Shown here: positions 1-46,896 of the stretch, piece by piece
Layout: every line of letters starts with the position of its first letter
Position numbering within the stretch: position 1 is the first letter of the stretch
NCBI GenBank assembly: GCA_015057445.1
Contig: SVEI01000015.1
Coordinates: forward strand, 1-46,896
DNA length: 46,896 bases
From: Lachnospiraceae bacterium
Lineage (GTDB): Bacteria; Bacillota; Clostridia; Lachnospirales; Lachnospiraceae
Reading direction: 5' to 3'
Program-made: the position numbers and the translations under genes
The notes under the pieces: model-generated
What the model saw: only the letters and a program-made list of their open reading frames with translations
What the model was told of the DNA's origin: nothing
Database searches by the model: none

Positions 1-2
1 TT

Positions 3-122
3 GACTGTGTCTCATTTGGACCACAGATGGATGATATTCACACACCATCAGAGAGCTTATATATTGATAGTGTTGAGAGAACATGGGAGTATCTTATTAA
101 AGTACTTGAAATGTTAAAGTAA
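3..122 (+). CDS. C-terminal end of a PepD-like (aminoacyl-histidine) dipeptidase, 5' truncated by the window
   Basis: Only the last 39 codons are present; the reading frame is open from base 3 and ends in TAA at 120-122. The peptide has the pattern SFGPQMDDIHTPSESLYIDS followed by a VERTWEYL segment, which matches the end of M20-family cytosolic beta-Ala-His / Xaa-His dipeptidases, where a conserved GP...DxHxPxE motif supplies a metal-ligand histidine close to the C-terminus. Such enzymes hydrolyse dipeptides in the cytosol using two zinc ions. The next gene, hisC, starts 18 bp downstream with its own ribosome site, so the two may be co-transcribed. The family call rests on a short stretch, so the exact subfamily is uncertain. 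Confidence 0.7.
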   Translation, partial: DCVSFGPQMDDIHTPSESLYIDSVERTWEYLIKVLEMLK

Positions 123-140
123 CAGACTGGAGGAATTATT

Positions 141-1190
141 ATGACAGCTTGGGAAGCTAATGTGAGAAAGGTTGTTCCTTATGTACCGGGAGAGCAGCCA
201 AAGATTGATAATATAATTAAGCTAAATACTAATGAAAACCCATATGGACCATCACCTAGGGTTAAGGATATAGTAATGGATATGGATAAGCTAAAGCTTT
301 ATCCAGACCCTGCAGCAAGTGCGCTGGTGGATGCAATTGCAGATTATCATGGTGTTACAAGTGATAAGGTTTTTGTGGGTGTTGGTTCAGATGATGTTCT
401 GGCAATGTCATTTTTAACATTCTTTAATTCTGGGAAAGAGATTCTCTTCCCGGATATTACATATTCCTTCTATGATGTATGGGCTGACCTTTATAAGATT
501 CCATATAAGGCTGTGCCTGTTGATGAAGATTTTAGAATCAAGAAGGAAGACTACTATGTGGAAAATGGTGGAGTAATATTTCCAAACCCCAATGCTCCAA
601 CATCTATAGCAGAGCCTCTTTCCTTTGTAGAGGATATAGTGAAAAACAATCAAGAAGTAGTAGTTATAGTAGACGAGGCATATGTAGATTTCGGTGGCCA
701 GACAGCGCTTCCGCTTGTAGATAAATATGAAAACCTACTTGTGGTTAGAACATTCTCTAAGTCACGTTCTATGGCAGGACTTAGAATTGGATATGCCATA
801 GGTAATCCAAAGCTTATAAAGTATTTAAGTGATGTTAAGTACTCATTTAATTCTTACACCATGAATATGCCATCCATAGTTCTTGGTGTTGAAAGTATAG
901 CAGATGATGAGTATTTTAAAGAGACAGTTGCTAAGGTTGTGGATACAAGAGAGTGGTTCAAAGAACAAATAACAAAATTAGGTTTTACCTGTCCACCATC
1001 ATCAGCAAACTTTTTATTTATCACGCATAACAATATACCTGCTAAGGAAATTTTTGAAAAGGCAAGGGAAGCAAATATAATAGTCAGGTATTTCAATAAG
1101 CCAAGAATTGATAACTATTTAAGAGTTACAATAGGAACTAGGGACGAGATGGAAAAATTCCTAGAATTCCTTAAGGGTATTTGCAAATGA
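141..1190 (+). CDS. hisC: Histidinol-phosphate aminotransferase
   Basis: This 349-residue protein is a fold-type I PLP-dependent aminotransferase that converts imidazole-acetol phosphate and glutamate to histidinol phosphate in histidine synthesis. Visible family features are the N-terminal KLNTNENPYGPSP substrate-binding motif (about residues 27-39), the NPNAPT motif near 149-154, DEAY at 178-181, the RTFSKS segment with the PLP-binding lysine at about residue 207, and a C-terminal YLRVTIGT arginine motif. Length is normal for HisC. The ATG is preceded by GGAGG at a good distance. No other his genes are nearby, so a broader role as an aromatic aminotransferase, which HisC-like enzymes can have, cannot be excluded. 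A strong terminator follows. Confidence 0.93.
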   Translation: MTAWEANVRKVVPYVPGEQPKIDNIIKLNTNENPYGPSPRVKDIVMDMDKLKLYPDPAASALVDAIADYHGVTSDKVFVGVGSDDVLAMSFLTFFNSGKEILFPDITYSFYDVWADLYKIPYKAVPVDEDFRIKKEDYYVENGGVIFPNPNAPTSIAEPLSFVEDIVKNNQEVVVIVDEAYVDFGGQTALPLVDKYENLLVVRTFSKSRSMAGLRIGYAIGNPKLIKYLSDVKYSFNSYTMNMPSIVLGVESIADDEYFKETVAKVVDTREWFKEQITKLGFTCPPSSANFLFITHNNIPAKEIFEKAREANIIVRYFNKPRIDNYLRVTIGTRDEMEKFLEFLKGICK

Positions 1191-1216
1191 TTTTTCTGTT
1201 TACATAATATAGTAAG

Positions 1217-1264
1217 AAAAGCTGACAAAAGTTTACAAAATGTATACTTTTCTCAGCTTTTTTT
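1217..1264 (+). terminator. Rho-independent terminator after hisC
   Basis: A 16-bp inverted repeat, AAAAGCTGACAAAAGT (1217-1232) against ACTTTTCTCAGCTTTT (1246-1261), has one C:C mismatch and a 13-nt loop. It is followed by further T residues. It lies 26 bp after the hisC stop. Confidence 0.85.
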
Positions 1265-1374
1265 GATTGATTTATGTGTGTTTAAGATATTATAATAAAT
1301 TTGTTCAATTATTTCATTATTCAAAATGTGCCGTTAGAGCATAAAATTTCCCTAATTAATAATTTAAGAAAGGA

Positions 1375-1403
1375 ACACACATAAAGTTTGTGTGTAGAGG
1401 TGA
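1375..1403 (+). promoter_or_regulatory. Leader hairpin abutting the ribosome site of the DUF5688 gene
   Basis: The repeat ACACACA (1375-1381) and TGTGTGT (1389-1395) form a 7-bp hairpin directly next to the ribosome site AGAGGTGA (1396-1403), which serves a TTG start at 1410. A strong -10-like TATAAT lies upstream at 1291-1296 without a convincing -35. The arrangement could modulate translation, but this is inference. Confidence 0.4.
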
Positions 1404-1409
1404 TTTTTT

Positions 1410-2288
1410 TTGAATTTTGAAGTTTTTTGTGATGAAATAGCAGCTAATATATATAATTATTTGCCAGATTATGATATTGAAGCTGTTAATATCGAAAAAG
1501 TAATTAAGAACAATGGAGTAGAATGTACAGGGATTATAGTCATACTGAAGGAAGAAAACATTGCTCCTAATATTTATCTAGATTATTATTACACGCTATA
1601 TAAACAAGGGAGAACTTTAGATGATGTATTAACTATGATTGGGGAGGAGTATATTAGAGCTAGAAATACTATGGTTAATACTGACTTTAATATTGAAGTT
1701 GATGCTATAAAAGATAACGCTATAGTAAAGCTTGTTAACTATGAAAGGAATAAGGAGAAGTTAGAAAAATGTCCCCATATACGATTTTTAGATCTAGCAA
1801 TAAGCTTTAGATATATTGTAAAACTGGATGAATTAGGTATGGCTTCCGCTATGATATCTAATTCCGATTTAGCCAGATGGAATATGAATCAAGACGAACT
1901 TTACAACATAGCAATGGAGAATACAAAAAGGTTGTTTCCAGCAAGTATAAAATGTATGGATGATTTGGTTCCTGAGATAGAGGATATATGTTCTAAGATG
2001 GAGGAACGAAAAAAACTAAACATTTTGACCAACGAATCGGGTATTAATGGAGCTACTTGTATGGTATATGAAAATGTGATAGGAGAATATGCAAAAAAAA
2101 TTGGTAAAAGCCTGTTTATATTGCCGTCAAGTATTCATGAAGTAATATTAATAGAGTGCGAGGATGTGGAAAAAGAAGGTCTTATGAAGTTGGTAAAAGA
2201 GGTAAATAAATTTATTGTGTCGGAAGTTGATTTTTTATCTGATAACGTTTATTTTTATGACTTAGAAACAGATAAGATTACCATTTAA
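1410..2288 (+). CDS. DUF5688 family protein, function unknown
   Basis: This 292-residue protein resembles DUF5688 proteins, which I know mainly from Lachnospiraceae and related Clostridia and which have no assigned function. Recognisable stretches are LDYYYTLYKQGRTLDDVL near residues 56-73 and CPHIRFLDLAISFRYIV near 127-143. There is no signal peptide and no membrane segment, so it is probably cytosolic. An in-frame stop at 1401-1403 lies just upstream, so the TTG at 1410, six bases after AGAGGTGA, is the only plausible start. It is flanked by a terminator upstream and by the csp promoter directly downstream, so it is likely monocistronic. Such proteins often occur in several copies per genome; none other is in this window. 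Confidence 0.7.
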   Translation: MNFEVFCDEIAANIYNYLPDYDIEAVNIEKVIKNNGVECTGIIVILKEENIAPNIYLDYYYTLYKQGRTLDDVLTMIGEEYIRARNTMVNTDFNIEVDAIKDNAIVKLVNYERNKEKLEKCPHIRFLDLAISFRYIVKLDELGMASAMISNSDLARWNMNQDELYNIAMENTKRLFPASIKCMDDLVPEIEDICSKMEERKKLNILTNESGINGATCMVYENVIGEYAKKIGKSLFILPSSIHEVILIECEDVEKEGLMKLVKEVNKFIVSEVDFLSDNVYFYDLETDKITI

Positions 2289-2291
2289 AAC

Positions 2292-2320
2292 TTGACTAAA
2301 ATCTATTACTATGTTATTTT
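2292..2320 (+). promoter_or_regulatory. Sigma-A promoter of the cold-shock gene
   Basis: TTGACT (2292-2297), a 17-bp spacer and TATTTT (2315-2320) form a fair sigma-A promoter just after the DUF5688 stop codon. A second possible -10, an extended TGCTAAAAT at 2328-2336, lacks a matching -35. Confidence 0.6.
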
Positions 2321-2370
2321 AAAATAGTGCTAAAATGTAAGCACAGACATTAGATTTTGGAGGATTTGAC

Positions 2371-2571
2371 ATGACAAAGGGTACAGTAAAATGGTTTAAC
2401 GATCAGAAGGGATTTGGATTCATCACTGATGAGAATGGAAAAGACGTATTCGTTCATTTTTCAGGACTTAATATGGAAGGATTCAAGTCACTTAAGGAGA
2501 ATCAGGCTGTTGAGTTTGAAGTGACTGAGGGTGCTAAGGGACCACAGGCAATCAATGTAACAGTTTGCTAA
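2371..2571 (+). CDS. Cold-shock domain protein (CspA family)
   Basis: This 66-residue protein is a single cold-shock domain (OB fold) that binds single-stranded RNA and DNA and acts as an RNA chaperone. It begins [18 protein letters not shown] and carries RNP1 (KGFGFI) and RNP2 (VFVHF), the nucleic-acid-binding aromatic motifs. Length is standard for the family. The ribosome site GGAGG precedes the ATG by seven bases. It is a single-gene unit: a promoter lies at 2292-2320 and a terminator at 2680-2718. The leader is short, unlike the long cold-responsive leader of E. coli cspA, so constitutive or growth-linked expression is more likely than a classic cold-induction switch. The particular paralogue letter cannot be assigned. 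Confidence 0.95.
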
Positions 2572-2679
2572 TCGTAAGTTACTTAAGTAACAACAAAGTA
2601 CCTATTTAAATAGATTTTGCATTATACGTAATCAGGCTTTTTAATAAGGATTTAATTGTTATAGTTTTAAGTAATTAGG

Positions 2680-2718
2680 TAGGAGTTATTATTAAAGGTA
2701 ATGACTCCTATTTTATTT
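2680..2718 (+). terminator. Terminator after the cold-shock gene
   Basis: TAGGAGTTATTA (2680-2691) pairs with TAATGACTCCTA (2699-2710) with one G:T wobble, and is followed by TTTTATTT. The tail overlaps the -35 of the next promoter. Confidence 0.85.
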
Positions 2719-2745
2719 GACAAAATATAGTAAATAGACTAAAAT
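2717..2745 (+). promoter_or_regulatory. Sigma-A promoter of the TetR-receiver-rarA operon
   Basis: TTGACA (2717-2722), a 17-bp spacer and TAAAAT (2740-2745) make a near-consensus promoter 47 bp before the TetR start codon. The -35 hexamer overlaps the T-tail of the preceding terminator. Confidence 0.8.
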
Positions 2746-2791
2746 TGAATTAGTTATGGGGATTTATTACAAGTAGAAATGAGGGAAGGTT

Positions 2792-3385
2792 TTGGTCGAG
2801 AGTTTTATTTCAAGAAAAGACCGAATTATATCGTCGGCTATTGAGATAATAAGTGATTCTGGATTGTCTGCACTTACTACTCGCAATCTGGCAATTAAGG
2901 AAAATATGTCAGAGGCGCTTTTATATAAGTATTTTGGTGGTATCAACGAAGTACTTATTGAAGTAGTAGATTACTATACAAGGTTCGATAAGCAGATTAG
3001 ACATACATTTATGTCAAAAGAAGGAACGAATATCCAAAAGCTTAGAGATTATTTGGATGCATATGCTACATATTATGATAATTATTATGCAATTTCAACT
3101 CTAATGTTACAATATGAAGAGTTGTTACATAATATTGATGTTAGGGAAAAGATTTCATGGTGTATAACAGAAAGACAGAGCTTTATTGCTGATTTATTTG
3201 ATAAGGCAATTAAAGAAGATGAGATTATCGATATGTTTACACCAGAGCAGCTTGCTACTAACGTTACTGGTGTAATAATGTCTCACATTCTTAACAGAAG
3301 AATTGTGTATCATAAGAAGACATTCAGACAGGATTTAATGGGAAATATCGACAAATGGTTCGAATTATTAAAGAAGGAAAAATAG
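2792..3385 (+). CDS. TetR/AcrR family transcriptional regulator
   Basis: The protein has 197 residues, the usual TetR length. The N-terminal region (about 8-55) has the family helix-turn-helix, with ALTTRNLAIKENMSEALLYK as turn and recognition helix and a following YFGGINEVL helix. The rest is an all-helical ligand and dimerisation domain, from which the ligand cannot be predicted. The start is a TTG preceded by an AGGGAAGG ribosome site; a nearer ATG at 2779 is in another frame. It is followed after 12 bp by a receiver-domain gene and then rarA, probably one transcript from the promoter at 2717-2745. No palindromic operator was recognised upstream, so whether it regulates itself is unknown. 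Confidence 0.88.
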   Translation: MVESFISRKDRIISSAIEIISDSGLSALTTRNLAIKENMSEALLYKYFGGINEVLIEVVDYYTRFDKQIRHTFMSKEGTNIQKLRDYLDAYATYYDNYYAISTLMLQYEELLHNIDVREKISWCITERQSFIADLFDKAIKEDEIIDMFTPEQLATNVTGVIMSHILNRRIVYHKKTFRQDLMGNIDKWFELLKKEK

Positions 3386-3397
3386 GAGGATATTTAC

Positions 3398-3787
3398 ATG
3401 AAAGTATTAATAGCAGAGGATGATATCGCAAGTGGAAAGTTTATGGAGAAATTGCTTTCAAAGTATGGCGATGTTGTAGTTGCAAGAGACGGTATAGCTG
3501 CGGTTGATGAGTTTGTAAATGCCGTTAATAATAATGAGCGTTTTGATTTGATATGTATGGATATTATGATGCCAAAGATTGATGGCTATAAGGCACTTGC
3601 GTCAATTAGAGATGCAGAGCGTAAGCTAGGTTTGGCACGTGATTCAAGATGTAAGGTTATTATGATCAGTGCTTTAGACGAAGGTTTTGATTCTTCTTTG
3701 GCAAGCGACGATTATGAGGAGTACATATGTAAGCCTATCGATATTGTTAAGTTTGATAGTGTGATTAAGAAATTAGGATTAGTATAG
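3398..3787 (+). CDS. Stand-alone response regulator receiver domain (CheY/Spo0F-like)
   Basis: This 129-residue protein is a single receiver domain without an output domain. Key residues are the acidic pair D8-D9, the phospho-acceptor D55 in CMDIMMP, S91 at the switch position and K112 in the CKP motif. Such proteins relay phosphoryl groups or act by protein contact rather than by DNA binding. No histidine kinase is encoded in the window, so its partner is elsewhere. It sits between a TetR regulator (12 bp upstream) and rarA (20 bp downstream), which suggests co-expression but not a proven shared role. The ribosome site GGAGG precedes the ATG. Spo0F is one analogy, but no sporulation-phosphorelay gene adjoins it. 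Confidence 0.9.
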   Translation: MKVLIAEDDIASGKFMEKLLSKYGDVVVARDGIAAVDEFVNAVNNNERFDLICMDIMMPKIDGYKALASIRDAERKLGLARDSRCKVIMISALDEGFDSSLASDDYEEYICKPIDIVKFDSVIKKLGLV

Positions 3788-3807
3788 TTTTTATAAGGAT
3801 ATAAGTC

Positions 3808-5130
3808 ATGGATTTATTTGAGTATATGAGGACTAACAACTCAAAGGAGGAATCGCCCCTTGCAAAAAGGATGAGACCTACTACATTAGATGAGGTTGTT
3901 GGTCAGGAGCATATTCTCGGTAGTGACAAATTGCTATATAGAGTTATAAAGGCCGATAAATTAAGTTCTATTATACTATATGGCCCACCTGGAACAGGTA
4001 AGACAACTCTGGCAAAGGTTATAGCGAATACCACAAGTGCTGCATTTAGAGAACTAAATGCAACTACTTCAGGAAAAAAGGATATAGAGGAAGTTGTAAA
4101 AGAAGCGAAAGATAATCTTGGAATGTATGGTAAGAAAACCATACTATTTGTTGATGAGATTCACAGATTCAACAAGGCACAGCAGGATTATCTTCTTCCT
4201 TTTGTAGAGGATGGAACTGTTGTGCTTATTGGTGCTACAACTGAAAATCCTTACTTTGAGGTTAACGGAGCTCTTATATCCCGTTCATCAATTTTTAAGC
4301 TTAACCCACTATCCAAAGAGAATATTAAGCTTCTTATTAGAAGAGCAATTGAAGATAGTGAAAAGGGAATGGGCTCATATGATGTTGAAATCACTGATGA
4401 GGCTGTGGATTTCTTGGCTGACGTATCAGAAGGTGATGCCAGACATGCCTTAAATGCTATTGAACTAGGCGTTTTGTCTACAGATAGAGATGAGGCTTCA
4501 GGCAAGATAGTTATAGATATAGCTGTTGCCGAGGAGTGTATTCAGCGTAGGAATCTTAGATATGATAAGAGTGGAGATAATCACTATGATGTAATCTCAG
4601 CTTTTATAAAGAGTATGCGTGGTTCCGACCCGGATGCGGCAACTTATTACTTAGCTAAGATGTTATATGCTGGAGAAAGTGTTACATTTATAGCTAGAAG
4701 GATAATGATATGTGCCAGCGAGGATGTGGGGAATGCAGATCCACAAGCTATAGTTGTTGCTACAGCATGTGCTCAAGCGGTAGAGAGAGTGGGTATGCCA
4801 GAAGCACAGATAATACTTTGTCAGGCGGCAACCTATGTGGCATGTGCTCCTAAGAGTAATTCTGTGGTAAATGCTATATTTGCGGCAACGGATGCGGTAA
4901 AGCAAGTTGGTGATGCTCAAGTTCCACCACATCTTAGAGATGCTCATTACTCAGGGGCAAAGAATTTAGGTAATGTGGGATATAAATACGCCCATGATTA
5001 TCCAAATCATTATGTAGAGCAACAGTATTTGCCTGATCCACTGGTTGGAACAAAATTCTATGAGCCAGGGGACAATGGATATGAGAAGAATATAAAGGAT
5101 TGGTTTAAGATAATTAAAAATCAAGAATAA
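3808..5130 (+). CDS. rarA: Replication-associated recombination protein A (RarA/MgsA), AAA+ ATPase
   Basis: This 440-residue AAA+ ATPase belongs to the RarA/MgsA/WRNIP1 family, which acts at stalled replication forks. Walker A GPPGTGKTT is at about 59-67 and Walker B TILFVDEIHRF at about 111-121. A sensor-1 region (VLIGATTENP) and an arginine-finger-type SRSS follow. The second half holds the helical tetramerisation domain with the characteristic RNLRYDKSGDNHYDVISAF and MRGSDPDAA segments. Length is normal. It is the last gene of the TetR-receiver-rarA unit and is followed by a long hairpin terminator. No strong ribosome site was picked out upstream (only an AAGGA-like stretch), but the start MDLFEYMR fits the family. 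Confidence 0.95.
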   Translation: MDLFEYMRTNNSKEESPLAKRMRPTTLDEVVGQEHILGSDKLLYRVIKADKLSSIILYGPPGTGKTTLAKVIANTTSAAFRELNATTSGKKDIEEVVKEAKDNLGMYGKKTILFVDEIHRFNKAQQDYLLPFVEDGTVVLIGATTENPYFEVNGALISRSSIFKLNPLSKENIKLLIRRAIEDSEKGMGSYDVEITDEAVDFLADVSEGDARHALNAIELGVLSTDRDEASGKIVIDIAVAEECIQRRNLRYDKSGDNHYDVISAFIKSMRGSDPDAATYYLAKMLYAGESVTFIARRIMICASEDVGNADPQAIVVATACAQAVERVGMPEAQIILCQAATYVACAPKSNSVVNAIFAATDAVKQVGDAQVPPHLRDAHYSGAKNLGNVGYKYAHDYPNHYVEQQYLPDPLVGTKFYEPGDNGYEKNIKDWFKIIKNQE

Positions 5131-5133
5131 TGT

Positions 5134-5196
5134 ATGACAAATCATTAAGATTAGGGGAAAATTAATAATATCTTAATGGTTTGTCATATATGTTTT
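5134..5196 (+). terminator. Long hairpin terminator after rarA
   Basis: An approximately 20-bp imperfect inverted repeat starts ATGACAAATCATTAAGAT at 5134 and ends with ATCTTAATGGTTTGTCAT at 5187. It is followed by ATATGTTTTT. An AT-only -10-like TATAAT at 5212-5217 follows and probably belongs to the promoter of the next operon. Confidence 0.75.
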
Positions 5197-5211
5197 TAAT
5201 AGGTTTTAAAG

Positions 5212-5217
5212 TATAAT
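5212..5217 (+). promoter_or_regulatory. Probable -10 element of the MacAB-like operon
   Basis: A perfect TATAAT lies 28 bp before the ATG at 5246 and just upstream of the ribosome site AGAGGAG. No good -35 is seen at 16-18 bp, so the promoter may need an activator or may be weak. Confidence 0.5.
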
Positions 5218-5245
5218 ATAAAAAAACATTAAGAGGAGAAATGTT

Positions 5246-6700
5246 ATGAAGAAGAAATTAGTTATTATTTTTACAGTGATTTTTATAATTATAGGATTTA
5301 TTACTGTAGCCTTTTTTGTATGGAAGGGTAAGAAGGTTCAGACGGCAGAGGGACTTTGCTATGTGGAATCTGTAGCTTCTATTACAGGCAGTGGTATGAC
5401 TTGGAATAATCGTTATATGGGGATTGTGGAAACACAAGAAGTAACAAAGGTTAGTAAAGACAGTGAAAAAGTTGTAAAAGAAATATTTGTTGAGGAACAG
5501 GATGCTGTTAAAGAGGGAGATAAGCTTTTTGAATATGATACTGATGAGATGACTTTGAAGTTACGACAGTTGGAATTAGAGCTTACTAGCTATTATAACA
5601 GTATTAGTACAATGTATGATCAAATAGAAACTCTTGTGGCAGAAAGAGAAAATGCACCTGATGATCAAAAGATTGAATATACTAGTCAAATCCAGAACCT
5701 TCAGGCTCAGATTAATCAAACTAGTTATGATGCAAATTCGAAACAGCTTGAGATTGATAGACAAAAATCTGCTATTAGTAATTCAGTAGTATACGCACCT
5801 GTTGATGGAGTAATAAGCAATATTAATAACCAGGAAAACCAGTCAGAACAATATATGAATGACTACTATGGCGGGGATAATGGTGAAGGTGATGCATTTA
5901 TTTCAATAATGGCAATGGGGGATTTTAGAATAAAAGGAACAGTAAGTGAACTTAATGCATACAGTTTATCAGAGGGTATGCCTGTTTTGGTGCGCTCAAG
6001 GGTTGATGAAAGTATCATTTGGACAGGCGCCATAACTAAAGTAGATTTAGAACATCCGGTTAGTAATGATAATATGTACTATGATGGACCAGGGGAGAAC
6101 GCTACAAAATATCCATTTTATGTTCAGGTTGATTCATCAGAAGGTATGATGCTTGGTCAGCACTTATACATAGAACTTGATTATGGTCAGGGTATGACAA
6201 AGGATGGCATATGGTTATATGAGGAGTATGTGATACTAGATGGCGCAAATGCATATGTATGGACTGAAGATAAAGATCAAAGACTTGAAAAGAAGCAAGT
6301 AACCTTAGGTGAATATGATGAGGAAATGATGATGTATGAGATTAAAGCTGGTCTTACTAATTCTGATTACATTGCTTTTCCAGATGATACTCTTGAAGAG
6401 GGTATGAAGACTACTCGTAATATTGAAGAGTATAAAGAAAATGTAAATATTGATGATGAGATGGATATAGAAGATGTTATCATAGAGGATGACATTTTTA
6501 TGGAAGATGGTGAAATTAAAGATGAAACATATATGGATGATGAAATACTACAAGATGAAATAAACGTGGAAAATGGTATTATTGAAGAAGATATAAAGAT
6601 TGATAATGAAACCATAGAAGATGACTATGATATGAATACTGGAGAGCCAGTAGGAAACATAAAAGAAAATGGCTATATTGCCTTGTATGAGGAGGCGTAG
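5246..6700 (+). CDS. Membrane fusion protein / HlyD-MacA-like adaptor of an ABC system, with an acidic C-terminal tail
   Basis: The 484-residue protein has an N-terminal membrane anchor (about residues 4-27) and an extracytoplasmic adaptor region: a lipoyl-like half (VVKEIFVEEQDAVKEGDKLF), a short coiled coil (about 100-175), a second lipoyl half (VVYAPVDGVIS) and beta-barrel segments. In Gram-positive bacteria such adaptors work with MacB-type permeases to export peptides or lipophilic compounds. The region at about 400-464 is extremely acidic, roughly 27 Asp/Glu in the first 60 residues, built of loose repeats around I-x-D/E-D/E; I know of no such tail as standard in MacA proteins. It is the first gene of a four-gene operon: the ATPase starts 2 bp after its stop, then a second adaptor and a permease. 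Substrate unknown. Confidence 0.85.
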   Translation: MKKKLVIIFTVIFIIIGFITVAFFVWKGKKVQTAEGLCYVESVASITGSGMTWNNRYMGIVETQEVTKVSKDSEKVVKEIFVEEQDAVKEGDKLFEYDTDEMTLKLRQLELELTSYYNSISTMYDQIETLVAERENAPDDQKIEYTSQIQNLQAQINQTSYDANSKQLEIDRQKSAISNSVVYAPVDGVISNINNQENQSEQYMNDYYGGDNGEGDAFISIMAMGDFRIKGTVSELNAYSLSEGMPVLVRSRVDESIIWTGAITKVDLEHPVSNDNMYYDGPGENATKYPFYVQVDSSEGMMLGQHLYIELDYGQGMTKDGIWLYEEYVILDGANAYVWTEDKDQRLEKKQVTLGEYDEEMMMYEIKAGLTNSDYIAFPDDTLEEGMKTTRNIEEYKENVNIDDEMDIEDVIIEDDIFMEDGEIKDETYMDDEILQDEINVENGIIEEDIKIDNETIEDDYDMNTGEPVGNIKENGYIALYEEA

Positions 6701-6702
6701 CT

Positions 6703-7407
6703 ATGATTCTAGAATTGAAGAACATATATAAAAACTATTATCAAGGTAATATGGAAGTACCTGTGTTAAAAGATATTAATCTATCTGTGGAAGAAGGAGA
6801 ATATCTTGCTATTATGGGACCTTCAGGTTCTGGAAAGTCAACGCTTATGAATATAATTGGTTGCATAGATACTCCTACATCAGGGGAATATTACCTAGAT
6901 GGTGAGATGATTAATAACTACAAGGATAAGGATTTATCCGTTGTAAGAAATAAAAAGATAGGATTTGTATTTCAGAATTTTAATCTTCTCCCAAGATTAT
7001 CTGCCATAGATAATGTGGCATTACCGTTGCAGTATGCTAAGGTTAATAAGAAGCAACGTAGGGAAATGTGTGCTAAGGTTCTATCAATGGTTGATTTGGA
7101 TGATAGAATGACTTTTAAACCAACTCAGCTATCTGGTGGGCAAAAGCAAAGAGTTGCTATAGCTAGAGCGATGGTTAATAATCCAAGGATTTTGTTGGCA
7201 GATGAGCCAACAGGTGCATTGGATTCAAAGTCTGGTAAGCAAGTAATGGATTTATTTGATAAGCTTCATGCAGAAGGTGTAACTATTATTATGATTACCC
7301 ATGCTGATGATATTGCAAGTCGTGCGAAAAGAGTTGTAAAGATTATAGACGGACAGCTTCTTGAGGATAAGCCAATTGATAATCAGGAGGTGGCTGACTA
7401 TGAGTAA
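6703..7407 (+). CDS. ABC transporter ATP-binding protein, MacB/LolD type
   Basis: This 234-residue ATPase powers the adaptor/permease complex encoded around it. Walker A GPSGSGKST lies at about 39-47, the Q-loop in FVFQNFNLLPRLSA, the signature LSGGQKQR at about 143-150, Walker B with catalytic Glu in LLADEPTGALD (about 164-174) and the H-loop in IMITHADD. The subfamily-typical LLPRLSAIDNVALPL segment places it with MacB/LolD/FtsE-like ATPases rather than with importers. It starts 2 bp after the first adaptor. Its last eight bases overlap the start of the second adaptor, pointing to translational coupling. Substrate cannot be told from the ATPase. Confidence 0.95.
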   Translation: MILELKNIYKNYYQGNMEVPVLKDINLSVEEGEYLAIMGPSGSGKSTLMNIIGCIDTPTSGEYYLDGEMINNYKDKDLSVVRNKKIGFVFQNFNLLPRLSAIDNVALPLQYAKVNKKQRREMCAKVLSMVDLDDRMTFKPTQLSGGQKQRVAIARAMVNNPRILLADEPTGALDSKSGKQVMDLFDKLHAEGVTIIMITHADDIASRAKRVVKIIDGQLLEDKPIDNQEVADYE

Positions 7408-8833
7408 AAGTAAGAAAATAGTATTGATTTCAGTTGTCATTGTAGTTGTACTTGCAGTTGTCATATTTTCCTTACATTTTCTTAAAAAGAAAAATAAAGA
7501 GAATAAAACTGTAAATGTGTATGCTGTTTCAGAAGTAGGATATGAAGGCGGATATGGTTACGAGGATATGCTTTATGGTAGTGTAAATAGTACCAATGAG
7601 CAAAAGGTTTACATAAGTAGTAATCAGAAGATTAGTGAGATAAAGGTAAAAGAGGGTCAACCAGTAAAAGTGGGTGATGTGCTTCTGGTATATGATACTA
7701 CTGCACAGAGTCTCCAGCTTAATACATTGGCCACTGAGGTTGAACTTGCAAGGGTTGCAGTACTTGTAGCAGAAAGAGAATTAAAAGAGCTAAAGGAAAT
7801 TACCCCTGTAGATGAAACTACAGAGGCACCTACTACAGTAGAACCTACAACCCAAGAACCTACCACCCAGGCACCTACTACAGAGGCTCCAGTGGAAATT
7901 CCGGATTCAACGCCCCTTGATGCAACTGATACTGATGCTAGCGGAGGGGAAACTCCAACTACAGAAATTACTACTGAGACTCAAACCCCAGAGGAGCCTA
8001 CAACAGAAGCTTCTACAACACAAGCTCCTACAACACAAGCTCCTACCCAGGATAATTCAGATGATTTAACTTCAGAAGAAGGAGATGGCGCTAATCAGGA
8101 AGAAGTGACATATACAAAAAAGGAGTTAAATCAAGCCATAAAGGATAAGGAAGTAGAGATTAATAGATTAAAAATAGCATATCAGATGATACAGATTTCA
8201 TATCAAATCATGGAGGTTCAGAATGCTACGGGAGAATTAGTATGTACCTGTGATGGCGTTGTAAGAACAGTTATAGATGAAGAAACTGCAATAGCCAACA
8301 ATGAACCAATAATTGTTGTTGGAGAGGTCGATGGTTATGTAGTTGATGTTGCAATAGGTGAATTAGCATTAGGAGATGTTAGTATAGGTGATACAGTGAG
8401 TATGATGTGCTATGACGATGGAATGACATATGAGGGAGTCATAACAAATATATCTGAGATTCCTTATAGTGAAGATTACTATGGTGATCCTTCCCAATCA
8501 TATTACCCAATGACAATATCAGTTATGGACGCTGAAAATCTTATGGCTGGAATGTATATGGAGATATCGCTCGGCGGTGGTATGGATGAGGCGGAAGAGT
8601 CGTTGTACCTTTCTTCGGCTTTTGTGAAATACGAAAATGGAGGATACTACGTTTATAAGGAAGTGGATGGTGTATTGAAAAAATGTCAAGTTGCGGTTGG
8701 TACGGTGGCTTATGGTGATTTAGAGATTGTAGGCGGCTTGTCCTATGACGACTATATAGCATTTCCACATTCTGCAGATGCTGTAGATGGTGTTAAGACC
8801 AAGCAGGAATCATCGGATAAATTATATTATTAG
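7400..8833 (+). CDS. Second membrane fusion protein (HlyD/MacA-like) with a Thr/Pro/Glu-rich insert in its hairpin
   Basis: The 477-residue protein has an N-terminal membrane anchor (about 7-28), a first lipoyl half (KISEIKVKEGQPVKVGDVLL), a helical arm (about 104-134), and then an 87-residue Thr/Pro/Glu/Gln-rich stretch (about 136-222, DNA 7805-8065) where the alpha-hairpin tip would be. A second helical arm (about 238-275), the second lipoyl half (GELVCTCDGVVRTV) and beta segments follow. The chosen ATG at 7400 is nine bases after AGGAGG (7385-7390) and overlaps the ATPase end by 8 bp; an upstream ATG at 7361 lacks a ribosome site and sits inside the ATPase gene. Two different adaptors in one ABC operon suggest a hetero-oligomeric adaptor, which is inference. 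Confidence 0.85.
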   Translation: MSKSKKIVLISVVIVVVLAVVIFSLHFLKKKNKENKTVNVYAVSEVGYEGGYGYEDMLYGSVNSTNEQKVYISSNQKISEIKVKEGQPVKVGDVLLVYDTTAQSLQLNTLATEVELARVAVLVAERELKELKEITPVDETTEAPTTVEPTTQEPTTQAPTTEAPVEIPDSTPLDATDTDASGGETPTTEITTETQTPEEPTTEASTTQAPTTQAPTQDNSDDLTSEEGDGANQEEVTYTKKELNQAIKDKEVEINRLKIAYQMIQISYQIMEVQNATGELVCTCDGVVRTVIDEETAIANNEPIIVVGEVDGYVVDVAIGELALGDVSIGDTVSMMCYDDGMTYEGVITNISEIPYSEDYYGDPSQSYYPMTISVMDAENLMAGMYMEISLGGGMDEAEESLYLSSAFVKYENGGYYVYKEVDGVLKKCQVAVGTVAYGDLEIVGGLSYDDYIAFPHSADAVDGVKTKQESSDKLYY

Positions 8834-8849
8834 AGAAAGGAGCAAAAAT

Positions 8850-10118
8850 ATGTTAGAAAATATTAGATTATCATTTCAAGGTATTTGGGCACATAAGATG
8901 CGTTCTTTTCTTACCATGCTTGGCATTATTATCGGAATAGCTGCTATAATTGCAATCGTTTCAACTATAAAAGGAACCAATGATCAGATTAAGGAAAATA
9001 TAATAGGTTCAGGAGATAATATAGTTGAAGTAAATCTATATGAAGGTGAGTGGAATTATGTGTCAGGGGATTCTCAAACACCTGAAAATATGCCTATGAT
9101 TAACGATTCAATCAAAGAAGAAATACTTGCTTATGACGAGATAATTGATGTGGCAGCTTATAGATATGGCTCCATGTATGATAATATCAACTATAAAGGT
9201 ACAAGCATAAGTGGTACAACAATAATCGGAGTTGATGAAGATTATTTTTCTGTGATGGGATATGAACTAAACAAAGGTAGATTGTTTGATGACAAAGACA
9301 GAAAATTATTTAAAAAAGTTGTGATTCTGGATAACAATGCTGCAGGTACGTTGTTTGGAAGCGAAAATCCTATAGGTAAAAGCATTGAAATGCGTGGTGA
9401 TGTATATGTGGTAGCTGGCATAGTTGAAAAATCAAATGAGTTTGCTCCTACAGTAGAAAATATCAATGACTGGTATACATATTACTATGAAGATGCAGCT
9501 GGAAAAATATATGTGACAGACGATATATGGCCCAACATATATGGTTTTGATGAACCATATAATCTTGTTATAAAACCTAAAGATACAGAGGCTATGACAA
9601 GTGCAGGTAAGAAGGCTACAGACGTTCTTAATTCATATATGCCAGTTGCTGATGATGGAGGTGAATCATTATACAAGTACAAGAGTGAGGACCTTTTAGA
9701 AAAGGCAAAGGAACTACAAGATCTTAGTGCTTCTACCAGTAAACAGCTTATTTGGATAGCAAGTATATCTCTTATAGTAGGAGGTATAGGAGTTATGAAT
9801 ATTATGCTTGTGTCTGTAACAGAGAGAACTAGGGAGATTGGTCTGAAAAAAGCTTTAGGAGCTAGAAAAAAAGTGATATTAGCCCAGTTCCTCACTGAAG
9901 CTGCTGTATTAACAAGTTTAGGAGGAATCTTAGGTGTAGGAGTTGGTATTGGACTTGCCTACTTGATTTCGGATATTGCAGCAGTGCCTGTTGCAATAAG
10001 CGGTAGTGCCATAGCAATATCAGTTGTTTTTTCTATGGTTATTGGATTGGTTTTCGGATTAATACCATCTGTTAAAGCGGCTAATCTAAATCCTATTGAT
10101 GCTCTTAGATATGAGTAA
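8850..10118 (+). CDS. MacB-like ABC transporter permease (FtsX family)
   Basis: This 422-residue permease has the MacB topology: one N-terminal membrane helix (about 18-40, in FLTMLGIIIGIAAIIAIV), a large extracytoplasmic domain (about 45-285) and three C-terminal helices, with the FtsX-type cytosolic coupling segment VTERTREIGLKKALGARKK between helices 2 and 3. MacB-type transporters do not pass substrate through the membrane but drive extracytoplasmic adaptors mechanically, which fits the two adaptors in this operon. The start ATG at 8850 is eight bases after AAAGGAG; the open frame continues upstream without a ribosome site. It is the last gene of the core operon, though a small membrane protein follows after 67 bp. 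Confidence 0.93.
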   Translation: MLENIRLSFQGIWAHKMRSFLTMLGIIIGIAAIIAIVSTIKGTNDQIKENIIGSGDNIVEVNLYEGEWNYVSGDSQTPENMPMINDSIKEEILAYDEIIDVAAYRYGSMYDNINYKGTSISGTTIIGVDEDYFSVMGYELNKGRLFDDKDRKLFKKVVILDNNAAGTLFGSENPIGKSIEMRGDVYVVAGIVEKSNEFAPTVENINDWYTYYYEDAAGKIYVTDDIWPNIYGFDEPYNLVIKPKDTEAMTSAGKKATDVLNSYMPVADDGGESLYKYKSEDLLEKAKELQDLSASTSKQLIWIASISLIVGGIGVMNIMLVSVTERTREIGLKKALGARKKVILAQFLTEAAVLTSLGGILGVGVGIGLAYLISDIAAVPVAISGSAIAISVVFSMVIGLVFGLIPSVKAANLNPIDALRYE

Positions 10119-10185
10119 ATATACAATAATTAAGATTATCCAATTTTGTGCAAGAGAGTAGAGCGGTTTGTTAAGGAGTAAAATG

Positions 10186-10440
10186 ATGAGTGAAGATAAG
10201 TATATAAAGAAAGTATCAAGTAACAAATTTTTTAGGGTTATGGCATGGGTTGCTTTGATAGTAATTGTTGGACTTGTTATTGCAACATTCGTTGCTGGTG
10301 TGACAGGAAGCGAGTATTTTATGGGCTTTCTTGTTCTAAGTATAATTGTTCCTGTGTTTGTGTATGTTGTGCTTTGGATAGGAAGATTGTTGTTTAATTC
10401 AGCACAAGATAAAAGTGACTCAGGAGATAAACAAGAATAA
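10186..10440 (+). CDS. Small two-helix membrane protein, function unknown
   Basis: An 84-residue protein with two predicted membrane helices (about 15-38 and 44-69), a short charged N-terminus (MSEDKYIKK) and a polar C-terminal tail rich in Asp, Ser and Lys. I do not recognise the family. The start is taken as the second of two adjacent ATGs (10183 and 10186), seven bases after AAGGAG at 10173-10178. It follows the permease by 67 bp on the same strand with no clear terminator between, so it may belong to the transporter operon, but there is no evidence of function. Confidence 0.65.
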   Translation: MSEDKYIKKVSSNKFFRVMAWVALIVIVGLVIATFVAGVTGSEYFMGFLVLSIIVPVFVYVVLWIGRLLFNSAQDKSDSGDKQE

Positions 10441-10462
10441 CCACAAACAAGAAAGAAAAATA

Positions 10463-10491
10463 TTGAAATAATATTTAGATTTTGATATACT
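10463..10491 (+). promoter_or_regulatory. Sigma-A promoter of the SEC-C/helicase operon
   Basis: TTGAAA (10463-10468), a 17-bp spacer and TATACT (10486-10491) form a good promoter 57 bp before the SEC-C gene start. Confidence 0.75.
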
Positions 10492-10547
10492 TTCTACTAG
10501 TGTAAAAATCATAAAACTAAATGATAAGTAAACAGGAGATTATAATT

Positions 10548-11048
10548 ATGAGTTTATTAAAAGAGTGGCGTGATTACGCATATGGACTTGATGACAGAAC
10601 ACCAGAAGGTGAGAAGTTTTGGCTTGATTACTTCCAGAAGGAAAAGGCTATATATGAGCAGATTCTTGGCGAGGAAAAAGCTGTTATGGGTACAGTTAAG
10701 GAGCTTGCAGAGAAGTATAATATGTCAATTCAGTACATGGTAGGATTCCTTGATGGTATTGAAGATAGCCTTATCGTTAAGAATAATGTAGAAGAGATAA
10801 CAGAGGATTCAAAAGTATCATTAGCATATGATTCTGAGAAACTTTATATGAACATGGTTGACTGTAATGCTGAGTGGTTATACACACTTCCACAGTGGGA
10901 TAACCTTATTAATCCAGAGAGAAGAAAAGAGCTATACAAGATTCAGAAATCTTCAAAGACAGTGGTTAAGCCACCAAAGGTATTTCCTAACGATCCATGT
11001 CCATGCGGATCAGGAAAGAAGTTCAAGAAGTGTTGTGGAGCAAACTAA
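10548..11048 (+). CDS. SEC-C motif protein, function unknown
   Basis: The 166-residue protein ends with a complete SEC-C zinc motif, [17 protein letters not shown], with ligand pattern CxCx8CC, as at the C-terminus of SecA, where it binds zinc and SecB. The rest is a helical domain starting [21 protein letters not shown] and does not resemble SecA; similar stand-alone SEC-C proteins occur in Clostridia. The start is the ATG at 10548, nine bases after AGGAG (10534-10538), not the ATG at 10521, which has no ribosome site. A UvrD-like helicase follows after 15 bp, so the two are co-transcribed from the promoter at 10463-10491. A joint role is possible but unsupported beyond position. Confidence 0.85.
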
Positions 11049-11063
11049 TTATAGGAGATTAGT

Positions 11064-12881
11064 ATGAGTTTTAACAAAGAGCAGTCCGTAGCGATTATGC
11101 ATACAGATGGTCCTATGATGGTTATAGCAGGACCTGGCTCAGGCAAGACAACAGTCATTACAAGAAGAATAAAATATCTTATTGAATCTGCGGGAGTTTC
11201 TCCCGCAGATATTTTAGTGATAACATTTACTAAAGCTGCTGCATCAGAGATGGAGCAAAGGTTTAAGAAAATAACATCCGGTGAGAATTATCAGGTAAGA
11301 TTCAGTACCTTTCATTCCCTTTTCTTTTGGATTATCAAGCGAGCGTATGGTCTCGACAATTCCAGCGTTATTAACGAAAATGAAAAACGAAATATATTAG
11401 ATGGCATAATTAAGAATATGTCTATAGATTATGATAATAGAGAAGATGTAATAAGTTCTGTATTATCACAGATTAGTCTTGTAAAATGCAATATGATAGA
11501 TATTGAAAATTACTATAGTTCAAATATGCCAGAGAATTATTTTAGAGAAATATATCATCGATTTGATAAGGAAATGAAACGACTAGGAAAGATAGATTTC
11601 GACGATATGATGGTTATGTGTTATGACCTTTTAACTAAAAGACAAGATATACTTGAACAATTAAGGAAATTATTTAAGTATATTTTAGTTGATGAGTTTC
11701 AAGATAGTAATAAATTGCAGTATGAGATTTTGAAACTTCTTGGTAAGCCTAGAGAAAATGTTTTTATAGTAGGTGATGATGATCAGTCTGTCTATGGTTT
11801 TAGAGGCGCTAAGCCTGAGATTATGCATGCATTTTCTAAGGATTTTAACAATGTAAAAATTACATATCTTAGTGAGAATTATAGATGTGGGCAAAATATA
11901 TCAAAAGCATCCATAAAGGTTATATCAGGTAATGGAAATAGATTTAAGAAAAGTTTAATTCCAGCTAGAGAAAAAGAAGGTTTGGTAAAAATTCTATATC
12001 CTATGGATTCAAGAGACGAAAGTTTGCTTATTATTAAAAGTATTAAAGAACACTACAACAACGGTATTCCCTACGAGAATCAAGCTGTTATTTATAGGAC
12101 TAATAATGAACCTAGGATGTTGGTTTACAAGCTTAAAGAGTTTAATGTTCCTTACACTATCAGTGATACTATGCCAAATATATTTGAACATTTTGTTATT
12201 AAAAATATTTTAGATTATATTAATATGGCTTTGGGTGATAGAAGTAGAGCTACTTTTCTTAGAATTATGAACAAGCCAAGTAGATATATTAGTAGAGACA
12301 TCTTGTGGGAAGAAACTATTGATTTTAATAAGATAATGACAAGGCTAGAACGAAAGGAATATGTGGTAGAACACATATATAAGCTAGAAGCTGATTTAAG
12401 GTTAATTGCTAAGATGAGACCCTACGCAGCACTGAATTTTATTCGAAAATCTGTGGGTTATGATGATTATATAAAGGACTATTGTGATTACAGGCAGATG
12501 GATTCTGTGGAGTTCTTTGACTTACTTGATACTTTTGCAGGATTAGTGCAGGATATGTCTAGTTTTGGTGAGATGTTTGAATTTATAGACAACTATTCTG
12601 AAATAATCAGTATGCAACATCAGAAAGAACGAAGAGGAGTTAACCTTATGACTATGCATAGCTCTAAGGGCCTAGAGTTTGACGTGGTTCATATTATCGA
12701 AGCTGTGGAGGGAATTACACCTTATAAGAAAGCGAAAACCACAGGAGAGAAAGAAGAAGAGAGAAGAATGTTCTATGTTGCCATGACTAGGGCGAAGGAT
12801 GAGTTATATATTTATTGTCCTAGAACTGTACTTGGGAAGGAAACAAAGCCTAGTCAATTTGTTAAATCGTTAGAGAAATAA
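11064..12881 (+). CDS. UvrD/PcrA-like superfamily 1 DNA helicase
   Basis: This 605-residue protein has the SF1A helicase motifs in order: Walker A AGPGSGKTT (about 22-30), motif Ia TFTKAAASEM, motif II ILVDEFQDSN, motif III VGDDDQSVYGFRGA, motif IV around YLSENYRCG, motif V TMHSSKGLEFDVV and motif VI FYVAMTRAKDELYI. These unwind DNA 3' to 5' in repair or replication restart. It is shorter than PcrA/UvrD (about 720-750) and ends soon after motif VI, so the C-terminal Tudor-like tail is missing; a more divergent UvrD-like class is likely. A perfect 11-bp hairpin lies inside codons 41-49 (11186-11210). It follows the SEC-C gene by 15 bp and ends at a bidirectional terminator. Confidence 0.93.
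   Translation: MSFNKEQSVAIMHTDGPMMVIAGPGSGKTTVITRRIKYLIESAGVSPADILVITFTKAAASEMEQRFKKITSGENYQVRFSTFHSLFFWIIKRAYGLDNSSVINENEKRNILDGIIKNMSIDYDNREDVISSVLSQISLVKCNMIDIENYYSSNMPENYFREIYHRFDKEMKRLGKIDFDDMMVMCYDLLTKRQDILEQLRKLFKYILVDEFQDSNKLQYEILKLLGKPRENVFIVGDDDQSVYGFRGAKPEIMHAFSKDFNNVKITYLSENYRCGQNISKASIKVISGNGNRFKKSLIPAREKEGLVKILYPMDSRDESLLIIKSIKEHYNNGIPYENQAVIYRTNNEPRMLVYKLKEFNVPYTISDTMPNIFEHFVIKNILDYINMALGDRSRATFLRIMNKPSRYISRDILWEETIDFNKIMTRLERKEYVVEHIYKLEADLRLIAKMRPYAALNFIRKSVGYDDYIKDYCDYRQMDSVEFFDLLDTFAGLVQDMSSFGEMFEFIDNYSEIISMQHQKERRGVNLMTMHSSKGLEFDVVHIIEAVEGITPYKKAKTTGEKEEERRMFYVAMTRAKDELYIYCPRTVLGKETKPSQFVKSLEK
11186..11210 (+). repeat. Perfect GC-rich hairpin inside the helicase gene
   Basis: ATCTGCGGGAG (11186-11196), loop TTT and CTCCCGCAGAT (11200-11210) form a perfect 11-bp stem followed by ATTTTAG. 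It lies about 125 bases into the coding sequence and is notably GC-rich for this AT-rich genome. It has the look of an intrinsic terminator with a weak U tract, or of an RNA processing or pausing site. Confidence 0.7.
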
Positions 12882-12890
12882 GCAATAATT

Positions 12891-12912
12891 AAGGGACCAG
12901 GTCTGGTCCCTT
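12891..12912. terminator. Bidirectional terminator between helicase and DUF1292 gene
   Basis: A perfect 10-bp stem AAGGGACCAG / CTGGTCCCTT with a 2-nt loop sits between two convergent genes that end 10 and 7 bp away. Plus-strand tail TATAGTTTT and minus-strand tail AATTATTG can serve either direction. Confidence 0.85.
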
Positions 12913-12918
12913 ATAGTT

Positions 12919-13236
12919 TTACTCGCCGTCTATTTCGTTAAATTCTTCCTCATCAAGAAGCTCATCAAATGCATCAGCCACAGCCTCGTATTCTTCCTCG
13001 TTATCGATTGGCTCAAGGTTAATATCATCACCCTCTAGCTCTTGATATCTGTATAAGAACACCTCGTTTTCTTCGTAACCTTCAATAACCTTATCAGGAA
13101 GAAGGGCAATATAGTCTTTTCCATCTACAGGGAAGATTGCAACTACATCACATTCAAGCTCTGTGCCGTCTTCAAGAGTCATAGAAACGGTAGCTTCTTC
13201 GTATTCTTCGTTGTTGTTTTTGTTCATATCGCTCAT
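12919..13236 (-). CDS. DUF1292 family protein
   Basis: This 105-residue acidic protein contains the DUF1292 pattern, with VSMTLEDGTELECDVVAIF, then VDGKDYIALLPDK, then a YRYQELEGDDINLEPIDNEE segment and an Asp/Glu-rich C-terminal helix. DUF1292 (YrzB-like) proteins are widespread in Firmicutes, commonly beside yqgF/yrrK and mscS-like genes, and have no settled function. Here it is alone. Start at 13236 is preceded by AGAGGA on the minus strand; an alternative ATG at 13257 overlaps that site. It is convergent with the helicase gene and shares its terminator. Confidence 0.88.
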   Translation of the reverse strand: MSDMNKNNNEEYEEATVSMTLEDGTELECDVVAIFPVDGKDYIALLPDKVIEGYEENEVFLYRYQELEGDDINLEPIDNEEEYEAVADAFDELLDEEEFNEIDGE

Positions 13237-13448
13237 GAATAATCCTCTTTCTTTCATTGTTATAGTTTGTTATGTCTGTATGATTAGATATGTTAGTTTC
13301 AATTAATACTTATATTCTATGGCTATGCCTAAGTATTACCTTGAAAAATTCATCTATTCATTATATGATAGTTTAATGTAATTTGGCTTTTTGGTCAATA
13401 TATTATTATATACATAGAATAAAACATATAAAGGATTGGTATTAAAAT

Positions 13449-15182
13449 ATGAAACATTTAATGAAATATTTTAATGGTTATAAGGTTCGAGCCATTCTTG
13501 CTCCACTGTTTAAGATGTTAGAAGCAAGCTTTGAACTTCTTGTCCCACTTGTTATGGCAGCTATTATTAATCAGGGAATTAAGGCAGGAGACAAGCCATA
13601 TATTATAAAAATGGGACTGGTTATGGTTCTTTTAGGACTTGTTGGTTTGGCCTGCTCCGTTACAGCACAGTATTTTTCAGCAAAGACTGCCATGGGTGTT
13701 GGTAAGGCTTTGAGATTCGATTTGTTTAGACATATTGAAACATTATCATATACCGAAATCGATGAAATTGGTAGCTCAACACTTATTAACCGTATGATCA
13801 GTGATGTTAACCAGGTTCAGACAGGAATAAATATGTTCTTAAGGCTATTTATGAGGTCTCCGTTTATAGTATTTGGTGCCACTATTATGGCATTTACAGT
13901 GGATGTTAAAAGTGCAAAGACATTTCTTGTTGTGCTTCCTATTCTTATAATTATTGTATTTGGAATTATGTTAGTATCCATTCCATTATATAAGAAAGTA
14001 CAGGGTAGACTTGATAAGGTTCTTCTTCAAACTAGAGAAAATCTAGCAGGTGCTAGGGTTATTCGTGCTTTTGGCCAGGAAAAAAATGAGATGGATGATT
14101 TCAAAGAGAGTACAACAGAACTCACCAAGTGGCAGCTTGTTGTAGGTGGTATATCTACATTTTTGAACCCACTTACTTATGCGGTGGTTAATCTTGGTAT
14201 AGCTGCCATAGTTATGATTGGAGCAAATCAGGTTGATAGTGGTATTTTATTGGATGGAGATGTCTACGCACTGGTAAATTATATGTCACAAATTCTAGTA
14301 GAGCTTATTAAGTTAGCCAATCTTATTATTATTGAGACTAAGGCCGTGGCATGTGCTAACAGAATTGCAACAGTATTTAATACAAATAGTTCACAGGTAT
14401 ACAAGAGTGAAAAGGTTATTCCAGTCAGCGGTGCTCCTAGATTACAGTTTATAGATGCAGGATTAACATATAAGAATGCTTCTGAGTCATCAATAGAAGG
14501 TATTAATCTTACTGTTAATGCAGGGGATACAATAGGTATTATAGGTGGTACAGGTTCGGGAAAATCATCATTTATTAATTTGATACCAAGATTCTACGAT
14601 TGTACAGAAGGAAAGCTTCTTGTGGATGGTGTTGATGTAAAGGATTATCCAAAGGAACAGCTTAGAGATAAGATTGGAATTGTACCACAGAAAGCAGTGC
14701 TCTTCTCGGGAACTATTGAAGATAACCTTAGGTGGGGTAAAGCAGATGCTACCGAGGAAGATTTGGAATTCGCCATAGATGTGGCGCAGGCTAAAGAATT
14801 TGTTGACTCCAAAGAAGGAAGATTAAAGTTTATGCTTAATCAAGGAGCAAAAAATCTGTCTGGAGGTCAAAAACAAAGACTTACCATTGCACGAGCTCTT
14901 GTGAAAAAACCAGAGATACTTATATTAGATGATAGCGCATCTGCACTGGATTATGCCACAGATGCAAAGCTTCGTATGGCGATTAAAGAAAAAACAAATA
15001 ATATGACTGTATTTATAGTATCCCAGCGTTCATCATCTATAATGCATGCAGATAAGATTGTGGTGTTAGATGATGGTAAGGTATGTGGTATGGGTACTCA
15101 TGATGAACTTTTAAGAAGTTGTGAGGAATATCAGGAAATATGCTCTTCACAGAATAGAGAGGAGGTGGCTTCCAATGAGTAA
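13449..15182 (+). CDS. ABC exporter half-transporter, subunit with degenerate ATP site (heterodimeric multidrug type)
   Basis: The 577-residue protein fuses six membrane helices (about 1-310) to a nucleotide-binding domain. Walker A GGTGSGKSS, signature LSGGQKQRLTIARAL and Walker B ILILDDSASALD are clear; the residue after the Walker B Asp is Asp instead of the catalytic Glu. That is the hallmark of the degenerate subunit in heterodimeric exporters such as TM287/288 or BmrC/BmrD. The partner gene overlaps by 8 bp and has the normal Glu. The pair probably exports drugs, lipids or peptides; substrate unknown. The promoter is not certain; a TTGGTC/TAGAAT pair with an 18-bp spacer lies at 13391-13420. 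Confidence 0.93.
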   Translation: MKHLMKYFNGYKVRAILAPLFKMLEASFELLVPLVMAAIINQGIKAGDKPYIIKMGLVMVLLGLVGLACSVTAQYFSAKTAMGVGKALRFDLFRHIETLSYTEIDEIGSSTLINRMISDVNQVQTGINMFLRLFMRSPFIVFGATIMAFTVDVKSAKTFLVVLPILIIIVFGIMLVSIPLYKKVQGRLDKVLLQTRENLAGARVIRAFGQEKNEMDDFKESTTELTKWQLVVGGISTFLNPLTYAVVNLGIAAIVMIGANQVDSGILLDGDVYALVNYMSQILVELIKLANLIIIETKAVACANRIATVFNTNSSQVYKSEKVIPVSGAPRLQFIDAGLTYKNASESSIEGINLTVNAGDTIGIIGGTGSGKSSFINLIPRFYDCTEGKLLVDGVDVKDYPKEQLRDKIGIVPQKAVLFSGTIEDNLRWGKADATEEDLEFAIDVAQAKEFVDSKEGRLKFMLNQGAKNLSGGQKQRLTIARALVKKPEILILDDSASALDYATDAKLRMAIKEKTNNMTVFIVSQRSSSIMHADKIVVLDDGKVCGMGTHDELLRSCEEYQEICSSQNREEVASNE

Positions 15183-16941
15183 GAAAAATTCCGAACTTAA
15201 GATAAGTAATAAAGCCACCATAAAAAGAGTACTAAAATATATTAAAAAATATTGTTTTTTTGTAATTTTATCTTTCGTATGTGCCACAGCATCAGTTATA
15301 GGCACGTTGGTTGCTCCAATTATCACTGGAGAGGCTATAGATGAGTTGGTTTATGGCAAGGGAACAGTGAATTTCTATGATGTAAAATGGTATATGCTTT
15401 GGTTTGTTATTGCTCTTGTTATAGTAGCTGTGACGCAATGGATTATGAATGTGTTAAATAATCATATAACATATTCTGTAGTTAAAGATATTAGAATAGA
15501 GGCATTTAACCATTTGGAGGAACTTCCACTTGCCTATGTTGATTCACATCAGCATGGAGATATAGTAAGCAGAATTGTGTCAGACATTGACCAGTTTGCA
15601 GATGGTCTTCTTATGGGATTTTCTCAGCTTTTTACAGGTGTGGTTACAATAGTTGGAACACTAGGATTTATGCTTTTTATAGATGTTCCAATAGCGCTTG
15701 TTGTGGTGGTTCTTACACCTATATCACTATTTGTTGCTTCATTCATAGCTAAGAGAACCTACAATTTATTTAGAAGTCAGTCAGAATCCCGTGGTGAGCT
15801 TACTTCATTGGTGGATGAAATGATTGGTCAGCAAAAGACTGTGCAGGCATTTAGCTACGAGGATGATGCTTTAACTCGTTTTGAAAAGATTAACAATACA
15901 TTAGAAAAGGATAGTATGAGTGCTACATTTTATTCATCTCTTACTAATCCTTGTACTAGATTTGTAAACAGCCTAGTATATACGGCAGTTGGTATTATTG
16001 GCGCATTTGCAGGAATAACAGGAAGACTTACGGTGGGACAGCTTACTTGCTTCTTAAGCTACGCTAACCAGTACACCAAGCCATTTAATGAGATATCAAA
16101 TGTTATTACAGAACTTCAGAATGCACTTGCTTGTGCAGGAAGAGTATTTGAGCTACTTGATGAGCCTTCCCAAGTTGCAGAACCAAAGGATGCGCTAGTA
16201 ATGGGAGAGGCCAAAGGTGAGATTAATATAGAGCATATGGATTTTTCATATGTACCAGATAAAGAGCTTATTACAGACCTTAATTTGAATGTTAAGCCTG
16301 GTATGAGAGTGGCAATAGTAGGGCCAACGGGATGTGGAAAGAGTACACTTATTAATCTTCTTATGAGATTCTATGATGTGTGCGAGGGTAGTATAAAAGT
16401 TGATGGAACAGATGTAAGACAGATTACTAGAGATAGTCTTAGAGACAATTATGGTATGGTTCTCCAGGAGACTTGGCTTAAGTCAGGCACTATTAAGGAG
16501 AATATTGCCTATGGTAAGCCAGATGCAACAGATGAAGAAATAATTAAAGCAGCTAAGAAGGCCCATGCCCATAGCTTTATAAAGCGTTTGCCACAGGGAT
16601 ATGATACAGTTATAACCGAGGATGGTGGAAATCTGTCACAAGGTCAAAAGCAGCTTTTATGTATTACGAGAGTTATGCTACTACTCCCACCTATGCTTAT
16701 TCTTGATGAGGCAACTTCTTCTATTGATACACTTACGGAGATTAGAATTCAGAAGGCATTTAATGAGATGATGAAGGGAAGAACCAGCTTTATAGTGGCA
16801 CATAGACTCTCAACTATTAAGGAAGCAGATGTTATTCTTGTAATGAAGGATGGAAATATAATTGAACAGGGATCACACAAGGAACTTCTAAAACAAAAGG
16901 GATTCTACTTTAATTTGTATAATGCTCAGTTTGCTCACTAG
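15175..16941 (+). CDS. ABC exporter half-transporter, catalytic subunit (heterodimer partner)
   Basis: This 588-residue protein has a six-helix membrane domain (about 25-330) and a nucleotide-binding domain with Walker A GPTGCGKST, a non-consensus signature LSQGQKQLLCITR, Walker B LILDEATSSID with the catalytic Glu, and H-loop FIVAHRLST. With the upstream subunit it forms a transporter with one consensus and one degenerate ATP site. The start is the ATG at 15175 behind GGAGG, overlapping the end of the first subunit by 8 bp and ensuring coupled translation; the frame is open further upstream but without a ribosome site. A long hairpin terminator follows at 16975. Confidence 0.94.
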   Translation: MSKKNSELKISNKATIKRVLKYIKKYCFFVILSFVCATASVIGTLVAPIITGEAIDELVYGKGTVNFYDVKWYMLWFVIALVIVAVTQWIMNVLNNHITYSVVKDIRIEAFNHLEELPLAYVDSHQHGDIVSRIVSDIDQFADGLLMGFSQLFTGVVTIVGTLGFMLFIDVPIALVVVVLTPISLFVASFIAKRTYNLFRSQSESRGELTSLVDEMIGQQKTVQAFSYEDDALTRFEKINNTLEKDSMSATFYSSLTNPCTRFVNSLVYTAVGIIGAFAGITGRLTVGQLTCFLSYANQYTKPFNEISNVITELQNALACAGRVFELLDEPSQVAEPKDALVMGEAKGEINIEHMDFSYVPDKELITDLNLNVKPGMRVAIVGPTGCGKSTLINLLMRFYDVCEGSIKVDGTDVRQITRDSLRDNYGMVLQETWLKSGTIKENIAYGKPDATDEEIIKAAKKAHAHSFIKRLPQGYDTVITEDGGNLSQGQKQLLCITRVMLLLPPMLILDEATSSIDTLTEIRIQKAFNEMMKGRTSFIVAHRLSTIKEADVILVMKDGNIIEQGSHKELLKQKGFYFNLYNAQFAH

Positions 16942-16974
16942 CCAGTCAAGCGGATTTTCCATGAAGCAGGAAAT

Positions 16975-17041
16975 AGACAGGAGAATGAGGGATATTGTAA
17001 GCTTGCTTACTAAATATTCTTCATTCTCTTGTCTGTTTTTA
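16975..17041 (+). terminator. Extended hairpin terminator after the ABC exporter
   Basis: AGACAGGAGAATGA (16975-16988) pairs with TCATTCTCTTGTCT (17021-17034) with one wobble, and inner segments (GATATTGTAAGC with GCTTACTAAATATT) extend the stem. A GTTTTT tail follows. The stretch 16942-17226 otherwise holds only the AIM24 promoter; no gene is seen there. Confidence 0.8.
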
Positions 17042-17133
17042 TGTGTACAGAAAAATCTATTTGGCGAGTTATCCGTACTGAGAAAGCTTTACTTGCGATG
17101 TGCTCTTTATACAGAAAAAATTCGTAATGTTTA

Positions 17134-17162
17134 ATGACAAAACATCTTTTAAGTGCTATAAT
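17134..17162 (+). promoter_or_regulatory. Strong extended -10 promoter of the AIM24 pair
   Basis: ATGACA (17134-17139), a 17-bp spacer and TATAAT (17157-17162) preceded by TGC form a near-consensus sigma-A promoter with an extended -10. The leader to the first AIM24 gene is about 58 nt. Confidence 0.8.
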
Positions 17163-17226
17163 TTTAATATGTGTTTCATACTTATGAGAGTGGGGGCATA
17201 AATATATATTTTTAGGGAGGATACAT

Positions 17227-17982
17227 ATGTTCCAGTTAAACAACTTTTATGACAATCAGAATATGGTACCTATTAGCCAGTTAGGCCAGTACAAGGTATT
17301 TGAGCACCAGAAGGATATGTCTGTTTCGCCTTATGCAGCTGAGACAGCTTACTTTGCAGCAGAGATGAACGTTAAGAAACGTCAGGTGCTTGTTGAGATG
17401 AACAATACAGGATGTACAGTTCAGGCAGGTGCTATGCAGTGGATGCTTGGTAACGTTCAGATGAATTCTGGAGTTAAAGGAGTAGGTGGATTCCTTGGCG
17501 GTATGGTTAAGGGTGCAGTTACAGGTGAGTCAGCAGTTAAACCAGAGTACTTTGGTCAGGGTATATTAATGCTTGAGCCTACATATAAGCACATCATTAT
17601 GGTAGATGTAGCACAGTGGGGTTCAATTGTACTTGATGATGGACTTTTCCTTGCATGTGATAGTACAGTTCAGCATAAGGTTACAGCTAGAAGTAACATT
17701 AGCTCTGCTGTATTAGGTGGAGAAGGTTTATTCAATACTATGCTTACTGGTCAGGGTATTGCAGTACTTGAAAGTCCTGTTCCACAGCAGGAGTTAATTC
17801 AGTTTAATCTTCAAGATGATGTTGTTAAGATTGATGGAAATATGGCTATTGCATGGTCAGGAAGCCTTGAATTTACAGTAGAAAAGTCAGGCAAGAGCTT
17901 AATTGGTTCAGCAGTATCAGGAGAAGGCCTTGTAAATGTATATCGTGGTACAGGTACTATCCTTATGGCACCAACAGCATAA
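17227..17982 (+). CDS. AIM24 family protein, first of a tandem pair
   Basis: The 251-residue protein belongs to the AIM24/DUF124 family, a beta-rich fold (related to TRAP-like double-stranded beta-helix proteins) with no firm bacterial function; the yeast homologue is mitochondrial. The conserved part includes VQAGAMQWMLGNVQM near 65-80, VKGAVTGESAVKPEYFGQG near 97-115 and a C-terminal VNVYRGTGTILMAPT. No signal peptide or membrane helix is visible. It is driven by the strong promoter at 17134-17162. A paralogue starts 14 bp after its stop; the stop codon overlaps the next ribosome site AAGGAGG. Confidence 0.9.
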   Translation: MFQLNNFYDNQNMVPISQLGQYKVFEHQKDMSVSPYAAETAYFAAEMNVKKRQVLVEMNNTGCTVQAGAMQWMLGNVQMNSGVKGVGGFLGGMVKGAVTGESAVKPEYFGQGILMLEPTYKHIIMVDVAQWGSIVLDDGLFLACDSTVQHKVTARSNISSAVLGGEGLFNTMLTGQGIAVLESPVPQQELIQFNLQDDVVKIDGNMAIAWSGSLEFTVEKSGKSLIGSAVSGEGLVNVYRGTGTILMAPTA

Positions 17983-17996
17983 GGAGGTATTAGAGT

Positions 17997-18887
17997 ATGG
18001 TATATAGTAGTTTAATGAATAACGAAAATATAGTTGCTAAAGCACAGCTCGGCGGCATGCAGGTTATGGAGTACGTAAAGGATATGAGTGTTACTCCAGC
18101 TTCATCCAAAATGGAGTATTACTGTGCTAAGATGAATATTAATAAGCGTCAGGTGCTTCTTAATATGAATGGTAATGGTTATACAGTTCAGGCAGGTGCT
18201 ATGCAGTGGATGACAGGTAACGTTCAGATGTCATCAGGAGTAAAAGGTGTGGGCAACTTCCTTGGCAAGATGGTTAAGGGTGCAGTTACAGGAGAGTCAG
18301 CTGTAAAGCCAGAGTATTCAGGTTATGGTCAGATGATGCTCGAGCCTACATATAGACACATTCTCCTTACAGATCTTGCTGAATGGGGAGGAAGCGTAGT
18401 ACTTGATGATGGACTTTTCCTTGCATGTGATAATACAGTTAATATCCAGGTTACAGCAAGAAGTAATGTAAGCTCTGCTTTACTTGGCGGAGAGGGCTTA
18501 TTTAACACTATGCTTACAGGACAGGGTATTGCAGCTTTAGAGTGTGTAGTTCCTAGAGAAGAACTTATTGAGATTAATCTTCAGGATGATCAGATGAAGA
18601 TTGATGGAAATATGGCTGTAGCATGGTCAGGAAGCCTTGAATTTACTGTAGAAAAGTCAGGTAAGAGCTTACTTGGATCAGCAGTATCAGGAGAAGGTCT
18701 TGTTAATGTTTATCGAGGAACAGGAAAGATTTGGATGTGTCCAGTTGTTCCTAAGTGGGCAGGTTCATTGGGAGAGACTAATCCAGCACAGAATACATCA
18801 TCAGGCCAGACAGGATCTTCAGCAGCGAAGAACGATGCTGTAAGTAAGATTGAGACAGTTTCTAAGGTTTTAGATTTGTTTAACTAA
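17997..18887 (+). CDS. AIM24 family protein, second of a tandem pair, with a C-terminal extension
   Basis: This 296-residue protein aligns over its first 250 residues with the preceding gene, sharing blocks such as YTVQAGAMQWM, MVKGAVTGESAVKPEY, EPTYRHI versus EPTYKHI, and SGEGLVNVYRGTG. The DNA is also nearly identical over runs of 25-30 bases (for example around 17415-17446 and 18180-18211). It adds about 45 residues: a Gly/Ser/Asn/Gln/Thr-rich linker and a short helix (VSKIETVSKVLDLF). The pair arose by tandem duplication, with conversion or strong selection keeping the cores alike. The tail may mediate binding to a partner or self-assembly, which is inference. A terminator follows at 18907. 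Confidence 0.9.
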   Translation: MVYSSLMNNENIVAKAQLGGMQVMEYVKDMSVTPASSKMEYYCAKMNINKRQVLLNMNGNGYTVQAGAMQWMTGNVQMSSGVKGVGNFLGKMVKGAVTGESAVKPEYSGYGQMMLEPTYRHILLTDLAEWGGSVVLDDGLFLACDNTVNIQVTARSNVSSALLGGEGLFNTMLTGQGIAALECVVPREELIEINLQDDQMKIDGNMAVAWSGSLEFTVEKSGKSLLGSAVSGEGLVNVYRGTGKIWMCPVVPKWAGSLGETNPAQNTSSGQTGSSAAKNDAVSKIETVSKVLDLFN

Positions 18888-18906
18888 ATAATAATGAATT
18901 ATTGTT

Positions 18907-18956
18907 TCCCTGTAGCTATTATGAAATTTATTCATATTAGCTACGGGGATTTTTTT
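18907..18956 (+). terminator. Terminator after the AIM24 pair
   Basis: An imperfect stem, CCCTGTAGCTATTATGAA (from 18908) with TTCATATTAGCTACGGGG (to 18948), is followed by seven T residues. Confidence 0.85.
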
Positions 18957-18966
18957 GATATACCCC

Positions 18967-19025
18967 TTGACACATAATACTATGTAATGTATAGTATAAA
19001 AAACATACTATGCTATGCGTAGTAT
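18967..19025 (+). promoter_or_regulatory. Promoter with two PadR-type palindromic operators
   Basis: TTGACA (18967-18972), a 17-bp spacer and TATAGT (18990-18995) form a strong promoter. One palindrome, ATACTAT-N7-ATAGTAT (18977-18997), covers the spacer and the -10. A second, ATACTA-N9-TAGTAT with extra inner GC/GC symmetry (19005-19025), lies just downstream, with centres 28 bp apart. ATACTA/TAGTAT palindromes are typical of PadR-like regulator binding, and a padR-like gene is the first gene of the operon. Autoregulation is therefore likely. The remaining leader to 19146 shows nothing else. Confidence 0.75.
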
Positions 19026-19146
19026 AAATAGTTTGTTGGCCATTACTGCTACGATATATTTTGAAATTAGTATATTAAGTGTTGTTAGATGAGGCATAAC
19101 AGATTTTGTTGATGGAATATGTGATATTTACGGAAGGAGAATTATT

Positions 19147-19464
19147 ATGGATGCTCAGCTTAGAAAGGGCTTGCTTGAATATTGTGTTCTTACGGCGCTA
19201 TCCTTTGAGGATTCATATGGGTACCAGATAATTAAGGATGTATCTGAATATATAGATATATCGGAATCAACATTATATCCCATACTTAGAAGACTTGAAT
19301 CTGATGGTAAGGTGAATTCCTATAACACAGAATATAATAACCGTATAAGAAAGTATTATTCCATAACACCTAATGGAAGAGAAGCTTTAGCCGGATTTCA
19401 GGAGGACAAGGAAAAGTTAATTAAGGTCTTAGAATTTATAGGGGGAGGGGATATTCATGGATAA
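19147..19464 (+). CDS. PadR family transcriptional regulator
   Basis: This 105-residue protein is a compact PadR winged helix: start MDAQLRKGLLEYCVLTAL, the helix-turn-helix with ISESTLYPILRRLESDGKV (about 37-55), and the wing YNTEYNNRIRKYYSIT. The C-terminal helix for dimerisation is short, as in the small PadR-s2 group. It represses promoters carrying ATACTA-type palindromes, two of which sit at its own promoter. The next gene overlaps its last 8 bp. Small PadR genes paired with DUF1700-type membrane proteins are common in Firmicutes and often sense membrane-active compounds, so a stress or antimicrobial response is plausible, but the inducer is unknown. Confidence 0.93.
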   Translation: MDAQLRKGLLEYCVLTALSFEDSYGYQIIKDVSEYIDISESTLYPILRRLESDGKVNSYNTEYNNRIRKYYSITPNGREALAGFQEDKEKLIKVLEFIGGGDIHG

Positions 19465-20338
19465 GAGAGAGTTTCTAAAAAAACTAGAGAAGGCTCTGAA
19501 AAAATTGGTGCCAGAGGAAAGAGCAAGGTATATAAGTTATTATGATGAGATTATTATGGATTTGGTTGATGGTGGTATGACTGAACAGGAAGCCTGTGCA
19601 AAGCAGGGTGACATGTCAGGGATTGTAGCTGATATTATGTCACAGATAGAGCCTGAGAAGGTGGAAAAGCAAAAACCATTAGATGTTATTTTACTGGTTA
19701 TTGCATTACTTATTGGCGTTGCCTGTATAGTTGTATTAATTGCACTTCCAGATGTAATAACATTTTCTATGATGAACGAAGATGGTCCTACGTCAGTATT
19801 TGTGGCAGGGAAGGTTGTTGAGCCAATTTGGTTGTACATTATAACAGCAGTAGTATTGATCACATCGACTATTATTTTCGTCCTTAGAAAGAAAAGCAAA
19901 TTTGCACTTGCAACAGGTGTAATTTTTCTAGTATGCGTAATTACATTTGTTCTTGTTCGAATAGATGATAACAGAAAAAACGCTGAGAGTAGTACAACAG
20001 AGACAGTTGATGTATATGCTTCTTCTGAGGTAGAGGAAAAAACTATAGAGATAATTCAACTACTTAGTCATAACGATTTCAAAACTCTAAGAGATGAATA
20101 TGCTATTGAAGAGTTAAAGGAGCTTCTAAATGATGAATATATGATGGAGGCTAAGAACATGATTAATAATGACTGGGGAGAACTTTGTGATATAGGAACT
20201 GTATATTCAGCTGAGGTGGCACAGGATAATGTGCTTTATACAGTGGTTCAGGTTAATGCAACCTATGATAATGTATCTATAGCATTTACCATAACCTTTG
20301 ATGATGAGCTTAAGCTGGCGGGGATATATTTTAGATAA
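19457..20338 (+). CDS. Membrane protein with DUF1700-like N-terminus and DUF3887-like C-terminus
   Basis: The 293-residue protein starts with a cytosolic helical segment (about 1-65, LKKLEKALKKLVPEERARYI and DLVDGGMTEQEACAKQG), the pattern of the DUF1700/HAAS domain that partners PadR regulators. Three membrane helices follow (about 75-98, 124-144, 148-168). The C-terminal extracytoplasmic domain (about 190-293, IIQLLSHNDFKTLRDEY to ELKLAGIYFR) resembles DUF3887. Its ATG overlaps the padR gene and is served by a GGGGGAGGGG run. The fusion of a PadR-linked helical domain with an outside DUF3887 domain looks like a transmembrane sensor that could pass a signal to PadR; this is inference. Confidence 0.75.
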   Translation: MDKREFLKKLEKALKKLVPEERARYISYYDEIIMDLVDGGMTEQEACAKQGDMSGIVADIMSQIEPEKVEKQKPLDVILLVIALLIGVACIVVLIALPDVITFSMMNEDGPTSVFVAGKVVEPIWLYIITAVVLITSTIIFVLRKKSKFALATGVIFLVCVITFVLVRIDDNRKNAESSTTETVDVYASSEVEEKTIEIIQLLSHNDFKTLRDEYAIEELKELLNDEYMMEAKNMINNDWGELCDIGTVYSAEVAQDNVLYTVVQVNATYDNVSIAFTITFDDELKLAGIYFR

Positions 20339-20389
20339 ACTAGTAAATTTTTATGGCATTTGAGTTGCCTGTTGTTTGGAGGGATTTCT

Positions 20390-20848
20390 ATGAATAAGAA
20401 AATATTATACAGAATAATTAATATACTTTGTCTGGTTATTATGGTTGGTTCTTTGGTTTGGCTAATCGTATATTGGAAGCACATACCTGATGAGATTCCT
20501 ACACATTTTAATGTGTATGGTGATGCAGATGACTTTGGAAGCAAGAAGGAGATTATTATTCTGCCTATATTCGCATGGATGACATTTGGTATGATATCCT
20601 TGATAGAATGTTTCCCGGGAGCATGGAATACAGGGGTTAAGGTTACGCCGGAAAACAGTGTGAGGGTATATGGTATACTTAAGGGTATGATAGTAATTTT
20701 AAAGCTATTTGTGGTTTTAACCTTTACTTTACTTATGGTTTTTAGTGCTATTAGCAAAGGCTTACCTATATGGCTTTTACCTATTGAGCTAGTTGGAATA
20801 TTTGGTACTATAGTATTTAGTATGATTCGATTGTATAAGGCAAGGTAG
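20390..20848 (+). CDS. DUF1648 membrane protein (SdpI N-terminal-like)
   Basis: A 152-residue protein with four predicted membrane helices and the DUF1648 signature IPDEIPTHFNVYGDADDFGS after the first helix. DUF1648 forms the N-terminal part of SdpI, the immunity protein and signal receiver for the SdpC toxin in Bacillus subtilis. Here the domain stands alone. The start is the ATG at 20390, six bases after GGAGGG; the frame is open upstream but without a ribosome site. It follows the sensor-like gene by 51 bp within the PadR-controlled stretch. A role in envelope protection is possible by analogy only. Confidence 0.82.
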   Translation: MNKKILYRIINILCLVIMVGSLVWLIVYWKHIPDEIPTHFNVYGDADDFGSKKEIIILPIFAWMTFGMISLIECFPGAWNTGVKVTPENSVRVYGILKGMIVILKLFVVLTFTLLMVFSAISKGLPIWLLPIELVGIFGTIVFSMIRLYKAR

Positions 20849-20891
20849 GTCTTTTATACAAGAAAATTTATTATACAAGGGGGCTATAACT

Positions 20892-21224
20892 GTGGAAACA
20901 ATTATTGGGTTTGTGATTTGGCTTGTTGTAAGTTTATTATTTGTGATTTTTGGCATATTCACAATGAAAAGCAAAAAGGCTAAACCCTTTGGCTTTTGGG
21001 CGAATGCAGCTGCGCCAGAGGTTACTGATGTACAAGGCTACAATAAAGCATTAGGTAAGCTTTGGGTTGTGTTTGGAGTGGCGTTTGGAATCATTGGCTT
21101 ACCACTTTTAGCTGGACAAAATTCGGCCATAATTATACTTAGTGTATTAGGTGCCATGTTTCTTTCTGTAGGGACTATGATTTACTACACATTGGCTATA
21201 GAAGCTAGATATAAGAAAAAATAA
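20892..21224 (+). CDS. Small membrane protein, possibly SdpI C-terminal-like
   Basis: The 110-residue protein has three predicted membrane helices (about 4-24, 57-75, 80-102) and a cytosolic-looking loop PFGFWANAAAPEVTDVQGYN followed by KALGKLWVVFG. That loop is reminiscent of the FGIRTPWTLSNEE...N segment in SdpI/YfhL-type proteins, but the match is weak. The start is a GTG at 20892, eight bases after AAGGGGG. It follows the DUF1648 gene by 43 bp; together the two genes might correspond to a split SdpI. A terminator at 21265 closes the operon. Confidence 0.6.
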   Translation: METIIGFVIWLVVSLLFVIFGIFTMKSKKAKPFGFWANAAAPEVTDVQGYNKALGKLWVVFGVAFGIIGLPLLAGQNSAIIILSVLGAMFLSVGTMIYYTLAIEARYKKK

Positions 21225-21264
21225 CATAAAGAGAGTTTTTATGGACATTATTTGAGTAGAATAG

Positions 21265-21301
21265 AAACCAAGATAGAAATTACATAGCTATCTTGGTTTT
21301 T
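21265..21301 (+). terminator. Terminator of the PadR operon
   Basis: AAACCAAGATAG (21265-21276) and CTATCTTGGTTT (21288-21299) form a perfect 12-bp stem ending in a short T run. Confidence 0.85.
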
Positions 21302-21333
21302 ATGTATGGAATATAGGTTTATTTGGATATATC

Positions 21334-21342
21334 TGCTATAAT
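21334..21342 (+). promoter_or_regulatory. Extended -10 promoter of the sbcD/sbcC-like pair
   Basis: TGCTATAAT (21334-21342) is a perfect extended -10; no clear -35 is present, which is usual for extended -10 promoters. It lies about 52 bp before the start at 21394. Confidence 0.6.
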
Positions 21343-21393
21343 ATACAATAGTGTAAATATGAGATATTAGCTTGCAGGTTTATGGGAGGGTTT

Positions 21394-22539
21394 ATGATAA
21401 AGATTTTTGTTACAGGAGACAATCACATAGGTAAGAAGTATAATAGATACGCTACTATTAAAGAACAGCTGATTAAAAGTCGATTTGACTCAATGGATGC
21501 TATGGTTGAAAAAGCTGAACAGGAAGGTTGTTCTTTGTTTGTTGTTACAGGAGATTTGTTTGATAATGTTAGTAGTATAAAGATCACTGATGTAAAGCAG
21601 GTTGTTGATATTCTTTCTAAATTCTCTGGAAATGTACTGGTTCTTCCCGGAAACCATGATTATTACACCGGTGAGGAGAAGCTGTGGAAGGATTTTGAAA
21701 AATATCTGGATAACCAACCAAACAACATTACTATTTTAAATGAATATAGAGCCTACGAATTTGAAATAGGGGATGAAATAGCTATAGTTTACCCGGCATA
21801 TTGTCAATCTAAGCATTCTAGGGATAATAATCTCGGATGGATAAAGGAATCAAATATAGCTGTGGATTCTGCTGGAACCTACAATATAGGTATTGCTCAT
21901 GGCGCCATAGAAGGAGTTACGCCTGATATGAGGGAAGAATATTTCCTGATGAGCGAGACGGAGCTTAATGCTATACCTGTAGATGCATGGCTTATAGGAC
22001 ATACTCATATTCAGTATCCAATTCTTAATGAAAATGAGGTTGGTGAAGGATATAAGATATTTAATCCGGGCACTCATGAACAAACTGACTTACATAATAA
22101 TACCGAAGGAGCATGCTTTATAGTCGAGTTAGATAATTACCAAGGAGTATCAACTACAAAAGTTAACAAGATTGTAAGTGGACAGGTTAGATATTATGAT
22201 ATGAAGCTTGTAGTAAAGTCTGAATCAGATAAAGAGCTTTACAATGGTATAGAGAAATTGGTAGCTGGAATTGATGTTAACTCTATAGTTAGAATTAACA
22301 TAGAGGGTTTTTTAAAGGAAGAAGAATATAGGGATAGAGGGAAAATATACGAAGAGCTTCTAGCTAGGTTCATGTTTTATGAGGTAGAAGACAGCGAGCT
22401 TAGTGAGGAGATAACTATAGAAAAGATACGAGCAGAATATTCAGAGCTTAGCTTTGCTGCTCAGTTTATGGAGAAGTTTATGGATAATCCTGTTGAGCTT
22501 AAGATGGCCTACCAGTTAGTTAATAAATGTAAGGAATAG
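21394..22539 (+). CDS. SbcD/YhaO-like DNA repair metallophosphoesterase
   Basis: The 381-residue protein has the calcineurin-like nuclease motifs: TGDNHIG near residues 7-13, GDLFDN, GNHDYY, a histidine in GIAHGAIEG and GHTH. These coordinate two metal ions in Mre11/SbcD nucleases. The C-terminal part (about 270-381) is a helical region that in the family contacts the ATPase partner. The start is the ATG at 21394, behind GGGAGGG with a short gap of three bases; an alternative ATG at 21382 precedes that site and would add four residues. The partner ATPase starts 10 bp after the stop. The pair resembles YhaO-YhaN at least as much as SbcD-SbcC. Confidence 0.88.
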   Translation: MIKIFVTGDNHIGKKYNRYATIKEQLIKSRFDSMDAMVEKAEQEGCSLFVVTGDLFDNVSSIKITDVKQVVDILSKFSGNVLVLPGNHDYYTGEEKLWKDFEKYLDNQPNNITILNEYRAYEFEIGDEIAIVYPAYCQSKHSRDNNLGWIKESNIAVDSAGTYNIGIAHGAIEGVTPDMREEYFLMSETELNAIPVDAWLIGHTHIQYPILNENEVGEGYKIFNPGTHEQTDLHNNTEGACFIVELDNYQGVSTTKVNKIVSGQVRYYDMKLVVKSESDKELYNGIEKLVAGIDVNSIVRINIEGFLKEEEYRDRGKIYEELLARFMFYEVEDSELSEEITIEKIRAEYSELSFAAQFMEKFMDNPVELKMAYQLVNKCKE

Positions 22540-22549
22540 GAGGATGAAT

Positions 22550-24976
22550 ATGAGGATAAAAAGTGTAGCCTGTGACCAGTTTGCAGGGCTATTGGATAAA
22601 GAATTAGAATTTGATAATGGTCTTAATATCATCCTTGGAGATAATGAAACTGGTAAGAGTACTATGGTGGAGCTTATATATCATATGCTATTTCAGGATG
22701 CTAAGCTGGATGCCAGAAAGGACACTGTATTTCTGGAGAATTATTTTCCTAAGAAGCTTAATGGGCCTGTGGGAGATGTTATCGACGGAGAGCTTAGATT
22801 TCAGACAGAGGATGGAAATTATAAGCTTACAAAGGAGTGGGATAAAAAGGATGGTAGCTGCAAGCTTAGAACTCCTGATGGTACAGTGATAAAGTCACAG
22901 GAGCAGATAAAGGATATTCTTGCGGAAGTTTTAGGCTATGGACAGGGTGTGTACGGAGAGATTGTATTTCCTACTCAAAAGAGAAGCCAGGATGCCATAG
23001 CTAGTATTATGAAGGAATTCTCGAAGAAAAAGACAGATAAGCTGGATGAGATTAAAGGGGAGCTTGCCTCAGTGCTTAATCAGGCAGCGCTAGAAACAGG
23101 GGGAATATCCATAGATAAGCTTGAGACAGAGCTTAAGAATTTGCTTAATATGTACGGTGAAAGATGGGACTTTGAATTAGATTTACCAGAGGGTGGTGCC
23201 AAGAGAGGCTTATCTAATCCGTGGAAGTCAGTGGCGTACACAAAGGCTGCTGACGAGGGCAAGCAGGCTGTTGTTCTTAGAAACTATTATGATTTAAAGC
23301 TAATTGAGAAACAGCAGGCAGATACACTTGTTGCTGAGAAGAAGGTTGAGATTTGCAAGGAAAAGCTTATCAAGGCACAGATAAGTAGAAGGAATGCTCA
23401 GGATGAGAGAGACAGATTTACCGGATATGTAAGTATATTAAGTCAGGCTAATATGCTAAGGGAGAAGATGTCAGACCTTCACAATAAACTTAAGGAACAA
23501 GAAGACGCTGCCCAGGACTGGCCTGAAAGAGAGGAACTTCTTAAGAAGTTAAATATGCTTGAATGTAAGCTTCAACAGGCGAAGACTAGAGATTTGTATC
23601 TAGAGGTAAGTGAACTACAGAAGTCTTTAGAGGGTTGTAAAAAAGAATTATCCAGTGTAAAAGCTGTAGATATGAATGATATCAAGGTATTAAAAAATCT
23701 GATTAATCAGGTTAGTAAGCTAGAGGGCCAGTTTTCGGGTCTAAATCTTATGGCTAAGATAAAAAGACTTGGAGATACTAGCATCAATATCACTTCAGCC
23801 ACAACGGGTCAGATAATAGAACTATCCGGTGATGAGCTTATTATTAATGAAGCTGTAGATATAGAGATTCCGGGAATTATGGAATTGCAGCTTATGCCTC
23901 AGGGAGTTGAGCTTGGTGAAATAAAGACAGCTCTTACGGCATGTAATCAGAGCATTGATAGCATATATAATAAATATCAGGTGGATTCACTAGAGCAATT
24001 AGAGGATAATGAAGCTAAGTATAAAAGCTTAATGCTAGAGATTAATTCTCTGAATGAACGTATAGATATGAAGCTTGGTGACCTAAGCTGGGACGAGCTT
24101 TCCAATGAGAATTCAAAGCTTCCGGAAATTGTTGAAACGGAAGTTGCTGTTAGGAATCAAATCGCTATGATATGTGGCACTGATAAGCTTGTAGATAATA
24201 TAGCCCAGCACTCAAATATGGTTAAAATATACACTGGTAAATATGCTTCCAAGGATGAGCTGAGTAAATCTATATTGTCAAACAAACAGGAGATAGATAA
24301 GCTTACAGCCAAGCTAGATAGTTTAGGAGCAGTACCAGCAGAGTATGCTGAGATTACCGATGTAGATGAATATGATAAAAAGCTTAAGGTCAAGATAGAA
24401 GATTTTGATAATTTATGTCAGCAGGTACAAGAGGAGCTTAAGAATGCAGAACTTGATCTAGGTGACAGAACCTCAGAGGAGTATGAGGAGGCTTTGATAG
24501 AAGCAAAGCAACGCTTTGATAGTGCAAAGGAAGCTTACACTCACTGGTGTAATATCTATCAAACTTTCAATAATCTTAAGGAGAAATTGAAGGGAAATCC
24601 AACAGTTGATATAGAGGATAAGTTTAATTCATATCTGGAAATTATATCTAAGGGTAAGCTTTCGTTGGTGGATATGGACGACAAGCTCAATGTTAAACTC
24701 GCCAGTGACAATCACGCTATGTCTTACGACATACTGTCAGATGGGGCAAAGGATACGGTTACTTTAGCATTTAGACTTGCTATGCTAGAGCATATCTTCC
24801 CTGATGGGGGTGGACTGGCAGTATTTGACGACCCATTTACGGACATGGACCCTAATAGAGTTGCTGAAGCCTGTAAGCTTATAGAGAAGTTTGCCCAGAA
24901 TAATCAGGTTATATTTGTAACCTGTGATGAAAAGTATGTTGAACTGATGAAAGGAAATGTGTTGAAAACTTCATAA
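22550..24976 (+). CDS. SbcC/YhaN-like AAA ATPase (SMC-like)
   Basis: The 808-residue protein has an N-terminal Walker A (GDNETGKST, about 30-38), long coiled coils, and a C-terminal signature motif (LSDGAKDTVTLAF) with Walker B LAVFDDPFTDMD. It is shorter than SbcC (about 1000 or more). Instead of the CxxC zinc hook the middle holds a small beta-rich segment (about 415-460, SGDELIINEAVDIEIPGIME) like that of YhaN-type proteins. With its partner nuclease it should process DNA ends or hairpins. The first ATG (22544) follows AGGAGG with no gap, so the ATG at 22550 with a six-base gap is preferred. The promoter of typA overlaps its stop codon. Confidence 0.88.
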   Translation: MRIKSVACDQFAGLLDKELEFDNGLNIILGDNETGKSTMVELIYHMLFQDAKLDARKDTVFLENYFPKKLNGPVGDVIDGELRFQTEDGNYKLTKEWDKKDGSCKLRTPDGTVIKSQEQIKDILAEVLGYGQGVYGEIVFPTQKRSQDAIASIMKEFSKKKTDKLDEIKGELASVLNQAALETGGISIDKLETELKNLLNMYGERWDFELDLPEGGAKRGLSNPWKSVAYTKAADEGKQAVVLRNYYDLKLIEKQQADTLVAEKKVEICKEKLIKAQISRRNAQDERDRFTGYVSILSQANMLREKMSDLHNKLKEQEDAAQDWPEREELLKKLNMLECKLQQAKTRDLYLEVSELQKSLEGCKKELSSVKAVDMNDIKVLKNLINQVSKLEGQFSGLNLMAKIKRLGDTSINITSATTGQIIELSGDELIINEAVDIEIPGIMELQLMPQGVELGEIKTALTACNQSIDSIYNKYQVDSLEQLEDNEAKYKSLMLEINSLNERIDMKLGDLSWDELSNENSKLPEIVETEVAVRNQIAMICGTDKLVDNIAQHSNMVKIYTGKYASKDELSKSILSNKQEIDKLTAKLDSLGAVPAEYAEITDVDEYDKKLKVKIEDFDNLCQQVQEELKNAELDLGDRTSEEYEEALIEAKQRFDSAKEAYTHWCNIYQTFNNLKEKLKGNPTVDIEDKFNSYLEIISKGKLSLVDMDDKLNVKLASDNHAMSYDILSDGAKDTVTLAFRLAMLEHIFPDGGGLAVFDDPFTDMDPNRVAEACKLIEKFAQNNQVIFVTCDEKYVELMKGNVLKTS

Positions 24977-24990
24977 CACTGTGCTACAAT
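24962..24990 (+). promoter_or_regulatory. Sigma-A promoter of typA
   Basis: TTGAAA (24962-24967), a 17-bp spacer and TACAAT (24985-24990) preceded by TGC form a good extended promoter that overlaps the end of the sbcC-like gene. A small inverted repeat CTGTG/CACAG brackets the -10. Confidence 0.75.
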
Positions 24991-25008
24991 TACACAGTTT
25001 GAGAAAAC

Positions 25009-25041
25009 GAAAGCAATCTCTAAACAAAAGGGATTGCTTTC
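25009..25041 (+). promoter_or_regulatory. Hairpin in the typA leader
   Basis: GAAAGCAATC (25009-25018) and GATTGCTTTC (25032-25041) form a perfect 10-bp stem with a 13-nt loop, between the predicted start of transcription and the typA ribosome site at 25057-25063. No T run follows, so it is not a simple terminator. It may stabilise the messenger or regulate translation. Confidence 0.55.
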
Positions 25042-25072
25042 CACTTGTAATATGGAAAAGAGGTTTAAAAAT

Positions 25073-26911
25073 ATGAAGATTACAAGAGACGACGTAAGAA
25101 ATATCGCAATTATTGCCCATGTAGACCATGGTAAGACTACACTTGTAGATGAGCTCCTTAAGCAAAGTGGTGTATTCAGCGAGCACCAGGAGGTTGCAGA
25201 GAGAGTAATGGACTCAAATGATATAGAGCGAGAGAGAGGTATCACAATCCTTTCTAAGAACACAGCTGTAACCTATGGTAATACTAAGATAAACATTATC
25301 GATACACCAGGACATGCTGACTTTGGTGGAGAGGTTGAGCGAGTTCTTAAGATGGTAAATGGAGTTATTCTTGTGGTAGATGCATTTGAGGGTGCTATGC
25401 CACAGACTAAGTTTGTTCTTAAGAAGGCTCTTGAGCTTGATTTAAATGTAATCGTCTGCGTAAATAAGATAGATAGACCAGAGGCTAGACCTGCTGAGGT
25501 TGAGGAAGAGGTATTAGAGCTTTTCCTTGAGCTTGATGCTAATGATAAGCAGCTAGACAGCCCATTTATATATGCATCTGCTAAGGCAGGTGTGGCATCA
25601 GAGGACCCAAATGTTATGGGTACAGATATGAAACCATTGTTTGATAAGATTATTGAATATATTCCTGCGCCAGAGGGAGATCCAGAGGCAGGTACACAGG
25701 TTCTTATCAGTACAATTGATTACAATGAGTATGTTGGTAGAATCGGTGTAGGTAAGGTTGATAATGGAACACTTAAGCTTAATCAGGAGGCTGTTATAGT
25801 TAATGCTCATGAGCCAGATAAAAAGATTAAGGTTAAGATTGGTAAGCTATATGAGTTCCAAGGACTTAATAAAGTAGAGGTTACTGAAGCGGGGATCGGT
25901 TCAATTGTAGCTATATCAGGTATTGCAGATATTAAAATCGGTGATACTATTTGCTCACCTGAGAATCCAGAGGCAATACCTTTCCAGAAGATATCAGAGC
26001 CTACTATTGCTATGCACTTTATGGTTAATGATTCTCCACTTGCTGGTAAAGAGGGAAAGTTTGTAACTTCAAGACATATTAGAGACAGACTTTTCAGAGA
26101 GCTTAATACTGATGTATCACTTCGTGTGGAGGAAACTGATACAACAGAAAGCTTTAAGGTATCTGGTCGTGGTGAGCTTCACCTTTCTGTTCTTATAGAG
26201 AATATGAGACGTGAGGGATATGAGTTCGCAGTTAGTAAAGCTGAGGTTATCTATAAGGAAGATGATAGAGGCAAAAAGACTGAACCATTTGAGATAGCAG
26301 TTATAGATGTGCCAGATGAATATGCAGGAACAGTTATAAATATGTTAAACAACCGTAAGGGTGAGATGACAGGTATGGCTCCAACTGGAAACGGTACTAC
26401 AAGACTTGAATTTAACATTCCATCTCGTGGACTTATCGGATTTAGAGGGGATTTTATGACTGCCACTAAGGGAAATGGTATTATCAATACTATATTTGAT
26501 GGCTACGATGCATATAAGGGTGATATGTCATATAGAAGTCAGGGCTCTCTTATAGCATTTGAGGCAGGAGAAGCAATTACCTATGGTCTATTTAATGCAC
26601 AGGAGAGAGGAACACTTTTCATCGGACCTGGTGAGCAGGTATATGGAGGAATGGTTGTAGGACAGTGTGGACGTTCAGAGGATATTGAGGTAAATGTATG
26701 TAAGAGAAAACAGCTTACTAATACTAGAGCATCAGGCTCTGACGAAGCGTTAAAACTTACACCACCTAAGATATTAAGCCTTGAGCAGGCACTTGATTTT
26801 ATAGATAATGATGAGCTTTTGGAGATTACTCCAAAGACTATAAGAATACGTAAGAAGATTCTTGATCCAACTCTTAGAATGAGAGCCAAGAGAGCAGCAC
26901 AGAATTCATAG
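25073..26911 (+). CDS. typA: Ribosome-associated GTPase TypA/BipA
   Basis: This 612-residue translational GTPase binds the ribosome and helps assembly and growth under stress, particularly cold. G1 AHVDHGKTT (about 15-23), the switch region RERGITILSKN, G3 DTPGHADFGGEVER and G4 NKIDRPEAR are all intact. The later EF-G-like domains and the TypA-specific C-terminal domain, with SRGLIGFRGDF, SQGSLIAFE and KRKQLTNTRASGSDEA, follow. Length is normal. The start ATG at 25073 is nine bases after AAAAGAGG; the TTG at 25034 lies inside the leader hairpin. It is probably transcribed alone from 24962-24990. Confidence 0.97.
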   Translation: MKITRDDVRNIAIIAHVDHGKTTLVDELLKQSGVFSEHQEVAERVMDSNDIERERGITILSKNTAVTYGNTKINIIDTPGHADFGGEVERVLKMVNGVILVVDAFEGAMPQTKFVLKKALELDLNVIVCVNKIDRPEARPAEVEEEVLELFLELDANDKQLDSPFIYASAKAGVASEDPNVMGTDMKPLFDKIIEYIPAPEGDPEAGTQVLISTIDYNEYVGRIGVGKVDNGTLKLNQEAVIVNAHEPDKKIKVKIGKLYEFQGLNKVEVTEAGIGSIVAISGIADIKIGDTICSPENPEAIPFQKISEPTIAMHFMVNDSPLAGKEGKFVTSRHIRDRLFRELNTDVSLRVEETDTTESFKVSGRGELHLSVLIENMRREGYEFAVSKAEVIYKEDDRGKKTEPFEIAVIDVPDEYAGTVINMLNNRKGEMTGMAPTGNGTTRLEFNIPSRGLIGFRGDFMTATKGNGIINTIFDGYDAYKGDMSYRSQGSLIAFEAGEAITYGLFNAQERGTLFIGPGEQVYGGMVVGQCGRSEDIEVNVCKRKQLTNTRASGSDEALKLTPPKILSLEQALDFIDNDELLEITPKTIRIRKKILDPTLRMRAKRAAQNS

Positions 26912-26926
26912 AATGGTAAATCAATG

Positions 26927-27054
26927 AGTCGTGCCGACAGCCACGCTACTTTGTTACTCAGTGTGGTTATAGTCGTCGTATACATTTTCAAAAAAAGAGT
27001 ACTGTATGTGAATAAACTCACTGCAGTACTCTTTTTGTTTGTCTGTGCACGACT
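26927..27054. terminator. Structured intergenic segment with a bidirectional terminator
   Basis: Between convergent typA and a response regulator gene, AAAGAGTACTG (26994-27004) pairs with CAGTACTCTTT (27024-27034), followed by TTTG; the minus strand also ends in a T run. Outside it, AGTCGTGC (26927-26934) pairs with GCACGACT (27047-27054), and a further hairpin is formed by CGAC..CCACGCT (26935-26947) with AGTGTGG..GTCG (26960-26975). The whole can be drawn as a three-way junction. The terminator is clear; the larger fold is a hand-drawn proposal. Confidence 0.75.
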
Positions 27055-27073
27055 GGTTTTTATTATATATTAT

Positions 27074-27748
27074 CTACTTTGTAAAGAAGTTTCTTAGTTC
27101 TGTTCTCTTTTTAATATCTAGTTTGTCAAATATTCGGTATGCAACTTTTTTTACATATCCGTAGGAGTAGTTAAGTTCATCAGATATTTCTTTGTTGGTG
27201 TAGCCTAAAGCAATTCGTTTACCGATTCTGTATTCAGATTCTGTAAGAATTTCTTTCATGTCATCAAGCTTGTCATGATCTAATGCTACTGAGAGAGTAT
27301 CAGTCTCCCCTATAGTTATGGTTCTAGAGGTTGGTTCTCCATCCTTGTTACGTTCAATAGTTGACTTAGTTTCTCCGTAAACAGTTCCTAAGTGTATGTT
27401 TATTCTAGCTATTAGTATATCAATTATAAATGGCTTAGTAACATAGTCTAAGGCTCCCATAGTGAGTCCTTTTAGCTCGGAAGTACTGTCATCATTTCCT
27501 GATATAAAAATAATTGGGAAATATTTAATTCTCTGGATTGCTTCAAAGGTTTCATATCCGTCCATACCTGGCATAATCACATCTAATAGTATAATGTTAG
27601 GATCTAAACCACCTTTTAGTAGAGTGAGAGCATCCCTTCCAGAATTGGACACTGTCACACAAAAACCACGCTGTTTAAGCACATATTCAATTGATTTAGT
27701 CAATGTGGTATCATCATCAACCACAAGCACATGATAAGTCCTATTCAT
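27074..27748 (-). CDS. Response regulator, receiver plus LuxR-type DNA-binding domain (orphan)
   Basis: The 224-residue protein has an N-terminal receiver with acidic D11-D13, phospho-acceptor D56 in LLDVIMPGMDG and K105 in VTKPF, and a C-terminal helix-turn-helix (about 165-224) with LTESEYRIGKRIALGYTNKE and ISDELNYSYGYVKKVAYRIF. It should be a phosphorylation-controlled transcription factor. No histidine kinase gene adjoins. The start at 27748 has AAGGAG at the right distance on the minus strand; an upstream ATG at 27805 lies in the promoter. The promoter (27777-27805) contains two direct copies of TTTATTACAA spaced 11 bp, a possible self-regulatory site. It shares the terminator region with typA. 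Confidence 0.92.
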   Translation of the reverse strand: MNRTYHVLVVDDDTTLTKSIEYVLKQRGFCVTVSNSGRDALTLLKGGLDPNIILLDVIMPGMDGYETFEAIQRIKYFPIIFISGNDDSTSELKGLTMGALDYVTKPFIIDILIARINIHLGTVYGETKSTIERNKDGEPTSRTITIGETDTLSVALDHDKLDDMKEILTESEYRIGKRIALGYTNKEISDELNYSYGYVKKVAYRIFDKLDIKKRTELRNFFTK

Positions 27749-27776
27749 ATGGGTTCTCCTTTGTAATATTATAATC

Positions 27777-27805
27777 ATTGTAATAAATTTGTAATAAACT
27801 TTCAA
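27777..27805 (-). promoter_or_regulatory. Promoter of the response regulator gene with 11-bp direct repeats
   Basis: On the minus strand TTGAAA (27805-27800), a 17-bp spacer and TACAAT (27782-27777) form a good promoter. The spacer and -10 contain two copies of TTTATTACAA (27798-27789 and 27787-27778) with an 11-bp period, as expected for adjacent half-sites on one DNA face. A third ATTACAA lies nearer the start codon. Confidence 0.7.
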
Positions 27806-27859
27806 GAAAAACTTTTATAGTATGTAGCGACAAGGGTAGAAAGTTTTCATAATGGTTCG

Positions 27860-27888
27860 TTGAAAATTAGGTGATATAATGGTAATAT
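27860..27888 (+). promoter_or_regulatory. Promoter of the HAD-pncB-hydrogenase stretch
   Basis: TTGAAA (27860-27865), a 17-bp spacer and TAATAT (27883-27888) fit sigma-A. An overlapping extended -10, TGATATAAT (27872-27880), is an alternative. Confidence 0.6.
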
Positions 27889-27919
27889 TAGATTGAATTT
27901 TTTATTAAGGAGAAAGAAC

Positions 27920-28567
27920 GTGAAGTATAATACAGTTATATTTGATTTGGATGGAACTTTACTTGATACTTTAGATGATCTTACTGACAGCGTTAATTTT
28001 GCTATGAACGCTATGGGATGGCCTCTCAGAGACAGAAAAGATGTCAGATTATTTTTGGGAAACGGAATTAAACGACTGATGGAACTTTCTTCTCCGAAGG
28101 GAATAGCTGATGAAGAGTTTGAGAGAGCATTTGCATTGTTTAAGGAATATTATGAGGCTCATAATCAGGATAAAACAGCTCCATATGATGGTGTTGTAGA
28201 TGTGATGGCACATTTTAAAGAGAAAGGAATTAAGATGGCCATTGTATCTAATAAGGTTCATGAAGCAGTACTTGCTCTTAGGGACAAGTTTTTCCCATAT
28301 GTAGAGATTGCTATAGGTGATATGCCAGATATGGCTAGAAAACCGGAACCAGATTCCTGTTATAAGGCGTTAGAGCTTCTTGGTAGCAACAAGGAGGAAT
28401 CAGTATATATTGGCGATTCAGAGGTGGATTTACTTACTGCTAAGAATTCGGGTCTTGATTGCATCACAGTTTTGTGGGGCTTTAGAGATAAAGAATATCT
28501 TTTAGAGCAGGGGGCAACAACATTTGTAGAAACTCCAAAGGAGTTAGAGAAAGAGGTGTTTGGATAA
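27920..28567 (+). CDS. HAD-family phosphatase, phosphoglycolate phosphatase-like
   Basis: This 215-residue HAD hydrolase has motif I FDLDGTLLDT with catalytic D9 and D11, motif II VSNKVHE, motif III around ARKPEPD with the lysine, and motif IV YIGDSEVDLLTA. The cap inserted after motif I (about 15-80) is of the C1 helical type used by phosphoglycolate phosphatase (Gph) and related sugar-phosphate or nucleotide phosphatases. The start is the GTG at 27920, seven bases after AAGGAG (27907-27912); the frame is open upstream to 27893 but would include the ribosome site. Its stop TAATG overlaps the pncB start, so the two are translationally coupled; a nucleotide-related substrate is therefore worth considering. 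Confidence 0.88.
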   Translation: MKYNTVIFDLDGTLLDTLDDLTDSVNFAMNAMGWPLRDRKDVRLFLGNGIKRLMELSSPKGIADEEFERAFALFKEYYEAHNQDKTAPYDGVVDVMAHFKEKGIKMAIVSNKVHEAVLALRDKFFPYVEIAIGDMPDMARKPEPDSCYKALELLGSNKEESVYIGDSEVDLLTAKNSGLDCITVLWGFRDKEYLLEQGATTFVETPKELEKEVFG

Positions 28568-30009
28568 TGAGAAATCTTACTATGCTTATGGATTATTATG
28601 AGCTTACTATGTCAAATGGTTACTTTGCAAAAGGAATGAAAGACAGACAGGTAGTATTCGATATGTTTTATCGTAAGAATCCTGATAATGGTGGATTTGT
28701 AGTATCTGCTGGTTTGGAACAGCTGATTGAATATATTCAGAATCTTAAGTTTACTGCTGAGGATATAGACTATCTTAGAAGTAAAGGTGAATTTAGTGAA
28801 GAGTTTCTTGAATACCTTGCTAACTTCAAATTTACTGGCAATATTGATGCTCTTCCTGAGGGAACAATATGTTATCCTAATACGCCTATTGTCACTGTCA
28901 CAGCTCCTGTTATAGAGGCTCAGCTTATAGAGACAATGCTTCTTCTTACTATAAATTATCAGTCTCTTATAGCTACCAAGGCTGCTCGTATATGTAGAGC
29001 TGCCAGAGATGGTGGTGCTATTGTTATGGAGTTTGGTGCAAGACGTGCTCATGGCGCAGATGCTGCAACTCTCGGTGCCAGAGCTGCTTATATCGGTGGC
29101 GCTGCGGCAACGGCTACAGTTATTGCAGATGAAAAGTTTGGTGTTCCAGCTATCGGAACTATGGCTCACAGCTGGATACAGTTCTTTGATACAGAGTACG
29201 AGGCCTTTAAAGCATATGCAGAGGTTTATCCAGATAACTGTACCTTGCTTATAGACACCTATGATATCTTGCAGAGTGGTGCTGTAAATGCAATTAAGGT
29301 GGCAAAAGAGGTTCTTGAACCTATGGGTAAGCGTCTTAAGGGTGTTAGAATTGACAGTGGTGACTTGGCATATTTTTCTAAGAAGCTTAGAAAGATGTTT
29401 GATGCAAATGGTATGGAGGACTGTAAGATAGTAGTATCTAACAGCGTGGATGAATTCCTTATTAAGTCCCTTCAGAAGCAGGATGCAAAAATTGATTCAT
29501 ATGGCGTAGGAGAAAGAATGATTACCTCTAAGTCTGACCCTGTATTTGGTGGAGTATATAAGCTTGTTGCTGTGCAGAATGCTGAGGGTGAGTTTATACC
29601 TAGAATAAAAATATCTGCGAACGTTGAGAAGATTACAAATCCAGGCAGGAAGAAGCTTTGGAGAATATTTAGCAGAGAGACAGGACATGCTCTTGCTGAT
29701 CTTCTTACTATGTATGATGAGGTTGTAGATGGCAATGAACCATTTGCCTATGTTGACCCTGTTAAGCCTTGGAAGAAGATGAAGTTCGTAGATGTGGATG
29801 TAAAGGAACTTCAGGTTCCAATATTTAGAGATGGTGAGCTTGTATATGATAAGCCTACCTTGGACGAGATAAAGGAATATGTAACCTATCAGCTTGATAA
29901 TCAGGTGTGGGAGGAAGAACAGAGATTTGAGAATCCACATACTCATTATGTGGATTTATCAAAGAAGCTTTATAAGGTTAAGGAAAGTATGCTTGAGTCA
30001 GAAGACTAA
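28567..30009 (+). CDS. pncB: Nicotinate phosphoribosyltransferase
   Basis: The 480-residue enzyme makes nicotinate mononucleotide from nicotinate and PRPP with ATP hydrolysis, the entry of the Preiss-Handler NAD salvage route. It begins LTMLMDYYELTMSNGYF, typical of the family, and has FDMFYRKNP, the FGARRAHGADAA motif, GTMAHSW with the catalytic histidine region, TLLIDTYD, and the phosphoribosyl-binding GVRIDSGDLAYFSKK and VGERMITS segments. Length matches Firmicute PncB. The start overlaps the HAD stop by one base (TAATG). The hydrogenase gene begins 47 bp after its end. Confidence 0.95.
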   Translation: MRNLTMLMDYYELTMSNGYFAKGMKDRQVVFDMFYRKNPDNGGFVVSAGLEQLIEYIQNLKFTAEDIDYLRSKGEFSEEFLEYLANFKFTGNIDALPEGTICYPNTPIVTVTAPVIEAQLIETMLLLTINYQSLIATKAARICRAARDGGAIVMEFGARRAHGADAATLGARAAYIGGAAATATVIADEKFGVPAIGTMAHSWIQFFDTEYEAFKAYAEVYPDNCTLLIDTYDILQSGAVNAIKVAKEVLEPMGKRLKGVRIDSGDLAYFSKKLRKMFDANGMEDCKIVVSNSVDEFLIKSLQKQDAKIDSYGVGERMITSKSDPVFGGVYKLVAVQNAEGEFIPRIKISANVEKITNPGRKKLWRIFSRETGHALADLLTMYDEVVDGNEPFAYVDPVKPWKKMKFVDVDVKELQVPIFRDGELVYDKPTLDEIKEYVTYQLDNQVWEEEQRFENPHTHYVDLSKKLYKVKESMLESED

Positions 30010-30056
30010 TCCTTATCTATTACAAAAGACTTGTGTGTAAATAAATGGAGGAACCT

Positions 30057-31481
30057 ATGAGAAAGTTTGACACCAGAATTCAGGATTTAAAATACAGAGT
30101 TCTTAAGGAAACCGCAAGAAGAGCTTGGGATGGAACTCTTCTGGATGGAATATTAGATATTCCAGATATAATAATCCCAGGTAAAAAACCTACTATGAGA
30201 TGCTGTATATACAAGGAAAAGGCCATAGTTAATGAGCGTATTAAGCTTGCTATGGGTGGGGACAAGAGCAATCCTAATGTTATAGAGGTTATAGAGATAG
30301 CATGTGATGAGTGTCCCGTAGGCGGATATGAGGTAACCAGAATATGTAGAGGTTGTTTGGCTCACAGATGTGTAGATGCATGTAAATTTGGCGCTATATA
30401 CTTGGACGAGAACCAGCATGCAGTAATAGATAAGAGCAAATGTAAGCAATGTGGTGCTTGTTCTAGGGTTTGCCCTTATGGAGCTATTATGGATTTTAAG
30501 CGTCCTTGTCAGCAGGCTTGTAAGGTAGGAGCTATATCTATTAATGAGGATTTTGAGGCGAAGATTGATAATGACAAATGTATCTCCTGTGGCGCTTGTG
30601 TATACCAGTGTCCATTTGGAGCTATAAGCGAGAAATCCTATATTTTAGATGTAATTAATCATATTAAGGATAGTGATGGAGGCAAAAACTATAAGACCTA
30701 TGCTTGTGTAGCTCCAGCTATAGCCAGCCAGTTTGTATATGCTAAGACTGGTCAGGTTATATCAGGTATTAAGGAGCTTGGTTTTGATGAAGTTGTAGAG
30801 GTTGCTCTTGGTGCAGATATGGTAACTATGCACGAGACAGAAGAGTTACTTGAAAAGGGCGTGCTGACTAGTTCTTGTTGTCCAGCTTTTGTTGATTTTA
30901 TCAACAAGAACTTTCCAGATATGCTTCCTTACGTATCATCAACACTTTCACCGATGGCTATGATAGGAAAGCATATTAAGGAGATGGACCCTACAGCCAA
31001 GGTTGTGTTTATAGGACCATGTACTGCCAAGAAGATGGAGATGAAGAAGGAAAATGTTGCTCCATACGTGGATACTGTAATTACATTTGAGGAGCTTCAG
31101 GCCCTGCTTGACAGCAGAGATATAGATATTACGCAGTTAGAAGAGACACCTATCAACGATGGTTCTTACTATGGACGTATATTTGCAAGAGTAGGTGGTC
31201 TTACAGATGCCGTTAAAGAAGGAATTAAGGAAAAGGGTATTGAAGATTTTGAGGCCAAGCCAGTTGTTTGTGATGGTATAGAAGAGTGTAAGGTAGCGCT
31301 TCTTAAGCTTAGGAAAAACATATTAGATGGCAATTTTATTGAGGGTATGGCATGTCAGGGTGGCTGTGTCAGCGGAAATGGTTGTCTTACACATATGGCT
31401 AAGAGCCGTATGGATGTGGAGAAGTTCGGTAAAGAGGCGGAGAAGCAAACAATTAGTGATGCTTTATCAGAAACAAAATAA
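30057..31481 (+). CDS. Group B-type monomeric [FeFe] hydrogenase
   Basis: The 474-residue protein has cysteine clusters for several 4Fe-4S centres (CDECP at 83-87, [13 protein letters not shown] at 97-109, [12 protein letters not shown] at 129-140, [12 protein letters not shown] at 175-186) and an H-cluster domain with [11 protein letters not shown] (271-281), [11 protein letters not shown] (318-328) and [13 protein letters not shown] (431-443). The P1 variant TSSCCP and the P3 variant without the GGGQP ending fit group B enzymes, common in Clostridia and biochemically little known. It likely exchanges electrons between ferredoxin and protons. The start is the ATG at 30057, five bases after GGAGG; an ATG at 30045 overlaps that site. 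It follows pncB by 47 bp. Confidence 0.9.
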
Positions 31482-31494
31482 TGATATCAATAGT

Positions 31495-31519
31495 GGGGAG
31501 TATGAAAGTACTCCCTATT
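31495..31519 (+). terminator. Weak terminator after the hydrogenase gene
   Basis: GGGAGTA (31496-31502) and TACTCCC (31509-31515) form a 7-bp stem with a TATTCTT tail. Confidence 0.55.
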
Positions 31520-31533
31520 CTTCATAATGGGTA

Positions 31534-31562
31534 TAGACAAAAACGAACAAATGTTCTAAAAT
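31534..31562 (+). promoter_or_regulatory. Promoter of the small conserved gene at 31583
   Basis: TAGACA (31534-31539), a 17-bp spacer and TAAAAT (31557-31562) fit sigma-A and would give a very short leader to the ribosome site GAGGTG at 31571. Confidence 0.55.
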
Positions 31563-31582
31563 ATACACGTGAGGTGTATATT

Positions 31583-31885
31583 ATGAGTAGGATAATTGAA
31601 CGTGAGAATAAGGTAGATGTTATATGCCAGCACAGTAGGGATGGAACTATAATACCTATGAAGCTTAGAATAGCTGACGAAGATGGTGAGTTTCAGACCT
31701 ATCTTATACGAAGCTATAAGGATATAACAAATTATGGAGAGGCAGACAAGCAGAAGGTGGCTACTGCTATTAACCATATGTGGACCTTTGACTGTGTGAT
31801 TTTGGTTTTTGGACGGGAGAGAAGGATAAGGCTACTTTATAATTCTTTTGAGAATTTGTGGAGAACTGTTGATAACCAGATATAG
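31583..31885 (+). CDS. Small conserved protein of unknown function
   Basis: The 100-residue protein begins MSRIIERENKVDVICQHSRD, followed by GTIIPMKLRIADEDGEFQ and YLIRSYKDITNYGEAD. I recall similar short proteins in Lachnospiraceae but no named family. It is beta-rich with no membrane segment or signal. The start at 31583 is chosen because GAGGTG lies six bases upstream; the frame is open further upstream through the preceding hairpin without a ribosome site. It has its own promoter candidate and a strong terminator at 31887, so it is probably expressed alone. Confidence 0.7.
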   Translation: MSRIIERENKVDVICQHSRDGTIIPMKLRIADEDGEFQTYLIRSYKDITNYGEADKQKVATAINHMWTFDCVILVFGRERRIRLLYNSFENLWRTVDNQI

Positions 31886-31886
31886 G

Positions 31887-31918
31887 AGCTGACCTACAAG
31901 TATGTAGGTCAGCTTTTA
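31887..31918 (+). terminator. Strong terminator after the gene at 31583
   Basis: AGCTGACCTACA (31887-31898), loop AGTA and TGTAGGTCAGCT (31903-31914) form a perfect 12-bp stem with a TTTAT tail. It starts 2 bp after the stop codon. Confidence 0.88.
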
Positions 31919-31966
31919 TATCTAGTTGAACAATGATTTATTTTCTTTCAAATTACAAATATTTCC

Positions 31967-32038
31967 TTGACTTTATACGGGTAATATGTAATAATCTCAT
32001 CAGTGCTTTAAAACGTTAAAGCGTTACGCCTTAAAGCG
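31967..32038 (+). promoter_or_regulatory. Promoter and operator-like repeats of the sodium:solute symporter gene
   Basis: TTGACT (31967-31972), a 17-bp spacer and AATAAT (31990-31995) preceded by TGT form the promoter. Just downstream are a palindrome CTTTAA-AACG-TTAAAG (32006-32021) and a direct repeat TTAAAGCG (32016-32023, 32031-32038). The 13-mer CGTTAAAGCGTTA (32014-32026) recurs with one change upstream of iorA at 34161-34173, hinting at a shared regulator. Confidence 0.55.
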
Positions 32039-32083
32039 ACAAAGAAATGTGACAAGAATAAAAAGGAAAGAGAGAGTAGAAAA

Positions 32084-33583
32084 ATGGCTATTAAGATTAT
32101 TATGCTAGTAGTATTCTTCGGCACAATGATAGGTGTTGGATTATACTGCAGAAAGAATGCCACAGATGTTAATGGATTTGTACTTGGAGGAAGAAGTGTG
32201 GGACCTTGGCTTACAGCCTTTGCATATGGTACATCATACTTCTCCGCAGTTATATTTGTAGGTTATGCAGGACAGTTTGGATGGAAGTTTGGTCTTGCAT
32301 CCACATGGATTGGTGTGGGTAATGCGGTTATTGGTTCACTTCTTGCATGGATGATTCTCGGTAGAAGAACAAGAGTTATGACTCAGCATTTAGATAGCAA
32401 GACTATGCCTGATTTCTTTGGACTTAGATTTGATTCAAATGCACTTAAGGTAATTGCATCAATAATTGTATTTATATTCCTGATACCTTATACTGCATCC
32501 CTGTATAATGGACTTTCAAGACTTTTTGGTATGGCATTTAATATTGATTATTCAGTATGCATTATAGTTATGGCTATACTTACAGGTGTTTATGTAATCG
32601 CTGGAGGATATATGGCAACAGCTATCAATGACTTTATTCAGGGTATCATTATGATAATTGGTATTATTGCAGTAATTCTTGCAGTACTTAATTCGAAGGG
32701 TGGATTTGTAGCAGCATACGATGCTCTTGCAATGGTGGAGGATCCTTCACTTACTAAGATGCCAGGTGCATTTGCTTCATTCTTAGGACCACTTCCTTTT
32801 GATCTTATATGTGTAGTAATACTTACATCACTTGGAACATGGGGACTTCCACAGATGGTTCAGAAGTTCTATGCAATCAAAAGTGAGAAGTCAATTGAGA
32901 CAGGAACTATTGTATCCACTGTATTTGCAGTAATTGTAGCGGGAGGATGTTACTTCCTTGGCGGTTTTGGTAGATTATATGATATTGACGTGGCAAAGGA
33001 GGGCTACGATGCAGTTATTCCTGCTATGATAGAGAAGCTTTCTCCATTCCTTATTGCGGTAGTGGTAATTCTTGTTTTATCAGCTTCAATGTCTACGCTA
33101 TCATCATTGGTACTTACATCTAGTTCAACTCTTACTCTTGACCTTATTAAGGGCAATATTGTTAAGAATATGTCAGAGAAGAAGCAGCTTATAACTATGA
33201 GAGTATTTATAGTGATTTTTATAGCTATATCAGCAGTTATAGCTATGGTTCAGTATAAGAGTAGTGTTACATTTATAGCACAGCTTATGGGTATCTCATG
33301 GGGAGCTTTGGCAGGTGCCTTCCTTGCACCATTTATCTATAGCTTATATTGGAAGGGTGTAACAAAGTCAGCAGTTATAGTAAACTTCATCTTCGGATGT
33401 GGTCTTATGATTACTAATATGGTTGCTAAGTCAATCTTCCCAGTATGGTTACAGTCACCTATTAACTGTGGAGCGTTTACAATGCTTGCCGGACTTATAA
33501 TTGTTCCTGTAGTAAGTTTGATTACGCCTAAGCTTAAAGCTGAAAAAGTTGAAGAAGTATTTGCTTGTTATGAAGAAAAGTAG
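32084..33583 (+). CDS. Sodium:solute symporter family (SSS) transporter
   Basis: The 499-residue membrane protein has about 13 helices and SSS/SLC5 features: FVLGGRSVGPWLTAFAYGTS early on (about 33-52), YSAV-like YFSAVIFVGYAGQFGW, and AGGYMATAINDFIQGIIMI (about 174-192) in the sodium-solute core. It takes up a solute with sodium; PutP (proline) and PanF (pantothenate) are relatives, but substrate cannot be read from sequence. The start follows an AAAGGAAAGAGAGAG stretch. It is a single-gene unit between a terminator at 31887 and one at 33607. A short sequence in its leader recurs before iorA, so an aromatic or branched amino or oxo acid is a reasonable guess, no more. Confidence 0.92.
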   Translation: MAIKIIMLVVFFGTMIGVGLYCRKNATDVNGFVLGGRSVGPWLTAFAYGTSYFSAVIFVGYAGQFGWKFGLASTWIGVGNAVIGSLLAWMILGRRTRVMTQHLDSKTMPDFFGLRFDSNALKVIASIIVFIFLIPYTASLYNGLSRLFGMAFNIDYSVCIIVMAILTGVYVIAGGYMATAINDFIQGIIMIIGIIAVILAVLNSKGGFVAAYDALAMVEDPSLTKMPGAFASFLGPLPFDLICVVILTSLGTWGLPQMVQKFYAIKSEKSIETGTIVSTVFAVIVAGGCYFLGGFGRLYDIDVAKEGYDAVIPAMIEKLSPFLIAVVVILVLSASMSTLSSLVLTSSSTLTLDLIKGNIVKNMSEKKQLITMRVFIVIFIAISAVIAMVQYKSSVTFIAQLMGISWGALAGAFLAPFIYSLYWKGVTKSAVIVNFIFGCGLMITNMVAKSIFPVWLQSPINCGAFTMLAGLIIVPVVSLITPKLKAEKVEEVFACYEEK

Positions 33584-33606
33584 ATTTCATAAATAAACAC
33601 TAAAGG

Positions 33607-33639
33607 ACTCCTGCAGGTTTAGAACTGTGGGAGTTTTTT
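33607..33639 (+). terminator. Terminator after the symporter gene
   Basis: ACTCCTGCAG (33607-33616) pairs with CTGTGGGAGT (33625-33634) with two wobbles, followed by TTTTT. Confidence 0.8.
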
Positions 33640-33667
33640 ATATTTACATATCATGCTTTGTATGGTA

Positions 33668-33696
33668 TTGAGATACTAATTTGATTGTGATAATAT
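33668..33696 (+). promoter_or_regulatory. Promoter of the DUF3592-like gene
   Basis: TTGAGA (33668-33673), a 17-bp spacer and TAATAT (33691-33696) preceded by TGA form an extended sigma-A promoter. Confidence 0.7.
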
Positions 33697-33737
33697 ATGA
33701 ACACTCAAAGGTGATACAAAATAAGGAGACAAATTAT

Positions 33738-34124
33738 ATGGATATTATAGGTGTAGTAATAATTTCGATAGTAATTATAGCATGGGGTATGACTAGTGTT
33801 GTTAAAGATAAGAAACGAGTAGAAAAAGAGGATAGTAAAGATGATATTACCGACTGGGTAGAACATATTGCCAAAACTACAGGAAGAACTAATAAGATAA
33901 CAAAGGCAGCCTTCCAGACACCGGGATATGAATACACCGAATATGAAATTACATACGAGGTTGATGGCGTTACATATAACAAGTGGTTTGACTTGTATCC
34001 AGGCGTAGAGCTTGGAGATATATTTGGAGAGGGTACATCTGTGCTTATAAAATACTCCCAAGCAGATCCAGACGTGTTTGATGTTGTATCTGTATTAGAT
34101 GAATCAAACATTATGATGTTTTGA
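33738..34124 (+). CDS. Membrane-anchored DUF3592-like protein
   Basis: The 128-residue protein has one N-terminal membrane helix (about 1-18, MDIIGVVIISIVIIAWGM), a lysine/glutamate-rich linker and a beta-rich domain with the pattern EYEITYEVDGVTYNKWFDL, then VELGDIFGEGTSVLIKYSQ and DPDVF. That Y-x-V-x-G-x-x-Y...G..V.V.Y.P.nP pattern is seen in DUF3592 proteins, which lack a known function. The start at 33738 is nine bases after AAGGAG; upstream codons lack a ribosome site. It has its own promoter and a perfect terminator, so it is monocistronic and probably unrelated to its neighbours. Confidence 0.72.
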   Translation: MDIIGVVIISIVIIAWGMTSVVKDKKRVEKEDSKDDITDWVEHIAKTTGRTNKITKAAFQTPGYEYTEYEITYEVDGVTYNKWFDLYPGVELGDIFGEGTSVLIKYSQADPDVFDVVSVLDESNIMMF

Positions 34125-34126
34125 TG

Positions 34127-34159
34127 AAGTAGTCAGTGAAAAACACTGACTACTTTTTT
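34127..34159 (+). terminator. Strong terminator after the DUF3592-like gene
   Basis: AAGTAGTCAGTG (34127-34138), loop AAAAA and CACTGACTACTT (34144-34155) form a perfect 12-bp stem with a T tail. Confidence 0.92.
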
Positions 34160-34183
34160 GCGTTAAAGTGTTAAAAATTTATA

Positions 34184-34246
34184 TTGCCAAAAGTAGTGCT
34201 TATCATATATAATAAGGATTAGTGTCGTGATAATTTTTATCACTAA
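34184..34246 (+). promoter_or_regulatory. Promoter and palindromic operator of iorAB
   Basis: TTGCCA (34184-34189), an 18-bp spacer and TATAAT (34208-34213) form the promoter. Directly after it a perfect palindrome GTGATAA-TTT-TTATCAC (34227-34243) overlaps a second pairing TTAGTG (34219-34224) / CACTAA (34241-34246). Position at the transcription start suits a repressor site or a leader hairpin. The 13-mer shared with the symporter leader lies just upstream at 34161-34173. Confidence 0.65.
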
Positions 34247-34283
34247 GATGATTTAAAGAAATGAGAAAATGGAGGAACATAAT

Positions 34284-36026
34284 TTGAGTAAGCAGCAGAT
34301 TATGCTTGGTAATCAGGCTATAGCACGTGGTGCTTATGAGGCAGGAGTTAAGGTTTCTGCAGCATATCCTGGAACACCAAGTACAGAGATTAGTGAGAAT
34401 ATTATTAACTATAAGGAGATATACGCAGAGTGGTCACCTAATGAGAAGGTTGCCATGGAAGTTGCAATCGGTGCATCTATATCAGGTGTTCGTTCACTTT
34501 GTTCTATGAAGCATGTTGGTGTAAATGTGGCATCAGACCCACTTTTTACAGTTAGCTACATAGGTGTAAATGGTGGACTTGTACTTGTTGCAGCAGATGA
34601 CCCTGGTATTTATAGCTCACAGAATGAGCAGGATAGCCGTATGGTTGCCCGTTCAGCTATGGTTCCAGTACTTGAGCCATCAGATAGTGAGGAAGCAAGA
34701 GTATTTACTAAGAAGGCATATGAGATTAGTGAGAAGTATGACACACCAGTAATTCTTAGAACTACTACAAGACTTTCACACTCACAGGGTGTGGTTAATC
34801 TTGAGGATAGAGTAGAGGTTGCTGATAAGCCTTACGAGAGAGATATGCGTAAGACAGTTATGATGCCTGCCTGCGCTATTGAGAGACATAAATTCGTAGA
34901 GCAGAGACTTAAAGACCTTGCAAATGACGCTTGCGATATGGATATTAACAAGATGGAGATTAATGATACATCTATTGGTATTATCTCAAGTGGTATTCCT
35001 TATCAGTATGTTAAGGAGGTTCTTCCTAACGCATCAGTACTTAAGCTTGGTATCGTTAACCCACTTCCAAGAAAGCTTATAGAGGAGTTTGCTTCTAAGG
35101 TTGATAAGCTTTACATTGTAGAGGAGCTTGAGCCTGTTATCGAGGAGCAGGTTAAGTCTTGGGGTATCAAGGCTATTGGTAAGGAGATATTTACAGTTCA
35201 GGGCGAGTATTCAGCAAATATGCTTAGAAAGGCAATCTTAGGACAGGAGCTTGATTTAGAAAAAGCTGCTCAGGTGCCAAATAGACCACCTATCCTTTGC
35301 CCTGGATGTCCACATAGAAGCACATTTTCAGTGCTTAAGAAGCTTAAGATTCATGCAGCAGGAGATATCGGATGCTATACTCTTGGAGCAGTTGCACCAC
35401 TTAACGTTATCGATACTACAGTATGTATGGGTGCAAGTATTTCAACTCTTCATGGTATGGAGAAGGCTAAGGGTAGAGAATTTATAAAGGATTGGGTTGC
35501 TGTAATCGGTGATTCCACATTCCTTCATACAGGTGTTAACTCACTTATGAATATGGTTTATAATAAGGGTACAGGAACAGTTCTTATCCTTGACAACTCA
35601 ACTACAGGTATGACAGGACATCAGGAGCACGCTGCAACTGGTAAGACTCTTATGGGTGAGCCTACATATCCTATCAATATTTTCAACCTTTGCAAGGCTA
35701 TGGGAATTGAAAATGTATACGAGGTAGATGCATTTGACCTTGATGCTATGGAGAAGATTATTAAGCAGGAGGTAGCAAGAGAGGCTGTTTCAGTTATTAT
35801 CTGTAAGAGTCCTTGTGCACTTCTTAAGTCTTATGTTCCAAAGGGTAAGTGTATCGTAGATGACGAGAAATGTAAGAAGTGTGGTGCATGTCTTGTGCCA
35901 GGTTGTCCTGCTATGACTAAGAAGGACGGACATATCGTTATTGATGAGACTATGTGTAATGGATGTGGACTTTGTATGAGCAAGTGTCCATTTGATGCAA
36001 TATCATTAAAGAAGGCAGGTGAGTAA
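34284..36026 (+). CDS. iorA: Indolepyruvate ferredoxin oxidoreductase, alpha subunit
   Basis: The 580-residue subunit oxidatively decarboxylates aryl pyruvates from aromatic amino acids to aryl-acetyl-CoA, reducing ferredoxin. It has the pyruvate-binding SAAYPGTPSTEI segment (about 25-36), CPGCPHRSTF, the TPP-binding GDSTFLHTGVNSLMNMVYN, and two C-terminal 4Fe-4S motifs (CKKCGACLVPGC and CNGCGLCMSKCPFDAI). The ATG at 34269 has GGAGG behind it rather than before it, whereas the TTG at 34284 is eight bases after GGAGG (34271-34275) and gives MSKQQIMLGNQAI; the TTG is preferred, with the ATG as alternative. iorB follows one base later. Confidence 0.94.
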   Translation: MSKQQIMLGNQAIARGAYEAGVKVSAAYPGTPSTEISENIINYKEIYAEWSPNEKVAMEVAIGASISGVRSLCSMKHVGVNVASDPLFTVSYIGVNGGLVLVAADDPGIYSSQNEQDSRMVARSAMVPVLEPSDSEEARVFTKKAYEISEKYDTPVILRTTTRLSHSQGVVNLEDRVEVADKPYERDMRKTVMMPACAIERHKFVEQRLKDLANDACDMDINKMEINDTSIGIISSGIPYQYVKEVLPNASVLKLGIVNPLPRKLIEEFASKVDKLYIVEELEPVIEEQVKSWGIKAIGKEIFTVQGEYSANMLRKAILGQELDLEKAAQVPNRPPILCPGCPHRSTFSVLKKLKIHAAGDIGCYTLGAVAPLNVIDTTVCMGASISTLHGMEKAKGREFIKDWVAVIGDSTFLHTGVNSLMNMVYNKGTGTVLILDNSTTGMTGHQEHAATGKTLMGEPTYPINIFNLCKAMGIENVYEVDAFDLDAMEKIIKQEVAREAVSVIICKSPCALLKSYVPKGKCIVDDEKCKKCGACLVPGCPAMTKKDGHIVIDETMCNGCGLCMSKCPFDAISLKKAGE

Positions 36027-36027
36027 T

Positions 36028-36603
36028 ATGGCTAAGAATACAGTTAATATAATGATAGTTGGTGTAGGTGGACAGGGAACACTCCTTGCAAGCCGTATCC
36101 TTGGAAATATTACTACATCAGCAGGCTATGATGTAAAGATTTCAGAGGTTCATGGTATGGCACAGCGTGGTGGTAGTGTTGTTACCTTTGTAAGATATGG
36201 TGAAAATGTTGCTGAACCTATCGTAGAAGAAGGTCAGGCAGATATTCTTATAGCATTTGAGAGACTTGAGGCAATGAGATACGCACACTTCTTAAAGAAG
36301 GATGGAACAATAATTATCAATGATCAGAGAATTGACCCTATGACAGTTGTTACTGGAGCTATGGAATACCCTGAGAATATCATCGAGAACCTTTCAGCTA
36401 AGTATAATGTGATTTCAGTAAATGCAATGGCTGAGGCTGAGAAGATGGGTAACACAAGAGTATTTAACACAATCATTCTTGGAGTAACTGCAACTAAGAT
36501 GGAGTTTGCTAAGGAAGCATGGGTTGAGACAATTAAGAATATTGTTCCACCAAAGACAGTTGATCTAAACCTTAAGGCATTTGAGCTTGGATATAACTTA
36601 TAA
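36028..36603 (+). CDS. iorB: Indolepyruvate ferredoxin oxidoreductase, beta subunit
   Basis: The 191-residue protein is the gamma-domain-type subunit of the same enzyme, with the nucleotide-like motif VGVGGQGTLLASRILG near the start and the family SEVHGMAQRGGSVVTFVRYG segment. It is needed with IorA for the thiamine-dependent oxidation of aryl pyruvates. The ATG at 36028 is one base after the iorA stop and is served by AGGTGAG inside the end of iorA; a GTG at 36019 is possible but poorer. The acyl-CoA ligase gene begins 138 bp downstream. Confidence 0.94.
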   Translation: MAKNTVNIMIVGVGGQGTLLASRILGNITTSAGYDVKISEVHGMAQRGGSVVTFVRYGENVAEPIVEEGQADILIAFERLEAMRYAHFLKKDGTIIINDQRIDPMTVVTGAMEYPENIIENLSAKYNVISVNAMAEAEKMGNTRVFNTIILGVTATKMEFAKEAWVETIKNIVPPKTVDLNLKAFELGYNL

Positions 36604-36647
36604 ATAACGTATTTATGTGCTAAAAATCTTTATGAGAATATGAGACG

Positions 36648-36697
36648 GTATGATGTATCCTATTATACCTAAGTATGCATAGGATTGTATATCATAC
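36648..36697 (+). repeat. Interrupted inverted repeat between iorB and the ligase gene
   Basis: GTATGAT..ATCCTAT (36648-36663) pairs with ATAGGAT (36679-36685) and ATCATAC (36691-36697), leaving small internal loops. No T run follows, so it may be a messenger-processing or operator site rather than a terminator. No convincing promoter was found before 36742. Confidence 0.5.
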
Positions 36698-36741
36698 TGA
36701 TTGAATTTAATGTATTATATAAGAAACAGAGGTAAATTATA

Positions 36742-38376
36742 ATGCCAATTACACAATATTTGGAGAGAAATGCCAGAGATTACGCTGATGAGGTGTGTCT
36801 TGTAGAGATTAATCCTGAGATTCAGGAGAAGAGACGAGTTACATGGAGAGATTACGAGCTTATCGAGTCAAATCCATACTGTGACTATAGAAGAGAGATT
36901 ACTTGGGCTGTATTTGATGAGAAGGCTAATCGTTTTGCAAATCTTCTTATTTCAAGGGGAATTAAGAAGGGTGACAAGGTTGGTATCCTTCTTATGAACT
37001 GTCTTGAATGGTTACCAATATATTTTGGTATACTTAAGACAGGTGCATTAGCAGTTCCACTTAACTTTAGATATGATTCAGAGGAGATTAAGTATTGTCT
37101 TAAGCTTGCTGATGTTGATGTTCTTGTATTTGGACCTGAGTTTATTGGTCGTATTGAGGAGATAGCAGACGAGATAGAGAAGAACAGACTGTTATTCTAT
37201 GTAGGTGGAAACTGTCCTACATTTGCGGAGGATTATGATAAGCTTACTGCAAATTGTTCAAGTAGAAAGCCAGAGATTGAGATTACGGATACTGATGATG
37301 CAGCAATTTACTTCTCATCAGGAACTACTGGATTCCCTAAGGCAATTTTACATGATCATACATCACTCATGCATTCAGCTGCATGTGAGCAGAATCACCA
37401 TAAGCAGGGAAGGGATGATGTATTCTTATGTATTCCACCTTTATATCATACAGGTGCTAAGATGCATTGGTTTGGAAGCTTATTTGCAGGAAGTAAGGCA
37501 GTTCTACTTAAGGGTGTTACACCTAAGAGTGTATTTGAAACTGTATCAAATGAGGGTTGTACAATAGTTTGGCTTCTTGTACCTTGGGCACAGGATATCC
37601 TTCTGGCTATTGAAAGAGGAGAAATCAAGGTTGAAGATTATAAGCTAGACCAGTGGAGACTAATGCATATCGGTGCTCAGCCAGTTCCACAGAGCTTAAT
37701 TAAGAAGTGGAAGGAAATCTTCCCTAATCACGAATATGATACAAACTATGGACTTTCAGAGTCTATTGGACCAGGTTGTGTACACCTTGGAACTGAGAAT
37801 ATACATAAGGTTGGAGCTATCGGTATTCCAGGCTACGGCTGGGAGGTTAAGATAGTTGATGAAGAAGGTAATGAAGTGGCACAGGGAGATGTAGGTGAGC
37901 TTGCAGTTAAGGGTCCTGGTGTTATGAAGTGCTACTATAAGGATAAGAAGGCTACAAATGAAGTTCTTAAGGGTGATTGGCTTCACACTGGAGATATGGC
38001 TATGCTAGATGAGGATGGATTTATCTTCCTCGTAGACCGTAAGAAGGACGTTATTATATCAGGTGGTGAAAATATTTACCCAGTACAGATAGAGAACTTC
38101 TTAAGCAAGCATTCAGCAATTAAGGATGTAGCTGTTATCGGTATTGCAGATGCAAGACTGGGCGAGATTTCAGCGGCTATTATAGAACTTAAGCCAGGAA
38201 AAATTGTTACAGAAGATGAGATTAATACCTTCTGTAAGGAGCTTCCTAGATATAAGAGACCACGTAAGATTATATTTGCAGATATTCCGCGTAATCCTAC
38301 TGGTAAAATTGAGAAGCCAAAGCTTCGTCAGATATACAATAGTGAATCGTTAGTTGCGGCACAGAATAAGTCATAA
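36742..38376 (+). CDS. AMP-forming acyl-CoA synthetase/ligase
   Basis: The 544-residue protein belongs to the ANL adenylating superfamily. It has the phosphate loop AIYFSSGTTGFPKAI (about 188-202), the YGLSES motif, GDWLHTGDMAMLDEDGF, the hinge GRKKDVII-like RKKDVIISGGENIYP and the C-terminal catalytic lysine in NPTGKIEK. It activates a carboxylic acid to an acyl-AMP and then to the CoA thioester. Similarity is to FadD/CaiC-type ligases. Beside iorAB, a plausible substrate is an aryl or branched acid such as indoleacetate or phenylacetate, possibly run in reverse to conserve energy; this is inference from context. It ends 101 bp before sigG. Confidence 0.92.
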   Translation: MPITQYLERNARDYADEVCLVEINPEIQEKRRVTWRDYELIESNPYCDYRREITWAVFDEKANRFANLLISRGIKKGDKVGILLMNCLEWLPIYFGILKTGALAVPLNFRYDSEEIKYCLKLADVDVLVFGPEFIGRIEEIADEIEKNRLLFYVGGNCPTFAEDYDKLTANCSSRKPEIEITDTDDAAIYFSSGTTGFPKAILHDHTSLMHSAACEQNHHKQGRDDVFLCIPPLYHTGAKMHWFGSLFAGSKAVLLKGVTPKSVFETVSNEGCTIVWLLVPWAQDILLAIERGEIKVEDYKLDQWRLMHIGAQPVPQSLIKKWKEIFPNHEYDTNYGLSESIGPGCVHLGTENIHKVGAIGIPGYGWEVKIVDEEGNEVAQGDVGELAVKGPGVMKCYYKDKKATNEVLKGDWLHTGDMAMLDEDGFIFLVDRKKDVIISGGENIYPVQIENFLSKHSAIKDVAVIGIADARLGEISAAIIELKPGKIVTEDEINTFCKELPRYKRPRKIIFADIPRNPTGKIEKPKLRQIYNSESLVAAQNKS

Positions 38377-38477
38377 AGCCATATTTTTACCAAAACTTGT
38401 CACAATAAAAACTGAATAGAAAATACCACAAATGTTAATCCTTTACAGTATGAAAATACATGTGGAGGAATAGTGAA

Positions 38478-39257
38478 ATGGCACCTAATAAGGTTGTAAT
38501 TTGTGGAGTAAATACAGCAAAGCTTCCTCTACTTACAGAACAAGAAAAGGAAGCTTTGTTTTTGCGTATGGATAAAGGTGATGAAAGTGCCAGAGAAGAA
38601 TTTATAAAAGGAAATTTAAGATTAGTATTAAGTGTAATTCAACGTTTTTCAAATTCTAATGAAGATAATGCAGATGATTTATTTCAAGTAGGATGCATTG
38701 GCTTAATTAAAGCCTTGGATAATTTTGATAGAACCATGAACGTAAAATTCTCAACCTACGCAGTTCCGATGATAATAGGAGAGGTTAGAAGATATATGCG
38801 TGATAACAATTCTATTAGAGTATCTCGTTCACTTAGGGATATAGCATATAAGGCTATATATGCAAAAGAAATGTTAACAAGAAAATTTGATAGGGAACCT
38901 ACAGTGGAAGAAATATCAAAAGAAATTGATATTCCCAAAGAATATATAGTCAATGCCTTAGATGCCATAGCAACACCTATGTCATTGTATGAACCGGTTT
39001 TTCAAGAAGGCCAGGATACCTTATATTTGATAGATCAGGTTAGTGACAAAACAAATAAAGAGGAGAGTTGGGTTGAAAATTTATCATTGCGAGATGCTAT
39101 GGAAAAACTTGATAAAAGAGAGTATAACATTATTAAACTAAGATTTTTTGAAGGGAAGACACAGACTGAGGTTGCTGAGGAGATTTCTATATCTCAAGCA
39201 CAAGTTAGTAGATTAGAAAAGAATGCCTTAAAAACCATGAAAAATTATTTAAAATAA
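38478..39257 (+). CDS. sigG: RNA polymerase sporulation sigma factor SigG
   Basis: The 259-residue sigma-70 family protein starts with the SigG-specific APNKVVICGVNTAKLPLLTE, then region 2 (NLRLVLSVIQRF, DDLFQVGCIGLIKALDNFD, VKFSTYAVPMIIGEVRRYM), region 3 (IRVSRSLRDIAYKA) and region 4 (FFEGKTQTEVAEEISISQAQ). SigG directs late forespore genes. The start is the ATG at 38478, nine bases after GGAGG; an ATG at 38460 lies upstream of that site. In Bacillus and many Clostridia sigG follows spoIIGA-sigE, but here it stands apart, after a metabolic ligase. No clear SigF/SigG promoter was recognised upstream. A short TEAP-repeat protein follows after its own promoter candidate. Confidence 0.94.
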   Translation: MAPNKVVICGVNTAKLPLLTEQEKEALFLRMDKGDESAREEFIKGNLRLVLSVIQRFSNSNEDNADDLFQVGCIGLIKALDNFDRTMNVKFSTYAVPMIIGEVRRYMRDNNSIRVSRSLRDIAYKAIYAKEMLTRKFDREPTVEEISKEIDIPKEYIVNALDAIATPMSLYEPVFQEGQDTLYLIDQVSDKTNKEESWVENLSLRDAMEKLDKREYNIIKLRFFEGKTQTEVAEEISISQAQVSRLEKNALKTMKNYLK

Positions 39258-39260
39258 GGT

Positions 39261-39289
39261 TTGTATTTTTTTCGTTACTATGTTATAAC
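39261..39289 (+). promoter_or_regulatory. Promoter of the TEAP-repeat protein gene
   Basis: TTGTAT (39261-39266), a 17-bp spacer and TATAAC (39284-39289) preceded by TGT fit a sigma-A extended promoter. It begins 4 bp after the sigG stop, so the next gene need not depend on the sigG transcript. Confidence 0.6.
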
Positions 39290-39327
39290 TACTATGGTAG
39301 GAAATACATCAAGGAGAAAATTTTGCT

Positions 39328-39873
39328 ATGAAAAATAAAGCAATTTTTATAACATTATATTTGGCAGTAGCTTGTTTTGTTGGAATAGGTACTTACTGTC
39401 TTATAGATTCTGAAGTTCAAAAGAGACAACTAGAAACTACTGAGGCAACTACAGAAGCATACGTAACGGAGGATGGGGATCAGTTTGACCTTGTTGATTC
39501 TGTAGATAGCCATGTTGCAAGTCAGCAGGAAGATGTTACCACAGAGTATATGGCAGATCAGTTATCTCCGGATTTTGAAAGTTATGATGCAGATAACCCA
39601 GATAATCCAGTAGGAGAATCTTGGTATGTTCCAACTACGGAAGCAACAACAGAGGCTCCAAAGAATGAGCCAACCACACAGGCGCCAGCAAATACACAGG
39701 CACCTGCAACTACACAGGCACCTGCTACCACACAGGCACCTGCAACTACACAGGCACCTGCTACAACAGAAGCGCCAACAGAGGCTCCTACGGAGGCTCC
39801 TACAGAAGCACCAACAGAGGCTCCAACAGAGGCACCTGCCCCAGAACCAACACCAGAAGTTCCAACGGAGTAG
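39328..39873 (+). CDS. Membrane-anchored Thr/Glu/Ala/Pro-repeat protein, function unknown
   Basis: The 181-residue protein has one N-terminal membrane helix or uncleaved signal (about 4-26, IFITLYLAVACFVGIGTYCL), an acidic spacer (about 27-105) and a C-terminal low-complexity region of TQAPA and TEAP repeats (about 106-181). No folded domain is seen, so it is probably an extended stalk outside the cell, perhaps in or across the wall. The Thr-Glu-Ala-Pro composition resembles the insert in the adaptor protein at 7400-8833. Its stop codon TAG (39871-39873) lies within the left terminal repeat of the palindromic element, and its terminator is inside that element. Confidence 0.8.
   Translation: MKNKAIFITLYLAVACFVGIGTYCLIDSEVQKRQLETTEATTEAYVTEDGDQFDLVDSVDSHVASQQEDVTTEYMADQLSPDFESYDADNPDNPVGESWYVPTTEATTEAPKNEPTTQAPANTQAPATTQAPATTQAPATTQAPATTEAPTEAPTEAPTEAPTEAPTEAPAPEPTPEVPTE
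39640..39864 (+). repeat. Tandem repeat array coding TQAPA/TEAP
   Basis: The DNA shows imperfect tandem units of 12-15 bases such as ACACAGGCACCTGC and GAGGCTCCTAC. Units are coding and in frame, so number can change without frameshift. The array is a likely site of strain-to-strain length variation. Confidence 0.8.
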
Positions 39874-39906
39874 CTCATAAACTACATTATAAGAATTTGA
39901 AAAGTC

Positions 39907-39945
39907 GACTAACCTTAACATTATGCTTAAGGTTAGTCTTTTTTT
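39907..39945 (+). terminator. Terminator of the TEAP-repeat gene inside the element
   Basis: GACTAACCTTAA (39907-39918) and TTAAGGTTAGTC (39927-39938) form a perfect 12-bp stem with an 8-nt loop and seven T residues. Confidence 0.9.
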
Positions 39946-39947
39946 AC

Positions 39948-40171
39948 GGCTTGAGACTATGGGTATTCCACTACACGCTGCGCTGTGGGTATTTTGTTCA
40001 GCCCAGAGTTACTTCGCGACTGTGTCCGGCCACCGCCGCAAAGCCACCATCCTGGTTCAGTTGCGGCTATTTTGGCGTCCATGCCAAAATGTGGCCTAAG
40101 TTATTCACTGGGCTGACAAAATTCACCCACGACTCCGCTATCGTAGTGTGAACACCCATAGCTCTCAAGCC
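39948..40171. ncRNA. Candidate structured RNA / palindromic core with a three-way junction
   Basis: GGCTTGAGACTATGGGT (39948-39964) pairs with 40154-40171 with one bulge. The stem continues through CACTAC/GTAGTG (39969-39974/40143-40148), GTGGGT/ACCCAC (39985-39990/40125-40130), ATTTTGT/ACAAAAT (39991-39997/40116-40122) and CAGCCCAG/CTGGGCTG (39999-40006/40108-40115). GGCCAC/GTGGCC (40028-40033/40091-40096) then closes a junction with hairpins GCCGCAA/TTGCGGC (40035-40041/40061-40067, containing ACCA/TGGT) and ATTTTGGC/GCCAAAAT (40069-40076/40083-40090). The strand that is transcribed cannot be told, since the fold works on both. Confidence 0.5.
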
Positions 40172-40249
40172 TTACAGGGTCTCATATCAAGCATAATGCT
40201 AAGGTGTCGACTTTTCAATGCCTTCGGCAAGGTAGTTTCCGTACGCAAA

Positions 40250-40284
40250 GAAAACACCGGCACATAAGGTTATGTACCGGTGTT
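40250..40284 (-). terminator. Terminator of the argH-small gene transcript inside the element
   Basis: A stem of AACACCGG..ACATAA (40253-40267) with TTATGT..CCGGTGTT (40270-40284) is followed on the minus strand by TTTTCTTT. It lies 36 bp past the stop of the minus-strand gene. Confidence 0.85.
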
Positions 40285-40320
40285 AAACTTTCACTAACTT
40301 CTTATAATGTAGTTTATGAG

Positions 40321-40569
40321 CTACTGGTGAAATCCTTCGGCTTCATCTTCGGCAGGAAGGTTATCGAAGAGGATTTCTCCAATATTAAGATCTACTGTGT
40401 CAAGGTCTTTTAGGATTTGGACTTCAGAGTTCTTTGGATTGATTTCCTCATTAAGCTGCTCCACTATCTCTTTGGAGAGACCAGACATAAGAACAACTTC
40501 ATCGATATCTATATGTCCTTTAAGCATCTTTCTTGCTAACTCGTATTGTCCTTTGGTTGTATTGTTCAT
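40321..40569 (-). CDS. Small acidic protein, function unknown
   Basis: The 82-residue protein begins MNNTTKGQYELARKMLKGHI, then DIDEVVLMSGLSKEIVEQL, followed by an acidic tail. The first 40 residues resemble the short C-terminal helical tail of Rpn/PD-(D/E)XK transposase-like proteins (K..YE.ARKML..G.....I...TGLS.EEI..L), so this may be a leftover domain or an independent small helix-turn-helix protein. Start at 40569 has AAAGGTG eight bases upstream on the minus strand. It lies 31 bp after argH on the same strand and is probably co-transcribed with it. Its stop codon TAG lies within the right terminal repeat of the palindromic element. Confidence 0.75.
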   Translation of the reverse strand: MNNTTKGQYELARKMLKGHIDIDEVVLMSGLSKEIVEQLNEEINPKNSEVQILKDLDTVDLNIGEILFDNLPAEDEAEGFHQ

Positions 40570-40600
40570 AGTTAATCACCTTTGCTTTATAATATAGTAT

Positions 40601-41983
40601 CTATTCTAGTGAAGCTAAATAAGCTTCATTAATGGCAATAACCTTTGCCATAGCTTCCTGTCCAGGAGCACCTATAGTGTTACGTTTGCTTACACATTCC
40701 TCAAGGCTAATTGCTTGATAGATGTCTTCTTCAAATACTGGACTGATTGCCTTGTATTCATCGAGAGTCATGTCAAGAAGTGAAATGTTCTTGTCTAAGC
40801 AGTAGAGTACAAGCTGTCCTACAATACCATGAGCATCTCTAAAAGGTACACCGTGGTTTACAAGATAGTCGGCAGCGTCAGTTGCATTGGTAAAGCCATT
40901 CATAGCACTCTTTTCCATAACCGAGTTGTTAAGCTTCATGGTAGATATCATACCAGTGAAAAGTGCAAGACAACCTTTAACTGTGTCTATTGCATCAAAG
41001 GTAAGCTCCTTGTCTTCCTGCATATCTTTATTATATGCCAGTGGAATTCCTTTCATAGTGGTAAGTATTGAAGTAAGCGCTGCGTATACACGACCGGTTT
41101 TGCCACGAACAAGCTCTGCTATATCAGGATTTTTCTTTTGTGGCATAATTGAACTTCCAGTGCTATATGCATCATCAAGCTCAACAAATTGATACTCGTT
41201 TGAGTTCCAGATAATGATTTCCTCTGAGAATCTTGATAAATGCATCATTATAGTTGAAAAAGCTGAAAGCATCTCAATTACATAGTCTCTGTCTGATACG
41301 GAATCCATACTGTTAAGAGTAGGTCCCGCAAAATCAAGGAGAGAAGCGGTTAACTCTCTGTCTAATGGATAAGTTGTTCCGGCTAATGCACCTGAGCCAA
41401 GAGGACAGAAGTTCATTCTGTCGTATATATCACAGAGTCTGCTATAATCACGTTTAAACATTTCCATATATGCTCCTACATGATGAGCAAATGTAACAGG
41501 CTGTGCCTTTTGAAGATGAGTGAAACCAGGCATATAAGTATTAGTGTTATCCTTCATAAGCTGATGAAGAACCTTCATAAGGTTTGCAACTAATGACTTA
41601 ACCTCAAGAATCTCATCTCTAGTGTAAAGCTTCATATCAAGTGCAACCTGATCGTTTCTCGAACGTCCAGTGTGGAGCTTTTTTCCTACATCTCCGATTC
41701 TATCAATGAGATTAGCTTCAACAAAACTGTGGATATCCTCATAAGTATCTGTGATTTCCAAAGTTCCGTTTTCTACATCATTTAAGATACCATTTAATCC
41801 ATCTATAATTTGGTCTCTCTCTGAATCTGTTAAAATGCCTGAAGCAGCAAGCATAGTAACATGAGCTATACTTCCACGTATATCTTGTCTATAAAACTTC
41901 TGATCAAAGGAGATAGAAGCGTTAAAGTTATATACTAATTTGTCAGTTTCTTTGGTGAATCGTCCACCCCAAAGCTGTGCCAT
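40601..41983 (-). CDS. argH: Argininosuccinate lyase
   Basis: The 460-residue enzyme splits argininosuccinate to arginine and fumarate, the last step of arginine synthesis. It starts [14 protein letters not shown], typical of ArgH, and has [13 protein letters not shown], the TFAHH histidine region and the fumarase/aspartase signature [12 protein letters not shown] with the catalytic serine. Length is standard. Start at 41983 is seven bases after GAGGT on the minus strand. A promoter at 42052-42080 gives a leader of about 62 nt containing a hairpin AGACCAG/CTGGTCT (42011-42040). No argG is beside it. A small gene follows within 31 bp. Confidence 0.97.
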
Positions 41984-42051
41984 AATATGTACCTCACAAT
42001 TTTAATATTAAGACCAGATTCATTTTATTTTGACTGGTCTCCTAGAGAAAC

Positions 42052-42080
42052 ATTCTACAACATATTTAAAATAGCTTCAA
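42052..42080 (-). promoter_or_regulatory. Promoter of argH
   Basis: On the minus strand TTGAAG (42080-42075), a 17-bp spacer and TAGAAT (42057-42052) fit sigma-A. The leader hairpin at 42011-42040 contains a TGAAT half-site that resembles half of an ArgR box, but no full box is seen. Confidence 0.65.
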
Positions 42081-42102
42081 GAGTAAATGTATTATTTTAA
42101 AG

Positions 42103-42132
42103 TTGACATAGGGCGGAGTGAGAGGATAAAAT
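42103..42132 (+). promoter_or_regulatory. Promoter of the aldo/keto reductase gene
   Basis: TTGACA (42103-42108), an 18-bp spacer and TAAAAT (42127-42132) form a good promoter, divergent from that of argH. Confidence 0.7.
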
Positions 42133-42173
42133 TTGAGATAGTGGAGATGTACTATTGATAAGGAGGAGTTTCA

Positions 42174-43301
42174 ATGATTTACAAGGATTTTCAAGGAAAA
42201 AAACTATCAGCCCTTGGTATGGGTGCTATGAGATTACCAGTTGTAGACGGTAAGAATGACGTTATAGATGAAGTGGCTACTAAAAAAATGTTTGATTATG
42301 CTATAGAAAAAGGAGTTAACTATTTTGATACAGCATGGGGCTATCATGATGGTCAATCTGAACTGATAGTTGGAAAGCTACTTAAGAAGTATCCAAGAGA
42401 TAGTTATTACATAGCTACCAAATTTCCTGGATATGATGTGTCAAATATGGGGAAAGTTGAAGAAATATTTGAAAAACAGCTTGAAAAGACAGGGATGGAG
42501 TATTTTGACTTTTACTTGTTCCACAATGTATGTGAGCTTAATATAGATGGATATTTAGATGAGAAATATGGTATATTTGATTATCTTATGAAACAAAAAG
42601 AAAATGGTCGTATCAAACACTTGGGATTTTCTACTCATGGCAATGATGATACAGTGAAGAGGTTCCTAGCTGCATATGGAGAACATATGGAGTTTTGTCA
42701 GATACAGTTAAACTACATAGATTATGAATTTCAGAATGCAAAAGCTAAGTTAGATATATTGAAGGAATACAACATTCCGGTATGGGTTATGGAACCTGTA
42801 AGAGGCGGAAAGTTGGCCAAACTTGATGATGAGTATGAAGCTAGATTAAAGGCATTAAGACCTGATGAAAGGGTGGTTGCATGGGCATTTAGATATCTTC
42901 AGACTATACCAGAGGTTACAGTTACATTGTCAGGAATGTCTAATTTTGAGCAGTTAAAGGAAAATATAGCCACATACGAAGAAGAAAAGGTACTATCAAA
43001 TGAAGAGTACAATGAACTTATGTCTGTGGCAAGTGATATGGTTTCGAAGATTGCGCTTCCATGTACTGCATGTAGGTACTGCACAACCCACTGTCCAAAA
43101 GGTTTGAATATACCTGAGCTAATTGAAATATATAATGAACATATATTTACAGGTGGTGGATTTTTAGCAGGATTTGCAATCAATGCTATGCCAGAGAACA
43201 AGAGGCCACATGCTTGTATTGGTTGCAAACAGTGTGAAGCCGTTTGTCCACAGATGATAAAGATATCAGAGATGATGAAAGACTTTGTTGATAAGCTATA
43301 A
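42174..43301 (+). CDS. Aldo/keto reductase with C-terminal 4Fe-4S ferredoxin domain
   Basis: The 375-residue protein has an aldo/keto reductase barrel with the catalytic set D52, Y57, K83 and H117 (FDTAWGY, ATKFP, FHNV), followed from about residue 300 by a ferredoxin-type domain with CTACRYCTTHCP and CIGCKQCEAVCP, the pattern for two 4Fe-4S clusters. Such fusions are common in anaerobic Firmicutes, where electrons may come from ferredoxin as well as NAD(P)H; substrates are mostly unknown. The start has AAGGAGGAG at a good distance. The DUF1893 gene follows by 17 bp. Confidence 0.93.
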   Translation: MIYKDFQGKKLSALGMGAMRLPVVDGKNDVIDEVATKKMFDYAIEKGVNYFDTAWGYHDGQSELIVGKLLKKYPRDSYYIATKFPGYDVSNMGKVEEIFEKQLEKTGMEYFDFYLFHNVCELNIDGYLDEKYGIFDYLMKQKENGRIKHLGFSTHGNDDTVKRFLAAYGEHMEFCQIQLNYIDYEFQNAKAKLDILKEYNIPVWVMEPVRGGKLAKLDDEYEARLKALRPDERVVAWAFRYLQTIPEVTVTLSGMSNFEQLKENIATYEEEKVLSNEEYNELMSVASDMVSKIALPCTACRYCTTHCPKGLNIPELIEIYNEHIFTGGGFLAGFAINAMPENKRPHACIGCKQCEAVCPQMIKISEMMKDFVDKL

Positions 43302-43318
43302 ATATATGGGAGCTGAAA

Positions 43319-43756
43319 ATGAGTAGTATAAATAGAGCTAAAGAACATCTTAAGCAGGGTGGATATACTTGTGTTATGATAAAAAATGACTTAATATTTA
43401 CAAGTAAAGAAAGAGGAGTTAAACCACTTCTTGACTGGATAGATTGCGGAACTGATTTTGAAAATGCTGTGGTTGCTGATAAGGTTGTGGGTAAAGCTGC
43501 TGCATTTTTGTATGTTTTGCTTAAGGTTAAGGAAATATACGCTGTAGTATTAAGTCAACCCGCATTGAGAGTTTTAGAAAAACACAACATAGAGATTTCG
43601 TATGAAGAAAAGGTCAGTGCAATTCGTAATAGAGATAATACAGGGAACTGTCCTATGGAATCAGCCGTTTGGGATGTTGACAACCCAGAAGAAGCATTAG
43701 TTGTAATAAGAGAAACTCGAGAAGGATTGTTAAAAAATCAAATCAACAATTCTTAA
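43319..43756 (+). CDS. DUF1893 domain protein
   Basis: The 145-residue protein matches the DUF1893 pattern: INRAKEHLKQGGYTCVMIKN, then ERGVKPLLDWIDCG, then VVADKVVGKAAAFLYVLLKV and NCPMESAVWDVDNPEEAL. The domain is related to cytidine-deaminase-like folds in some classifications and has no settled function. It is cytosolic, without signal or membrane helix. GGGAG precedes the ATG by six bases. It is co-transcribed with the Fe-S aldo/keto reductase upstream, an arrangement that suggests a shared redox or detoxification task, by position only. Confidence 0.85.
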   Translation: MSSINRAKEHLKQGGYTCVMIKNDLIFTSKERGVKPLLDWIDCGTDFENAVVADKVVGKAAAFLYVLLKVKEIYAVVLSQPALRVLEKHNIEISYEEKVSAIRNRDNTGNCPMESAVWDVDNPEEALVVIRETREGLLKNQINNS

Positions 43757-43763
43757 AAATAAG

Positions 43764-43792
43764 TTGATTATGAAAATGTATTGTTTTACAAT
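43764..43792 (+). promoter_or_regulatory. Promoter of the microprotein-transglutaminase operon
   Basis: TTGATT (43764-43769), a 17-bp spacer and TACAAT (43787-43792) fit sigma-A. The -10 is part of a short palindrome ATTGT-TTT-ACAAT. Confidence 0.6.
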
Positions 43793-43850
43793 AATGTGGT
43801 TGATTGTAGAAATCTTTCAACTTGAAATATGATTATTTATGGAGGATGAT

Positions 43851-44012
43851 ATGTTAGATATATATACATTGTTGATGGCAGCAACAGGGGATAATAGCAA
43901 GCCGCTTCTTGTGGCAATTTGTTTAATTGTATCAGTTATACTTACTATCGTATTACTTGTCACTGGTAGAATGGCAAATAAACAAGACGAAGACGTGGAT
44001 GATGAAGAATAA
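43851..44012 (+). CDS. 53-residue membrane microprotein resembling a wall-sorting tail
   Basis: The gene begins at ATG 43851, five bases after GGAGG (43841-43845), and ends with TAA at 44010-44012. The peptide has a short N-terminus with AATGDNSKP, one membrane helix (about 19-38, LLVAICLIVSVILTIVLLVT) and a charged end (GRMANKQDEDVDDEE). The TGDNS-helix-Arg order recalls the C-terminal sorting signals (xPxTGDxS) of sortase substrates in this group, but it has no preceding protein and its tail is acidic, not basic. It lies 23 bp before a membrane transglutaminase-like gene, so it may be a small partner of that enzyme. Confidence 0.72.
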   Translation: MLDIYTLLMAATGDNSKPLLVAICLIVSVILTIVLLVTGRMANKQDEDVDDEE

Positions 44013-44035
44013 TGTAGTCTTGAAAGGGATTTAAT

Positions 44036-45112
44036 ATGGAGGAGAAAAAACAAAAAGTATATTGGTTTGTGCCTATTATAATATTAGCTGTTATATTGGT
44101 GGCTTATTTTTATGAGTGGGACTTAGGTGCTAAAAATAACCCGGAAGTAACTGCGTATAATGTAATTGATTTGGCTGAAATAGTAAATTCACAGATAGAT
44201 AGTGGTAAGGATAAAGGTTCATTTTATATATCTGGAATAACAGAAGAAGAGCTAACTCAAATTAATGATTACGTATGTAGTGTTAATGGCATGGTGGATA
44301 GATATGTGATTAATACAAAAAGTGGAAAAAAACAGAAAATCACATTCCATTATGAAATCTCAGATAATTACTATGTAAAAGAAAAGTATCTAAATGGTGT
44401 TGAAATTCCATCTGATAGACCTATGGCATACAAATTGTATGAGAAGACAGTTGAGATTATTGATAGTATAATTAAGCCTGGAATGACAGATTACGAAAAA
44501 GAATTGGCTATACATGACTATATAGTGGCTAACTGTAAATATGGTCAAAAAGATGAATCAAAGGAGTATGGATTTAGAGCATATGGATGTTTGGTTCAAG
44601 GTATAGCGGTTTGTAACGGATATGCTGAGGCAATGTCTCTTTTGTTAACTTGTGCTGGTGTAGAGAATGGTATTATGACAGGTTCTGCAGGAGAAGAGTT
44701 ACATGCATGGAATATTGTAAAGATCGATGGTCAGTGGTATCAGGTGGATGCAACATGGGACGATCCAGTTCCTGACACAGGTGATTTTGTATCCCATACG
44801 TTCTTTAATATAACTGATGATATGATGGATGACACTCATAGCTGGAACGAGGAATTATATGAACAATGTAAAGGTAAGACATATAACTATTATGATTACA
44901 ATGGCTATGTATATGAATATTCTGATTTAGAAAAAGTAGTTACAGATGCGGCAATGAGAGATATAACAGGTGAGTTAGAATTTGTTGTTACAGATTATGA
45001 TGAGAGCCTGTATACCTATGATTTCATTAATAATATTCCAGGTATCAATAGTATAAGTCATGTTGTTCAACCTATGGGAAACAATCATGTTATTATAATT
45101 TATCTAAACTAA
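44036..45112 (+). CDS. Membrane-anchored transglutaminase-like protein
   Basis: The 358-residue protein has an N-terminal membrane helix (about 8-26, VYWFVPIIILAVILVAYFY), a spacer domain (about 38-135) and a transglutaminase-like papain-fold domain (about 140-260) with the catalytic triad C193 (GIAVCNGYAEAM), H223 (ELHAWN) and D238 (YQVDATWDDP). Such proteins act outside the cell as proteases or crosslinkers, with few known substrates. The ribosome site is an AAAGGGA stretch. It is preceded by the microprotein (23 bp) and followed by a DUF5721-like gene (16 bp), so the three likely share a transcript. Confidence 0.92.
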   Translation: MEEKKQKVYWFVPIIILAVILVAYFYEWDLGAKNNPEVTAYNVIDLAEIVNSQIDSGKDKGSFYISGITEEELTQINDYVCSVNGMVDRYVINTKSGKKQKITFHYEISDNYYVKEKYLNGVEIPSDRPMAYKLYEKTVEIIDSIIKPGMTDYEKELAIHDYIVANCKYGQKDESKEYGFRAYGCLVQGIAVCNGYAEAMSLLLTCAGVENGIMTGSAGEELHAWNIVKIDGQWYQVDATWDDPVPDTGDFVSHTFFNITDDMMDDTHSWNEELYEQCKGKTYNYYDYNGYVYEYSDLEKVVTDAAMRDITGELEFVVTDYDESLYTYDFINNIPGINSISHVVQPMGNNHVIIIYLN

Positions 45113-45128
45113 AGTTAAGGAAAATGAT

Positions 45129-45599
45129 ATGAAAAGTTTTGATGTAGAAGACATTAAAAATTATATGAATCAGCTTCTTGTAAATGAGCGTTTTGATAGC
45201 TTTTATCTCTATGAAGCTAGAGTTAAAGGAGCCATAGATTATTTTATTGGTGGAAAGCTAAATAGGGATTATTTTGATGAAGGTGAGATTGAAGATATTA
45301 AAGACACAGATTACATAAGCTGGGGAAAAGTAAAACAGACAATATATGATTTGATGAAGGGAAATAAGCTACCTATAAACTTTAAGATAATCCTTATGTT
45401 TAATAGGGATAACATTACAAGGCTAATCGAGATGAATAATCTACCTGTTAAGCCAGAGGATATAGGGGCATTATTTTACAATATTCATTATGAATCAGGA
45501 CAATTGAATATAACAACAGGTACATCTCTTAAAGTATTTACATTAGATAAGAGATTAGAACAGCTGTGGGATGAAACAGTAGAAAAATATTATATTTAA
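45129..45599 (+). CDS. DUF5721-like protein, function unknown
   Basis: The 156-residue protein has the pattern VEDIKNYMNQLLVNERFDSF then EARVKGAIDYFIGGKLN and LPINFKIILMFNRDNITRLI, which I associate with DUF5721 proteins of Lachnospiraceae. They are cytosolic and of unknown role. The ribosome site is TTAAGGAA about nine bases before ATG 45129. It is the last gene of the microprotein-transglutaminase operon, and a hairpin at 45604-45641 probably ends the transcript. Confidence 0.72.
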   Translation: MKSFDVEDIKNYMNQLLVNERFDSFYLYEARVKGAIDYFIGGKLNRDYFDEGEIEDIKDTDYISWGKVKQTIYDLMKGNKLPINFKIILMFNRDNITRLIEMNNLPVKPEDIGALFYNIHYESGQLNITTGTSLKVFTLDKRLEQLWDETVEKYYI

Positions 45600-45603
45600 G
45601 ATG

Positions 45604-45641
45604 AGATGTGCTTGACTCTCGCAAGCATAGTTTGCACATCT
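45604..45641 (+). terminator. Hairpin after the DUF5721-like gene
   Basis: AGATGTGC (45604-45611) and GCACATCT (45634-45641) form a perfect 8-bp stem, with inner CTTG/CAAG pairing, 4 bp after the stop. The tail TATT is weak. Confidence 0.55.
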
Positions 45642-45656
45642 TATTAGAAAGTTTTG

Positions 45657-45690
45657 TTAGCACTCTCGTCAAGAGAGTGCTAATTTTTTC
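45657..45690 (+). promoter_or_regulatory. CIRCE operator (HrcA site) that also looks like a terminator
   Basis: TTAGCACTC (45657-45665), nine bases and GAGTGCTAA (45675-45683) match the CIRCE consensus exactly, the site of the heat-shock repressor HrcA. The stem extends inward to 11 bp with a 5-nt loop and is followed by six T residues, as in an intrinsic terminator. It ends 7 bp upstream of the htpG -35, not over the transcription start as is usual. Confidence 0.93.
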
Positions 45691-45719
45691 TTGACATTGG
45701 AAAAATAGGGGAGTATTAT
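45691..45719 (+). promoter_or_regulatory. Strong sigma-A promoter of htpG
   Basis: TTGACA (45691-45696), a 17-bp spacer and TATTAT (45714-45719). The leader to 45796 is about 70 nt and carries AGGAGG at 45782-45787. Confidence 0.88.
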
Positions 45720-45795
45720 ACTCTTTGTAGAACATAAACAATGTTCTTATGAGGGGACAAAACTAAAATTATTATATATCTAGGAGGCGATTTTA

Positions 45796-46896
45796 ATGGA
45801 GAAGAAGGGAAGCTTATCTATTAACAGCGAAAATATTTTCCCTATTATCAAGAAGTGGTTATATTCAGACCACGACATTTTCATCAGAGAGCTTGTATCA
45901 AATGGTTGTGATGCTATTACTAAGCTTAAGAAGCTTGCTCTTATGGGTGATTATCAGGAGACTGAAGGCGAGGAGTATAAGATTGAGATTTATGCTTCAG
46001 CAAAGGACAAGACACTTACCTTTGTAGATAATGGTATCGGTATGACTGAGGAGGAGGTTGAGAAGTATATTAACCAGATAGCTTTCTCAGGTGCTACAGA
46101 TTTCATTAACAAGTATAAGGATAAGACTAACGAGGACCAGATTATAGGTCACTTTGGTTTAGGCTTTTATTCAGCATTTATGGTAGCTGACAAGGTTACA
46201 ATTGAGACCTGTTCATACCAGAAGGGAGCAAAGCCTGTATTCTGGGAGTGTGACGGTGGAACTGATTACTCCATGGAGGAAAGTGATGATGATGTAAGAG
46301 GTACAGCTATTACACTTTACTTAAATGAGGAGTCTTATGAGTTTGCAAATGAGTACAGAGTTAAGGAGATAATTCAGAAGTACTGTGCATTTATGCCATA
46401 TAATATCTACTTTATCAATGAGGATAAGGTAGAGGAAGAGGAAGCTAAGGCTGCTGCTGAGAAAAAGAACAAGGTTATCGAGGTTGATCCTGATGATGAA
46501 TTAGTTGGTGATGTTAAGGAAGCTAAGTCTGATGATAGCGCAGAGGATAAGGCTGAGGAAGAGAAGAAGGATGCGCCAAAGCCATTAAATGATACTAATC
46601 CACTTTGGATGAAAAATCCTAAGGATTGTACAGATGAGGAGTATATTGATTTCTATCAGAGAGTATTCCTTGACTTTAAGAAGCCACTTTTCTGGATACA
46701 CCTTAATATGGACTATCCATTTAACCTAAAGGGTATTCTCTACTTCCCTAAGATTAATACACAGTATGATCAGCTTGAGGGAACTATAAAGCTTTACAAT
46801 AATCAGGTGTTTATAGCTGATAACATTAAGGAGGTAATTCCAGAGTTCTTACTCCTTCTTAAGGGTGTAATCGACTGTCCGGACCTTCCACTTAAT
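45796..46896 (+). CDS. htpG: Chaperone HtpG (Hsp90), 3' truncated by the window
   Basis: The first 367 codons are present. The N-terminal ATPase domain starts MEKKGSLSINSENIFPIIKK and has the ATP-site motifs RELVSNGCDA, DNGIGM and the HFGLGFYSAFMVA glycine-rich lid. From about residue 211 to 262 there is a strongly charged segment (Glu/Lys/Asp/Ala) before the middle domain resumes with PLWMKNPKDCTDEEYIDFY. E. coli HtpG lacks such a linker, which resembles the charged linker of eukaryotic Hsp90. Expression is probably controlled by HrcA through the CIRCE site, unlike htpG of B. subtilis, which is not CIRCE-controlled. Start ATG is eight bases after AGGAGG. Confidence 0.96.
   Translation, partial: MEKKGSLSINSENIFPIIKKWLYSDHDIFIRELVSNGCDAITKLKKLALMGDYQETEGEEYKIEIYASAKDKTLTFVDNGIGMTEEEVEKYINQIAFSGATDFINKYKDKTNEDQIIGHFGLGFYSAFMVADKVTIETCSYQKGAKPVFWECDGGTDYSMEESDDDVRGTAITLYLNEESYEFANEYRVKEIIQKYCAFMPYNIYFINEDKVEEEEAKAAAEKKNKVIEVDPDDELVGDVKEAKSDDSAEDKAEEEKKDAPKPLNDTNPLWMKNPKDCTDEEYIDFYQRVFLDFKKPLFWIHLNMDYPFNLKGILYFPKINTQYDQLEGTIKLYNNQVFIADNIKEVIPEFLLLLKGVIDCPDLPLN

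Follow-up and report, generated by a model that had tools for sequence, protein, structure and literature searches.

A probable composite palindromic repeat with a TwoAYGGAY RNA core and terminator-like hairpins between two converging genes of a Lachnospiraceae genome

The 457-bp stretch at the junction of two converging genes in a Lachnospiraceae genome (positions 39869-40325 of the window, i.e. of the whole 46,896 nucleotides of DNA that were analysed) probably harbours a non-autonomous composite palindromic repeat, apparently a recent copy, with an RNA core and terminator-like hairpins. Its left neighbour is a 181-aa proline/threonine-rich ORF located behind a sigma-factor gene. This ORF (39328-39873) has C-terminal TEAP-type repeats; the sole Pfam hit, to Cementoin at 30.6 bits (cut-off 27), probably reflects low complexity. 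The right neighbour, an 82-aa ORF downstream of argininosuccinate lyase, has no Pfam match. The 82-aa protein was found in 35 of the 37 genomes of the genus, and the 12 named relatives of its gene are all from Lachnospiraceae MAGs, a ruminant being named for 6 of them. A different long hairpin, with arms around GGGGCTGTCGCAATAAGGATTT, was seen by eye downstream of the 82-aa ORF in another genome (G034, L081). Gene names given to neighbours of the element and its copies (gltX, proC, prsA, dut, chemoreceptor, antiporter) were read from the sequences and are putative. Below, G000 designates the window's genome, C28 the site of the window copy, and other G numbers further genomes.

Terminal inverted repeats and boundaries of the element

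The initial annotation had described a 27-bp perfect terminal inverted repeat, and positions 39869-39895 are indeed the exact reverse complement of 40299-40325. Each end includes, as it had also reported, the TAG stop codon of the convergent gene on that side (39871-39873 on the plus strand, 40321-40323 on the minus strand), and a second perfect inverted repeat of 13 bp lies inside (39897-39909 and 40206-40218). Stretched to 30 nt, the outer arms are still 97% complementary. Such precision was rightly judged to be far beyond chance: at the base composition of the window, 7 × 10−9 pairs of arms of at least 27 bp within 600 bp are expected per window, and one was found. A scan for nested inverted repeats over the window and 20 stretches (359,136 bases, about 13% of the source genome) gave two places with a score of at least 40 against none in one shuffled copy, and 13 against 3 at a laxer threshold, the window element ranking at the top in both cases. 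The 457 nt fold as a single hairpin (z = -15.5 over 100 shuffles), which is more stable on the minus strand (-230.0 kcal/mol) than on the plus strand (-211.8 kcal/mol).

The span framed by the 27-bp repeats is correct as a repeat, but the element proper is shorter. Its match to a paralogue on contig C84 of the same genome stops at 39877 and 40317, that is 8 bp inside these ends; it terminates in ATAAAC..GTTTAT, and the flanks directly beyond are GCTC and GAGC. These boundaries rest on the genome BLAST search, the C84 piece used for the pairwise alignment having been cut at its own repeats. Because the paralogue match ends there, the outer 8 bp on each side (AGTAGCTC and GAGCTACT), stop codons included, are probably host sequence, which matches by chance or has been made to match. 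Co-evolved gene ends, an idea raised in the initial annotation, are possible for these outer 8 bp only. The resulting organization is as follows:

39869-39876: probable host flank, inverse match to the other side, with TAG 39871-39873 of the 181-aa gene (outside the C84 match)
39877-39895, plus strand: left terminal inverted repeat, ATAAACTACATTATAAGAA (repeat search, C84 match, arm comparison)
39897-39909: left arm of the inner module, TTGAAAAGTCGAC, pairing with 40206-40218 (repeat search)
39907-39945, plus strand: terminator-like hairpin toward the left gene, 12-bp stem 39907-39938 followed by seven T (terminator scan)
39945-40174, minus strand: long imperfect hairpin enclosing the RNA motif, arms 39945-39968 and 40150-40174 (repeat search, folds)
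39975-40140, minus strand: TwoAYGGAY RNA (RF01731), forming the hairpin's tip (Rfam covariance model, 67.1 bits, gathering 43)
40206-40218: right arm of the inner module (repeat search)
40219-40229: small TGCCTTCGGCA hairpin adjoining the module, similar small ones standing beside sister copies (by eye)
40253-40284, minus strand: terminator-like hairpin toward the 82-aa gene, 14-bp stem, with close copies on C84 and C108 (terminator scan, BLAST)
40299-40317, minus strand: right terminal inverted repeat (repeat search, C84 match, arm comparison)
40318-40325: probable host flank, with TAG 40321-40323 (minus strand) of the 82-aa gene (outside the C84 match)

The interior is not featureless: a catalogued RNA family lies in it, along with the two terminator-like hairpins. 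The RF01731 match covers the full model length (1-168); one AYGGAY loop is the canonical AUGGAC (40082-40077) and the other a degenerate AGGAU (40053-40049). Each strand presents a G+C-containing stem and a T-run, at 39907-39938 (plus) and 40284-40253 (minus), as in a bidirectional intrinsic terminator. Five terminator-like sites were found in 1 kb for 0.8 expected: these two gene-facing ones, a weak one within the element at 40146-40127, and another two in the gene on the left. A candidate promoter before the RNA (TTGAAA-N17-TATGCT, 40218-40190, minus strand) is not claimed, because its second hexamer is lost in sister copies, as seen by eye; promoter-like sites numbered 4 in 1 kb for 1.3 expected.

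Copies, occupied sites and empty sites

The suggestion that the element is multi-copy was borne out by a near-identical paralogue on C84 and further copies in relatives. BLAST of the element against its own genome aligned C84 with query positions 9-380 (97%) and 374-449 (88%). Over 39877-40317, the 571-bp C84 element shares 426 of 440 aligned bases with the window copy, with one 129-base gap. These 129 bases of C84 are missing from the window copy near 40249, by deletion here or insertion there. On contig C108, behind proC, two terminators stand within matching ends without the RNA motif, and a short hairpin lies elsewhere on the contig. The best match of the window element in another species is in G003 (82% over 197 bases). 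A second repeated hairpin family, with a stem around CTGACCGTTTTAAGTGTCAG, occurs in the source genome (L096:14911-15035, L098:120-215, L105:11123-11220) and, by eye, in L146 and L147; it is also nested in composite elements of G003, and its L096 copy matches no Rfam family at gathering score.

The converging gene pair is kept in G003, G018 and G012 with only one short terminator at the junction, and the named records SVEC01000007.1, JAFTPO010000019.1 and JAFWZV010000010.1, which hold the junction sequences of these three genomes, show the same empty sites. With this state shared by three near relatives, the window copy looks newly gained, one gain in the window lineage being simpler than three losses. 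An empty site in which both genes end differently would, according to the initial annotation, have favoured a mobile element: the empty site exists, but both proteins end there at about the same point, with their own stops, as judged by eye, and the proposal that the insertion supplied the stop codons is not supported. The site after gltX is occupied in G003, G031 and G012 (in G012 without the RNA motif) and empty in G000 and G018, the gene on the far side having changed in some genomes. In G031, a 5-bp GTCTA repeat surrounds the inner hairpin at this site and is single in G012; it may be an insertion scar or the product of a slippage deletion. The 480 bases inspected at this G031 site show no second arm. 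The C84 junction carries in G018 a larger version of the element with two RNA motifs. At the occupied sites inspected by eye, no remnant of the relatives' native terminator was found outside the element ends, which counts against simple insertion, as the latter does not predict such a loss.

Distribution of the family

RF01731 was detected in at least 20 of the 37 genomes of the genus, with at least 159 matches and up to at least 35 per genome, and in none of 14 control genomes. A sample of 245 genomes from the class gave matches in 26, with 19 above the cut-off. In the five species that have these ends, converging genes flank 18 of the 20 copies whose context could be classified, and the modules often come as a divergent pair; a cruder count gave 22 of 24 at converging genes. 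Tandem positions dominate in five other genomes sampled (34 of 46), where the sense bias at tandem positions was not significant (22 vs 12, p = 0.12). These context counts treat the modules of a pair separately, and 29 of 95 copies (8 of the 28 from the five species) were dropped as ambiguous or short-flanked.

The end motif gave six exact matches, all in the five genomes and all at copies of the element. With up to two mismatches it matched in 19 of the 37 genomes. As the reversed motif does as well overall, only the surplus over this control in G000 (4 vs 0), G018 (4 vs 1) and G031 (7 vs 2) carries weight. The exact window end had no match in the named genomes. Searches of the phage and plasmid collections with the window element and a G006 copy, and an exact pattern search of viral contigs, gave no match.

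Arms are matched within sites and differ between sites

We compared the outer arms of 11 sites. On average 17.4 of 18 bases agree between the two arms of a site, against 13.6 between an arm and the partners at other sites, a difference reached in none of 20,000 permutations. The within-site figure is inflated, an outer inverted repeat having been the condition for including a site. The informative result is that the ends differ among sites while the pairs hold. Copies cut by contig ends (G003 C2, C7 and C15; G031 C116), one that has lost an arm (G031 C445) and those with no clear outer pair (G031 C65 and C257; G018 C26, C32 and C33; G000 C98) were left out. When arms were instead paired by the motif, 17-18 of 18 bases agreed in 10 of 19 stretches, and nine gave no pair: the four contig-end cases, G031 C445, G012 C6, and G031 C65, C257 and C287. 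In G031 C287 the two arms agree with each other without containing the motif.

At the C84 junction, the ends of G000 and G018 differ by four bases, alike in both arms. Covariation at an orthologous site rests mainly on this junction, where re-insertion may have occurred. In addition, one orthologous TwoAYGGAY element has opposite orientations in two species, where it has like ends and lies between the same genes (L182, G006:C1:552459, vs L199, G035:C3:65463). Template switching between inverted repeats has been described, in passages of PMC8604942, as homogenising the arms and inverting the spacer. Both the better match of a site's own arms and the inversion between G006 and G035 fit such a process.

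Selection on the TwoAYGGAY core

TwoAYGGAY is catalogued, in the part of PMC2864571 that deals with it, as a probable RNA that is probably not cis-regulatory. We analysed folds and mismatches in 95 of the at least 159 RF01731 matches (those of the window and the fetched stretches, leaving out that of L232, G025:C47, and the loci given by the RF01731 search itself). Of these 95 copies, 87 fold better on the TwoAYGGAY strand than on the complementary one (26 of 28 in the five species, 61 of 67 in the others). Mismatches of the inner stem are more often G-T than A-C (73 vs 28 in the five species, 167 vs 83 in the others), a comparison with a mild circularity, since the Rfam model that supplied the strand labels rewards G-U pairs. 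This excess is reversed in mid-stem, where A-C outnumbers G-T (35 vs 8 and 45 vs 28), while the outermost stem gives opposite results in the two groups (G-T 28 vs A-C 12 in the five species, G-T 49 vs A-C 65 in the others). Among 13 pairs of orthologues, W>W double changes affect 25 of 821 base pairs in the inner stem and 8 of 466 in the outer stem; all 34 double changes of the inner stem come from 3 of the 13 pairs, one of them at 64% identity. Strand stability, stem mismatches and double changes taken together, the inner hairpin looks to be under selection as RNA, read from the minus strand, and the outer arms not clearly so, as far as sequence comparison can tell.

Origin of the element and rival explanations

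The initial annotation had likened the element to an IS630/mariner-type MITE, moved in trans by the transposase of an insertion sequence and flanked by a TA target duplication. The element does share with MITEs in general its multiple copies, its inverted-repeat ends and its presence or absence at orthologous sites, and these traits speak for the comparison. The rest is not supported: the paralogue match ends in ATAAAC..GTTTAT, the flanks at other sites are not constantly TA, the ends vary from site to site, and no consistent direct repeat was seen by eye at the site ends, a 3-bp GTC at G003:C25 being the only one. The DDE_3 profile, positive in 3 of 14 control genomes, was absent from all 8 genomes searched, including the single-contig G006 with its 25 TwoAYGGAY copies; absence weighs less in the other seven, which are drafts. 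We consider this origin very improbable, and the IS630/mariner reading is already largely refuted. Movement of a REP/BIME-like element by a RAYT (Y1) transposase would agree with hairpins in inverted pairs and with a Y1_Tnp fragment of 36 positions in G031, which belongs to the five species. This fragment spans only profile positions 86-121 of 121, however, and PF01797, found in 8 of 37 genomes, is absent from G000, G003, G012, G018 and G006. For these genomes, most of them drafts in which a gene may have been missed, this reading too is largely refuted, and we regard it as very improbable.

There are two further explanations. Without any transposition, native bidirectional terminators could have grown where they stood, through quasipalindrome correction combined with internal duplication; the elements reach near both stops, no native terminator remains beside them (by eye) and the arms differ by site, all as such growth would have it. 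Against it stand the near-identical interiors at the unrelated C28 and C84 sites, which call for copying between loci, and we judge it quite unlikely. TwoAYGGAY could otherwise be a non-mobile host RNA that sequesters CsrA, spread by ordinary duplication and retained for its function, a CsrA-binding role having been proposed from motif matches in the relevant passages of PMC4333381. That match to the published CsrA motif, the G-T excess of the inner stem, the strand-specific stability and the presence of CsrA in 33 of the 37 genomes of the genus, G000 included, favour it. The idea is weakened by G006 (one contig of 2.9 Mb, 99% complete), which has 25 copies of the RNA and no CsrA match, unless CsrA was lost there recently. 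Among 18 good genomes, moreover, CsrA is found in 17 and the RNA in 9, orthologous junctions are occupied patchily, and no conserved promoter was seen by eye beside the module. A CsrA-sequestering host RNA thus appears unlikely. It is conceivable, if somewhat doubtful, that in this genus TwoAYGGAY is instead the structured core of a palindromic element, mobile or selfish, in which template switching rewrites the ends at every site and so gives each copy matched ends of its own. The RNA fold would then serve the spread of the element or its tolerance at gene ends rather than CsrA.

The composite palindromic repeat that we favour has three layers. Short terminal inverted repeats near the stop codons of the converging genes form the outermost one. 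Within them, a terminator-like hairpin for each gene stands in for the native terminator seen in relatives and would presumably terminate transcription in vivo. The core is the long hairpin tipped by the TwoAYGGAY RNA. The window copy probably arose recently at this junction, by duplication of an element like that of C84, and would be moved by some enzyme or by replication-linked copying. Template switching or recombination between the repeats would keep the arms alike and sometimes invert the unit.

These results give an orphan Rfam family a genomic context, that of an interspersed repeat with empty sites, and weaken the one published functional idea that we found for it, CsrA binding. The passages on TwoAYGGAY consulted in the literature make no mention of repeats, mobility, terminal repeats or converging genes. 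The pairs of orthologous sites offer material for testing how inverted repeats that lie far apart come to match perfectly. The case also suggests that there are elements which assume the terminator role for ordinary pairs of genes.

Comparison with known repeats

The nearest kinds found in the literature are SPRITE, BOX and RUP (PMC3049150) and the stem-loop families of PMC2267715, and the present element was not found in the passages of these papers that describe them. REP/BIME also consist of palindromes in inverted pairs between genes. REPs of 20-40 bp, the size given in the part of PMC3733652 concerned, are far shorter than the units of the element, and unlike REP/BIME with RAYT, the element resides in a genome without Y1 transposase. 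Homogenised arms and an inverted spacer are common to the element and to the quasipalindromes formed by template switching. Those treated in the relevant passages of PMC8604942 lie in coding genes of yeast, with arms of at least 7 bp and arm spacers of at most 70 bp, whereas here they are bacterial and the spacers span hundreds of bases. SPRITE, BOX and RUP of Streptococcus pneumoniae are likewise small hairpin repeats, interspersed and showing an enrichment between convergent genes, and SPRITE resembles a terminator, as do the hairpins of the element (both according to passages of PMC3049150). Going by these descriptions, the present element is set apart by its larger size, its nested structure, its two terminator-like hairpins, its conserved RNA motif and its site-variable ends.
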